Assembly: GCA_024636005.1 (NCBI GenBank)
Contig: JAGXHV010000043.1
Location: forward strand, 1-48,132
Source: Bacillota bacterium
Lineage (GTDB): Bacteria > Bacillota > Clostridia > Peptostreptococcales > Acidaminobacteraceae
Direction of reading: 5' to 3'
Length of the DNA: 48,132 bases
This document shows positions 1 through 48,132 of the stretch, piece by piece. The position numbers were made by a program, and so were the translations under genes. Under the pieces are notes generated by a model. The model searched no databases. It was not told the DNA's origin and saw only the letters and a list, made by a program, of their open reading frames with translations. Position 1 is the stretch's first letter. Each line of letters opens with the position of its first letter.

Positions 1-1995
1 TACTGAGATCAATTGATCGTCATCATTCAGATTGATAGCAATAAGACCTGATTTTCTTGATGTGTCAAATTGATCCAAAGTCGTCTTCTTGATGACACCA
101 TGCTTTGTACATAATGTGAGGAAACCTTCTTCAAAATCCTTAATCGGAACGATAGCGTTTACTTTTTCATCCGATTCAAGCGGCAGAAGATTTACAATAG
201 CAGTACCTTTTGAAATTCTTGATCCATCAGGTATCCTATAAGCTTTCAAGCGATAGACTTTTCCAAAGTTTGTGAAGAACAGCAGGTAATCGTGCGTGGA
301 TGTTGTGAATATATCCTTCACAAAATCCTCTTCCCTAGTTGAAAGTCCAGTTTTTCCCCTGCCTCCACGTTTTTGTGATACGTATTCACCAGTAGATACT
401 CTTTTGATGTATCCTGCGTGTGTCAAAGTGATGACTACCTCATCTTCTTCAATCATGTCTTCATAGTCAATTTCATCAGGACTGATGCTAATTTCTGATC
501 TTCTTTCGTCGCTGTATGTCTTTTTGATTCTGAGTAGGTCTTCTTTGATGATTTGAAGTAACATGAATTCATCATCCAAAAGCAAAGTGAGGTAATTGAT
601 CAACTTTAGAAGTTCCTGATACTCATTTTCGATTTTTTCTCTTTCAAGTCCCTGAAGTCTACGTAGTCTCATGTCAACAATCGCTTTGGCTTGAATTTCT
701 GAAAGTGCGAATTGAGCAATTAATTTTTGCTCGGCATCATTGTACGAACTTCTGATGATTCTTATAATTTCATCAATATTGTCTATGGCGATTCTAAGAC
801 CTTCTAAAATATGGGCGCGATCTCTTGCTTTTTTTAAGTCGTAGAGAACACGTCTTCTTTCAACAACCTTCTGATGTTCAATATACGCAACCAAAATTTC
901 TTTGAGATTCAGTACTCTTGGCTCTCCGTTATGGAGTGCTAAAAGTATCAAACTGTATGTCGTTTGAAGCTGCGAATTCTTATAGAGCTGATTGACTATG
1001 ATATTGGCATTGACATCTCTTCTAAGTTCAATGACAATTCTAATCCCGTTTCTGTTACTTTCGTCTCTAAGATCAGTTATGCCATCTATTCTTTTACTCT
1101 TTACCAGCTCAGCTATGCCTTCAATCAATTTCGATTTATTGACCTGATAAGGAATTTCTGTGACTATGATCCTTGTTTTTCCATTTTTCATTTCTTCTAT
1201 TTCAGTTCTTGATCTTAATATAAGCTTACCACGACCTGTTCTATAAGCGCGTTTAATCCCTTCAACGCCTACTATTTCAGCTCCTGTTGGAAAATCGGGA
1301 CCTTTGATGATTTCCATAAGTTCAAAAACATCCGTATCAGGATTGTCAATAAGTTTGATGGTACCATCGATGATTTCACCCAAATTGTGTGGTGGAATGG
1401 AAGTTGCCATACCAACTGCTATACCATTTGATCCGTTGACAAGTAAATTAGGAAATCTACTTGGTAAAACAACAGGTTCTTTTTCTGACTCATCGAAGTT
1501 GGGTCTGAAATCTACAGTTTCTTTTTCGATGTCCTTCAAAAGTTCTCCTGAAAGTCGGGTCATTCTTGCTTCGGTATAACGCATTGCAGCTGCGCCGTCA
1601 CCGTCGATCGAACCGAAGTTACCATGACCATCCACCAAGAGATATCTCATGGAGAAATCTTGTGCGAATCTTACCATGGCGTTGTATATGGATGAGTCAC
1701 CATGAGGATGGTACTTACCAATTACTTCACCGACAATACGAGCAGATTTTCTATGTTGTTTGTCATGTGTGAATCCAACATCATTCATTGCATATAAGAT
1801 TCTTCTATGGACAGGCTTTAAACCGTCACGAACGTCTGGAAGCGCGCGGCTTACAATAACGCTCATCGCATAGTCCATATAGGATTTTTTCATTTCATCC
1901 ATTACATCTATTAGGATGATCGTTTCGTTTTCATTCATGGTATTGTTCACTTCTTCCAATGACTCATCTATTACATTGTTTTGATCGTCACTCAA
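1..1995 (-). CDS. gyrA: DNA gyrase subunit A, 3' end cut by window edge
   Basis: Subunit A of gyrase, the cytoplasmic type II topoisomerase that introduces negative supercoils with GyrB. Reading the minus strand gives 665 codons running off the left edge. Visible are [21 protein letters not shown] near residue 38, the HPHGDS motif of the quinolone region, [10 protein letters not shown] with the DNA-linking tyrosine at residue 140 (E. coli Tyr122), and the GyrA-box [10 protein letters not shown], which separates gyrase from topoisomerase IV. The start is TTG at 1995, chosen because AGGAGG lies 8 bases upstream; this gives about 18 extra N-terminal residues compared with E. coli. It lies 12 bases after gyrB, surely in one transcript. 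Oddity: the residue matching E. coli Asp87 is asparagine (residue 105, codon AAC at 1681-1683), while the Ser83 position is serine. Confidence 0.97.
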
Positions 1996-2007
1996 CGCTT
2001 TATCCTC

Positions 2008-3933
<1,926 letters not shown>

Positions 3934-5043
3934 CTAATGGCCAATAACATTTCCATTTTTTATTTTAATTATTTTAGAATCGTTGATGTAATCATCTAAA
4001 AGATTTTTGATATCTGTTGTTGTTATGATGGTTTGAACCCCTTTGATCGCATAAATCAAATCCCTTTGTCTGTTGATATCCAGTTCACTCATGACATCAT
4101 CGAGTAAAAGTATTGGGTATTCTCCAATTTCATTTTTTACAATCTCTATTTCAGATAGTTTTAGTGAAAGGGCTGCAGTCCTCTGTTGCCCTTGTGAACC
4201 AAATGATTTTATATTGATGCCATTGATCAAAATTTCCAAATCGTCCCTATGAGGTCCCACTGAAGTGAATCCTCTTCTAAAGTCCATTTCACTATTTTTC
4301 TTTAGTTGATCTAAAAGCTCAAACTTTATTGTATCATAATTCTCCCTATTTTTAACAGCAGTAATATATTTTACAGACAATTGTTCTTTTCCGTCTGTAA
4401 TTCGACTATGAATATCTCTGCTGATCGAATCGAGTGAATGAATGAACTGATTTCTTTTGACTATAAGTCTGGCACCTTTATCCGAAAGTTGTTCATCCCA
4501 AACTTCCACCATATCTTTGAATTCAGGTTTATAACTCATTTTTTTAAGAAGTTCATTTCTCTGAATCAATATTCGATTGTATTCGATAATGTCCAGACAA
4601 TAGATCTTATTGATATGCGAAAGTTCCCTGTTTATGAACTTCCTTCTCTCCTGAGGACTGTCTTTGATTAGTTTCAAGTCATCCGGATAAAAAAGAATAA
4701 TATTTACAGTTCCAAGCAGCTCAGATATTTTTGTGATGTTGACTCCATTGATCAGAAAAGCTTTCTTGTTGCCTGAAAAAATTCTGTACTCTATAGTCTC
4801 AAGTAGCCCATTGTCTTTGAGAATTTCAATACGAACGCTTCCAAAATCCTTATCGAAATTAATCAGATCGGATTCCTTATTTGTTCTAAAAGACTTACCA
4901 AATCCCGAAACGTATACTGCTTCAAGGAGATTGGTTTTTCCCTGTGCATTGTCACCCACTATTATATTTAATTTTTCATCAAATTTAAGTTTTACTTGTT
5001 CATAATTTCGATAATTCTCAATGACAATCGATCTGATTTTCAA
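3934..5043 (-). CDS. recF: DNA replication and repair protein RecF
   Basis: SMC-like ATPase that helps load RecA at single-stranded gaps with RecO and RecR (recR is also in this window at 28334). 369 residues, normal length. The Walker A motif GDNAQGKTNLLEAVY is at about residues 30-44, the ABC-type signature GSQGQQRTAALSLKL near 285, and Walker B with D-loop LLLDDVMSELD near 315. The start is TTG at 5043, only 3 bases after the yaaA stop, so translation is probably coupled. The ribosome site (GAGGGTG) is modest. Confidence 0.97.
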   Translation of the reverse strand: MKIRSIVIENYRNYEQVKLKFDEKLNIIVGDNAQGKTNLLEAVYVSGFGKSFRTNKESDLINFDKDFGSVRIEILKDNGLLETIEYRIFSGNKKAFLINGVNITKISELLGTVNIILFYPDDLKLIKDSPQERRKFINRELSHINKIYCLDIIEYNRILIQRNELLKKMSYKPEFKDMVEVWDEQLSDKGARLIVKRNQFIHSLDSISRDIHSRITDGKEQLSVKYITAVKNRENYDTIKFELLDQLKKNSEMDFRRGFTSVGPHRDDLEILINGINIKSFGSQGQQRTAALSLKLSEIEIVKNEIGEYPILLLDDVMSELDINRQRDLIYAIKGVQTIITTTDIKNLLDDYINDSKIIKIKNGNVIGH

Positions 5044-5046
5044 GCT

Positions 5047-5292
5047 CTACACCCTCTTAATCACTTTTATTCTGATAGATTCACTTTCAGAATCATCCAC
5101 ACCTGGTATGACCACATCAATGAAATCGTCGTGGAAAACTTTTTTACCTCTTTGAGTGCAGACAGAACCGTTCATGGATACGAATCCATCCAAAATGATT
5201 GATTTCGCTGTACCACCCGAATCTACTATTTCAGCGAATTTTAGTAGCTGATCCAGTTTTATGAATTCTGTTTCTATGAATACTTTTTTCAT
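5047..5292 (-). CDS. yaaA: S4-domain RNA-binding protein YaaA (RlbA-type)
   Basis: Small 81-residue protein of the S4 RNA-binding fold, normally found between dnaN and recF in Firmicutes. The S4 signature is LDQLLKFAEIVDSGGTAKSI followed by the GFVSMNG turn. Its role is not settled; family members are thought to contact ribosomal RNA during assembly. The start was placed at ATG 5292 (MKKVFIETEF) because AGGAG lies a few bases before it. A longer reading to 5319 would run back into dnaN and has no ribosome site. It follows dnaN by 8 bases. Confidence 0.9.
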   Translation of the reverse strand: MKKVFIETEFIKLDQLLKFAEIVDSGGTAKSIILDGFVSMNGSVCTQRGKKVFHDDFIDVVIPGVDDSESESIRIKVIKRV

Positions 5293-5300
5293 AATCTCTC

Positions 5301-6407
5301 CTATTTGGAAATTCTGCACGGCAGAACTAGATAAGTGTAATTGTCGCTGTCATCAGGTCTAATGATACATGGGCTGACATTGTTGATGAACTCCATTTTT
5401 ATGTTCTCACTGTCAATGATTTTGAGTGCATCAATCAAATATTTAGGATTGAAGCCAATTTCAAGATCCTGACCTTCAAGTTTTATCTTTACTTTTTCAA
5501 CCGAGCTGCCCATTTCAGAGTTAGAAGAAATTCTAATGAGATCATCTTTGACTTCAAGTTTAATGGCAATGTTTTTATTTTCTCTTGCCATCAGGAATGA
5601 ACGATCAATGGAAGTCAAAAACTCGTCAGTCGAAACATAAGCCAAGGCTTTGTATTCATTTGGCAGAATTTGATTGTAATTGATGAACTCACCTGCAAGC
5701 AATCTCGAGTATACTTTGAATTTATTCATACTGAACAATACTTGTTTGTCATCAAATGAAATTCTTAAATCTCCCTTTTGATCCAGTTGAGAAAGAATTT
5801 TGTTAATTTCACTGAGAGTTCTTCCTGGAACGACAGCTTTTTTACTAAGTTCTGTTTTAACTATCGCACGTTTGATGGCCATTCTAAATCCATCTATTGC
5901 TACCATGTTGAATTTACCGTTCTCTATTTCAAGAAGTGCTCCAGTAAGAATAGGTCGTGATTCATCCTGTGATATAGCAAAATGAGTTTGCCTAATCATA
6001 TTACTGAATAGTTCCTTATCCATTAGAAATGAGTTTTTATCATCGATTTCAGGAAGTTCAGGATATTCGTTGCCTGGAAGTCCTACAAGTTTGAAACTGG
6101 ATTCCATGCAATGAATGGAGACTACATTGGTTTCATTCACTTCAAATTCAATTTCAGCGTTTGGTAATTTTCTGATGAGTTCAGAAAAAAGACGAGCTGG
6201 AATGACAGTGCTACCTTCTTTTTCAATGTTAGCATCCATAAATGTTTCTATGCTTAAATTAAGATCATTCCCTATAAGTCTGAGTTGATTGTTTTTAGCT
6301 TCAAAATAGATGCCCGACAGGATTGGTAATGTCGTTTTTGACGAGACAGCTTTTGTAACCATATTGATTGCTGCAGAGAGTTCATGTTGCTGACAATTGA
6401 ATTTCAT
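5301..6407 (-). CDS. dnaN: DNA polymerase III beta sliding clamp
   Basis: Ring-shaped processivity clamp that holds DNA polymerase III and repair enzymes on DNA. 368 residues, normal length, with three similar domains: it starts MKFNCQQHELSAAINMVTKAVS, contains the clamp motif ISQDESRPILTGALLEI at the domain 2 start, and ends with YLVLPCRIS, the C-terminal strand typical of DnaN. ATG start with AAGGAGG 7 bases upstream. It is separated from dnaA by 225 bases that carry DnaA boxes. Confidence 0.97.
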   Translation of the reverse strand: MKFNCQQHELSAAINMVTKAVSSKTTLPILSGIYFEAKNNQLRLIGNDLNLSIETFMDANIEKEGSTVIPARLFSELIRKLPNAEIEFEVNETNVVSIHCMESSFKLVGLPGNEYPELPEIDDKNSFLMDKELFSNMIRQTHFAISQDESRPILTGALLEIENGKFNMVAIDGFRMAIKRAIVKTELSKKAVVPGRTLSEINKILSQLDQKGDLRISFDDKQVLFSMNKFKVYSRLLAGEFINYNQILPNEYKALAYVSTDEFLTSIDRSFLMARENKNIAIKLEVKDDLIRISSNSEMGSSVEKVKIKLEGQDLEIGFNPKYLIDALKIIDSENIKMEFINNVSPCIIRPDDSDNYTYLVLPCRISK

Positions 6408-6632
6408 TTTAGGGCCTCCTTAAATAATAAAATATTTAATAAAAATAAGTAGTAATAGCAGTAGGGGCTGTTAATTTGTGGACAAACCCTGCAGACGTCA
6501 TATATGAAACATCCTGGCAAAAATTATCTTGTTGACAACTTTTTAAAAAAATCAATGTTATCAACAGAGGATAAAAAAAAAAAAAATTAAACTTATCCAC
6601 AAAAAAATAGTACACATACAAACAGGTTAAGA
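6408..6632. other. dnaA-dnaN intergenic arm of oriC
   Basis: This 225-base gap has a perfect DnaA box TTATCCACA at 6593-6601, a variant TTATCAACA at 6558-6566 and a reverse variant TGTGGACAA at 6477-6485. An uninterrupted run of 14 A residues (6573-6586) lies between the last two boxes. In B. subtilis the unwinding element lies in the same dnaA-dnaN gap, so this A-rich stretch next to a strong box is the likely place where strands open. The boxes and A-run are seen; the unwinding role is inferred. Confidence 0.75.
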
Positions 6633-7964
6633 TTATTCACCTTTGATTTCTTTTATGATGCTGTCTATTTTATTCTTCATTTCGTAATCTGCTTTGATCT
6701 CAGTATTAATTTTGTCACAAGCATGAATAACAGTTGTATGGTCGCGACCACCGAATTCTTCACCGATTTTTGGAAGTGATAAGTCTGTGAGCTCCCTGGA
6801 AATGTACATTGCAATCTGTCTTGGGTAAGCTATTTGCCTGGTTCTCTTCTTGGATTCAAAATCATCTACCTTCATATTAAAATACTCTGCGACAGTCAAT
6901 TTTATGAGATTGACATCCACTTTTCGCGCTTGTGCAGATGAGAATATGTCCTTAAGGGCTTCGTTGACCAGTGTAATGTCAACTTCCTTTTTAGTAAGTG
7001 ACGCATAGGCCACTACTCTATTGAGCGCACCTTCAAGTTCTCTGATGTTGGATTTGATTTTTGTGGCTATGAACTCAAACACTTCATTCGGAATGTCCAC
7101 ACGATCTCTTTCAGATTTTTTTCTAAGAATAGCGATACGTGTTTCGAAGTCTGGAGCTTGAATATCCGATATGAGTCCCATTTCAAATCTTGAACGAAGT
7201 CTATCTTCTAATGTAGGAATTTCTTTTGGAGGTCGATCAGATGAAACGATGATTTGTTTATTGGCTTCATAAAGGGCATTGAATGTATGGAAAAATTCCT
7301 CCTGTGTTCGCTCTTTACCGGCAATGAATTGAATATCATCCACTAGGAGAACGTCTACTGTTCTATATTTGTTTCTGAATTCTTCATTTTTATCATCTTT
7401 AATGGAATTGATTAGTTCATTAGTGAATTTTTCACTAGAGACGTAAAAAACCCTGGAGTTTTTATTCTGTGAAAGAATGTAATGGCCAATGGCATGCATC
7501 AAGTGAGTTTTTCCGAGTCCAACACCACCGTATAAGAAAAGGGGGTTATATGCCTTTGCAGGTGATTCGGATACGGCGAGTGATGCAGCATGAGCAAACC
7601 TGTTGCTGTTGCCAACTACAAATTCATCAAAGGTATATCGTGGATTAAGATTGTTGTTTTCAAAAAAATCACCTATTTGAATGTCACGTTGCTTCTTGAG
7701 CTCGATGGAATTCTCTTCAGGAATGATATACTTGATAATGTAGTCTTGATTGGTGATGTGCTTGATTGTGTTTTTGATGAGATCGTTGTATCTGTTTTCA
7801 AGTACATTTCTGTTGAGATTGCCAGTCGTTTGAAGAATCAGCGTGTTCCCTTCGATTGCGATAGGATCTATAGTCTCTATCCATGTGCTGAAACTGACAG
7901 TCATAAGTTCGTTGCGCATGATTTCTCGAGCTTGGTCCCATATGGTGATTAATTGGTCGTCCAT
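6633..7964 (-). CDS. dnaA: Chromosomal replication initiator DnaA
   Basis: AAA+ protein that binds DnaA boxes and opens oriC. 443 residues. Domain I is at the N-terminus ([25 protein letters not shown]). Domain III has Walker [16 protein letters not shown] at about 146-160, Walker [13 protein letters not shown] and the sensor region [15 protein letters not shown]. Domain IV ends with the DnaA signature [15 protein letters not shown], which reads the box. The linker (domain II) is short. ATG start with AGGAGG upstream. DnaA boxes on both sides of the gene also suggest autoregulation. Confidence 0.98.
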
Positions 7965-8400
7965 GTGTTATCCTCCTAAATACTGATTTTACCCACAAAA
8001 TCCTAATGGTATTGTTGATAAAATTGCATTATAATAGTAATGAAATTTGCAAAAAAATGGTCTAATAAAATTGTGGATAAAAAAAGGTTGATAAGAGTTA
8101 TCAACAGAAAAGTACTCTTTTTATCAACACTACTCACAATGAAAACGCTAAAATGCCAAAAAAAAATGATAAATAATCAACAAATCATACTTATCCACAA
8201 ATCTGGGGATTGTTAAATTGTTTTTTGTGAGTACAGATTATTCTAACAAATTTCTGGACAATTTTCAAACTTATCCACAAAAAAGACCTATAATTTAATA
8301 ATCAATTTTTTGTGGACAAAATTTTATAGCATTTTTGAAATCAAATTTTGTGGATTAAAAGGCATTTTTATACACAAGTTATAATAAAAGTTGTTTATAA
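7965..8400. other. Main DnaA-box cluster of oriC (dnaA-rpmH gap)
   Basis: AT-rich 624-base gap between divergent dnaA and rpmH. I count three perfect boxes: TGTGGATAA at 8072-8080, TTATCCACA at 8191-8199 and 8271-8279. Variants are TGTTGATAA 8013-8021, TTATCAACA 8098-8106 and 8121-8129, TGTGGACAA 8311-8319, TGTGGATTA 8349-8357 and TTATACACA 8368-8376. Both orientations occur. Together with the 6408-6632 arm this is the bipartite layout known from B. subtilis. The dnaA promoter must also lie here on the minus strand, but I could not pick one convincingly. Confidence 0.88.
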
Positions 8401-8490
8401 CTACTATATCTGCAATTTTACTATTTTGAAAAACTATATATTGTGACAGTTGAAGCTTTTATTAATAAAATGTCAAAGCTACCTATAGGC

Positions 8491-8519
8491 TTGACATAGA
8501 TTGACCTAAACGTTATAAT
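8491..8519 (+). promoter_or_regulatory. Consensus sigma-A promoter for rpmH operon
   Basis: TTGACA at 8491-8496 and TATAAT at 8514-8519 with exactly 17 bases between: a full consensus vegetative promoter reading towards rpmH, about 70 bases before its start codon. Confidence 0.9.
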
Positions 8520-8588
8520 GTTTTAGCAGACTTATGTGAAAAAAAAATGTTCATATAAATTATTTGACATGTATAAGGAGGTGCTGAA

Positions 8589-8723
8589 ATGAAAAGAACT
8601 TACCAACCAAAAAAGAGACAAAGAAAAGTTGAACACGGTTTTCGTAAGAGAATGAAGACAAGTGCAGGCAGAAACGTTCTTAAAGCGAGAAGAAGAAAAG
8701 GTAGAAAGAAATTATCTGCTTAA
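8589..8723 (+). CDS. rpmH: 50S ribosomal protein L34
   Basis: 44 residues, very basic, beginning [20 protein letters not shown] and ending in an Arg/Lys-rich tail, diagnostic of L34 of the large ribosomal subunit. ATG start with AAGGAGGTG upstream, and a full-consensus promoter 70 bases before. It is the first gene of the conserved rpmH-rnpA-yidD-yidC-jag series that diverges from dnaA. A hairpin after the stop probably reduces read-through, so that L34 is made in excess over the downstream proteins. Confidence 0.98.
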
Positions 8724-8729
8724 TGAATT

Positions 8730-8757
8730 AAAAGACCGCAGTCAGTGGTCTTTTTTT
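8730..8757 (+). terminator. Intrinsic terminator/attenuator between rpmH and rnpA
   Basis: AAAAGACC (8730-8737) pairs with GGTCTTTT (8747-8754) across a 9-base loop and is followed by a run of T to 8757. It lies inside the rpmH operon, so partial termination (attenuation) is likely. Confidence 0.75.
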
Positions 8758-8787
8758 GTAAGTAGGGGAATCGAGTCTGGAGGTCAT

Positions 8788-9111
8788 ATGTCTTATGAAA
8801 GCATAAAGAAGACTTCTGAATTTTCGAAGGTTTATAAGCATGGAAAATCTTATGCCGATCGTTATTTGGTTATGTATGTCTACCCTAATAAGCTCGGATA
8901 TTCCCGATTGGGACTCTCCATCAGCAAAAAAGTGGGCAAGAGTGTCGTGCGTAATAGAATTAGACGCCTCATTAAGGAAGTCTTTAGACTGAACTACAAA
9001 TCTGAACTTCATAATGATATTGTAATTATTGCAAGAGTGCGCGCTTCAGAAGCAGGTTATAAGGAAATAAAAAAATCATTCCGGTATCTTCTAAAGAAGG
9101 CCGGTATTTAA
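8788..9111 (+). CDS. rnpA: Ribonuclease P protein component
   Basis: Basic protein cofactor of RNase P, which trims the 5' leader of pre-tRNAs. 107 residues, near the usual 110-120. The family motif is visible as SISKKVGKSVVRNRIRRLIKEVFR, preceded by the KTSEFSKVYKHGKS opening. The start was set at ATG 8788 because GGAGGT lies 5 bases upstream. The reading frame stays open back into rpmH (from 8662), but that extension runs through the terminator hairpin and does not look like RnpA. Confidence 0.95.
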   Translation: MSYESIKKTSEFSKVYKHGKSYADRYLVMYVYPNKLGYSRLGLSISKKVGKSVVRNRIRRLIKEVFRLNYKSELHNDIVIIARVRASEAGYKEIKKSFRYLLKKAGI

Positions 9112-9134
9112 ATTTTTTTGAAAGTGTGTATTAA

Positions 9135-9344
9135 ATGAAGTATTTTTTGATTTTTATGATAAAATTATATCGTAGATTCCTGTCGCCTTTAATTGGAAGT
9201 AATTGCAGGTTTCATCCGACATGTTCTATGTATTCCATGTTGGCAATTGAAAAATATGGCGCTCTGAAGGGTGGCTGGATGAGCATAAAGAGAATTTTTA
9301 AGTGTCATCCGTTCCATCCAGGCGGATATGATCCATTAGAATAA
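9135..9344 (+). CDS. yidD: Membrane protein insertion efficiency factor YidD
   Basis: 69-residue protein of the YidD (UPF0161) family, a small membrane-associated protein with an amphipathic N-terminus that helps YidC-dependent insertion. Diagnostic motifs are [21 protein letters not shown] and [15 protein letters not shown] start; the ribosome site is weak (GAAAG), so it may depend on coupling to rnpA 23 bases upstream. It lies directly before yidC, as in most bacteria. Confidence 0.95.
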
Positions 9345-9361
9345 TTCAGGAGGAAAATTAA

Positions 9362-10084
9362 TTGTCTATTTTTGCAGAGGTATTCGGATATTTACTGGGG
9401 TTAATTTATAATTTGGTCCAAAATTATGGTGTGGCAATTATTATTTTCACATTGTTGACAAAGCTAATTTTAATGCCTTTTACGATTAAACAATTGAGAT
9501 CTTCTAAGGCAATGGCGGCATTACAACCTAAAATGAAAGAAATTCAAGAAAAATATAAAGATAACAAAGAAAAGCAAAATCAGATGATGGTTGAACTCTA
9601 TAAAGAGCACAATTACAATCCACTCAGTGGATGTTTGCCGCTATTGATCCAATTTCCAATAATCATTGGTTTGTTCACGGCTTTAAGAGAGCCCGGAACT
9701 TATGTTTTTGTTAATAATCCTGATTTGCTTGAACTGGCGACTCAACAGTCTTTCCTATGGATGAAGAATTTATCGGATCCTGACTTGATCAGCAATATAT
9801 TTTCAACAGGTCCAGCTTGGTTAATTGGATTGCCTGGTCTTATGCCAGTAATGTCCGCAGCACTCACCTACTTCCAAATGAATTCAATGAATAGCGCACA
9901 AACAAGTGGAAGTGCGGGACAGAACAGCTCTATGAAAATGATGCAAACGATCTTTCCAGTGATGATTCTATTTTGGGGTAAATCATTATCTGCAGGCTTG
10001 ATTTTGTATTGGACTGTAGGTAGCTTATTCCAACTCGTTCAGCAATATTTAATGAATAAGCCGGCTAAGGGGGAAAAAGCGTAA
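9362..10084 (+). CDS. yidC: Membrane protein insertase YidC/OxaA
   Basis: Polytopic insertase that places proteins in the membrane alone or with SecYEG. 240 residues, the short Gram-positive form without the large proteobacterial periplasmic domain. The first transmembrane segment contains FTLLTKLILMPFTIKQLRSSKAM, with basic residues near the hydrophilic groove, followed by the coiled cytoplasmic hairpin (ALQPKMKEIQEKYKDNKEK) and the PLLIQFPIIIGLFTAL segment. No lipoprotein signal is visible. TTG start at 9362, chosen for AGGAGG 8 bases upstream. The stop overlaps the jag start by one base (TAATG). Confidence 0.95.
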   Translation: MSIFAEVFGYLLGLIYNLVQNYGVAIIIFTLLTKLILMPFTIKQLRSSKAMAALQPKMKEIQEKYKDNKEKQNQMMVELYKEHNYNPLSGCLPLLIQFPIIIGLFTALREPGTYVFVNNPDLLELATQQSFLWMKNLSDPDLISNIFSTGPAWLIGLPGLMPVMSAALTYFQMNSMNSAQTSGSAGQNSSMKMMQTIFPVMILFWGKSLSAGLILYWTVGSLFQLVQQYLMNKPAKGEKA

Positions 10085-10719
10085 TGAAATTTGTAGAAAA
10101 AACAGGTAAAAGTGTAGAAGAAGCGCTTAGACTAGCTTTGATTGATTTGGAAGTGACCAGAGAAGAGGTCGTTTATGAAATCATTGAAGAAGGTGCTAAG
10201 GGATTCCTCGGATTTGGAGCTAAAGAATTTAAAATCAAAGTAAGTAAAAAGAACTCAGTTACTGATGTAGCCAGAAATTTCCTTGAAAGTGTACTTAAAG
10301 AAATGAATATTATAGCTAATTTGGATATAAAGCAAGAAAATGAAACACTCAGTATCAACATGAATGGCGAAGACATGGCGATTTTGATAGGTAAAAGAGG
10401 ACAGACACTTGATTCACTCCAGTATTTAATCAGTCTTGTGGTCAATAAAGGAAGAGACGAATATGTAAGAGTTGTTCTTGATACAGAAAATTACAGAATG
10501 AAGAGAAAAGAAACTCTAGAGAATTTGGCGGACAAGCTTGCATACAAAGTTAAGAAGACCCGTAAAAATGTAGTCCTTGAACCAATGAATCCTTATGAGA
10601 GAAGAATCATTCACTCAACTCTTCAAAACAATCCAAATGTAAGCACTAAGTCTGAGGGCGACGAACCTTATAGAAAAGTTGTCATTTATTTTGACTACAA
10701 AAAAAATAAAGCGAACTAA
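10084..10719 (+). CDS. jag: RNA-binding protein Jag/KhpB
   Basis: Cytoplasmic RNA-binding protein linked in other Firmicutes to cell elongation and division. 211 residues with three parts: a Jag N-terminal domain (MKFVEKTGKSVEEALRLAL ... GAKGFLGFGAKEFKIKV, about 1-55), a KH domain with the GKRGQTLDSLQYL loop (about 85-150), and a C-terminal R3H domain (PYERRIIHSTLQ, about 165-205). ATG overlaps the yidC stop, so translation is coupled. Confidence 0.94.
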   Translation: MKFVEKTGKSVEEALRLALIDLEVTREEVVYEIIEEGAKGFLGFGAKEFKIKVSKKNSVTDVARNFLESVLKEMNIIANLDIKQENETLSINMNGEDMAILIGKRGQTLDSLQYLISLVVNKGRDEYVRVVLDTENYRMKRKETLENLADKLAYKVKKTRKNVVLEPMNPYERRIIHSTLQNNPNVSTKSEGDEPYRKVVIYFDYKKNKAN

Positions 10720-10723
10720 TCCT

Positions 10724-10757
10724 TATAACCCAGTGCTCAACTGGGTTATATTTTAAT
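10724..10757 (+). terminator. Terminator after jag
   Basis: A perfect 10-bp stem TATAACCCAG / CTGGGTTATA (10724-10733 and 10741-10750) with a 7-base loop, followed by TTTTAATTT. It separates the rpmH-jag unit from mnmE. Confidence 0.85.
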
Positions 10758-10772
10758 TTAAAGGAGCATGCT

Positions 10773-12140
10773 ATGTATTTTGATACAATCGTGGCCATAT
10801 CGACACCAATAGGTGAAGGAGCCATTGGAATCATTAGAATGAGCGGTGCAGAAGCATTTGAAATCATTGATTCGATTTTTAAACCTTTTGGTAAAGATCT
10901 AAGTGAAGACAAAAAAATGGTATATGGATGGATCATGGATGGTGAAGAGATTCTCGATGAGGTTCTCATTGTCAAAATGTTCGGTCCAAGAACCTATACA
11001 AAAGAGAATGTCGTAGAAATCAATTGTCATGGTGGAATTGTCCCAATCAGGGCAATACTCAGTATCCTTCTTAAAAGAGGTGCTAGAATGGCTGATCGTG
11101 GTGAGTTTACAAAGCGTGCATTCCTTAATGGGCGGATTGACCTTGCACAGGCGGAGTCTGTTATGGACCTTATTGGTTCAAAGACAAAACGTGGTTATGA
11201 TATGGCGATGAACCAACTTGAAGGTCATTTGTCCAAACGTGTCAGAACCATGAGAGATGCTATGATGAGTTTGATGGCTAAGGTTGAGGTAGGAATTGAC
11301 TATCCCGAAGAGGATATTGAAGACATAACCTATTCCGAAATTTTAGAAGCGCTTACGACTGTACAAAAGCAAGTGGACACTCTACTTAAATCAGCAAATA
11401 ATGGTAAAATTATAAGAGATGGTCTGAAGACCGTGATTATTGGAAAACCAAATGTTGGTAAATCCAGTTTGATGAATGCTCTTTTAAAAGATTCAAGAGC
11501 AATTGTGACAGATGTACCTGGAACAACGAGGGATGTCATTGAAGAGTACATGAACATAGGTGGTATACCGATCAGATTGGTGGATACCGCCGGCATTAGA
11601 GTCACTGATGATGTCGTAGAGAAGATTGGCGTTGAACGATCAAAAATATCTTTTAATGAAGCTGATTTGGTCATATTTGTCTTAAATGCATCTGAACCAC
11701 TTTCGGAAGAAGATTTGGACCTGATGGAACACGTGAAAAACAAGCACGCCATAGTCATCATCAACAAGACAGATCTGGAGATTAAAATTGATGAAAATGA
11801 AATCAATCGTCATCTTAATGACAAACGGATCATCAAAACTTCAGTTGAAAAAGAAATTGGTATCGATTTGGTTGAAAATGCAATTTCCACCATGCTGCTT
11901 GATGATGATATTGAAATCAATCCAAGTGAGATCGTAAGCAACACTAGACACATAAACCATCTGGAATTGGCTCACAAGAACATTACCGACGCCATGAATG
12001 CCACTTCGAATCACTTACCGTATGATTTTATAGAGGTGGATGTGAAGGAAGCTATACTCAATTTGGGACATATCACCGGCGAAAGCGTCGAAGAAGATTT
12101 ACTCAACAATATCTTTGGCAATTTTTGTCTAGGCAAATAA
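10773..12140 (+). CDS. mnmE: tRNA modification GTPase MnmE
   Basis: GTPase that, with MnmG, installs the (carboxymethyl)aminomethyl group on U34 of certain tRNAs. 455 residues, normal length. The N-terminal tetrahydrofolate-binding domain begins TIVAISTPIGEGAIGIIRMSG. The G domain has G1 GKPNVGKSSLMNAL near 222, G2/G3 DVPGTTRDVIEEY and DTAGIR, and G4 NKTD. It ends FCLGK, giving the C-terminal cysteine needed for activity. ATG with AGGAG upstream. mnmG follows after 10 bases. Confidence 0.97.
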   Translation: MYFDTIVAISTPIGEGAIGIIRMSGAEAFEIIDSIFKPFGKDLSEDKKMVYGWIMDGEEILDEVLIVKMFGPRTYTKENVVEINCHGGIVPIRAILSILLKRGARMADRGEFTKRAFLNGRIDLAQAESVMDLIGSKTKRGYDMAMNQLEGHLSKRVRTMRDAMMSLMAKVEVGIDYPEEDIEDITYSEILEALTTVQKQVDTLLKSANNGKIIRDGLKTVIIGKPNVGKSSLMNALLKDSRAIVTDVPGTTRDVIEEYMNIGGIPIRLVDTAGIRVTDDVVEKIGVERSKISFNEADLVIFVLNASEPLSEEDLDLMEHVKNKHAIVIINKTDLEIKIDENEINRHLNDKRIIKTSVEKEIGIDLVENAISTMLLDDDIEINPSEIVSNTRHINHLELAHKNITDAMNATSNHLPYDFIEVDVKEAILNLGHITGESVEEDLLNNIFGNFCLGK

Positions 12141-12150
12141 GGAGAAATCA

Positions 12151-14046
12151 ATGGTTAGAACTTATCATTCAGGTAACTATGGCTGCATAGTTGTCGGTGC
12201 GGGACATGCCGGCTGTGAAGCTGCTCTGGCAAGCGCTAGAATGGGTGTGGAAACTCTAATATTATCAATAAACCTCGATTCCATCGCAATGATGCCATGT
12301 AATCCATCCATAGGCGGAACAGGCAAAGGACATCTCGTCAAGGAAATTGATGCTTTAGGTGGCGAGATGGGTCTCAATATAGACAAATCATTTCTTCAAA
12401 GCAAGATGTTGAACCAATCTAAAGGACCTGCGGTCCATTCACTTAGAGCACAAGCTGACAAAAATAAATATCATATGGAAATGAAAAAAATACTTGAGAA
12501 TACAGACAACCTTCATATTAAGCAAGCTGAGGTTGTCAGTTTGGACATAGAAAATGGAAAAATAAAAGGTGTCCTTACAGCAACAGGTGCTTACTACTCT
12601 GCAGAAACTGTTGTACTCGCTACTGGAACTTATCTAGGTAGTAAGATTTACATTGGTGATGCGGTGCTGACAAGTGGACCTAATGGTCTTGGAGGTTCTT
12701 ATGCACTTTCCGAAAACTTAAAATCGCAAGATTTTGAACTCAGGCGATTTAAGACAGGAACTCCTGCTAGAATAGACGCAAGAACGCTAGATTATGATGA
12801 AATGGAAGTACAATGGGGCGATCAGGATTATGAACTGTTTTCTTTCATGAACGATCACGTGGAACTAGACGAGATGCCTTGTTGGTTAAGTTATACGAAC
12901 GTTGGAACACATACCATCATACTAAACAACATGGACAAATCCAGTCTTTTTTCTGGAGTGATCGAAGGGACGGGTCCAAGATACTGCCCCTCTATAGAAA
13001 CCAAAATTGTACGATTCAAAGATAAGGAAAGACATCAACTTTTTATTGAGCCTGAAGGACGTGACACCAATGAAATGTATGTACAGGGTATGTCTTCAAG
13101 TATGTCAGAGGATGTACAACTTGCATTCATGAGGTCTATTCCTGGTCTTTCTAGATGTGAAATCATGAGACCAGGTTATGCCATTGAATATGATTGCATC
13201 AACCCACTACATCTAAAGCTTTCACTGGAGTTCCAAAATATTGATGGTCTTTTCTCCGCAGGTCAGTTCAATGGCTCATCTGGTTATGAAGAAGCGGCTG
13301 CACAAGGACTTGTCGCGGGAATTAACGCAGCACTCAAGGTACAAGGTAAAGAACCTTTCATATTGGACAGATCAGAAGCATATATTGGAGTACTGATTGA
13401 TGATCTCGTGACAAAAGGTACAGATGAACCTTACAGAATGATGACCTCAAGGGCTGAATACAGATTGCTCCTCAGACAGGATAATGCCGACCTCAGGTTA
13501 ACACAAAGAGGTCATGAAATTGGTCTGGTAAAGGAAAATCGCATCACAAGATTCAATACAAAGATTCAGATGATTGAAGAAGAAATGAAACGAATACAAG
13601 CATTGAATTTGAAAGAAAGTGATTTGAATCCTATTTTGACTGCTATGGGTATCCCTTCAGTCACACAAAGTGTAAGAATGGCAGATTTATTGAAGCGTCC
13701 TGAAATTTACTATAAGGATCTTGAATCGATTGATAACACTAGGCCGACGTATTTGACCAAAGATGTAATCAAGCAAGTTGAGGTCACTCTCAAGTATGAG
13801 GGATATATTAAAAAACAGCTTCAGCAAGTTGAAAAATACAAATCTCTTGAAAACAAGAAACTATCAGCAGATATAGATTATTATTCTATTGAAAGTTTAA
13901 GACTTGAAGCCAGACAAAAACTAGATGAGATCAAGCCAGAATCAATCGGGCAAGCTTCTAGAATTTCTGGTGTCTCCCCTGCTGATGTCTCTGTTCTTTT
14001 GGTATATCTGGAACAAACAAGACGGAGGAAATCAAAAAATGAGTAA
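12151..14046 (+). CDS. mnmG: tRNA uridine-5-carboxymethylaminomethyl enzyme MnmG (GidA)
   Basis: FAD-dependent partner of MnmE in wobble-uridine modification. 631 residues. The Rossmann FAD site VVGAGHAGCEAALASARMG is at about 14-32; GTGKGHLVKEIDALGG and the cysteine-containing MMPCNPSIGG follow, as does FKTGTPARID in the middle. The C-terminal helical region carries the GYIKKQ motif that contacts MnmE. ATG with AGGAG upstream. The last 8 bases overlap rsmG. Confidence 0.97.
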   Translation: MVRTYHSGNYGCIVVGAGHAGCEAALASARMGVETLILSINLDSIAMMPCNPSIGGTGKGHLVKEIDALGGEMGLNIDKSFLQSKMLNQSKGPAVHSLRAQADKNKYHMEMKKILENTDNLHIKQAEVVSLDIENGKIKGVLTATGAYYSAETVVLATGTYLGSKIYIGDAVLTSGPNGLGGSYALSENLKSQDFELRRFKTGTPARIDARTLDYDEMEVQWGDQDYELFSFMNDHVELDEMPCWLSYTNVGTHTIILNNMDKSSLFSGVIEGTGPRYCPSIETKIVRFKDKERHQLFIEPEGRDTNEMYVQGMSSSMSEDVQLAFMRSIPGLSRCEIMRPGYAIEYDCINPLHLKLSLEFQNIDGLFSAGQFNGSSGYEEAAAQGLVAGINAALKVQGKEPFILDRSEAYIGVLIDDLVTKGTDEPYRMMTSRAEYRLLLRQDNADLRLTQRGHEIGLVKENRITRFNTKIQMIEEEMKRIQALNLKESDLNPILTAMGIPSVTQSVRMADLLKRPEIYYKDLESIDNTRPTYLTKDVIKQVEVTLKYEGYIKKQLQQVEKYKSLENKKLSADIDYYSIESLRLEARQKLDEIKPESIGQASRISGVSPADVSVLLVYLEQTRRRKSKNE

Positions 14047-14737
14047 ATATTTTGACGCTATGGACATTCATTTGACTCAGGTTCAAAAAGAGCAGTTTGA
14101 TCGCTATTTTGAACTTCTGATTAGTGAAAACGAAAAATACAATTTAACAGGCATTGTAGAATATGATGAAGTTTACGTTAAACATTTTTTAGATTCCGTT
14201 CTTATTGAAAAACTTGGATTTGATCTTCAAAATAAGAAAATGATTGATATTGGAACAGGAGCTGGTTTTCCAGCAATTCCCATTAAAATCATGAATCCCT
14301 CAGTCCATATAACTTGTCTAGATGCTCTCAATAAAAGAATTGGTTTTATTCAAATGGTCAACAATGAACTTGAAATTGATCATATGGAACTTATTCACGG
14401 CCGTGCAGAGGATTTCGGACAAAACCCTATTTATCGTGAGAAATTCGATTTTGCAGTATCTAGAGCTGTAGCTGAATTGAGATTGTTACTCGAATTTGTT
14501 ATGCCTTTTGTTAAAGTTAATGGATATTTCATTGCTTACAAAAGTTTAAAATCAGGGTCAGAACTTGATGATGCCAAGAATGCATTAAAACTTTTGAATT
14601 CTGAACTGGTTGAAGTTAAGCAATTTATACTCCCAGACCAATACGGCGAAAGAGATATGTTGATTATTAGAAAAAATGGAAATATAAGCAAAAAATATCC
14701 TCGTAAAGCTGGAGTCCCTAAAAAATCACCTTTATAG
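14039..14737 (+). CDS. rsmG: 16S rRNA (guanine527-N7)-methyltransferase RsmG
   Basis: SAM-dependent methyltransferase that makes m7G527 in 16S rRNA; its loss gives low-level streptomycin resistance in other bacteria. 232 residues, normal for the family. The SAM site DIGTGAGFPAIPIKIMNP is at about residues 77-94; YNLTGI is the typical RsmG N-terminal motif and VSRAVAEL a conserved core motif. The start was set at ATG 14039 with GGAGG 9 bases upstream; a longer frame back to 13925 lies inside mnmG. The C-terminus is basic (RKAGVPKKSPL), as usual. Confidence 0.96.
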   Translation: MSKYFDAMDIHLTQVQKEQFDRYFELLISENEKYNLTGIVEYDEVYVKHFLDSVLIEKLGFDLQNKKMIDIGTGAGFPAIPIKIMNPSVHITCLDALNKRIGFIQMVNNELEIDHMELIHGRAEDFGQNPIYREKFDFAVSRAVAELRLLLEFVMPFVKVNGYFIAYKSLKSGSELDDAKNALKLLNSELVEVKQFILPDQYGERDMLIIRKNGNISKKYPRKAGVPKKSPL

Positions 14738-14744
14738 CATAATA

Positions 14745-14785
14745 TGAGAACATTGAGTGAATAATTCAATTGTTCTCTTTTTTTA
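14745..14785 (+). terminator. Terminator after rsmG
   Basis: TGAGAACATTGA pairs with TTCAATTGTTCTC with one bulged base, followed by seven T residues. It ends the mnmE-mnmG-rsmG unit before parA. Confidence 0.8.
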
Positions 14786-14836
14786 TGTGTGAAATTTTAG
14801 TATAATGTTGTTAGTGGTTAACAATTAGGAGGCAAC

Positions 14837-15613
14837 ATGGGCAAATCGATAGCAATTTTCAATCAAAAAGGCGGAGTAGGCAAAACAACGACAGCTGTCA
14901 ATTTTTCCGCAGCATTAGCAGAGAAAGGTAAACGAGTCCTATTGATCGATAACGACCCTCAAGGTAACCTTACGAGTGGCGTTGGTGTTGATAAAAATTC
15001 ACTAGAAAAATCAATTTATCATGTACTGATCAATGAAGCGTCCATTGAAGATGTCATTCTTCATACTAGTTTTGAACGTTTGGATATTTTACCAGGTAGC
15101 GTTGATTTGGCTGGTGCCGAAATTGAACTCATTGATTTTGAAGATCGTGAGTTTTTACTCAAGAAGCAAATTCTTAAAGTAAAGGATGCATACGATTATA
15201 TTATTGTCGACTGTCCCCCTTCCCTCGGATTATTGACCATAAATGCACTTGTCGCGGTAGATAGTGTATTGATCCCCATTCAGTGTGAATATTATGCTCT
15301 TGAAGGTGTTAGCCAGTTGGTCAATACTTTCAATCTTGTAAAAAAGAGTATTAATTCCAATCTAGAAATACAAGGTGTATTATTGAGTATGTTTGATGGA
15401 CGTACCAATCTTTCTATTCAGGTTGTTGAGGAAGTAAAAAAGTATTTTAAACAATTGGTCTATTCGACTATCATTCCTAGAAATATAAGACTAGCTGAAG
15501 CACCAAGTTTCGGTCTACCTATTATTCACTACGACCGAAAGTCTAAGGGTGCAGAATCATATTTGGAATTAGCCGATGAGTTTCTAGAGTTGGAGGAAGA
15601 GAATGAGTATTAA
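14837..15613 (+). CDS. parA: Chromosome partitioning ATPase ParA/Soj
   Basis: Cytoplasmic/nucleoid ATPase that works with ParB-parS in origin segregation and, in B. subtilis, controls DnaA. 258 residues, the short chromosomal type without an N-terminal HTH. The deviant Walker A FNQKGGVGKTTTAVNF is at residues 8-23, switch I DNDPQGNLTSG at about 39-49, and Walker B DYIIVDCPPSLGLL near 120. ATG start with AGGAGG 4-5 bases upstream. A TATAAT at 14801-14806 may be its promoter, but no good -35 is seen. The end overlaps parB by 11 bases. Confidence 0.96.
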   Translation: MGKSIAIFNQKGGVGKTTTAVNFSAALAEKGKRVLLIDNDPQGNLTSGVGVDKNSLEKSIYHVLINEASIEDVILHTSFERLDILPGSVDLAGAEIELIDFEDREFLLKKQILKVKDAYDYIIVDCPPSLGLLTINALVAVDSVLIPIQCEYYALEGVSQLVNTFNLVKKSINSNLEIQGVLLSMFDGRTNLSIQVVEEVKKYFKQLVYSTIIPRNIRLAEAPSFGLPIIHYDRKSKGAESYLELADEFLELEEENEY

Positions 15614-16484
15614 AAAAAGTGGATTAGGAAAAGGTCTTGGTGCTCTTATCCCATCAGAAGCTATGCAAAATATTGAAAAGAATATTAATGAGCATGGAGA
15701 GTTAATTCAAGAAATTGATGTCAATCTTATTATTCCGAATAAGGATCAACCTCGTAAACACTTTGACCAAGAAAGAATCGCCTCACTTGGAGATTCCATT
15801 TCTGAGCATGGATTAATACAACCAATCGTATTAAAAAGGAATGGCAGTTTTTATGAAATAATAGCAGGTGAAAGAAGATGGCGTGCCACTAAACATCTAG
15901 GTGTAAAAAAAATCGCATCAATTATCAAGGATGTTGATGATTTTACCATAGCACAACTCGCTTTGATTGAAAATGTTCAGCGTGAAGACTTAAATCCAAT
16001 TGAAGAAGCTATGGCTTATCATAAATTAATTGACGAATATAAGATAACACAAGAAAAGCTCAGTAAAATTGTAGGTAAGAGCAGATCTTACCTGACGAAT
16101 ACCATGCGATTGATGAAGCTTGAACCATTTATACAAGATGGTATTGTTGGCGGCACCATATCTAATGGACATGGTAGAGCTTTATTGGCACTTGAAGAGC
16201 CTAAAAAGCGCAAAATGGCATATGATAAGATAGTTTCTGAAGCTTTCAGTGTTCGCATGACTGAAGATTTGGTTAAAAATTTTGAAAAGTATTTTAAGGA
16301 ACGTACGACAACTACTAAACCATATAATAAGTTAAGAGAGATTGTTAATTTAGAAGATGAATTATCTGTTTCATTTGGTACTAAAGTAACTATAAAAGAA
16401 TCTCAAGGTAAGGGAAAAATATTGATAGATTTTTATAATATTGATGATTTAAATAGAATTATTGATTTGATCAATAAGCAATAA
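15603..16484 (+). CDS. parB: Chromosome partitioning protein ParB/Spo0J
   Basis: DNA-binding CTPase of the ParB family that loads at parS and slides along DNA, recruiting SMC. 293 residues. The opening KSGLGKGLGALIP is typical of ParB. The CTP-binding ParB box IIAGERRWRATKHLG is at about 95, followed by QLALIENVQREDLNPIEEA and the HTH region ITQEKLSKIVGKSRSYLTNTMRL. The C-terminal dimerisation domain is present. Its stop codon lies immediately before a perfect parS site at 16485. Confidence 0.97.
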   Translation: MSIKKSGLGKGLGALIPSEAMQNIEKNINEHGELIQEIDVNLIIPNKDQPRKHFDQERIASLGDSISEHGLIQPIVLKRNGSFYEIIAGERRWRATKHLGVKKIASIIKDVDDFTIAQLALIENVQREDLNPIEEAMAYHKLIDEYKITQEKLSKIVGKSRSYLTNTMRLMKLEPFIQDGIVGGTISNGHGRALLALEEPKKRKMAYDKIVSEAFSVRMTEDLVKNFEKYFKERTTTTKPYNKLREIVNLEDELSVSFGTKVTIKESQGKGKILIDFYNIDDLNRIIDLINKQ

Positions 16485-16500
16485 TGTTTCACGTGAAACA
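16485..16500. promoter_or_regulatory. parS: parS site 1
   Basis: TGTTTCACGTGAAACA, the full 16-bp consensus palindrome bound by Spo0J/ParB in Firmicutes. It begins at the base after the parB stop codon. Confidence 0.97.
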
Positions 16501-16528
16501 TAGTTCGTGTTTTGAGCTATGTTTTTTT
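16496..16528 (+). terminator. Terminator of parAB, nested between two parS sites
   Basis: AAACATAGTTC (16496-16506) pairs with GAGCTATGTTT (16514-16524) as an 11-bp stem with one G-T pair, followed by T residues to 16528. The first five bases of the stem are also the last five of parS site 1, and the T-run touches parS site 2. Confidence 0.85.
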
Positions 16529-16543
16529 GTTTCACGTGAAACA
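16528..16543. promoter_or_regulatory. parS: parS site 2
   Basis: A second perfect TGTTTCACGTGAAACA, 43 bases (about four helical turns) from the first. It overlaps the likely -35 box of the following gene. Confidence 0.97.
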
Positions 16544-16558
16544 TATATGTGTTACAAT
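16530..16558 (+). promoter_or_regulatory. Probable promoter of lipid kinase gene, -35 inside parS
   Basis: TTTCAC at 16530-16535, 17 bases, then TACAAT at 16553-16558. The -35 hexamer is part of parS site 2, so ParB binding there could affect this promoter. The match is moderate (TTGACA/TATAAT consensus). Confidence 0.5.
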
Positions 16559-16588
16559 ATAGAAAAGACGAGAATTGGAGCCATTAAT

Positions 16589-17482
16589 ATGAGAAAAATA
16601 GCGATTATTGTGAACCCAGTAGCGGGAAATGGCAAAACAATTGATACACTCCCTGTAATAAAGGATGTATTTAACAAATATAAAGATACAATTGAATTGA
16701 AAATTGTCTTATCAAAGAATAAAGGCGATGTTACAGCTTTGGCAAATTCGATTAGTAAAGAGGGAATCAATGAATTTATTGCAGTGGGTGGAGATGGAAC
16801 ACTATCGGAATTGATCAATGGACTTGACTACAAAGTAAATACAATCTATAAAGTAGGAATTATCCCTTGGGGAACTGGAAATGATTTTATCAAGTCGCTG
16901 AATAATGAAAAGAATATCGTGAAGATTCTTCAAAATGTAATAGAAGATCGAACTCGACTAGTAGACCTTGGAAAAGTAAATGATCATTATTTTATAAATG
17001 TTTGCTCATTTGGGATCGATGGACCAATTATAAGAGATACTGAAAAGCTCAAAAAAGTGTTTCCTGGTCATCCGGCTTACTTAATCAGTACATTGAAATC
17101 CGGTCTAGTTTTTAATGCACAGCAAACTAAAGTTACTGTCGACAATCGTGAATATAATGGTAAGATGATTTTAATAGCGGTCGGTAATGGAAAATACATT
17201 GGTGGTGGAATGAACATTTGTCCTGAAGCAAAAATAGATGATGGACTATTTGAAATCTGTTTGGTAAGTAACGTTTCAAAATTAAAATTCATGAAAGAAA
17301 TCGGAAAAGTTTATAAAGGAAGATTGGGAGAAGTCGAGGAAGTAATTTATGATCGAGGTAGAGAAATTTCTATTGAGGTCAATGGCGAACAATATCAAAT
17401 TAATGTGGATGGTAACTTGATTGGTACCACACCTTCTAAAATTAGATTCTCAAAACACCAGATGTACATATTTTCTGATTAA
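16589..17482 (+). CDS. Diacylglycerol/lipid kinase family protein (DgkB/YegS-like)
   Basis: Soluble lipid kinase of the DAGK catalytic superfamily, which phosphorylates diacylglycerol or related lipids using ATP. 297 residues, normal length. The opening KIAIIVNPVAGNGK, the nucleotide-binding GGDGTLSELINGL at about 66-78, and GIIPWGTGNDFIKSL near 92 are the family signatures; ICPEAKIDDGLFEICLV is in the C-terminal domain. The start was placed at ATG 16589 (MRKIAI) with GGAG 9 bases upstream; the frame stays open back through the parS sites, but those codons are just parS read as protein. The substrate cannot be told from sequence. Confidence 0.9.
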   Translation: MRKIAIIVNPVAGNGKTIDTLPVIKDVFNKYKDTIELKIVLSKNKGDVTALANSISKEGINEFIAVGGDGTLSELINGLDYKVNTIYKVGIIPWGTGNDFIKSLNNEKNIVKILQNVIEDRTRLVDLGKVNDHYFINVCSFGIDGPIIRDTEKLKKVFPGHPAYLISTLKSGLVFNAQQTKVTVDNREYNGKMILIAVGNGKYIGGGMNICPEAKIDDGLFEICLVSNVSKLKFMKEIGKVYKGRLGEVEEVIYDRGREISIEVNGEQYQINVDGNLIGTTPSKIRFSKHQMYIFSD

Positions 17483-17592
17483 TTACCATATATTGTAAAA
17501 ATAATGACATCTGAAATAAGAAAAAATTGTATTCTAATACTAAGTTTCGATAAAACAAGAAAAATCAATACAGAGAGAATATGAGGCTTTTG

Positions 17593-19017
17593 ATGAGTAC
17601 TATGAATTTAAAGGACGCAAAATATCATTTTATAGAATCAGGCAGGTTAAATCGAAATGTGGTCAGAGATGACATTTCAATTTCATGGTATAAATGTAGA
17701 TTGAGTCAATTGTCTATTGATCATGATGTTATTATTTGCCAAAACAATAAAAAAGCAAAAACGATCAATAAACTTGATCCAGGTTTTATTGATTACTTAG
17801 ATTCCATAATTTCTGTTTCATACGATTTTGTAATTGCAGACCAAAATCACAGTGTGATCTATCAAAGAAAAGATAATCAATTTATTAAATCCATTACATG
17901 TATAGAGGAACTCTGTATAGGAACAAATGCTGGTGCATTAGCGCTTAAAATGGGAAACGATCAAATTGTGATGAAACATGAGCATTATCTCAATTTATGG
18001 TCAGAATTGTTCTCTTTTGGTATTCCGATTCGTGAAGAAGATGACATGATAGGTGTCATTATGTTAGTTGCTGATTTTCAGCCAACAGAAATGGACGTTA
18101 CTGTACTAAAGGAAAAATTAAAGAAATTTGAAAAGCGTAGAACCAAGACAGTGGAAGTTGAAATGAAAGAACTAAATTTTGAAGATTACTTTGTATATCC
18201 CGAAAAATATAAGGACTCATTTATTCAGAGTTTAAATAGACTTTCAGTGATCAATACACCGGTAATGATAATGGGTGAAAGAGGATCAGGAAAAACAACA
18301 CTCATTTGGTATCTATGTCTGACTAATGGATTGTCACCATATTTCATAAATGGGAATAATATACCTAGAACAATAGAAACGGAGATAATAAGAAAGGCAT
18401 TGTATCAATATGACACAGTCGTCATTGAGAATTTTGAAGCTCTCTCATCGGAGAATAAGCAACTGTTAACTGCTTACACTGAAGAAAAAATCATAAGTAA
18501 AACAAGCGAAAAATTCTGTAATTACAGTGCACACAACATAATTCTGACAACAGATTACATCTCAGAAGAACAATGTGACAAAATAGATTTGAAATTGATG
18601 AGTCGGTTTTCAGTAAATACACTTAAGCTCAAAAATCTTGATACATTTAAGCAAGATTTTGAATCTATATTGAACAAAATGCTGGATAGATACGAATTGC
18701 GTATTACTGATGACGCTGCTGAAGTTCTTGCAAGAAGCAATGAGATCAAAACATTTCGAGACTTATCAGAGTACATCGAAAGTTTAAAAACCAAACATAA
18801 AGAGAATCGAAGCGTTGATGTTGCGGATCTGATCTATAAGAAAGAAACCCATATGCATTCACTGGAAGAACAAGAGAAGAGGTATGTCGGTTACGTATAT
18901 GAACGAATGGAAAACAATATTTCAGCCACTGCTGAGGTGTTGAAAATAGGTAGAAGCACACTTTACCGAAAGCTTGAAAAGTATCATATCGATACAATGG
19001 ACAAAAATTCAAAATGA
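17593..19017 (+). CDS. NtrC/AcoR-like regulator with degenerate AAA+ domain and no GAFTGA loop
   Basis: Likely transcription factor of about 474 residues. The N-terminal half resembles the sensor part of AcoR/FhlA-type activators: ISISWYKCRLSQ at about 29 and a GAF-like segment with IEELCIGTNAGALAL near 104. The middle has a clear Walker A (GERGSGKTTL, about 228-237), but Walker B reads VVIENFEAL instead of FLDEIGEL, and I find no GAFTGA motif, which contacts sigma-54 in true bacterial enhancer-binding proteins. The C-terminus has a Fis-type HTH (NNISATAEVLKIGRSTLYRKL). It therefore probably regulates without sigma-54 remodelling, or represses. I prefer ATG 17593 because GAGG lies 6 bases before it; ATG 17581 is possible. 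Confidence 0.75.
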   Translation: MSTMNLKDAKYHFIESGRLNRNVVRDDISISWYKCRLSQLSIDHDVIICQNNKKAKTINKLDPGFIDYLDSIISVSYDFVIADQNHSVIYQRKDNQFIKSITCIEELCIGTNAGALALKMGNDQIVMKHEHYLNLWSELFSFGIPIREEDDMIGVIMLVADFQPTEMDVTVLKEKLKKFEKRRTKTVEVEMKELNFEDYFVYPEKYKDSFIQSLNRLSVINTPVMIMGERGSGKTTLIWYLCLTNGLSPYFINGNNIPRTIETEIIRKALYQYDTVVIENFEALSSENKQLLTAYTEEKIISKTSEKFCNYSAHNIILTTDYISEEQCDKIDLKLMSRFSVNTLKLKNLDTFKQDFESILNKMLDRYELRITDDAAEVLARSNEIKTFRDLSEYIESLKTKHKENRSVDVADLIYKKETHMHSLEEQEKRYVGYVYERMENNISATAEVLKIGRSTLYRKLEKYHIDTMDKNSK

Positions 19018-19047
19018 TACAGTAATATAGATGTCTTATATTGAGAC

Positions 19048-19079
19048 AGTGTCCGGTGATTAGATTGGACACTTTTTTT
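19048..19079 (+). terminator. Terminator after the NtrC-like gene
   Basis: AGTGTCC (19048-19054) pairs with GGACACT (19067-19073) over a 12-base loop, followed by seven T residues. Confidence 0.85.
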
Positions 19080-19280
19080 AGATCTCATTAAATACCAATT
19101 TGGGACAATACATTTCATAGCTATTCAAATCGCTTTAATTAAGATGATATGTGTAAATAGGATTACAATAAATGAACCTCTCATATTTTGTTGTAAACCT
19201 ATACAGTTTGTGTTCATAAGTGTTCTTATGTAAAGAATAGATGTTTTTAAATTTCAATTATGTCGTTTTTAAAATAACAT

Positions 19281-19309
19281 TTGAATAGTAAAGCTTTTTT
19301 TTGTAGAAT
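19281..19309 (+). promoter_or_regulatory. Probable sigma-A promoter of the 19394-21591 operon
   Basis: TTGAAT at 19281-19286 and TAGAAT at 19304-19309 with 17 bases between. Transcription would start near 19316, about 78 bases before the first start codon. Confidence 0.55.
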
Positions 19310-19352
19310 AGAAATAGAGAAGAAAAAAGCTTAAATCAAGCGAATTAGGACA

Positions 19353-19374
19353 TTAACAGTAAATTTACTGTTAA
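19353..19374. promoter_or_regulatory. Perfect 22-bp palindrome, candidate operator or centromere-like site
   Basis: Half-site TTAACAGTAAA is followed at once by its exact complement TTTACTGTTAA. It lies about 37 bases after the predicted transcription start and 19 bases before the first codon of an HTH protein gene. With no spacer it would make a poor RNA hairpin, so a dimer-binding DNA site is more likely. One of the two downstream HTH proteins, or the NtrC-like regulator, is a plausible ligand. Confidence 0.6.
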
Positions 19375-19393
19375 CTGTTGGGGGTGATTGATA

Positions 19394-19840
19394 TTGTATA
19401 AAGTCAGTGAAGTTGCTGAAGTGATAGGCGTGGAAAAGACAGAAATATTTGAAAAAATGATCACACATAAGACATTGATGGATCCAAACATCCATAAAAA
19501 GGATGGAGTAACCTATTTTGATGAACGAGGATTAGAAATTCTTAAGACTTTGTTCTCTAAAGACATATCAAGTTCACCAAGTGACTTCGACAACTTCAAA
19601 TTTGAACAACAAAATGACTCGATTAAGAAAAATAGACCTTTGTCCAAATTTGAAAGGGACAGAAAAATACTGATCGATAAAATGGATATTTTAAAAAATG
19701 AACTGATGAATTTAGATATGGAATTGAAACTAAAAGATGAAATGATTCTTAAGTATCAAGTTAAGGTGAATGAAGACATTGAAGCTTTGAATCGATTTCA
19801 ATATGCTTTACTTAAAAAAATAGAAAGAATTGTGGAGTGA
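19394..19840 (+). CDS. HTH plus coiled-coil protein (first of a tandem pair)
   Basis: 148 residues, not assigned to a named family. The N-terminal 60 residues look like a MerR/excisionase-type helix-turn-helix with wing (YKVSEVAEVIGVEKTEIFEKM ... GVTYFDERGLEILKTLF). A polar linker follows, then a charged coiled coil from about 90 to the end (KMDILKNELMNLDMELKLKDEMILKYQVK). This layout resembles RacA of B. subtilis and DUF536/RepB-type plasmid proteins; no homology is proven. The start is TTG 19394, chosen because GGGGGTG lies 7 bases before it and it matches the start of the next, paralogous gene; TTG 19388 is too close to that site. The stop is 4 bases before the next gene. Confidence 0.75.
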   Translation: MYKVSEVAEVIGVEKTEIFEKMITHKTLMDPNIHKKDGVTYFDERGLEILKTLFSKDISSSPSDFDNFKFEQQNDSIKKNRPLSKFERDRKILIDKMDILKNELMNLDMELKLKDEMILKYQVKVNEDIEALNRFQYALLKKIERIVE

Positions 19841-19844
19841 GCGC

Positions 19845-20234
19845 ATGTATCGTGTTATAGAAGTAGCTAGGATGTTGGGTGTGAGCAAAGTCACCATATA
19901 CAAAAAAGTAAATAAGAATAAAAAACTTTTGAAAAATCACATTCATACCAGAAGCAACATAACTTACATAGACGATGTGGGTGTGCAAATTATCAAGGAG
20001 ACCATTGAGATATCCTCCAGTGGTTTACAAAACGACAACAATGATATTTCCGAAATCAAAAATGAAGTTTTGGAGGATCTCGCAAAAGCAATTGAAATCC
20101 TCAATCACCAGATCCACGTCAAAAAAGAGCAAATCAATATAAAAGACGAAATCATAGAGAATTATAAAACATTAATCAAAAGCAACAGGGGCAAACTGCA
20201 ATATCTAGAAAACAAACTAAATGAAGTCAATTAG
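19845..20234 (+). CDS. HTH plus coiled-coil protein (second of a tandem pair)
   Basis: 129 residues, a diverged paralogue of the gene just upstream: both begin MY(K/R)V.EVA and share IH......TY.D..G..I+K in the same places. The HTH (EVARMLGVSKVTIYKKVN, about 6-23) is closer to the excisionase/MerR consensus than in the first copy. The C-terminal half is a predicted coiled coil with KDEIIENYK, matching KDEMILKYQ in the first copy. ATG 19845 with GGAG upstream. A tandem pair suggests a heterodimer. Role unknown: DNA binding and oligomerisation are inferred from architecture. Confidence 0.75.
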   Translation: MYRVIEVARMLGVSKVTIYKKVNKNKKLLKNHIHTRSNITYIDDVGVQIIKETIEISSSGLQNDNNDISEIKNEVLEDLAKAIEILNHQIHVKKEQINIKDEIIENYKTLIKSNRGKLQYLENKLNEVN

Positions 20235-20246
20235 GAGGGTTAAGCT

Positions 20247-20924
20247 GTGGTACCTAAAAAATCAATTTTCGAGAAACTGGGTTTAATAGAACCTAAAATT
20301 ACTGACACGGAAGAAGAAAACAAGGTAATTGAGACACAAACTGAAAATATTCCTGATCCTGAACACGTTCCTGATCTTAGAAATTTGGATTTTGAGGAAC
20401 AAAAGCCAAAATTTCAAGAAATGACCAAAGTTAAAGAAGAGCCTGTCAGCACACCAAATGAAATCAGCGACAAACTGGATCTGATCATTGGAGCTTATGA
20501 GAAAAACAAAATGCTGACAATCGATGAGATTTATAGAAATGCTCACCTAGATTCTGAAGTCAAAAAAACTATTTTCATGACAGATGTCTATTTGAAAGCG
20601 ATTCCTGAGAATTTACCACTGGATATCAAAAGAGAAACTGTACTCAATATCATGAAGGTCTCAAATATAGGGCTGGATGATTTACTCAGTGATGCTTACA
20701 AAAGAATTGATTCATTGAACACTGTATTGGAAGAGACTGTTGCAACTACCCAAGAAGTATTTGACAGAAATGACGCCACTATCCGTGAACTTGAGAAAAG
20801 AATTGAAGATCTAAAGGATGTCAACAAGAACCGAAAGAAATTCCAGGAAGATCAAAATACTATGATTGAGTATGAAATTCAAAAGATTATCAATTTAGTT
20901 GAATTCGTCAAACCAAAGAAGTAA
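20247..20924 (+). CDS. Cytoplasmic coiled-coil protein of unknown function
   Basis: 225 residues, no family recognised. It has no membrane segment. Parts visible: a short basic/hydrophobic N-terminus (KKSIFEKLGLIEPK), an acidic low-complexity stretch (about 20-70, many E and P), a helical folded region (about 75-150, DKLDLIIGAYEKNKMLTIDEIYR ...), and a long C-terminal coiled coil (about 150-215, TVLEETVATTQEVFDRNDA then RELEKRIEDLKDVNKNRKK). GTG start at 20247, supported by AGGAGGG 7 bases upstream. It lies 12 bases after the HTH pair and 4 bases before the OmpA-like gene, so all four are very probably co-transcribed. A linker between DNA-bound and membrane-bound partners is a guess from position. 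Confidence 0.72.
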   Translation: MVPKKSIFEKLGLIEPKITDTEEENKVIETQTENIPDPEHVPDLRNLDFEEQKPKFQEMTKVKEEPVSTPNEISDKLDLIIGAYEKNKMLTIDEIYRNAHLDSEVKKTIFMTDVYLKAIPENLPLDIKRETVLNIMKVSNIGLDDLLSDAYKRIDSLNTVLEETVATTQEVFDRNDATIRELEKRIEDLKDVNKNRKKFQEDQNTMIEYEIQKIINLVEFVKPKK

Positions 20925-20928
20925 TGAT

Positions 20929-21591
20929 ATGACCAATTACAGATTAACCCCGAGAGGGAAAGTTGTGCTCGGCATTTTCGTGCTACTGCTTGTGGCACTC
21001 ATGGTCAAGGGTGGGATTTACATCAGCGACCTCAATAGAGATGTCGAAGCAGTTTTACCTGAAGATACAATTTCTGAGGTTGAGCCTGAACCGGATTCTT
21101 CCACAGAAATAGAGACTCCGGACCCGGTGGCGACACCTGAAGATCCTGAAGATCCTGTAACTCCTGAAGAGCAAACTGAACCTGAGCAAGAAAAAATTTA
21201 TACGGTTGAAATGCTGGAAGACATGAAACAAATGTTGTTCGTTTTCTTTTTTGAAAAAGACCAATCAGATTTGAATGAAGAGTCTCTTGAGCAACTTGAT
21301 ATTCTCATGGTGGTTCTTAACGCTTATCCTGAGGAGCAAGTAGTGATAGAAGGCCATGTCAATGGTTATCCAAATTTCATCCAAACCGAGGAGAATTTAG
21401 AGCTCAGTGGAGAAAGAAGTCAGGCCATCACAGAATTTTTAATGGATAGGGGTATTGAAAACTCAAGAATAACGGTGTATAATTTTGGTTCAGAGGTTCC
21501 TTATATCAGACAAAGTGCGTTACAACATCAAAACGATCGTGTAACCGTATATTTTAAGAATCACTTTATCAAAGGTGATCTTAACAAGTAG
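20929..21591 (+). CDS. Membrane-anchored OmpA-like (peptidoglycan-binding) protein
   Basis: 220 residues. One N-terminal transmembrane helix (VVLGIFVLLLVALMVKGGIYI, about 11-31) after a basic start, then a Glu/Pro/Thr-rich spacer (about 40-90) and an OmpA C-like domain (about 100-212). That domain shows the expected order: FFFEKDQSDLNEESLEQLDIL, VVIEGHVNGYPN, then LSGERSQAITEFLMDRGI, and NDRVTVYF at the end, with the Asp and Arg positions used for diaminopimelate binding partly matched. The predicted layout is a short cytoplasmic tail and an outer wall-binding domain. Start ATG 20929, 4 bases after the previous stop, so probably coupled; the ribosome site is weak. OmpA-like domains in Gram-positives are best known from flagellar stators (MotB), but there is no motA partner here. 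Confidence 0.8.
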   Translation: MTNYRLTPRGKVVLGIFVLLLVALMVKGGIYISDLNRDVEAVLPEDTISEVEPEPDSSTEIETPDPVATPEDPEDPVTPEEQTEPEQEKIYTVEMLEDMKQMLFVFFFEKDQSDLNEESLEQLDILMVVLNAYPEEQVVIEGHVNGYPNFIQTEENLELSGERSQAITEFLMDRGIENSRITVYNFGSEVPYIRQSALQHQNDRVTVYFKNHFIKGDLNK

Positions 21592-21597
21592 ACCATT

Positions 21598-21673
21598 GCA
21601 CTCGTAGCTCAGTGGATAGAGCAACCGCCTCCTAAGCGGTAGGTCGGAGGTTCGACTCCTCTCGGGTGCGCCA
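21598..21673 (+). tRNA. tRNA-Arg (anticodon CCT)
   Basis: 76 bases including encoded CCA. Acceptor arm GCACTCG pairs with CGGGTGC, and the anticodon stem ACCGC/GCGGT encloses loop CTCCTAA, giving anticodon CCT (reads AGG). T arm has GGTTCGACT. Confidence 0.96.
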
Positions 21674-21683
21674 GTAAAGTCAA

Positions 21684-21717
21684 GGCGAGTGATTTAAAAA
21701 TCACTCACCTTTTTTTA
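21684..21717 (+). terminator. Terminator after tRNA-Arg
   Basis: GAGTGATT (21687-21694) pairs with AATCACTC (21699-21706) around TAAA, extended by a GG/CC pair beyond a mismatch, then seven T residues. Confidence 0.88.
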
Positions 21718-21735
21718 TTTTTATATGGAGGCATC

Positions 21736-22185
21736 ATGAACCAATCAGAATATTATATGCGTGAAGCATTGATGGAAGCTGAAAAAGCACTTGTCTTCAA
21801 TGAGGTTCCAATTGGAGCCGTTATTGTATATAAAGACAGAATTGTTGGTAGAGGTCACAATACGAGAGAAAGTGATGAATGTGCAGTTTCACACGCAGAG
21901 ATCAACGCAATCAGGGAGGCCTCCAAAACCATGGGTGGATGGCGTTTGACAGGCTGCGACATCTATGTTACAATAGAGCCCTGCCCCATGTGCTGTGGGG
22001 CTATTTATCAGTCCAGAATCAGGTCCGTCAAGTACGGAGCCAGTGACTATAAAGCAGGTGCATGTGGCTCAATTTTCAATCTTTTTGAAATGAAGGGACT
22101 CAATCATTACGCTGAAGTTGAATCAGGAATTCTGGAAGAAGAGTGTAAGTCTATTCTGACTTCTTTCTTCAAAAAAAGGAGATAA
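21736..22185 (+). CDS. tadA: tRNA-specific adenosine deaminase TadA
   Basis: Zinc enzyme that converts A34 to inosine in tRNA-Arg(ACG). 149 residues, normal length. Zinc and catalytic motifs are HAEINAI (about residue 56, with the proton-shuttling Glu) and PCPMCCGAIYQSRI (about 86). EVPIGAVIV near the N-terminus is the family opening. ATG with GGAGG 5 bases upstream. It lies directly before tRNA-Ser (7-base gap) and the SRP RNA, so one transcript may carry all three. Confidence 0.96.
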   Translation: MNQSEYYMREALMEAEKALVFNEVPIGAVIVYKDRIVGRGHNTRESDECAVSHAEINAIREASKTMGGWRLTGCDIYVTIEPCPMCCGAIYQSRIRSVKYGASDYKAGACGSIFNLFEMKGLNHYAEVESGILEEECKSILTSFFKKRR

Positions 22186-22192
22186 ACAATAT

Positions 22193-22281
22193 GGAGAGAT
22201 GTCCGAGTTGGCTAAGGGGCACGCCTGGAAAGCGTGTAAGGCCGCAAGGCCCCGCGGGTTCGAGTCCCGCTCTCTCCGCCA
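22193..22281 (+). tRNA. tRNA-Ser (anticodon GGA)
   Basis: 89 bases including CCA, with the long variable arm of a class II tRNA (GGCCGCAAGGCC). Acceptor GGAGAGA pairs with TCTCTCC; anticodon stem CACGC/GCGTG with loop CTGGAAA gives GGA (reads TCC/TCT). It begins 7 bases after tadA. Confidence 0.97.
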
Positions 22282-22294
22282 GTTGATCATCTAT

Positions 22295-22560
22295 GCCGTG
22301 CTAGATGGGGAGGTAGCGGTGCCTTGTAACCTGCAATCCGCTATAGCAGGGTCGATGCTCAGTCGAGGGCGTCCATTGTGGGGTCTGCTCCGAGAAAGTG
22401 ATGTTGATAATTGGGTCCCGCGCAATAGGTACTTGTGAACCCCGTCAGATCCGGAAGGAAGCAGCGGTAAGCTTGAACACCTATGTGCCGCGGGGGTTCC
22501 TGGTTTGAGTCAACTACTTGGATTACGCTTATAATGGTATTTCGAAACTGAGTGCACGGC
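22295..22560 (+). ncRNA. ffs: SRP RNA, long Bacillus/Clostridium type with Alu domain
   Basis: About 266 bases. The 5' end GCCGTGCTAGATGGGGAGGT and later GGTAGCGGTGCC match the Alu domain of the B. subtilis scRNA. The S-domain helix 8 is clear: TCAGATCCGGAAGGAAGCAG around 22446-22466 (GGAA tetraloop and symmetric loop). The 3' end GTGCACGGC pairs with the 5' GCCGTGC. RNA core of the signal recognition particle with Ffh. The ends are estimated from this pairing. It follows tRNA-Ser by 13 bases. Confidence 0.95.
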
Positions 22561-22569
22561 GTAATTAAG

Positions 22570-22606
22570 AAATCATCATTCTTTAATCAGAGTGATGATT
22601 TTTTAT
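22570..22606 (+). terminator. Terminator after SRP RNA
   Basis: AAATCATCA (22570-22578) pairs with TGATGATTT (22593-22601), followed by a T-rich tract. Confidence 0.85.
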
Positions 22607-22620
22607 TTTGTCAAAGAAGG

Positions 22621-22649
22621 TTTTCATTTAGGACATAATCGAATATAAT
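22621..22649 (+). promoter_or_regulatory. Possible promoter of the HD-domain gene pair
   Basis: TTTTCA at 22621-22626 and TATAAT at 22644-22649, spaced by 17 bases. The -10 is perfect and the -35 weak. It lies after the SRP RNA terminator and 39 bases before the first codon. Confidence 0.45.
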
Positions 22650-22687
22650 TTTAATAAGGGTGTTTTTTTATTGGGAGGTGAGAGGAC

Positions 22688-24484
22688 TTGGAAAGAAAAG
22701 AGAATATTATGATTCTAAGTTTGCTTTACGGTCTTGTCGTCCTTTCGACCAGTTTAGCTCAACTTGAGTTTTTTGATCTTTCCTACAATACAAGAGGCCT
22801 GTTTGTATTGGTAGGGATTATTGTTCTTGGAGCCTCTGGAATGACTTATGCTATTAAAAGGGAAATCATACATTTCAATAAAAATGTCGGCATAAAAAAC
22901 ATGCTGTTCAAAGATAAAAATAGACAAACGGTCCAAATGAGATTTGAAAACCTACGAAACGAGCAAGAAGAAAAAATGCTCCAAATCACAGATCAAAAAG
23001 AGGACCTTTTGAAGCTTGAAGTCCAGCTGAAAAACATACAAAAGATTTCAGGTTCACTTGAGGCAGAAGTCAAATCACTAAATGAAAAAAAAGAGTATTC
23101 CATTCATTATTTTGATGCGCTTGCAAATCTGTTGCCTCAAAGAATTTGGATTACAGACGCTCATGGGCAGATTCTTTTCATCAATAGAGCATTCAAAAGC
23201 AATGTGAGTAAGGGGAAAAAAATTAATAATCTGATGGATTTTCTGGAAATCTCTGAAAACCAAATGGATATATTCAATAAAAGAAATTTCGGAAGCATAC
23301 TTTACAGGTTCAAAGAAGACAGTGGCAATGTCGCTCTTGAAGGGAAAGCCATAAGGATATTCGAAAACGAAACGGTCAAGTACATCTTATATACATCAAA
23401 GTCCACTGATTTTGAAAAGAAAATGAATCAGAATTACCTTAGGAAAAGCCGAGATCTTCATGTGATCAATGAAATCGGGAAGATAATTATCGGTCGAAGT
23501 ACAATCAGCGGGACACTTCAAGAGGCTCTCGACAAGATTGCATTTTTAAACAATTTGAACTCAACAACAATAAGATTGTTGAACAATAAGAACGAATTAG
23601 AGATAAAAGCGTTAAGTGGTTACAGCAAAGAATTCATACTCAAAAGCAAGGTTGAAGCGGATTTGTCCCATATGGGTTATGCCTACAATGAAAACAGAAT
23701 GATTATTATTAATAAGCCAGAAGACCTTTTGTTTAATGACCCTGATGTCGAGAACGTTGTAAGAAAAGGCGGAAAAGTTGCCTATATACCACTTGCCAAT
23801 TATAAGAATACTTTTGGAGTCATGTCCATAGTCAGTGACAATGAGTTCAATACGGAAAATCTTACATTGTATGAAGCCATATCTATCAATCTCACCATAG
23901 CACTTGAAAAAATATTGCTTTATGATCAACTGAAATCCAATTATTTTAAGACTGTTGAAGCCTTTGTGACCGCATCCGAAATCAATTCTGAATGGTTCAG
24001 TGGACACTCGAGAAGAGTTGCCGAGATTTGCAGGGCGATTGCTGAAAAACTCTATCTCAATGAGCATGAAGTTGATGAAATTTATATGGCCGGACTTTTA
24101 CACGATGTCGGAAAATTGTCATCAGGTCATGAAGATGATAATCATAATGATATTCATCATCATAGCAAGATGGGTCGTCGCATGATAGAAAAAGTAGGTT
24201 TGAGCAGCGATGTGCTGGACGGTATTGAATACCATCATTTAGATTATGATCTGAGCAACAATACAGATTCAAACCTTTCTGAACAACCGTATTATGCTCA
24301 AATCATCAGGATCGCCAACGATTTGGATTGGTTGCTCAACACCGAAGTCAAAATCCATACCATGAAATCCGCACTCGATTCAATGAATGTAAAAAGCAAT
24401 ACGACTTACTCCAGTCAGTTTCTAAAAATACTGGGTGCGATTTTGAATGAAACTGGCAATATAATCCAAAAGGGTTATCAATAA
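22688..24484 (+). CDS. Membrane PAS-GAF-HD protein with degenerate HD-GYP domain
   Basis: 598 residues. Two N-terminal membrane helices (about 8-27 and 37-56), a coiled coil (about 70-135), a PAS-like segment (LPQRIWITDAHGQILFINRAF), a GAF domain (about 260-415) and a C-terminal HD domain. The HD part keeps SGHSRRVAEI, GLLHDVGKL and IEYHHLDYD, but the stretch between is short and His-rich, and the GYP signature that follows HH in c-di-GMP phosphodiesterases is missing. It may be inactive, regulatory, or act on another substrate. TTG start at 22688, supported by GGGAGGTG 8 bases upstream. It pairs with the next gene, which has the same layout. Confidence 0.85.
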   Translation: MERKENIMILSLLYGLVVLSTSLAQLEFFDLSYNTRGLFVLVGIIVLGASGMTYAIKREIIHFNKNVGIKNMLFKDKNRQTVQMRFENLRNEQEEKMLQITDQKEDLLKLEVQLKNIQKISGSLEAEVKSLNEKKEYSIHYFDALANLLPQRIWITDAHGQILFINRAFKSNVSKGKKINNLMDFLEISENQMDIFNKRNFGSILYRFKEDSGNVALEGKAIRIFENETVKYILYTSKSTDFEKKMNQNYLRKSRDLHVINEIGKIIIGRSTISGTLQEALDKIAFLNNLNSTTIRLLNNKNELEIKALSGYSKEFILKSKVEADLSHMGYAYNENRMIIINKPEDLLFNDPDVENVVRKGGKVAYIPLANYKNTFGVMSIVSDNEFNTENLTLYEAISINLTIALEKILLYDQLKSNYFKTVEAFVTASEINSEWFSGHSRRVAEICRAIAEKLYLNEHEVDEIYMAGLLHDVGKLSSGHEDDNHNDIHHHSKMGRRMIEKVGLSSDVLDGIEYHHLDYDLSNNTDSNLSEQPYYAQIIRIANDLDWLLNTEVKIHTMKSALDSMNVKSNTTYSSQFLKILGAILNETGNIIQKGYQ

Positions 24485-24499
24485 ATGAGGTTGAAATAG

Positions 24500-26401
24500 A
24501 TGAAGATGCAATTGAGCTTAAAATTTAATTTAATAACAATGCTTTTCATATTGCTTCCTTTGACGGCAGTGATTTTTATGCAGGAAAGCAAGGCGTTTAA
24601 GCCTGATTTCATAGCCGTTTATATATTTATACAGGGCTTTATTTTCTTTGTCTGGAACAAATTTATGCTCAGCAAAATAAAAAAAAGCAATCGCATCACT
24701 AAGATGCTTTCAATGAATTATGATGAGCAAATTGAGTTCATAAAGGAAATGAAACCCCTTAGCAATGGAGAGGAACGCTTGGTCAAATTGATTCGATCCA
24801 TGCATTTCGCTCAAAGTGTCGGTTCTCAAATGGAAAAAGACTGCATTTTATTAGAAGAGGAAATTAATCGACTCAAAACAGTGACCTATGAACTTGGAGA
24901 AGAAAAAAAGTCGAATATGACTGCATTTGAATTACAAGATGCCATAAACAACAACCTTTCCGGATTTTCAGATCAATTGCTGATCAGGCTGGATTCAAAT
25001 GGTATGGTGCTTGATGTGAATGATCTTTACATATCTAGATTGGGATACTTAAAAGAAGACTGTATCGGGCAATCTTTCACCGATTTCTACCAAGGTGGAA
25101 ATGATGAAAATGGTCCAAAGATCCGTGCACTTTTTCAAGCGAATGAAGAGCCAATGTTTCTAAAAATCTGGTATAAGAATCATAAGGGTGGAGCAATTGA
25201 ATACGTTAGCTTCAAGACCATAGAGCTCTTTGATGGGTCTTTCCTTTGTGTTGGAAAATCCATTGGAGATGAAATCACACTTCAAAGCCGTATTATAAGA
25301 AAGAAAAAGGAATTGGATTACATCAATCAAATCAATTCTGCGTTGATCAGCAACAGAAGTGTAGATGAATTGCTCGAAAATATCGTCAAAAGACTAGAGA
25401 ATCTTTTTAATCTTTCGCTCGGATGTATTTATACTTTAAATGATCAGAATGCCTGGGAACTTGTCACATACACTTCTAATAATTTGTCACGAGAAGAGTT
25501 TTTGGAATTTGAGATCGAACAGAATTTTGATGAGGAATGGCTCAATTCTCTTGAAGTCAAAATTGTGAAACAGGATTCCGAACTTGGCGATTTTGTCAAA
25601 TACATGGCATTTGCACCTCTTGAGGTTGAAGGCAGAATCATCGCAATCATGTGTATAGGACTAGTGCAGGAAATAAAAGTCAATGACTATAACATCCTTA
25701 GAATGTTCAACAATCAAGCTTCCATAGTGGTTCAACGCGCCATCATCTATGAAAAGCTACGAAGACAGTATTTTAATACCATCGAAGCGCTTGTCAGCGT
25801 CATCGAGGCAAAGGACAAATACACAGAAGGTCATTCGAGAAGAGTATCCAGATTTGCAGTTGAAATAGCAAAAAAAATGGGCTATAGTAATGAAGAGATT
25901 GAGAATGTTGAAATTTCAGGTCTTTTACATGATGTTGGTAAAATTGGTATAGATCAGGATATTTTAATCAAGCGAGGCAAGCTCTCTAATGAAGAATATG
26001 AAATTATGAAACTTCATCCAGAAAAAGGGATACAAATATTGGATGCGATCCATTTGCGTGATGATATCCGTGAAGGTATACTTTATCATCATGCACGTTT
26101 TGACCTATTGGGCTATCCGACGCACTCTCTGGAAGAGCTGCCACCGTTCGCAGCGATTATTGGAGCCGCGGATGCGTTTGATGCCATTACATCAGCAAGA
26201 TCCTATTCATACGCTCGCAGTATTGACGATGCTTTGAAAGAATTGATCCAATATAAAGGGAAGCAATTCCATCCCGATATCATTGAGATTATTGATAGGC
26301 TAGTCGAAGAAAATAGAGAGATCATTCAAACCATCATTGACGATCAGCAAGGAGATAGAAATGTCATATCAGGCACTTTACAGACAGTGGCGGCCACTTG
26401 A
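24500..26401 (+). CDS. Membrane PAS-GAF-HD-GYP protein, probable c-di-GMP phosphodiesterase
   Basis: 633 residues. Two N-terminal membrane helices (about 9-26 and 37-53), coiled coil, PAS (QLLIRLDSNGMVLDVNDLYISRLG), GAF (about 270-430) and HD-GYP (about 435-620). The catalytic series is present: EGHSRRVSRFA, GLLHDVGKIGID, MKLHPEKG, YHHARFDLLGYP and ADAFDAITSAR, so hydrolysis of cyclic di-GMP is likely, although the usual HHE..DG reads HHARFDL. ATG with GAGG upstream, 15 bases after the upstream paralogue. The last 41 bases overlap dnaX, and the final residues are read from the dnaX ribosome site and first codons. Confidence 0.9.
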   Translation: MKMQLSLKFNLITMLFILLPLTAVIFMQESKAFKPDFIAVYIFIQGFIFFVWNKFMLSKIKKSNRITKMLSMNYDEQIEFIKEMKPLSNGEERLVKLIRSMHFAQSVGSQMEKDCILLEEEINRLKTVTYELGEEKKSNMTAFELQDAINNNLSGFSDQLLIRLDSNGMVLDVNDLYISRLGYLKEDCIGQSFTDFYQGGNDENGPKIRALFQANEEPMFLKIWYKNHKGGAIEYVSFKTIELFDGSFLCVGKSIGDEITLQSRIIRKKKELDYINQINSALISNRSVDELLENIVKRLENLFNLSLGCIYTLNDQNAWELVTYTSNNLSREEFLEFEIEQNFDEEWLNSLEVKIVKQDSELGDFVKYMAFAPLEVEGRIIAIMCIGLVQEIKVNDYNILRMFNNQASIVVQRAIIYEKLRRQYFNTIEALVSVIEAKDKYTEGHSRRVSRFAVEIAKKMGYSNEEIENVEISGLLHDVGKIGIDQDILIKRGKLSNEEYEIMKLHPEKGIQILDAIHLRDDIREGILYHHARFDLLGYPTHSLEELPPFAAIIGAADAFDAITSARSYSYARSIDDALKELIQYKGKQFHPDIIEIIDRLVEENREIIQTIIDDQQGDRNVISGTLQTVAAT

Positions 26402-27965
26402 TTTTGATGAGATCATCGGTCAGGACCATATCACGTCACCACTAAAAAATCAGATCACATCAAAAACTTACGGACATGCTTATATTTTTTCTGGCACCAG
26501 GGGTACAGGAAAGACTTCAACAGCAAAGATTTTCGCAAGAGCAGTCAATTGTTTAGACAATACAACAGGCAATCCGTGTAATGTTTGTGAAAATTGTCTG
26601 AGCATACTTGAAGATCAATTTATTGACGTTGTGGAAATGGATGCGGCATCCAACAATAGTGTGGATGACATCCGTGAATTGCGTGAACATGTGAAATTTG
26701 CTCCATCTAAAGGCAAATACAAAGTATACATCATTGATGAGGTCCATATGTTGTCTCAAGGCGCTTTCAATGCGCTTCTAAAGACACTCGAGGAACCTCC
26801 GGAATATGTCATCTTCATACTTGCAACAACAGAAGCACAAAAGATTCCTGCAACAATTCTTTCCAGATGTCAGCGTTTTGATTTCAAACGTATTTCATAT
26901 GAGAACATCTTAAAACGTCTAGAATACATTTGTAAAAAAATTGATGTGGAATATGAGACGGAAGCACTGAAATTGATCATTCAAAAAAGTGACGGCGCGG
27001 TTCGTGATTCACTCAGCAGTTTGGATCAGTGTCTCAGCGTGGGGGGGAATCACCTGACCATAGAAAATGTGGTGGATGTGCTCGGCGTTGTCGAAAAGAC
27101 ACAGATCGTTCTTTTGGTCCAGTTTCTCACCACGAAGCAGACCTCAGAATCGCTCATGACAGTGGACAACGTGCTTAATCAAGGAAAGGATTTGAATCAA
27201 TTTCTCAATGGATTGATTGAAGTTTATAGGGATTTATTGATTGTAAAAATGGTGGAGAACAATTATGAGGCATTGATCAATGCCTCGGTCGAGTATATTC
27301 AGTCACTTGTGGACGTAGTGGGCAGCATCACACCGACACAGATCACACGCAGCCTGGATTTACTGATTGAACTCTCAAAATCCATGAAATACTCACAGAA
27401 CAAACGAATTGTTTTTGAAGCGACAATCATCAAACTAATCAACCCAGAAGTGGAAGTGAATTATGACGCCATGATGGAGAGAATCGAGAGAATTGAAAAA
27501 ACACTCGCCTCAGGTCAACTCGTCAAAGCTGCTCCAAGAGAGTTTAAAGAAGCAGTTGAACCAGTGAAACCGATTGTGACAGAAGCTCAGAAAGTGGAAG
27601 AATTCATAGAATTCACAGATCAGGAAATTTCACTTGAAAATGTGAAAGGCATATGGCAGACTTTTGTTGAGACATTGAAAAGCGAAAAGAAAGGGCTCCA
27701 TCCTATTTTGGAAAATTCCGAGCCTGTCTTATTGAAAGGTGACAGATGCATAGTTTCCATTACATCAGAGAATAAAATGTTCCTGAGTCTTCTCGTCAAT
27801 GCTTCCAATACGGAATACCTCAATGGACTGGCGAGCAAGCTCGTGAAGAAGTCACTTACACTGGATTACGAGGTGGCTGCTGAGCAAATTGAAAACAAGG
27901 ATAGTGAAGAAGCACAAATTATGGACTATTTTAAGGATTATAAGAATGTGCTTGAAATAAAATAA
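26361..27965 (+). CDS. dnaX: DNA polymerase III subunit gamma/tau
   Basis: AAA+ clamp-loader subunit. 534 residues. Walker [18 protein letters not shown] is at about 39-55; the zinc site [16 protein letters not shown] follows, then Walker [11 protein letters not shown] and the SRC motif [12 protein letters not shown]. The region beyond about 370 is the less conserved tau tail ([19 protein letters not shown] ...). The start is ATG 26361 ([15 protein letters not shown]) with AAGGAG 6 bases upstream; a longer frame from 26337 has no support. It starts inside the HD-GYP gene. The dnaX-ybaB-recR order after the SRP RNA is standard in Firmicutes. Confidence 0.97.
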
Positions 27966-27985
27966 AAAATATTAGGAGGATAATT

Positions 27986-28324
27986 ATGGCTAAGGGCAAA
28001 GGACCTATGATCCCTGGAAACATGAACAATATGATGAAACAAGTTCAAAAAATGCAAAAGGAAATGCAGGAAGCGCAAGCAAAAATCGAAGAGCAGGAAT
28101 TTGAGGCTACAGCTGGTGGCGGAGCAATTAAAGTGGTTGTCAACGGTAGAAAAGAAGTCATCAAAATCGATCTCAAACCTGAAATTGTTGATCCAGACGA
28201 TATTGAACTGCTTCAAGACCTGGTGATGGTAGCAGTCAACGAAGCACTTAAAACTGCTGATGAAACGATGTCAAAAAGTATGGATAAACTCACTGGTGGT
28301 ATGAACGTTCCTGGATTGTTTTAG
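27986..28324 (+). CDS. ybaB: Nucleoid-associated protein YbaB/EbfC
   Basis: 112-residue dimeric DNA-binding protein of the YbaB family, called yaaK in Bacillus. [19 protein letters not shown] forms the N-terminal helix, followed by [19 protein letters not shown] and [19 protein letters not shown], all typical. ATG with TAGGAGG 7 bases upstream. It sits between dnaX and recR (9-base gap). Confidence 0.96.
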
Positions 28325-28333
28325 GGGCGTCTG

Positions 28334-28930
28334 ATGAAATATATCCCAGCCATCAGCCGGCTGATCGATGAGTTTGCAAGACTTCCAGGAATAGGTAGAA
28401 AGACCGCACAACGCTTGGCGTTCCACATCATTAACCAAGATGCCAGTGAAGCTGTTCAGTTCGCTGAAGCCATTATGGACGCGAAAAGAAAAGTTCATTT
28501 TTGTGAGCGATGTTTCAATTTGACAGAGGAAACCTTTTGCGATATCTGCAATGATCAAAAACGTGATCCATATATCATGTGCGTGGTCGAATCGCCAAGA
28601 GATCTGCTTGCAATTGAAAATACAAAAGAATTTCACGGTTATTATCACGTTTTACATGGTGCGATTTCTCCAATGGAGGGTATCGGTCCAAATGAAATCA
28701 AGATCAGGGAACTGATTTTGAGACTACAAAACGATGAAACCAAAGAATTGATCGTTGCCACCAACCCTTCTATTGAAGGTGAAGCGACAGCGATGTACAT
28801 CTCTAAACTTCTCAAGGGCACTGATATCAAAGTGTCAAGGTTAGCTCATGGCATCCCGGTCGGTGGCGATCTGGAGTACGCTGATGAGGTGACGCTTGCC
28901 AAGGCCATTGAGGGTAGGAGAACTTTATAA
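28334..28930 (+). CDS. recR: Recombination protein RecR
   Basis: Ring-forming DNA-binding protein of the RecFOR gap-repair pathway. 198 residues, normal length. Helix-hairpin-helix [19 protein letters not shown] is at about 12-30, a four-cysteine zinc site [16 protein letters not shown] at about 57-72, and the TOPRIM domain ([16 protein letters not shown] ...) follows; it ends in [24 protein letters not shown] start, end of the dnaX operon, with a strong terminator 60 bases later. Confidence 0.97.
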
Positions 28931-28989
28931 GGCAATAAATGACAGCTGTATAGTCTCAAAAAACTTTCATCAAATTATAAAAGCAAATT

Positions 28990-29020
28990 AAAAGGCAGCC
29001 TTAAATAGGCTGCCTTTTTG
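28990..29020. terminator. Terminator between recR and convergent SLH gene
   Basis: AAAAGGCAGCC (28990-29000) pairs with GGCTGCCTTTT (29008-29018) around a 7-base loop. T residues follow on the plus strand and A residues precede, so it can serve both converging genes. Confidence 0.88.
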
Positions 29021-29036
29021 ATTGTTATCTAATTTT

Positions 29037-30140
29037 TTAAGTTGTCCACTCGCCATTCACAATCCCGACGAGATAGTATTCGCCGTTATAAAGCTCAAAG
29101 ACGAGATAAAGGCTACGCCAATCCATGCCACCATATTGAGGGTCGATGCCGTCAAGATAGAGCTCTACGAAAATCCCGTTGTTGTAAAAAGTCGGGATGT
29201 TGTTGATCAAGTTACCCCTGGAAACGACAGAATTATAGACGATTTGATCAGGAGCAGTGAAGTCCCTGGAGTTGACATAGCGGTCGAAATAATCCTGAGG
29301 TGTTTCTTCGATGTTGAAACCGCTTCCATCCTGTATACCCCAGAAATAAACTGTATTGTCTGTCAGGATGCCTGGAATCGCAGCTGCGGAAAACACCTTA
29401 TGGGTGTTGTCGATATAATAATACGGTGAGAATCGAACGCCCTGGACCGGATGGACGTAGGCTGCAAGCTGAGTCATGTCCTCGTCCTTGAGAATCTGGG
29501 CAATCGTCAAGGCTTTAGCCTGAAGCATGGTTTGTAACACAAACGGCGGATGGATGGCTTTTGCCATAAACACTGAAAATTCAGCCCTTGTCATGTCGTC
29601 GTTGGGCTTGAAAGTTCCATCCGGGTAACCCTCTGTAATGTAGCTGTCAACCATTGCCATAATGGAACCAAAAGCCCAGTGAGCGGGTGTCACATCAGAA
29701 AATGGTGAAGTGGCAGAGCTTTGGGAAAATCCATAAGCACTCGATAAGACAGAGGCTATTTCCGCCCGGCTCATAGCTTGATCTGGCTTAAATGTACCGT
29801 CCGGATATCCGCTCATTGTACCATTTGCGGCAATAGCTCCCACCAAGCCGTTTGCCCAATGGCCCGCAGGTACGTCTGGGAATGCGGCCGCTTGTGGCGA
29901 CAAGCCAAGTTCGTTCGCCAGTATTGAAGCCGCTTGAGCGCGAGTTATGGTTTGGTTTGGCTTAAATGTACCATCCGGGAAACCGCTGATCAGATTTTGC
30001 CCCATCAAGTGCTCAATATAAGTCTGTGCCCAGTGGTTGTTGATATCGGGTAATGTCGTTGCTGCATACGACGGCGTAGGTGCCGGTGCCAGCAAAAGCA
30101 TCATCATAAAGATCATAAAGATCGAAAAAATTTTTTTCAT
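29037..30140 (-). CDS. SLH-domain surface protein
   Basis: 367-residue exported protein. A signal peptide (MKKIFSIFMIFMMMLLLAPAP ... SYA, about 1-26) is followed by three S-layer homology domains (about 28-75, 87-137 and 148-195), each with a HWA..I motif and a FPDGTFKP or YPDGTFKP repeat. SLH domains bind pyruvylated secondary cell-wall polymer. The C-terminal 165 residues (FVLQTMLQAKALTIAQILKD ... VNGEWTT) are not a family I recognise. They look like a globular beta-rich domain with YLVFELYNGEYYLVGIVNGEW near the end. ATG with GGAGGT upstream. It is single and convergent with recR, so it is its own transcription unit. Confidence 0.9.
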   Translation of the reverse strand: MKKIFSIFMIFMMMLLLAPAPTPSYAATTLPDINNHWAQTYIEHLMGQNLISGFPDGTFKPNQTITRAQAASILANELGLSPQAAAFPDVPAGHWANGLVGAIAANGTMSGYPDGTFKPDQAMSRAEIASVLSSAYGFSQSSATSPFSDVTPAHWAFGSIMAMVDSYITEGYPDGTFKPNDDMTRAEFSVFMAKAIHPPFVLQTMLQAKALTIAQILKDEDMTQLAAYVHPVQGVRFSPYYYIDNTHKVFSAAAIPGILTDNTVYFWGIQDGSGFNIEETPQDYFDRYVNSRDFTAPDQIVYNSVVSRGNLINNIPTFYNNGIFVELYLDGIDPQYGGMDWRSLYLVFELYNGEYYLVGIVNGEWTT

Positions 30141-30392
30141 AAATTTTACCTCCGTTGCTATTTTACCCGATTACAGGCGATTTAAACGTTAAGACCACAA
30201 GGAAGTGTTCTTTGCAAGTACACAGACGGACGCTCAATGCTCCGTTTTTTTTGTGCTCTAAAAAACATCATATCACAAGGATGTGACAAGGATTTTCGCT
30301 CCGTGTGACAGCGCTCTTATATAATTGAATCAATAAAGGGAAATGAATCAACCAATCTTTTATCTGTGACCTTCAAAAGGAGTCGTGCTAAT
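30141..30392. other. Divergent intergenic region, SLH gene / small protein gene
   Basis: 252 bases. The plus strand has a TATAAT at 30320-30325 without a clear -35. ACGGA..TCCGT (30227-30245) followed by eight T residues could be a short hairpin. CCTTGT-type repeats (CAAGGATGTGACAAGGAT) lie at about 30276-30293. I do not recognise a riboswitch here on either strand. Confidence 0.4.
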
Positions 30393-30641
30393 ATGGATAA
30401 AAAAATAAAAAAGACAGAAACAAAATCCTCAATTGGTGGCACAAACTTTTTGATTTCAATCCATCAACAGGAAGGTAATAGTTGGCAAGGCGTCGTTCAA
30501 TGGCTGGAGACAGGTGAAAAGGTACATTTCAGAAGTGCACTGGAATTAATGTCCCTAATGGATCAAGCTGTTGCGATGGAGAAAAAAACAAGTGAAACAA
30601 AGCGCACATGGCAAGGCAACTCAGCATCAAAAATCGGGTAA
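30393..30641 (+). CDS. Small conserved-type protein of unknown function (WQG...FRSALEL)
   Basis: 82 residues, soluble. After a Lys-rich start (MDKKIKKTETKSS) comes a compact region FLISIHQQEGNSWQGVVQWL and then EKVHFRSALELMSLMDQAV. I recall similar short proteins with the W-Q-G and F-R-S-x-L-E-L motifs in Clostridia, but know no function; this is memory, not a search. The start is ATG 30393, with GGAG about 9 bases upstream; the frame open from 30366 has no ribosome site. It lies just before a c-di-GMP riboswitch, so it is either the end of its own transcript or part of the leader of the next gene. Confidence 0.7.
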   Translation: MDKKIKKTETKSSIGGTNFLISIHQQEGNSWQGVVQWLETGEKVHFRSALELMSLMDQAVAMEKKTSETKRTWQGNSASKIG

Positions 30642-30679
30642 AAACAGAGCACCAAAGTAAAGTGTAAGCGATACATAAC

Positions 30680-30775
30680 ACGAAAAGGCAAAACCAGTGA
30701 AAACTGGCGACGCAAAGTCTGGAGTCTAAAGTATGGGAGTCATACCATACCACGACCGTCCGACTGCCAAAGGCA
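30680..30775 (+). promoter_or_regulatory. Cyclic di-GMP-I (GEMM-I) riboswitch
   Basis: The sequence follows the GEMM-I aptamer closely: CACGAAAAGGCAAAACC, a hairpin CCAGT-GAAA-ACTGG, the conserved core GACGCAAAG at 30709-30717, GGAGTCTAAAG, a second stem-loop, and a closing CGACCGTCCGACTGCC whose TGCC pairs with the first GGCA. Beyond it, TGCCAAA (30765-30771) can instead pair with TTTGGCA (30781-30787), which touches the ribosome site AAAGGAG (30787-30793) of the surface-protein gene. There is no T-run, so control of translation is more likely than of termination. Whether ligand turns it on or off cannot be told by eye. Confidence 0.92.
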
Positions 30776-30800
30776 ATTTATTTGGCAAAGGAGAAAGCAT

Positions 30801-33800
30801 ATGAAGAGAAATTTGAAGAGGGTTTTGGCGTTATTGTTGACAGCATTACTAGTAATTACAGGTACACCAGTGGTGAGTTTTGCGGAGGATTCTGGTGATT
30901 TGAGTTTAACAGTGGATTCTGTATCCGAAAATGGTGCATCCGTTTCTATTTCAAATAGAACAGAAGATGGATCAGCAGTTGAAGTAGAGCTATCGCCTAA
31001 TCATGGAACCTACCCTTCAACTGAAACAGGAAATACAATCAATTTTACAGGACTAGTTCCATCGACGAGTTATACTGCAACGATAACTGAATCTGTTATA
31101 AGTTCAGAAATTAAACAATATGAAGTTAAACGCACCGGCAACGAAGATGAAACAGATAATTCAGGAAATTATTTTATTAAAATTGGTAATGATAAGATTA
31201 TTGTCGATTTAAATGTTGTATATTACGAAGATGCAAACGGAGAAAAAATATTTGGTGTTTGGTCAGATGATAATAAAGTTAAACACTATACGGATAGAAC
31301 TGAAGAAACAATAACACCTAATATCGCTTCAGCAACATTTACAACACTAGCGGAAACAATTGTGGATGAGTACACCATTTCTTTAGTTGTTCAATATGGT
31401 GGTATCGCAATATATGACTCGGAAGAATTTGATCCTGGAACTTATCCGTTGACAGTTGAGAAAGATGATGAGATATTAGTCAAGTCTTACTCCAATGCAG
31501 GTTACAGTGGTAGTGGTATCTACACTTATACTGTCACTGGAGAAGGAATCGAAGAAATCCGAGTTTCCTTTACCCAAAAAGATCCTGTATATAATCTTCC
31601 ATTCTATGTGACAGATGGATTTTTCTCAGGATACCATTTTGACGGTAGTGATATAACCGCCAAGCACGATCCTAAAGATGATGTGCTTTCAGCAAGTATG
31701 ACTGCTAAAGCAGACAAATCAGAATATGATTTAGGTGATACAGCCACAGTTACACTCACTGTTACTGAGGTTGACGGTGATGATTCCAATAACAAATTGA
31801 ATGAAGTTGATTTTTATGAAAATAGTGTCAACAAAAAAAGTTTTGGTAATGCTCCAGATTCAAACGATGTGATTTATAGTCATTCAATACCAGCAACTGA
31901 AGAGGATCTTGTGTCTGCAGGATTCGGAAAAACTACTGAAGGTACAAATTATGTATACACCAAAACATTGAATTACGATTTGGTTGATCGATATCATAAA
32001 GATGGAGCTGCTGCAATCGTCGCCACTGCAAAGGCAAAACTTGTAGTTCTTATTCCTATTCCAGCTCCAGTTACAAAAACTGTTACAGCGATTTCAGATA
32101 ACACCGCACAAGGAACAGTTTCTCCAGAGACTTCAGTTCTGGGAGTTGGTGAGACCGTTGAACTTGTAGCTACACCGAAGTCTAACTATTTTGCTTTTGA
32201 CTACTGGACCAAAACAGTTGGCGACGACGAGTCACCATATGACGAAGTAGCTACAATCACTGTACCTTCAGAGGATGCAACTTATACAGCTCATTTCAAG
32301 AAAATACTTTTTGACGTTACATTCGATGCTGATATATTCCTGATTGATGGTATGGTTTCAAACACTTCAGGAACAATCGGAAAAATAACTTTTAGTTCAA
32401 ATAATGAGTCGTTTTCACCATTTTCATTAAATGGTAGCGAAACGAAAACAACAAAAATTTCTGCTGTACCAGATGGCACAATAATAACCATTTTAGCCGA
32501 GTCTACTGACCCAGATTATCGCTTCTTAAAATATCAAAACAATAATGAGAACCCTAGACCAGTAACCATCAGCAGCAGCAAAACAAGTGTTGAACCAAAT
32601 GCGGTATTTGGCAAGAAAGATGAATTTGGTGTCACTGCGGATTATGATAAGTTGCATGTAACTTTTGATAAAGAAAGCGCATTTTTGGACGATTCAGAGT
32701 ATACCTTTACCGCAACTCCTCTCGCAAACACAACAATCACAAAAGTAACTATTCAATATGATGAAAACCCAGCTGATGACATTACAACAGATGCATTGAC
32801 AGAAGCAGGATTGATGTCATACTTACTAAAGGGATTTGAGTCGGATGTTCATTTCGTTATCGAATCATTGACACAGTTTGATGTAAACGCTGATTCATCA
32901 GATCCTGCACAAGGTACAGTTTCTCCAACAGCCAGTAGGATCACGGCTGGAGAACCAACTACTGTTGTTGCCACTCCTGCAACTGGATTCGTTTTTTCAA
33001 GCTGGAAACAGATAATCGATGATTCGGAAGTAGTTGTTTCAGAAGAGGCGTCATATACTTTTGATGTCAATGAGAATATTTCCTTAGTGGCGTACTTCAC
33101 AGCAGAACAAGTGGAGGATAATACAACAACTTATACAGTAACATTTGTTAATGCAGACACAGACAAGACAGTACTCAAGACTGAAGAGGTTGAATCTGGC
33201 AAATCTGCAAAAGCACCACTAGTAGATCCATCACTTGATGGTCATACATTTACCGGATGGGATAAAGTATTTACAAACATAACAGCGCCTCTAACCGTAA
33301 AAGCAGAATATTCAAAAAATCCGGAAGTACTAGCAAAGTTCACAGTAACATTCGTAAATGCAGACACAGACAAGACAGTACTCAAGACTGAAGAGGTTGA
33401 ATCCGGCAAAGCTGCAACAGCACCAACAACAGATCCGACACTTCCTGGTCATACGTTTACCGGATGGGATAAAGAATTTACAAATATCGCATCTAATACT
33501 ACTGTAAAAGCTTTATATAGCATAAATGTTGTCGATAATAATAACGACGACGATGACGATGATGAGGAATTGGTAGAATTACCAGTAAGACAAATTCCAG
33601 CACCAAGTCCTCAACTCAGTGAACCGGTAGAATTAGTAGAACTTGAAGAAGAAGAAATAGCTGCTGGACCAGCAATCGTAGAAGAAAAAGAAAAAGAACC
33701 AAAAGAAGAGAAAGAGCCTAAAGAAGAATTGATAACACTTGATCTTCCAAATGAAGCTATTCCAGAAGGAAGCGGATTGCCACAAACAGGTCAATTGCCA

Positions 33801-33869
33801 GTAGAATTATTCGTTGGTCTTGGCGGTTTGATCACAGCAGCAGGCGCATTCCTTAGAAGAAAACAATAA
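30801..33869 (+). CDS. Large sortase-anchored surface protein with InlB-type repeats
   Basis: 1022-residue exported protein, probably an adhesin. A signal peptide (LKRVLALLLTALLVITG ... SFA) is at residues 1-28. The middle is beta-rich, with several bacterial-repeat segments (AQGTVSPETSVLGVGETVELVA and AQGTVSPTASRITAGEPTTV, each with FDYW or FSSWK). Two near-identical InlB_B/Flg_new repeats (TVTFVNADTDKTVLKTEEVE ... HTFTGWDK) lie at about 780-915. An acidic Glu/Pro/Lys-rich stalk precedes the sorting signal LPQTG (993-997), a hydrophobic segment and RRKQ. Class A-type sortase anchoring is expected, but no sortase gene is in the window. ATG with AAAGGAG 7 bases upstream, under a c-di-GMP-I riboswitch. 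Confidence 0.93.
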   Translation: MKRNLKRVLALLLTALLVITGTPVVSFAEDSGDLSLTVDSVSENGASVSISNRTEDGSAVEVELSPNHGTYPSTETGNTINFTGLVPSTSYTATITESVISSEIKQYEVKRTGNEDETDNSGNYFIKIGNDKIIVDLNVVYYEDANGEKIFGVWSDDNKVKHYTDRTEETITPNIASATFTTLAETIVDEYTISLVVQYGGIAIYDSEEFDPGTYPLTVEKDDEILVKSYSNAGYSGSGIYTYTVTGEGIEEIRVSFTQKDPVYNLPFYVTDGFFSGYHFDGSDITAKHDPKDDVLSASMTAKADKSEYDLGDTATVTLTVTEVDGDDSNNKLNEVDFYENSVNKKSFGNAPDSNDVIYSHSIPATEEDLVSAGFGKTTEGTNYVYTKTLNYDLVDRYHKDGAAAIVATAKAKLVVLIPIPAPVTKTVTAISDNTAQGTVSPETSVLGVGETVELVATPKSNYFAFDYWTKTVGDDESPYDEVATITVPSEDATYTAHFKKILFDVTFDADIFLIDGMVSNTSGTIGKITFSSNNESFSPFSLNGSETKTTKISAVPDGTIITILAESTDPDYRFLKYQNNNENPRPVTISSSKTSVEPNAVFGKKDEFGVTADYDKLHVTFDKESAFLDDSEYTFTATPLANTTITKVTIQYDENPADDITTDALTEAGLMSYLLKGFESDVHFVIESLTQFDVNADSSDPAQGTVSPTASRITAGEPTTVVATPATGFVFSSWKQIIDDSEVVVSEEASYTFDVNENISLVAYFTAEQVEDNTTTYTVTFVNADTDKTVLKTEEVESGKSAKAPLVDPSLDGHTFTGWDKVFTNITAPLTVKAEYSKNPEVLAKFTVTFVNADTDKTVLKTEEVESGKAATAPTTDPTLPGHTFTGWDKEFTNIASNTTVKALYSINVVDNNNDDDDDDEELVELPVRQIPAPSPQLSEPVELVELEEEEIAAGPAIVEEKEKEPKEEKEPKEELITLDLPNEAIPEGSGLPQTGQLPVELFVGLGGLITAAGAFLRRKQ
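33135..33492 (+). repeat. Two direct repeats inside the surface-protein gene
   Basis: Copies start at 33135 and 33342, 207 bases (69 codons) apart, each about 150 bases. The first 60 bases, from ACAGTAACATT to GAGGTTGAATC, differ at only a few positions, so this is a recent in-frame duplication of the InlB-like module. Confidence 0.85.
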
Positions 33870-33889
33870 ATAATAGAGTCATAAATATT

Positions 33890-33919
33890 GAAGGGAGTCC
33901 AACGGACTTCCTTTTTTTT
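33890..33919 (+). terminator. Terminator after the surface-protein gene
   Basis: AAGGGAGTCC (33891-33900) pairs with GGACTTCCTT (33904-33913) around AAC, with one G-T pair, followed by a T-run. Confidence 0.88.
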
Positions 33920-33929
33920 ACATTTTCTA

Positions 33930-33958
33930 TTTACATATATTTACATTAATGATACACT
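33930..33958 (+). promoter_or_regulatory. Possible promoter of the Tad-like operon
   Basis: TTTACA at 33930-33935, 17 bases, TACACT at 33953-33958, then 30 bases to the first codon. Moderate match to a sigma-A promoter. Confidence 0.5.
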
Positions 33959-33988
33959 ATTGACATATTTTGGAAAAGGAGAACCGTC

Positions 33989-35182
33989 TTGAAGATTATT
34001 GCTTATGCACGTCCAGAACAAAATGACATGCTTTTAGAGTTAAGAACCTTGATTCCTGACATCGAAACACTACATAATGTTCACAGGATCAAACAGGAAG
34101 ATCTGTTGAATACACCTTATGTTTTGATCATTATTTCTCAGCCCTCCCAAAAGGAACAGAAAATCATATCAGAATTGATATTCTTAAAAATCATTAAATT
34201 TGAAGGTGTCCGCTCTGAAGGTTTCGGAACAGTCGTTGTTGAAAATGTGATGGATATAGACGTCATCATCAGAAATGCGAAAAGAGAATTAAAAGACCGG
34301 ATCAAAAGTGATTATAAGAAAAGCATTGAAATGACACAAGTGCTCACAGAAGATGAAAGAAAGTACCTCGAGAAACTCTCAGGTGAAACCCCTGATGGGA
34401 AAACTAAAAGCAAGTTATTGAAAAAAATTAAGAAGGAACGAAGCAATAATGAACTGGAGATCAGGGGGCAATTGACCGTGCTGGGCTCAGGGGAAGCCGC
34501 AGCTGAAATAGCTAAAGTATGTTCTACATATGGAAAGATGAAGGTTCTTCTATTGGACGGCAATTTGCTTTGTCCATCCATGGATATCCACTTCAACATC
34601 CCAAATATACAGACTAGAATCGATAGTCATTTGACGGGCATTGATAATACCGGCATTAACATCGCACTCGATGCTATAGCCAAGAATGCTGATTTTGACA
34701 GCAATTTAAAGAAGATGGTACATCGGATTAAGCCGCAGCTGGATGTGATGCTCGGAAATTATAATCTATACAATTATGAGCACTATGACACTTTAGAATT
34801 CAAAGTATTGCTTGAAAAACTCAAATTGCATTATGATCTGATTATTCTCAGTGTATCTCAAATGCCATATGACAGTCTGACGCTACTTGGACTGCACCAA
34901 AGCAAAATCAACATTTTCATTTGTGACAATTCCGAAGTTAACATACGTTATTGCAACAATGTTATCGAAATACTCAAATCCAAACAGAACATATCCGAAA
35001 TAAAATTCCTGAGTATGCTGTATGTGAATGGCAAGCAGATTTCGGGAATAAGCGACAACCTCATGAAAGGTATTTTCAGAAAAATGTATATTGGGAGACT
35101 TGAAGGAAAAGGCAGGAAACGCATGAAAAGAACATTTTCGATTCTTAAAAAAGTGGAAGCGAGGTGTGAGCGGTGGGATTAG
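33989..35182 (+). CDS. CpaE/TadZ-like protein with degenerate ATP-binding site
   Basis: 397 residues. By position before a CpaF ATPase and by layout (N-terminal receiver-like part, C-terminal ParA/MinD-like part) it matches CpaE/TadZ, which localises Tad pilus machinery. The C-terminal part has VLLLDGNLLCPSMDIHF, matching the VLLID.D...GD switch of MinD-type ATPases, and YDLIILSVSQMP in the Walker B position. The P-loop reads VLGSGEAAAEIAKVC (about 164-178), lacking the GK(T/S) lysine, so ATP hydrolysis is unlikely. A basic linker (about 100-160) joins the halves. TTG start at 33989 with AAAGGAG upstream. Overlaps the next gene by 10 bases. Confidence 0.75.
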   Translation: MKIIAYARPEQNDMLLELRTLIPDIETLHNVHRIKQEDLLNTPYVLIIISQPSQKEQKIISELIFLKIIKFEGVRSEGFGTVVVENVMDIDVIIRNAKRELKDRIKSDYKKSIEMTQVLTEDERKYLEKLSGETPDGKTKSKLLKKIKKERSNNELEIRGQLTVLGSGEAAAEIAKVCSTYGKMKVLLLDGNLLCPSMDIHFNIPNIQTRIDSHLTGIDNTGINIALDAIAKNADFDSNLKKMVHRIKPQLDVMLGNYNLYNYEHYDTLEFKVLLEKLKLHYDLIILSVSQMPYDSLTLLGLHQSKINIFICDNSEVNIRYCNNVIEILKSKQNISEIKFLSMLYVNGKQISGISDNLMKGIFRKMYIGRLEGKGRKRMKRTFSILKKVEARCERWD

Positions 35183-36342
35183 TCAACAGCATACATGATC
35201 CGATGGTGGATTATGACACCTCATCTTATCAGAAGACATCCAAGTGGGCGAGTATATTATTGGATGAGATCGTATATGAATATGCGGCACTTATAGCGGA
35301 TATTGAAGATGGAAAAGTCTCACCATCTTACTTGAAAAAAGAAATCGAAAAGAAAGTGGACCAGCAAAAGGGACTATTCAAGGCGGAGCAGATCAAAAAG
35401 GAGATTTTTGACACCATTTACGGGTATGGGTTGCTCCAAAGTTTAATCATGGATCCTGATGTGAGTGACATTGATATTCCAAGATTTGATTTCATCCTTA
35501 TCAAACGATTTGGAGACTTTGAACAAATCAAAGAGACTTTTTCCTGTGAAGAATCCTTTGAACAGTTCTGCAGATTGCTTATTATCCGCCACGGTGGAGT
35601 GATCAATGCGGTAGATGCGCACTGTAGGGTCAGTGACAAGAACAACCGGCTTAGAATCAATGTAAGCATTCCGCCAAGAAACGCTACGGGAACGTCACTG
35701 AACATTAGAAAACATAGACATAGTGCTTATGAATATGAGGCTTTGGAACAATTGGAATTCTTAAATGAGCGGTCCAGAAAAATCATTGAGGAAGTGAATC
35801 GATCCGGCAAAAATATCTTGGTCTGTGGGAAAGGCGCATCCGGTAAAACGACTTTGCTCAGAACACTCATTGAAACAGGGGATAAGTATGAGCGAATGTT
35901 GATATGCGAGTCAGATACGGAACTTTATCCACAGAAGAAAAATACCATAGTTCAGCATATCGAAAAAAGAAGAAACAAGCGGGGGTCTGGTAGTCTGGAG
36001 TCGCTTATAAAGGAAGGGCTTACCATGTCGCTGGATGCCTATTGTATTGGTGAAATCACCGGTTCTGAAGCTTGGCCATTTGTCAAAGCAGGGTACACGG
36101 ATCATCGAATACTTGGCACTTTACATGCTCAGTCGAGTTTTGATGCACTGGAACGATTGCTCATGCTCATGGAAAATGAGACGCGTATTGAAGAAGCGGC
36201 ACTTAAAAGTATTTTGGCAAATAGCATGGAAATCATCATTTATCTGAGAGATTTTTCTGTTCATGAAATCATAAGTGTGAAGGATTACGACAAACATAAA
36301 AAAGCATACGAGTATGAAGTCCTCTATGGGAAAGGGGGATGA
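35173..36342 (+). CDS. CpaF/TadA-type pilus assembly ATPase
   Basis: 389-residue member of the type II/IV secretion ATPase family, the cytoplasmic motor of Tad pilus assembly. Walker A CGKGASGKTTLLRTL is at about 218-232. The Walker B region reads DAYCIGEITGSEA, where family members usually have VGEVRG, so the conserved Arg is a Thr. The His box HRILGTLHAQSSFDALERL follows. The N-terminal domain is shorter than in typical CpaF but keeps IYGYGLLQSLIMDPDVSDI and the arginine-bearing GTSLNIRKHRH. GTG start at 35173, supported by GAGGTG. Overlaps the upstream gene by 10 bases and touches tadB. Confidence 0.88.
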   Translation: MGLVNSIHDPMVDYDTSSYQKTSKWASILLDEIVYEYAALIADIEDGKVSPSYLKKEIEKKVDQQKGLFKAEQIKKEIFDTIYGYGLLQSLIMDPDVSDIDIPRFDFILIKRFGDFEQIKETFSCEESFEQFCRLLIIRHGGVINAVDAHCRVSDKNNRLRINVSIPPRNATGTSLNIRKHRHSAYEYEALEQLEFLNERSRKIIEEVNRSGKNILVCGKGASGKTTLLRTLIETGDKYERMLICESDTELYPQKKNTIVQHIEKRRNKRGSGSLESLIKEGLTMSLDAYCIGEITGSEAWPFVKAGYTDHRILGTLHAQSSFDALERLLMLMENETRIEEAALKSILANSMEIIIYLRDFSVHEIISVKDYDKHKKAYEYEVLYGKGG

Positions 36343-36344
36343 CA

Positions 36345-37235
36345 ATGTATCTGATTTTGATCATCAATTCATTGGCAGTGCTTTTTCTTCTCATGAAAGA
36401 CCATAAGATAAAAAAGACACTTTTAATTACCAAAAGACCTTTGCAGGTGCATCATCAGAGTTTCATTGCACCTAGGGCGTGGATTTATAAACTGATTAGA
36501 CGCTACTCAGTTCAAACATTTTTAGAAGAGTGGCTGGGTAACGGCCGGCTTCTAAAACTATGGGGGTGCTGGGCAATCATCATAATGGCGGGACTTTATT
36601 TCATTAACTTGCCACTAGGACTTAAGATCCTGTTTTGGCTTATGGGCATGTGTCTGCCGGCAGTACTTCTGGAATGGCGTCTGGAATGGATTGACAACAA
36701 CATTGATAGAACACTGTTCACCTTCCTATCCAAAGCCAATGCATGTCTGATCCAAAATGAAGATCTGATCAATGCGTTACTTGAAGTGGAGCGTTCAAAT
36801 ACAAATGTATATATCGGAAAAGGACTCAAGGTATTCAATACTGCAATCAGAGCCGGGGTTTCATCAGAAGTCGCCTTTTCCATGCTGTTGGATGCCACAC
36901 ATCATGATTACCTGAGATATATTTATCTCAATATGGAACAAGTTCACCTCAGGCATGGAGATGCAGTTGAATTGATGCGGGCACTTGAGAACGAATATAC
37001 AGCCATACAAATAGAACTCAATAAAAGAAAAATTGAATTGCAGCATGATCGTAATCTCACTTTGTTCAGTTTTGTGCTTGTTGTGCTCACGGCGATGCGA
37101 ATCATCAAAACTCATGATTATATTATCACGTTTTACTTGAGTTCTGCACTGGGTCAAGTATTGAGTTTCATGCTTGTTCTTTCGATGGGGATTGGACTTG
37201 GCATAGTGATCGTCGCATCCAGAAAACGTGTATAG
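36345..37235 (+). CDS. TadB-like pilus inner-membrane platform protein
   Basis: 296 residues, type II secretion F family. Predicted membrane helices lie near the N-terminus (MYLILIINSLAVLFLLM), at about 75-115 (IIIMAGLYFINL, ILFWLMGMCLPAVLLEW) and at the C-terminus (two helices around 230-290). The cytoplasmic loop between has the F-domain pattern AIRAGVSSEVAFSMLLDATHHDYLRYI and the LRHG..VELMRALE..Y helix. Start ATG 36345 was preferred to 36339, because the GGGGG ribosome site would leave no space for the latter. It follows cpaF by 2 bases. Confidence 0.8.
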   Translation: MYLILIINSLAVLFLLMKDHKIKKTLLITKRPLQVHHQSFIAPRAWIYKLIRRYSVQTFLEEWLGNGRLLKLWGCWAIIIMAGLYFINLPLGLKILFWLMGMCLPAVLLEWRLEWIDNNIDRTLFTFLSKANACLIQNEDLINALLEVERSNTNVYIGKGLKVFNTAIRAGVSSEVAFSMLLDATHHDYLRYIYLNMEQVHLRHGDAVELMRALENEYTAIQIELNKRKIELQHDRNLTLFSFVLVVLTAMRIIKTHDYIITFYLSSALGQVLSFMLVLSMGIGLGIVIVASRKRV

Positions 37236-37243
37236 GGGGGAGT

Positions 37244-37861
37244 ATGCAAATCATAACTGTACTTGTCAATATCGTGATGGTCGTGTTGATTTTGGACGGT
37301 CTTAACAAACAGTGGCAAATGAACCGCATAGTGCCGCTTCAGTTTGAGCGTCCACAAAAGTTATCTGCAAAAGTCATTGGAATCAAGTCGAAGCGAAAAC
37401 AAAGCACTGAGCTTTCAAAGAATTTTTATAGGCTGTACAAGTACATAACCATTCAAGTCAAAGCAGGATCCAGACCGGAAGATATCTATAAGTCTCTTTA
37501 TAAGATTGTGCATGCCAAAGCATTGAAGGCAGAGCTGCTTCAGTTTTCGGTCATTCTTACACAACGTCATGATATCAAGCAGAGCCTTGAGGGCCTAAAA
37601 AAACAATTGGATTTTGATGAAGGTCAGATTTTTGTTGGAATACTTGAAAGCATGTCCGGTACAGGATTATCCGCTGACGCCTTTATGAGGCTTGATCACA
37701 TGCTCTTTCAAAAATATCTGTCAGGGATCAGGGCAGGAACCGACAAAGTGAGACAACTGTATCTCGCAGCAGTCATCACATTTACAGCGGTGACCACATG
37801 TATGCTTTTGTTTCCAATTCTTCACCAAATGTTCTATTCGGCAAAAAAAATATTCATATAA
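37244..37861 (+). CDS. TadC-like pilus inner-membrane protein
   Basis: 205 residues, shorter than most TadC proteins. One helix at each end (IITVLVNIVMVVLILDGL and YLAAVITFTAVTTCMLLFPIL) encloses a cytoplasmic F-type domain with IQVKAGSRPEDIYKSLYKI, VILTQRHDIKQSLEGLKKQL and FVGILESMSGTGLSADAFMRL. Such a single F-type domain partners TadB in the assembly platform. ATG with GGGGGGAG just upstream; 8 bases after tadB. Confidence 0.78.
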   Translation: MQIITVLVNIVMVVLILDGLNKQWQMNRIVPLQFERPQKLSAKVIGIKSKRKQSTELSKNFYRLYKYITIQVKAGSRPEDIYKSLYKIVHAKALKAELLQFSVILTQRHDIKQSLEGLKKQLDFDEGQIFVGILESMSGTGLSADAFMRLDHMLFQKYLSGIRAGTDKVRQLYLAAVITFTAVTTCMLLFPILHQMFYSAKKIFI

Positions 37862-37881
37862 ACTATAAAGAGGAGAAAACA

Positions 37882-38088
37882 ATGGAGAAAATGAGATTGA
37901 AATTTAAAGAATTCCTACAATGTGAACGAGGGGAATTTGGAATGAGCACAATCATCGGAGTTGCTATCGGACTCATTGTGGCGGCATTCATATTGATTCC
38001 AGGTATTCAGACATTTGCGACACAAATCATGACGGATATGCAAAATTGGTGGGCGAATGCCATCAGTTCCCAGTTGTTCCCGAACTGA
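37882..38088 (+). CDS. Small Flp-like pilin candidate
   Basis: 68 residues: a basic N-terminal leader (MEKMRLKFKEFLQCERGEFG), then one hydrophobic segment (STIIGVAIGLIVAAFILIPG) and a short polar C-terminus with WW. Size, layout and place after tadBC suggest the structural subunit (Flp) of the pilus. A Gly-Glu pair (RGEFGM) before the hydrophobic stretch may mark prepilin processing, but it does not match the classical G/xxxxEY Flp signature well. ATG 37882 with GAGGAG 6 bases upstream; a longer frame overlaps tadC. Confidence 0.7.
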   Translation: MEKMRLKFKEFLQCERGEFGMSTIIGVAIGLIVAAFILIPGIQTFATQIMTDMQNWWANAISSQLFPN

Positions 38089-38090
38089 TC

Positions 38091-38477
38091 ATGGGGATTG
38101 ATCAAGTCATTGTGGCAGGAATAGTGATCATTATAGTGATTTCAATATGTCTGGTCTTCTTCGATTTTTTGATGCCCCTTTACGTGAAACAACAATTTGA
38201 GAATTTATGTAGAACTTATGTCCTGATCGCTGAATCCGAAAATGGACTTTCCACCGAAAAGAGCAATCGACTAAGGGATCAAATCACATTTCTAGGAGTG
38301 GAAAATATCATCATAACCGCTAAAAACATCAATGAAGTCAAAAGAAATGAAACAATTGAAATTAAGGTGGAAGGACAGTATGTTATTAAGGGGATTACAG
38401 CGCTATTCAAGAGGGAAGACAAATCAATGTCGTTCAGATTCGAGTCAGAGGTTTATGCAAGACGCGTTATCAATTGA
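38091..38477 (+). CDS. Single-pass membrane protein in the Tad-like operon
   Basis: About 128 residues. One N-terminal membrane helix (VIVAGIVIIIVISICLVFFDFLM) is followed by an extracytoplasmic domain (LCRTYVLIAESENGLSTEKS ... ARRVIN). It resembles minor pilin/DUF4320-type proteins encoded in Gram-positive Tad operons; the assignment is tentative. Start ATG 38091, 2 bases after the pilin stop with no clear ribosome site, so translation is probably coupled. The end overlaps the next gene by 23 bases. Confidence 0.65.
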   Translation: MGIDQVIVAGIVIIIVISICLVFFDFLMPLYVKQQFENLCRTYVLIAESENGLSTEKSNRLRDQITFLGVENIIITAKNINEVKRNETIEIKVEGQYVIKGITALFKREDKSMSFRFESEVYARRVIN

Positions 38478-38913
38478 TTGTTCAAGAGGCTCTACTGCCA
38501 TCGGTTTCGTGATATTTATATTTTTCTTGGTTTTATTTGTAATCTTTCCACTACAGGTGATGGCACTGGAAATGAAGGCGTTTGATGTTCAAAATCAAAA
38601 GGTGGTTTTGGCGTCAGAACTCGCAGCTATCGATTTAGTGCTTGATTTGTCACCAGAGGCACTCAGTGAGGGCGCACTCGGTTGGCGTAACGCTCTAGTA
38701 AATAGTTATGAAGTTCTACTCAGAAGGAAACTGGATCATCTCACTTGTGAGATCTTACCAGAAAATATTGAAGTGAACTGGAATCCTGAAGAGAGAATTC
38801 CCGCTTTGGAAATTAGGTATACCTATATATACACGAGTCAACTGATGCGATATCCTGAGCTTTCAAAAGAGATGAAAGTAGAGTTTCAGTATGAACTGCC
38901 AATGGATTTTTAG
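38455..38913 (+). CDS. TadE/TadF-like minor pilin candidate
   Basis: 152 residues. A short N-terminus (MQDALSIDCSRGSTA) precedes one hydrophobic helix (IGFVIFIFFLVLFVIFPLQVM), then ALEMKAFDVQNQKVVLASELAA, a helix that in TadE-like proteins continues the membrane segment, and a mixed C-terminal domain. C-S-R-G-S-T-A before the helix resembles the RGS.AVE leader of TadE proteins. ATG 38455 has AGAGG upstream; a longer frame back to 38332 overlaps the upstream gene deeply. Confidence 0.65.
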   Translation: MQDALSIDCSRGSTAIGFVIFIFFLVLFVIFPLQVMALEMKAFDVQNQKVVLASELAAIDLVLDLSPEALSEGALGWRNALVNSYEVLLRRKLDHLTCEILPENIEVNWNPEERIPALEIRYTYIYTSQLMRYPELSKEMKVEFQYELPMDF

Positions 38914-38919
38914 GAGGGT

Positions 38920-39510
38920 ATGTTGAAAAGATTAATTACAGTTGGAGCGGTTTTGCTGCTCGGACTCGTTTTGACGGTTATTGAGATCAACTGGATTCAA
39001 AATGAGAAAAAAATGGATACGGTACCTGTGGTTTCATTAGCCAGGGACATTGAAGCGGGTAGTACCATAAAAAGAACGGATCTAGTCATTAAGGAAATCG
39101 ACAAATCCTTGTGGAGCGACGGGTATGCGAGCAAACTGGAGGATGTCTCTGGGAAAACGATTCTTATCTCAATGGAAAGCCATTCGATTATTACGAGTGG
39201 AAGTTTAAAAGAAAACGCCTATGGGTCGCCGGAAAGTGGCAATGCGATAACAACCATCAAGCTTGCTCCAGAAGAGGCTCTCTGTTGGACCCTGGCCACT
39301 GGAGAATACGTCAATGTGGTTCTGGTGGATTCGGCGCTTGTATTAAGGGATCTAGGAGAGGTAACAGTAAAGGGTTTATACGACAATTATCTGATGGATT
39401 CTGATGTGCCTGTATATGTTCTTGTGGAGGGAAAGAGAAAAACGATTGAGAACATTGTCTCACATCGTGAAGCGGGGCAGATGGAACTTTTAAAACGAGG
39501 TGATGAATAG
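38920..39510 (+). CDS. CpaB/RcpC-like SAF-domain protein
   Basis: 196 residues. One N-terminal membrane helix (VGAVLLLGLVLTVIEINWI), then a SAF domain with VVSLARDIEAGSTIKRTDLVIKEI, as in CpaB/RcpC (Flp pilus assembly, linked with peptidoglycan in Gram-negatives), and the TTIKLAPEEALCWTLATGEYVNVVL core. ATG 38920 has AGGAGG very close; TTG 38923 is a slightly better spaced alternative. It is the last gene of the Tad-like operon, an unusual place, since cpaB is often first. Confidence 0.78.
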   Translation: MLKRLITVGAVLLLGLVLTVIEINWIQNEKKMDTVPVVSLARDIEAGSTIKRTDLVIKEIDKSLWSDGYASKLEDVSGKTILISMESHSIITSGSLKENAYGSPESGNAITTIKLAPEEALCWTLATGEYVNVVLVDSALVLRDLGEVTVKGLYDNYLMDSDVPVYVLVEGKRKTIENIVSHREAGQMELLKRGDE

Positions 39511-39559
39511 TGAATTAAATGATATAATTGAACCAAATAACGGTTAGAAAGAGGTGTCT

Positions 39560-41107
39560 ATGGATTACAGCAGACTCTCGAGAGAATCATTGATTCACGA
39601 AATCGAGCAACTCAACAAATCATTCGAAAAAGCAAAGATGGTCGAAAAAGGGTACCAACTCGGTGTCCATAATCTGCTCGACGAAATAGAAGCACCAGTC
39701 TATTGGATCAAATCCGATTATAGTGTTTACTGGGCGAATCGTTTTTGTCTTGAGACACATCAAAACATAGCCAATCAAAAATGTTATCAGATATTTTTTG
39801 GATTTAATGACGTTTGTGAAGGCTGTAAGCTTGAGCAAGTCATTGAGGACAATAAGATAGGCATTCATCGCATACAAAAGGAGGACAGTTTCAAAGAGGT
39901 ATATCAAATGCCTGTTGTCCGTGGTGACAATAATGGTGTTCTCGAGTTTCAGTATGATGCCAGAGAGGCATTTGAATCACTCAGAGCGCAACAGAAATTA
40001 TTGGAGCGATATAAACTCGAAAATTTGGAGCTTTATCATAAAAACCAAAATATGTCACAGTTTATTGAACGTTTTTCAAAATCGCTTAGAACACCACTTC
40101 GTGCACTCAACGGTTACTTTCTGCTATCAGAGAAAGAGAAAGACGATATATATCTGAAAACACTTAAGGACACTGCAGAACAACTCTATGAAACTTTGAA
40201 TAAAATGATTATGACAGCAAAATTCGATGAACCGAATATAGTACTTAGGAAAGAAGAGTTCAAACTTCTGAACGCGATCTCCGAAGCAGCGGATCAAGCG
40301 CGTCTTTACAGACCCACAGGTCCGATTCATCTGGTCTGTGCGCCAACGATTCCAGAGGTGATCAAGGGCGATGCTATGAATTTCAAATTGTTGCTTTCTT
40401 ATCTATATGAAATCGTGATGCATTTTAGTGAAAACAACCCGATCCATGTGTCCATAACTGAAATATCACAAACCAGGAATAAAATCAACTTGAAATTCAC
40501 CTATTCCGCCGAGCAGGGAGAATCTGTCGACACAAGCAAAATGATCGATTACTTTGAGCTCGATAGAAAAATGGATTATGATTCCATAGAAGCGTATTCC
40601 ATATCTCTTGGAATTCACCTAGCAAGGCAAATTGTCGAGGCCTACGGAGGAACCATAGAAATCGCAAGCAGTTTGGATCAAGAAATCTATGCCAATGTCG
40701 TTCTTGGGTTCGACAAATTGTCACCGATGGAAAGCCAATATGAATTGCCGGTGAAAAATGTGGTGAATAGGGTTCTGATCGTCGATTTTGAAAAACCGGA
40801 TATCGCTCTGGATGTGTTTGAGGAGTATGAGCTTTACTTTGCGCAAACGGGCGATGAGGCCATCAGATTATATTTCGAAAAAGAGCCGGATTTGGTGTTG
40901 ATCAATGTGAGCGTAGAGCAGTGTGATGGGTTCGAGGTTTTTGATGAGATTGAGAGAAGAAGAAAAACACATCGCCCCATTGTCTCCATGTCTAATAAAC
41001 TCATAGACAATGAGCGCGTATTCATGCAGGATTACGGGTTCGATGATTACATTCCCAAGCCGCTCACAAGTGAAACTTTTAAACAAATTGCAAACAAATA
41101 TTTATAA
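39560..41107 (+). CDS. Hybrid histidine kinase-like protein lacking phospho-acceptor residues
   Basis: 515 residues, no membrane helix. A PAS domain (about 35-130) has a KCYQIFFGFNDVCEGC motif (Cys75, 86 and 89), known in some PAS domains. A coiled coil leads to a HisKA-like helix reading FSKSLRTPLRAL, where kinases have SHELRTPL: the phosphorylated His is Lys174. The ATPase-like domain keeps SISLGIHLARQIVEAYGG, but its N-box reads YLYEIVMHF without the Asn. The C-terminal receiver domain (about 403-515) has Asn449 in place of the phospho-acceptor Asp (DLVLINVSVEQCDGFEV), though Lys in YIPKPL and Ser in VSMS remain. Probably a non-phosphorylating sensor or scaffold. ATG 39560 preferred to GTG 39554. 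It follows cpaB by 49 bases and may belong to pilus control. Confidence 0.85.
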   Translation: MDYSRLSRESLIHEIEQLNKSFEKAKMVEKGYQLGVHNLLDEIEAPVYWIKSDYSVYWANRFCLETHQNIANQKCYQIFFGFNDVCEGCKLEQVIEDNKIGIHRIQKEDSFKEVYQMPVVRGDNNGVLEFQYDAREAFESLRAQQKLLERYKLENLELYHKNQNMSQFIERFSKSLRTPLRALNGYFLLSEKEKDDIYLKTLKDTAEQLYETLNKMIMTAKFDEPNIVLRKEEFKLLNAISEAADQARLYRPTGPIHLVCAPTIPEVIKGDAMNFKLLLSYLYEIVMHFSENNPIHVSITEISQTRNKINLKFTYSAEQGESVDTSKMIDYFELDRKMDYDSIEAYSISLGIHLARQIVEAYGGTIEIASSLDQEIYANVVLGFDKLSPMESQYELPVKNVVNRVLIVDFEKPDIALDVFEEYELYFAQTGDEAIRLYFEKEPDLVLINVSVEQCDGFEVFDEIERRRKTHRPIVSMSNKLIDNERVFMQDYGFDDYIPKPLTSETFKQIANKYL

Positions 41108-41127
41108 ATTTAATAAGCATATATTAA

Positions 41128-41151
41128 AAATGGGCGCCCAGGCGCCCATTT
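41128..41151. terminator. GC-rich hairpin after the pseudokinase gene
   Basis: AAATGGGCGCC (41128-41138) and GGCGCCCATTT (41141-41151) form a perfect 11-bp stem with a 2-base spacer. The plus-strand T-run is short, so it may terminate weakly. A TATAAT at 41156-41161 follows. Confidence 0.7.
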
Positions 41152-41200
41152 ATGGTATAATCATATAGAATATTACACGCTTATCGAATGGAGTAAAAGT

Positions 41201-42349
41201 ATGAAATTAAGATTGATCGCCACTGCCGTTTTTGGTATGGAAGCCATTGTGGCACAAGAGATAAAAGATTTGGGATTTGAAAATGTGGTTGTGGAGAACG
41301 GAAGGGTTCTTTTCGACTCGGATGAGCTTGGCCTTGCGCGTGCAAATATGTGGCTCAGAACCGCTGAACGCGTTTTTATTTGTGTTGGCAGGTTTAAAGC
41401 GAATAAATTTGAGACGCTTTTTGATGAAATCAATAAACTGCCTTGGGAAGTCTATATTGCAAAAGAGGCAGCATTCCCTGTGGATGCAAAATCTGTCAAG
41501 TCGACACTTTTCAGTTTGTCTGACATTCAGAGTCTGACCAAGAAAGCAATCGTCAAGCGATTGACCAAATTGTACCGAGTGGAATGGTTTGAGGAAACTC
41601 AGGAAACGTATAGAATTCTTGTCTCTATTTTAAAGGATGAAGTGACAGTAAGTATAGACACATCAGGCTCTGGACTTCACAGAAGAGGGTATCGCGCCAA
41701 AGGCAACGAGGCACCGCTCAAGGAAACCCTAGCGTCTGGACTATTACTCGTCAGCAAATGGAAACCTGAAAGACCACTGATCGACCCATTCTGCGGATCT
41801 GGAACCATAGTCATAGAAGCGGCCATGATGGCCAAAAACATTGCTCCAGGCCTCAATAGGGAGTTCGACTCCGAAAAATGGAGATGGATTGAACCTGAGA
41901 TATGGGAAAAAGTAAGAAATGAAGCTAAAGAATCCGTCATTGACGTCATAGATGTCAAAATCGAAGGATATGATATGGACCCTAGAGCCATAGCTATCGC
42001 AAGAGAAAATGCCGCACTCGCAGGTGTTGCGGACATCGTGCACTTTCAAGTGCGCGATGTGAAGGACTTCAGCACATCCAGACAGTATGGTACAATTCTA
42101 TGCAACCCACCTTATGGTGAGAGACTCAACGAAGTCAAAGAAGTCGAGCAACTATACAAAGTAATGGGCAAGGTATTCAAACCTTACAACACTTGGTCCA
42201 AATACATCATCACGTCTCACGATGGATTTGAGAACGCTTATGGCGAGAAGTCCACAAAAAACAGGAAGCTTTACAATGGTCGAATCAAGACACATTTTTA
42301 TATGTACTTTGGAGAAAGACCGCCTAGACAACCAAAAGAAAATCAGTAA
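41201..42349 (+). CDS. ypsC: THUMP-domain rRNA/RNA methyltransferase (YpsC/RlmL-type)
   Basis: 382 residues, class I SAM-dependent methyltransferase of the N2-guanine type. The N-terminal THUMP domain (about 50-155) includes DEINKLPWEVYIAKEAAFPVD and ends TYRILVSILKDEVTVSIDTS. The linker HRRGYRAKGNEAPLKETLASG is typical of RlmL/YpsC. SAM motif I is IDPFCGSGTIVIEAA (about 189-203) and the catalytic motif is CNPPYGERL (about 305-313). The likely target is a 23S rRNA guanine, by homology with RlmL. ATG with GGAG 8 bases upstream. Confidence 0.92.
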   Translation: MKLRLIATAVFGMEAIVAQEIKDLGFENVVVENGRVLFDSDELGLARANMWLRTAERVFICVGRFKANKFETLFDEINKLPWEVYIAKEAAFPVDAKSVKSTLFSLSDIQSLTKKAIVKRLTKLYRVEWFEETQETYRILVSILKDEVTVSIDTSGSGLHRRGYRAKGNEAPLKETLASGLLLVSKWKPERPLIDPFCGSGTIVIEAAMMAKNIAPGLNREFDSEKWRWIEPEIWEKVRNEAKESVIDVIDVKIEGYDMDPRAIAIARENAALAGVADIVHFQVRDVKDFSTSRQYGTILCNPPYGERLNEVKEVEQLYKVMGKVFKPYNTWSKYIITSHDGFENAYGEKSTKNRKLYNGRIKTHFYMYFGERPPRQPKENQ

Positions 42350-42362
42350 AGGATGAATTTGG

Positions 42363-43472
42363 ATGAAAAAAGGGAGTGCTCTGTCCCTGACCATTTTGAT
42401 ACTATCCCTTTTGCTTGTGACACAATTCGATTTGGTGATTGCAGGGGTATCCAAATGGATCAACGAGGACTATGTCAAAACACAGGAATTCGTATTTAAT
42501 CAAAACAACAATTTTGAATATAGGGCAGAGATCATTACGATGGATGATGCTTATGTCATTGTGGACCCCACAGAAATCAAATATGTAAGTTCCGAAGGCA
42601 ACGCAATATGGAAAAAAGATTTGGCATCCCAGAACGTTGCTGTCGCGGGTGGGAAAAAGATTATTGTCTTGAGTGAGCGCAAAGCGGGAGATGTTTTTGT
42701 CTTGAATTCAAAAGGAGAAATCACCGCCAAAGTGATGGATCTTGGTTCAGTCAGACAAGTAAAAGTGTTCGACGACAAATATGTTGGCGTACTCAAAGAT
42801 GACAGTTCACTGGTTTTACTTGATACAAAGATGAAACTTATAAGTACAACACAACTTCCCAAAGGTGAAATCCTGGATTTTGACCTGAACATCAAAAGTC
42901 AGGACATCGTCGCCATATTACTCGATCTTAGCCGTAAGGAATTCAACACGAAACTGGTATTGGCATCAATGAATGGCAATATCAGCAGTGGCAGCAATCT
43001 AACACAGGAAATCGCTTACGAGATGGAAATCGATGAAGATCGCATCAATGTCCTTGTGGACAGTGCGCTGCTCAGCTATGATTATAAAGGAACACTGGAA
43101 ACGCGGATACCGATTGATCGCACTATCAGTCAATTTCTGTTTCATGAAAGATCGGACCAGGTTTGGATTTATGTGGTGAATACCGAAAGTGATCTCAGTG
43201 CTCCTCAAAATGGCAATGAAATATTGATATTTGATAGAAACGGCAATCAAATTGCAGCATTTGAACCTCCTTTTGATGAAATATATGGATTTGCAGAATT
43301 TGGAGACCTTGCCATCGTTTTTGGTGCAAGGGATATTGCAGTCATTGATTCTGAGGGAAGAGTACTTGAGCGTTACAATGGAAAAGACGACATTCAAAAG
43401 ATTCATTCCATAGACGATAAGAGCTTTGGAGTGGAGTACATCAATCGTTTGGAAATATACGTCAAGAAATGA
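42363..43472 (+). CDS. Membrane-anchored beta-propeller protein (DUF5711-like)
   Basis: 369 residues. One N-terminal membrane helix (ALSLTILILSLLLVTQFDLVI) and a large extracytoplasmic region built of repeated beta-strand units (for example KIIVLSERKAGDVFVLNSKGE, LVLLDTKMKLISTTQLPKGE, EILIFDRNGNQIAAFEP, IAVIDSEGRVLERYNG), as in PQQ-like or WD-like propellers. It fits the DUF5711 family of Clostridia, whose role is unknown. ATG start 13 bases after ypsC. A CvpA-like gene follows at once, a pairing that suggests an envelope function. Confidence 0.75.
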   Translation: MKKGSALSLTILILSLLLVTQFDLVIAGVSKWINEDYVKTQEFVFNQNNNFEYRAEIITMDDAYVIVDPTEIKYVSSEGNAIWKKDLASQNVAVAGGKKIIVLSERKAGDVFVLNSKGEITAKVMDLGSVRQVKVFDDKYVGVLKDDSSLVLLDTKMKLISTTQLPKGEILDFDLNIKSQDIVAILLDLSRKEFNTKLVLASMNGNISSGSNLTQEIAYEMEIDEDRINVLVDSALLSYDYKGTLETRIPIDRTISQFLFHERSDQVWIYVVNTESDLSAPQNGNEILIFDRNGNQIAAFEPPFDEIYGFAEFGDLAIVFGARDIAVIDSEGRVLERYNGKDDIQKIHSIDDKSFGVEYINRLEIYVKK

Positions 43473-43488
43473 ATCGGGGGTGGAACGT

Positions 43489-44211
43489 TTGAACTGGACA
43501 GATATCGCTGTTATTGCAATTATAGGGTTTAGTATGTACTATGGGTGGAAAAAAGGCTTCATAGTTGCCGCAATTGATTTCATCAAATGGATTGCTGCAA
43601 TAGTGATCGCAAGAATGTTCCACGTGCAATTCACGACTTTCGTCACTGAAAATTTTTGGGATCCCACCAAAAGTGTGGGCAAACATGTCACTGCATTTTT
43701 ATATGATATGTTGGGATTTGATCCTATGACTGGACAAAGCATGACTATCGATCAGATGAATGCTTCGCTGGAAAAATTGAAATTGCCTGAAGTACTCGAA
43801 AAAACCATCTATAATGCTGTGAACGAAAAAGTGATCAGTACATCCGTGGAATTTGTGGAAGAAATCGCTACTCATATGACAGGGATGATTGTCAATGGAA
43901 TTGGGTTTCTTGTGTTGATTCTCATATTGCTTTCCCTTTTCGGGTTTGCTCAGTTTATTGGCAACTTGATCGCCAAATTGCCAATCATTAAAGAACTGAA
44001 CCATGGTGGCGGTCTTATTCTTGGTGCGATGATCGGCATCGTGACAGTATATTTCATCATGGCTGTACTTTCCTACATACCGACATTCAAATGGTCGCGG
44101 GATACGGTTTCGGCCATTGAACAATCCCAGTTCGCCATTTATTTTTACAAATACAATATACTTCAGTATGTGTTCAATACCGTAATAATCAACGGAAGTC
44201 TCAATTTATGA
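43489..44211 (+). CDS. CvpA family membrane protein
   Basis: 240 residues with four predicted membrane helices: DIAVIAIIGFSMYYGWKKGF, AAIDFIKWIAAIVIARMF, GFLVLILILLSLFGFAQFIG and GAMIGIVTVYFIMAVLSYI. The motif YYGWKKGFI matches the conserved GWRRGF region of CvpA proteins (named from colicin V production; cellular role poorly known). The start is TTG 43489 with GGGGGTG 6 bases upstream; GTG 43480 would overlap that ribosome site. It follows the propeller gene by 16 bases. Confidence 0.82.
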   Translation: MNWTDIAVIAIIGFSMYYGWKKGFIVAAIDFIKWIAAIVIARMFHVQFTTFVTENFWDPTKSVGKHVTAFLYDMLGFDPMTGQSMTIDQMNASLEKLKLPEVLEKTIYNAVNEKVISTSVEFVEEIATHMTGMIVNGIGFLVLILILLSLFGFAQFIGNLIAKLPIIKELNHGGGLILGAMIGIVTVYFIMAVLSYIPTFKWSRDTVSAIEQSQFAIYFYKYNILQYVFNTVIINGSLNL

Positions 44212-44225
44212 TGGAGGTTATGGAT

Positions 44226-44822
44226 ATGGAAATCAAAATAGATGCCAGAGGGCTGTCCTGCCCCAAACCGGTAATAGAAACAAAAAAGGCACTCGATGGA
44301 CTGAATGAGGGCAATATCATCACTATAGTCGACAATGCGGTTGCCAGGGACAATGTATCCAAATTCGCAAAGAGCAAGAAATTGCATTACAGTGTCACGG
44401 AAAGCAACGGATATTATGAAATCAGCATATTCAAAGGATCTTACGCCGAATCTGTTGAAGATATGGTACAAAAGAGACCTGATCTTTCAAATTTAGTGAT
44501 ATTTATTGGCAGCGAACACTTTGGCAAAGGTTCTGAGGAGCTCGGAGCAACTTTGATGAAGAGTTATCTTTATGCGCTATCTGAGCATGAGCCGTACCCA
44601 AAGACAATTATTCTGGTCAATTCCGGTGTCAAACTGAGTACGGTCAACACCAACACCATTGATTATCTTAAAAAACTCGTCGAGTTCGGTACCGAAGTCA
44701 TCAGTTGTGGTGCCTGCCTTGACTATTACAACTTGAAGGAATTCCTTATGGTTGGCGAAGTGACCAACATGTATGCCATTGTGGAAAAAATGGCTGAAGC
44801 CAACAATACGATAACGTTATGA
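44226..44822 (+). CDS. yedF: Sulfurtransferase-like selenium metabolism protein YedF
   Basis: 198 residues, two domains. The N-terminal TusA-like domain has DARGLSCPKPVIETKKAL, with the CPxP cysteine at about residue 12. The C-terminal domain is DsrE-like with LVIFIGSEHFGKGSEELG and a cysteine pair in EVISCGACLDYYN. YedF proteins are tied to selenium handling by gene neighbourhood in many anaerobes; the biochemistry is not settled. Start ATG 44226 chosen because GGAGG lies 8 bases upstream; 44208 and 44220 are alternatives in frame. Followed after 13 bases by a DUF3343 gene. Confidence 0.9.
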   Translation: MEIKIDARGLSCPKPVIETKKALDGLNEGNIITIVDNAVARDNVSKFAKSKKLHYSVTESNGYYEISIFKGSYAESVEDMVQKRPDLSNLVIFIGSEHFGKGSEELGATLMKSYLYALSEHEPYPKTIILVNSGVKLSTVNTNTIDYLKKLVEFGTEVISCGACLDYYNLKEFLMVGEVTNMYAIVEKMAEANNTITL

Positions 44823-44835
44823 ATTGGAGGAAAAG

Positions 44836-45105
44836 TTGAAAGAAAAGACATTCATGTTCATATCCTTTGATTCAACACATAAAGCCATTCACTTCGAGAG
44901 GCTTTTGATGAGTCCTTTTGCGATTGAACTCATTCCGACTCCAAGGGAAGTCACTGCAAGCTGTGGACTAGCCCTTAAATATGAGCCGGACGACCATCAA
45001 GCGATCATGAAATTTCTTACCGGCGTGGACAAGACCGGTTTAAGGCTTTATCGATATATCAAAGATGAAAAGGGCAGCAGAGCTGTTGAGTCTGAGTGGG
45101 GGTGA
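44836..45105 (+). CDS. DUF3343 protein, putative Se/S carrier
   Basis: 89 residues. FISFDSTHKAIHFERLLMSP, IELIPTPREVTASCGLALKY is the DUF3343 pattern, with one cysteine in SCGLAL, proposed in databases as a selenium/sulfur carrier that works with YedF. TTG start at 44836, placed by GGAGG 5 bases upstream; the frame opens slightly earlier at 44824. It overlaps none of its neighbours and leads into the DUF951 gene after 4 bases. Confidence 0.85.
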   Translation: MKEKTFMFISFDSTHKAIHFERLLMSPFAIELIPTPREVTASCGLALKYEPDDHQAIMKFLTGVDKTGLRLYRYIKDEKGSRAVESEWG

Positions 45106-45109
45106 AGGC

Positions 45110-45313
45110 ATGCCGATCAAACTTGAAATGGGAGATGTCATAACGACGAAAAAACCACACCCGTGTGGAAGCAATTCGTTTGGAATCACCAGAGTGGGAA
45201 TGGACTTCAGAATAAAATGCATGAAGTGCCAAAAGGAAATTTGGATTCCAAGAGTCAAGCTTGAAAAAAGAATCAAGACCATTGAACGCGGTGGAGAAAA
45301 AATTGACAAATAA
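45110..45313 (+). CDS. DUF951 family small protein
   Basis: 67 residues with the DUF951 pattern: DVITTKKPHPCGSNSFGITR, then RVGMDFRIKCMKCQKEIWIPR. Three cysteines (C in HPCG and the CMKC pair) may bind a metal. The function is unknown; in Firmicutes it commonly lies near rpsF or ychF. ATG 45110, 4 bases after the DUF3343 stop with AAGG nearby; a longer frame overlaps that gene. Confidence 0.88.
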   Translation: MPIKLEMGDVITTKKPHPCGSNSFGITRVGMDFRIKCMKCQKEIWIPRVKLEKRIKTIERGGEKIDK

Positions 45314-45320
45314 AAAAGCC

Positions 45321-45349
45321 TTGTCAGAAAGGGTGACGAGTGATATAAT
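45321..45349 (+). promoter_or_regulatory. Promoter of rpsF-ssb-rpsR
   Basis: TTGTCA at 45321-45326 and TATAAT at 45344-45349 with 17 bases between. Strong match, 87 bases before rpsF. Confidence 0.85.
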
Positions 45350-45359
45350 TCATATGTTG

Positions 45360-45427
45360 TAAGTGCGACAATGATGTCGCTACTTCTCTGCTCTCAAGAT
45401 ATGAGAGCCACTATGACCATAGGGAGG
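45360..45427 (+). promoter_or_regulatory. Structured leader of rpsF, possible S6:S18 autoregulatory element
   Basis: Three hairpins follow the promoter: GCGACA/TGTCGC (45365-45380), GCTCTCA/TGAGAGC (45390-45408) and CTAT/ATAG (45411-45422). The last touches the ribosome site GGGAGG (45422-45427). An S6:S18-binding leader is known before rpsF in many bacteria; I could not confirm its conserved bulge here. Confidence 0.5.
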
Positions 45428-45435
45428 TGTAGAAG

Positions 45436-45723
45436 ATGAGAAAATACGAAACTATTTTTATTTTAAGACCATCACTTGAAGAAGAAAAGCGCAATGTGAT
45501 TATTGAAAAATTCAAAGGTATAATTGCTGCAGATGGTGAAATAGAAAAAGTGGAAGAATGGGGAAACAAAAGACTAGCATACGAAATCGAAAAGCTTAGA
45601 GACGGTTATTATGTACATGTAAACTTCAAAGCGAACCCATCGCTTCCAAAAGAACTCGAAAGAAATTTTAAAATTTCTGACGACGTCATTCGTTTTATCG
45701 TAATCAATTTAGAAGATAAGTAA
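45436..45723 (+). CDS. rpsF: 30S ribosomal protein S6
   Basis: 95 residues, the normal length. MRKYETIFILRPSLEEEKRNV and the EEWGNKRLAYEIEKLRDGYYVHVNF core are diagnostic of S6, which pairs with S18 on the small subunit platform. ATG with GGGAGG about 8 bases upstream. First gene of rpsF-ssb-rpsR. Confidence 0.98.
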   Translation: MRKYETIFILRPSLEEEKRNVIIEKFKGIIAADGEIEKVEEWGNKRLAYEIEKLRDGYYVHVNFKANPSLPKELERNFKISDDVIRFIVINLEDK

Positions 45724-45742
45724 TTAAGGATGGGAGCTCAAC

Positions 45743-46183
45743 ATGAATAGTGTAGTACTGATTGGACGTTTGGTAAGAGACCCAGAACTAAGATTTGTAC
45801 CCGGAAGCGGAATGGCTGTTGCGAACTTCACAATGGCGATCGACAAGGGTCTTACAAGAGAAAAAAAACAAGAGTTCGAAAGCCAAGGCAAACCAACAGC
45901 TGACTTCATAAGAATCGTTGTTTGGGGCAAGCAGGCTGAGAATTGTTCACAATATTTGGCTAAAGGCAAGCTCGTTGCAATCCAAGGCTCAATTCAAACG
46001 GGCAGCTACAAAACAACGACTGGTGAAACACGTTATACAACAGAAGTTTTAGCAAATAGAGTTGAATTCCTCGAATGGGGAGAAAAGACACCGTCATCAC
46101 CGAAAAGCGATGATTTCAGTTTCGGAAGCTCAAGCTTCGATGATTACCAATCCATCGAAGACGATGATGACGTTCCATTCTAA
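45743..46183 (+). CDS. ssb: Single-stranded DNA-binding protein
   Basis: 146 residues. The N-terminal OB fold has NSVVLIGRLVRDPELRFVPG and FIRIVVWGKQAENCSQYLAKG; a short Ser/Asp-rich tail ends in the acidic tip DDDDVPF, which binds partner proteins. ATG with GGGAG upstream. Placement between rpsF and rpsR is standard. Confidence 0.98.
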   Translation: MNSVVLIGRLVRDPELRFVPGSGMAVANFTMAIDKGLTREKKQEFESQGKPTADFIRIVVWGKQAENCSQYLAKGKLVAIQGSIQTGSYKTTTGETRYTTEVLANRVEFLEWGEKTPSSPKSDDFSFGSSSFDDYQSIEDDDDVPF

Positions 46184-46201
46184 TAGAAGGAGGGAATAAC
46201 A

Positions 46202-46423
46202 ATGATCAAAAGACGTAGAAAAAGAAAAGGCTGTTCTTTTTGTCAAGATAAAGTAGAATCAATCGATTTCAAAGACACAAAAAAATTGCAGAAGTATCTT
46301 ACTGAAAGAGGCAAAATTCTTCCAAGAAGAGTTACTGGCAACTGCGCTAAGCACCAGAGAATGGTAACAAGCGCTGTTAAGAGAGCAAGAATCATTGCAC
46401 TTTTACCATTTGTTAACGACTAA
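46202..46423 (+). CDS. rpsR: 30S ribosomal protein S18
   Basis: 73 residues, basic. It has [21 protein letters not shown], then [16 protein letters not shown] (here LPRRVTGNC reads as in other S18) and [11 protein letters not shown], diagnostic. The pair of cysteines near residue 10 plus Cys and His later form a zinc-type S18. ATG with AAGGAGGG upstream; a strong terminator follows. Confidence 0.98.
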
Positions 46424-46432
46424 ATAATGTAA

Positions 46433-46480
46433 AGCGTCCTTTTGGATCCTCGTGGATCAAGAGGACGTTTTTATATTTTT
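46433..46480 (+). terminator. Terminator after rpsR
   Basis: A long stem, roughly CGTCCTTTTGGATCC pairing with GGATCAAGAGGACG around TCGT (one bulge and one mismatch), is followed by TTTTT and a T-rich tract. Confidence 0.88.
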
Positions 46481-46556
46481 TGTAACAACTGATTAAATTA
46501 AAGAGTAAATAGTGTATAATCGTATGAGAGACTAGGCAAAATGGAGGAATATACCC

Positions 46557-47516
46557 TTGAATCGGACTAGAGAAATTACAGAAGCGGGATTATTTGCGGC
46601 AATATTGGTGTTGTTTATCGTGGGTTCATTCTATATTCCCATACTTGGCAATTTGATGGTGTTCTTTTTACCACTGCCGATAGTCATTCTAACCATGAAA
46701 AATAAGATTGTCAATGCACTCATAGCTGCTGTCATAGCAGGACTCATTTCAAGCACACTTGTGACCCTGGTCTACGGACTCAGTATGGCCGCAGTGGCAA
46801 TTGGCGTAGGTTTGCCGCTGGGATGGATGATGAAAAAAAAGCAACCGGCACTCAATGTTGTATTGATCGGTGGACTGGGAGCACTTGTCGCATTCTTCTT
46901 ATTCTTTTTAGTTCTGGATCTGACAACGGGTGTAACCATCACAGAGGAAATTGAACGCTCTTTCACCATGTCCATGGATTTTCAGGAATCATTTGGACAA
47001 ACCATGGAGAACATGGGGGCAGAAAATGTTTCTGAGACTTTTGCTGAGTCCAAACAGACACTTGAGGACATGCTTTACTTGATGGGACTTATTTTACCGT
47101 CCTTATTGATTGTATTTTCCATGTTCTACACACTCATCAATATGCTCATGGCGCATCAGATTCTGAAACGCATGCGCATTGACCACAGACCTTTAGGGTC
47201 GTTTGCTGACTTTACTTATCCAAAGCACCTTGCCTATGGCAGTGCGGGAATGATCGTTCTGGCATATCTCGTCGGTTCGACCGGATGGGTGGACCCGGTC
47301 ATTCTGACAGCGAATTTTTCATATCTGTTCTTTATGATCTTCGCAGTACAGGGATCGGCACTGATTTATTTCTTCATGAACAAATATTTCAACAAGGGAC
47401 TATCTAGAGTGATGCTTGCACTTATATTGTTCATTGGTGGGTTTCAGTATATCGCTTTCATAGGATTTTTTGACGTGATCTTCAACATAAGAAAATTTGG
47501 AAAACAAGCGGGGTAA
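46557..47516 (+). CDS. yybS: YybS family membrane protein (DUF2232)
   Basis: 319 residues with about eight predicted membrane helices, beginning TREITEAGLFAAILVLFIVGS, as DUF2232/YybS proteins do, and containing IPILGNLMVFFLPLPIVIL. A non-membrane stretch with ESFGQTMENMGAENVSETFAES lies at about 145-170. The function is not known; in Firmicutes it precedes gdpP, as here. TTG start at 46557 with GGAGG 9 bases upstream. TATAAT at 46515-46520 may be the promoter -10 box. Confidence 0.88.
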   Translation: MNRTREITEAGLFAAILVLFIVGSFYIPILGNLMVFFLPLPIVILTMKNKIVNALIAAVIAGLISSTLVTLVYGLSMAAVAIGVGLPLGWMMKKKQPALNVVLIGGLGALVAFFLFFLVLDLTTGVTITEEIERSFTMSMDFQESFGQTMENMGAENVSETFAESKQTLEDMLYLMGLILPSLLIVFSMFYTLINMLMAHQILKRMRIDHRPLGSFADFTYPKHLAYGSAGMIVLAYLVGSTGWVDPVILTANFSYLFFMIFAVQGSALIYFFMNKYFNKGLSRVMLALILFIGGFQYIAFIGFFDVIFNIRKFGKQAG

Positions 47517-47520
47517 TACT

Positions 47521-48132
47521 ATGAGCAACAACAAAATGACCAGTCCGTTCAAAGAAACATTGAATCTTTATCTGATTGTCATTGGAATGCTGGTAGCGGC
47601 AATATCGTATTACAATACACTTTGGGGACTACTTGGAATTATCGCACTACTTGGTCTGGTTTTCTACAACTGGACATCAGACCGTGCCAGGTCAAAAAAA
47701 TGGCGCAAATACATTGAAAACATTTCAACAAGCATAGACAGTGCGGCGCGATATGCAGTGTTCAATTTGCCTGTGCCACTCGTTGTAGTGGATATTGACG
47801 GCAAAATCAACTGGTACAACTCAAAATTCACCGATTTGGTAGATGAAAAAAGTGTTATGGGCAAGAGTTTGGTGAATCTCGTCAGCAATCTCCAGATTGA
47901 GCAACTTAAAAATCAGGAGCAGCAGACAGGAGTGAAAGTTGGAGATAAAATATTCAATGTTTATGCCAATATCGTATCACTTGACGATGACAATCCAACC
48001 GAACTGGTGATCATGCTGTACTGGTTTGACACCACAGAGTACGCCACACTAAAATCGAAATACGATGACGAAAAACCTATTGTCGCCATGATCAATGTCG
48101 ACAATTACGAGGACGTCATGAACGAGACAAAA
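47521..48132 (+). CDS. gdpP: Cyclic-di-AMP phosphodiesterase GdpP, 5' part only
   Basis: The first 204 codons of a gene running off the right edge. Two N-terminal membrane helices (TLNLYLIVIGMLVAAISYY and LWGLLGIIALLGLVFYNW) are followed by a PAS-like domain (FNLPVPLVVVDIDGKINWYN) and the start of a degenerate GGDEF domain (PIVAMINVDNYEDVMNET), the layout of GdpP/YybT. The DHH/DHHA1 catalytic part lies outside the window. GdpP hydrolyses c-di-AMP and so affects wall and potassium homeostasis. ATG 47521, 4 bases after yybS. Confidence 0.93.
   Translation, partial: MSNNKMTSPFKETLNLYLIVIGMLVAAISYYNTLWGLLGIIALLGLVFYNWTSDRARSKKWRKYIENISTSIDSAARYAVFNLPVPLVVVDIDGKINWYNSKFTDLVDEKSVMGKSLVNLVSNLQIEQLKNQEQQTGVKVGDKIFNVYANIVSLDDDNPTELVIMLYWFDTTEYATLKSKYDDEKPIVAMINVDNYEDVMNETK

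Follow-up and report, generated by a model that had tools for sequence, protein, structure and literature searches.

The described proteins closest to the locus reported here combine a MerR-type winged helix-turn-helix (wHTH) with a coiled coil. Par of plasmid pSK1 is a plasmid-borne, single-protein partition system that binds a centromere located ahead of the gene that encodes it, and we know of no membrane partner for it, nor of one like the protein called Link below. In its build, Par has a wHTH, a coiled coil and a disordered C-terminus (PMC11500499). RacA of Bacillus subtilis is described as tethering the chromosome, and RocS of Streptococcus pneumoniae (DUF536) as a protein with a MerR-type wHTH and a coiled coil whose membrane attachment is needed for chromosome segregation (PMC11500499). 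TubY, which belongs to type III plasmid partition, is described as having a MerR-like HTH and a coiled coil, binding upstream of tubRZ and binding membranes (PMC7762940).

Here we analysed a window of 48,132 nucleotides (the whole stretch of DNA studied; contig JAGXHV010000043.1, assembly GCA_024636005.1) from a Fusibacter-type genome. It contains an operon of four genes, hthA, hthB, link and ompA. HthB shares the MerR-type wHTH and coiled coil of Par, RacA (PDB 5i44, 5i41; wHTH N-terminal) and RocS. A conserved palindrome precedes hthA and is a candidate binding site. RacA acts via DivIVA in sporulation, whereas HthB is encoded next to Link and a wall-facing protein. RocS has a C-terminal amphipathic helix of its own; none was obvious by eye in HthB, for which an anchor would come in trans. 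TubY works with TubR and TubZ, neither of which is encoded in this block, and inspection of HthB by eye revealed neither the lysine cluster of TubY nor its amphipathic tail. None of the titles and abstract openings covered, mostly of papers outside subscription, described this gene set. With somewhat less than even confidence, we read the operon as encoding a bridge between DNA and the envelope that is split over several proteins.

Locus organization

The features of the locus, in window coordinates, were as follows.

6633..7964 (−): dnaA, identified by Pfam
14837..15613 (+): soj (ParA), conserved upstream neighbour, from Pfam AAA_31/ParA and synteny
15603..16484 (+): spo0J (ParB), conserved upstream neighbour, from Pfam ParB_N, HTH_ParB and ParB_C and synteny
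16485..16500 (+): parS site 1, perfect match to TGTTTCACGTGAAACA
16528..16543 (+): parS site 2, perfect match
17581..19017 (+): gene for a GAF/degenerate AAA/Fis-type HTH protein (Fis/AAA), upstream member of the conserved block
19048..19073 (+): terminator-like hairpin 3' of the Fis/AAA gene, from a consensus scan only
19281..19309 (+): candidate sigma-70 promoter of the hthA operon, TTGAAT-17-TAGAAT, 9/12, from a consensus scan only
19353..19374: perfect 22-bp palindrome TTAACAGTAAATTTACTGTTAA, operator or centromere candidate
19394..19840 (+): hthA, TTG start, alternative start at 19388
19845..20234 (+): hthB, basic MerR-type winged helix (Par/RacA-like), then a long coiled coil
20247..20924 (+): link, GTG start, 225 residues, no named family
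20929..21591 (+): ompA, with the tail MTNYRLTPRGK, one transmembrane (TM) helix, an acidic/Pro-rich stalk and an OmpA-like domain (Pfam PF00691)

The four genes were packed with gaps of 4, 12 and 4 bp, two perfect parS sites lay about 2.9 kb before hthA, and hthA was about 11 kb from dnaA, in keeping with the first-pass annotation of this DNA, which gave the same gaps, two parS sites at 3 kb and oriC at about 11 kb. The promoter scan of the region gave 13 matches against a mean of 11.4 in shuffles, which is no excess.

Conservation of the block in the Fusibacter family

The family gene order was soj-spo0J-dagK-Fis/AAA-hthA-hthB-link-ompA-tadA. The genes present were collinear in 23/23 Link loci examined, so the arrangement is more than chance. 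The expected joint conservation next to parAB was borne out: soj and spo0J lay upstream in 19 of the 23 Link-positive family genomes; in three of the others the contig began too close, and in the fourth (G036) the cluster was present without soj or spo0J in the fetched stretch. Link stood without an adjoining OmpA in three genera (G025/G026, G035 and G036), which counts against a tether, and in G035 the HTH genes were also absent from the fetched stretch. The HthB profile matched 22/23 Link-positive family genomes and, among 393 genomes of the order, only two Link-negative ones (G004 and G119); the profile counts, over 393, 391 and 398 genomes, are from draws from larger groups. The G004 match covered the coiled-coil part only, within a 755-residue frame, and the G119 match lay within a 332-residue frame.

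The Fis/AAA protein was conserved in the block upstream of hthA, strongly so only in its C-terminal HTH; its AAA part was divergent and absent in some relatives. The window's protein barely passed the Sigma54_activ_2 cut-off (25.9 versus 25 bits). The GAFTGA loop, the AAA-domain mark of sigma-54 activators, occurred in 0/21 sequences, and with the AAA part divergent or missing the protein does not fit this identity. The presence of a Fis-type regulator here points to ordinary regulation and counts against a tether. It fits a rival reading, in which Link and OmpA form an envelope module with its own function (a wall-anchored scaffold), HthB and the Fis-type protein are its private regulators at the palindrome, and the location near the origin is inherited order. 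This is a serious possibility, ranking close behind the split tether; retention of the parAB-adjacent location in 11 genera speaks against it.

HthB has a predicted Par/RacA-like fold and HthA is acidic

HthB matched Pfam HTH_17 weakly (E 1.2e-4), below the model cut-off. Its predicted model (pLDDT 89.3) has a clear MerR-type winged helix and a long coiled coil. The top PDB fold matches were pSK1 Par on centromere DNA (PDB 8csh; Z 9.4, rmsd 1.2, 53/53 residues, 26% identity), followed by RacA on DNA (Z 8.8, rmsd 2.1, 57 residues). By the tool's own note, Z 8–9 is modest for a small domain, one MerR regulator reached Z 8.2, and the Foldseek E-values of the best matches were 0.017 (that of Par) and 0.16, all of which weakens the case for a tether. 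Most MerR regulators fell below Par and RacA, a ranking that is at odds with HthB as a private regulator of an envelope module.

The first-pass annotation had likened the HTH proteins to RacA. In the HthB model the likeness held for the fold and the wHTH/coiled-coil architecture; it did not hold for sequence membership. NCBIfam NF009646 (PRK13182), which we take to be the RacA model, had no match listed for HthA or HthB and none in the window's genome; among 14 controls it matched B. subtilis alone, below its own cut-off. Searching with the HthB wHTH in phmmer recovered no Par chain by sequence, and the Pfam scan, with E-values as high as 1, listed no DUF536 match for either HthA or HthB, from a library that may not include the model. 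HthB matched the PHROG phrog_33852 (function unknown; E 2.5e-6) and a CII-like PHROG (E 5e-4), and had no tblastn match in the phages or the plasmid collection.

HthA and HthB are paralogues, as had been noticed (profile-profile probability 99.0, E 2.6e-18). HthA had no HTH match in Pfam; its diverged, acidic MerR-type winged helix and coiled coil were assigned by homology to HthB. The mean net charge of the winged helix was −1.6 in HthA versus +5.4 in HthB (21 sequences each). Given this acidity, the two DNA-binding proteins originally proposed are probably one, HthB, and HthA is probably, to judge from its sequence, a paralogue that does not bind DNA. A pair of HTH paralogues, each with a long coiled coil and one of them acidic, goes beyond what an autorepressor would require, which also weighs against the envelope-module reading.

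An acidic winged helix could act as a protein-binding decoy, and a membrane protein, an adaptor and DNA-binding proteins share one operon here. Both would suit signalling across the envelope, with the OmpA-like protein as wall sensor and Link as relay; HthA/HthB would stay bound at the membrane or be set free, and so alter transcription across a regulon. We consider this improbable: the window's genome has a single palindrome, so this site points to no regulon, and Link and its partner persist elsewhere without the regulators.

A palindrome before hthA

The palindrome was found at the cluster in 15/41 family genomes, with 3 matches elsewhere versus 3 for a reversed control pattern in the same 41; in this form it was missing from 5/21 family loci. 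The window's genome had one copy and no second site with fewer than three mismatches over 18 bases. Being essentially single-copy per genome, it is no less compatible with autoregulation than with a centromere. A single copy just before a start codon resembles an autorepressor site, which counts against a tether, as do the loci that lack this form; this position directly before hthA, with no more off-cluster matches than the control, favours HthB as a regulator of an envelope module. In three relatives (G018, G019 and G020) the halves did not fully pair while the outer and inner symmetry was kept. We therefore prefer to see the palindrome, on this comparison, as a DNA site, and set aside an RNA hairpin.

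Link and its membrane partner

Link consists of an N-terminal motif (KKSIFEKLGLIE), an acidic linker predicted to be disordered and, at the C-terminus, a helical domain that includes a helix of 79 residues. Its model, from a 19-sequence alignment, had a pLDDT of 71.8, with residues 16–69 mostly below 50, and Foldseek found nothing for it at E ≤0.001. Scans of members against Pfam, NCBIfam and PHROGs gave a best E of 0.0028, taken as coiled-coil noise, and PDB sequences matched at E 0.025 or worse, with haemagglutinin coiled coils among the matches listed. The Link N-terminus recalls a Noc-type amphipathic helix. We rejected such a helix, as the hydrophobic moments were only 0.24–0.34 in six examples and the motif was internal, not terminal, in loci of two families.

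The partner's OmpA-like domain was well supported (PF00691, E 7.2e-12, 45.9 bits versus a cut-off of 27.2). For this putative wall anchor, the canonical Asp/Arg route to peptidoglycan binding was not supported. In AbOmpA, Asp271 and Arg286 are reported to contact diaminopimelate (DAP; PMC12108004). In a count that left out L076 and gp250, the DAP-contacting Asp was missing in 25/29 OmpA partners (present in 4/29), which counts against a tether, and the Arg was kept in 28/29. These positions were set from the GHTD and LSxxRA motifs, presumably the equivalent ones. The window's protein has Asn at the Asp position and retains the Arg; MotB controls retained both (3/3).

MotB models did score on this domain (PRK08457, E 8e-11), as they would if the protein were a MotB-type stator part and its neighbours motility regulators. 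The matches were far under the curated cut-offs (best 42.1 versus 250 bits), and a MotA gene was absent beside the window's ompA. Pairing with a motA gene elsewhere, which the first-pass annotation had named as a possible refutation, did not occur: the three family genomes examined for this, G001, G007 and G032, encode separate MotA–MotB pairs elsewhere, the MotBs with MotB_plug and the GHTD/Arg signature. A MotB or flagellar identity is thus very hard to credit, and we rejected it.

The cytoplasmic tail of the partners was distinctive. The motif YR(L/I/V)TxxGK or AAK occurred in 30/33 partners versus 0/157 other open reading frames (ORFs) with an N-terminal TM helix; the motif was defined post hoc, and the 190 ORFs come from the fetched stretches only, including orthologues in related genomes and all 33 partners. 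A small membrane protein of G016 and G017 (open frames 59 and 67), encoded away from Link, also carries YRLTKRGK, and we do not claim the motif as Link-specific in general. In the VanW control, the protein start was seen in 11/13 VanW places above the cut-off (L225 and L226 left out); L220 and L224 were not counted, as they had no N-terminal TM helix by eye. One counted negative, L222 (GYKLSVGGL), is close to the tail motif.

Link outside the family and in Bacillus phage G

Outside the family, a one-TM protein of the wall-facing type followed Link in 14/17 loci, mostly with the tail motif. The partner ectodomain was swapped between loci, OmpA-like in some and VanW/PG_binding_4 in others; the VanW partner of L204 was truncated by a stop, at 350 residues. 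The Link N-terminal motif was intact in 27/27 cases with a plain OmpA partner versus 0/4 with a VanW partner, by a pattern defined after viewing the sequences and leaving out L201 (frameshift), L211 (contig end) and L076/L077 (two contig pieces). On sequence grounds, Link is an adaptor family that none of the searched libraries names and that follows a clear partner rule of tail motif and swapped wall-related ectodomains. The fetched stretches held no HTH genes or parAB beside Link outside the family. A link to the origin is thus not intrinsic to the Link/OmpA pair, and this suits the envelope-module reading and counts against a tether.

Bacillus phage G encodes a Link homologue, gp246 (E 1.4e-34, Link profile versus 6 proteins), located by tblastn from the L210 Link (E 1e-8). 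Two further products, gp249 and gp250, score with the profile of the OmpA partners, which they also resemble in their N-terminal tail. The stretch also contains ABC transporter genes, a PspA-like protein and substrate-binding-domain/OmpA fusions, and no HTH gene of the hthA/hthB type is annotated beside Link. The terms OmpA, PspA and ABC transporter are absent from the main text of PMC7824862. In viral_contigs, 24 pattern matches to Link were obtained, 0 of them confirmed by tblastn, and none was found in plasmids.

Proposed model and implications

The origin-to-wall tether first proposed keeps the conserved gene set and gains the predicted Par/RacA-like fold of HthB; it loses the RacA sequence relationship, the canonical Asp/Arg and the second DNA binder. 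The core is the Link and wall-protein module, which a Par/RacA-like protein joins near the origin in the Fusibacter family. In the split tether, HthB would bind DNA; its sites would most likely include the 22-bp palindrome before hthA, which may double as operator and local centromere-like site, at about 11 kb from dnaA. The HthB coiled coil, perhaps with acidic HthA, would join the helical C-terminal domain of Link, whose N-terminal motif would dock onto the partner's short basic cytoplasmic tail (YRLTxxGK), and the ectodomain of this bitopic partner would face the wall. RocS and TubY have their membrane anchor within the DNA-binding chain itself and RacA works with DivIVA; here a module that existed beforehand, Link plus wall protein, would provide the anchor in trans. 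What the sequence itself shows is the gene order, the pairing of Link with its partner, the motifs, the ectodomain swap, the palindrome and the predicted HthB fold; the physical contacts, binding to the palindrome and to the wall, and any influence on where the origin lies are inferred.

A broader proposal, rather less likely than not, is that Link is the first of a portable family of adaptors connecting cytoplasmic machines to the wall through docking of the conserved Link motif on the YR[LIV]TxxGK tail, with swappable ectodomains. In the Fusibacter family, its union with a Par/RacA-like protein and one palindromic site close to the origin would yield a passive, ParABS-adjacent chromosome-to-wall anchor, a split RocS/RacA whose DNA binding, adaptor and wall anchor occupy separate chains; in phage G it would serve a PspA-like/ABC-transporter envelope complex. 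For many Firmicutes, to our knowledge, there is no settled account of how origins are held at fixed places when no polar anchor is known. Independently of the tether, the Link family reaches into a giant phage. If the tether is real, culturable anaerobes, the Fusibacter type strains, would gain a chromosome-to-wall link whose parts are separable and could be tested gene by gene.

Link family and its membrane partners

Three parts can be told apart in Link: the short N-terminal motif KKSIFEKLGLIE, a variable, acidic stretch for which disorder is predicted, and a C-terminal domain that is helical, conserved and finishes in a 79-residue helix. It had no named family in any library searched, and Foldseek with the Link model returned no solved relative. 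Among genomes drawn from successively wider groups, 28 of 393 (order), 14 of 391 (class) and 1 of 398 (phylum) carried Link; the single phylum hit was the window's own genome. A one-TM partner gene followed link in 14 of the 17 loci fetched outside the family. Neither HTH genes of the HthA/HthB type nor parAB were seen alongside Link at loci outside the family.

Partners of Link outside the family (L numbers are fetched loci)
OmpA-type: L114, L115, L116, L200, L203, L206, L207, L208, L209
VanW + PG_binding_4: L117, L202, L204, L205 (G5 also in three of the four)
Substrate-binding/OmpA fusion: L210 (one gene further downstream)
Partner not seen after Link: L118; L201
Contig edge: L211

In L201 (7808–8463, genome G532), Link is frameshifted between its N-terminal and C-terminal parts and no membrane partner was seen alongside. 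In a FastTree phylogeny of the Link C-terminal domain, the four VanW-type loci formed one clade (support 0.996), so that the replacement of OmpA by VanW was probably a single event. That Link is paired with a wall-facing membrane protein has good support, and we consider it very probable.

The unrelated partner ectodomains have in common a basic cytoplasmic tail immediately ahead of the TM helix. The tail pattern, YR(L/I/V)TxxGK or AAK, occurred in 30 of 33 Link partners; the fetched stretches contained 157 other ORFs with a TM at the N-terminus, and none of these had it. Of the three partners missed, L060 had no such tail, and L062 and L200 were near-matches. All four Link-adjacent VanW proteins carried it, whereas of the VanW proteins encoded away from Link in the same genomes, none of five with an N-terminal TM did (one, L222, was a near-match). 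The Link motif was intact in 27/27 loci with a plain OmpA partner, 0/4 with VanW, 1/2 with the substrate-binding/OmpA partner and 2/5 that had no partner. Fisher tests gave p = 4e-6 for OmpA versus VanW and none pooled and p = 0.002 for OmpA versus none, both uncorrected for relatedness. Where a partnered Link had lost the motif glycine (L117, L202, L204, L205, L210), the tail read AK in place of GK. L060 kept the Link motif although its partner had no tail motif. Covariation of this kind would be expected of a binding pair, but the independent lineages that carry the signal are few. Separately, small membrane proteins with the tail YRLTKRGK were seen away from Link at G016:C77:98192 (open frame of 59) and G017:C97:164812 (open frame of 67); the surrounding gene lengths were alike in these two genomes, and Link was absent from the fetched stretches there.

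The first-pass annotation had described the outer domain in the window as apparently peptidoglycan-binding. The ectodomain is indeed OmpA-like, but binding was overstated. According to an excerpt of the AbOmpA study (PMC12108004), an Asp contacts diaminopimelate; the window protein has Asn at this position, and only 4 of 29 partners kept the Asp, while 28 of 29 kept the Arg. MotB controls from the family kept both (3/3). Since the contact Asp is mostly missing, what hints at contact with the wall is the kind of ectodomain found in place of OmpA, with VanW, PG_binding_4 and G5.

Operon and genomic context

The source genome of the window is a 2.54 Mb draft, 77% complete. Re-examination confirmed four close-set genes with gaps of 4, 12 and 4 bp and, as also annotated previously, two nearby parS sites. 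Pfam confirmed dnaA, dnaN, rnpA, a YidC-type gene, soj and spo0J in the window, and a tRNA-Arg gene lies downstream of the operon.

Sites near the operon in the window
16485–16500, parS site 1, perfect match
16528–16543, parS site 2, perfect match
19048–19073, terminator-like hairpin upstream of the operon
19353–19374, palindrome TTAACAGTAAATTTACTGTTAA, 19 bases ahead of the likely hthA start codon

Of the 41 family genomes, 23 had Link and 22 had OmpA-like relatives, a number of the latter being MotB-like or short matches. The genes present were collinear and on a single strand in all 23 Link loci examined (22 genomes, G002 as two pieces; the window is additional). In 19 of the 23 Link-positive genomes ompA immediately followed link; the exceptions belong to three genera without OmpA adjoining Link (G025/G026; G035; G036). 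The genes soj and spo0J lay upstream, 1.0–5.6 kb from Link, in 18 loci and the window, that is in 19 of 23 genomes and 11 genera. The view was bounded by contig starts 1.3 and 0.3 kb ahead of dagK in G022 and G024, the 1.3 kb holding no same-strand frame of >40 residues, and by a contig end just past Link in G026. In G036 the block was there with a sigma factor gene upstream, and soj and spo0J were not seen within the fetched stretch. In G027, the only genome assembled as a single contig, the distance between Link and dnaA is about 13 kb, provided that the contig is circular.

Of the 23 family genomes with Link, 22 had HthB-profile matches (exception G035; in G026 a contig-end piece only). Among the 393 genomes drawn from the order, two Link-negative ones had a match: G004, to the coiled-coil part only, in a 755-residue frame, and G119, to profile positions 1–118, in a 332-residue frame.

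Other features of the region were also recorded. A second ParB-type gene in a Noc-like position, between rsmG and soj, occurs in L055, L067, L069, L070, L071 and L072, in some family genera and not in the window's genus (the Pfam check covered the L055 copy). Relatives of the Fis/AAA protein (window 17581–19017) in L070–L072 have 282–336 residues and no AAA part; the C-terminal HTH is nearly invariant. A large bacterial SRP RNA gene (22296–22559, 200 bits) lies between tadA and two adjacent HD-domain proteins with PAS/GAF-type N-terminal parts (22688–26401), upstream of dnaX; the first of the two had a match near tadA in 15 of 24 family stretches (window counted; some others end at a contig edge). 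A c-di-GMP-I riboswitch (30677–30771, 71.8 bits) lies immediately upstream of a 1022-residue ORF (30801–33869).

HthA, HthB and the palindrome

HthA and HthB are paralogous (hhalign probability 99.0). Across 21 sequences of each, the helix SKVT(I/V)YKK is almost invariant in HthB, whose winged helix has a mean net charge of +5.4, whereas HthA has VEKTEIFEK-type helices and a mean charge of −1.6; the earlier description of two equal DNA-binding proteins is therefore probably wrong. The HthB model (pLDDT 89.3) showed helix-helix-helix-strand-strand-helix followed by a 64-residue helix. Among solved structures it matched centromere-bound pSK1 Par best (Z 9.4, rmsd 1.2 over 53 residues), followed by DNA-bound RacA (Z 8.8, rmsd 2.1 over 57 residues; Z 8.0 for the apo form); a single MerR regulator reached Z 8.2, at rmsd 8.1, and every remaining row was ≤7.5. 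Because the Foldseek E-values were weak (0.017 and 0.16) and the structure-comparison tool cautions that Z of 7–8 is common, these matches are support rather than proof. Predicted fold and charge support HthB as a Par/RacA-like DNA-binding protein. RocS, a proposed DNA-to-membrane tether, has a domain of the same kind according to its authors (PMC11500499, excerpt); TubY has a similar layout, as excerpted in PMC7762940.

Paired half-sites resembling the palindrome lie upstream of hthA in 16 of 21 family loci (in opposite order in L066) and are absent there in L055, L067, L068, L069 and L073. A genome-wide scan allowing ≤2 mismatches found the palindrome at the cluster in 15 of 41 family genomes. 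Matches away from the cluster numbered three (G027, G029, G030), the same as for the reversed control pattern (three over 41 genomes), and the 18 Link-negative family genomes had none. These counts make it a local site with the form of an autoregulatory operator; that it is a one-site centromere is conjecture.

A possible origin bridge or envelope module

Our best reading, a tentative one, is that the HTH half and the Link/partner half form one bridge that would tie DNA near the origin to the envelope. Ranked not far behind, as a somewhat less likely alternative, is an envelope module whose regulators are private to it; the operator-like palindrome and the Link loci outside the family speak for this module, the Par/RacA-like fold of HthB and the nearby soj and spo0J for the bridge. 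The picture drawn by the first-pass annotation is right in outline, though probably not in its equal DNA binders, and it overstated peptidoglycan binding.

In phage G, gp246 is a Link relative in which the N-terminal motif is present as well as the C-terminal domain. It is flanked by the ABC transporter gene gp245 on one side and by gp247 on the other; the L210 counterpart of gp247 is PspA-like (PF04012 at E 2.6e-4, under the cut-off), and the OmpA-domain proteins gp249 and gp250 come after gp248. Genes for an ABC transporter, Link, a PspA-like protein and a substrate-binding/OmpA fusion are in the same order in L213 (the giant Bacillus phage G, 167292–179747) and in L210, a bacterial contig. 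Twenty phage records contain relatives of the fusion protein, and 15 of these are from Prevotella Lak phages. Going by the neighbours of gp246, Link also occurs in an apparent envelope assembly for which no connection with chromosome origins is visible. The finding of wider scope is the Link family itself.
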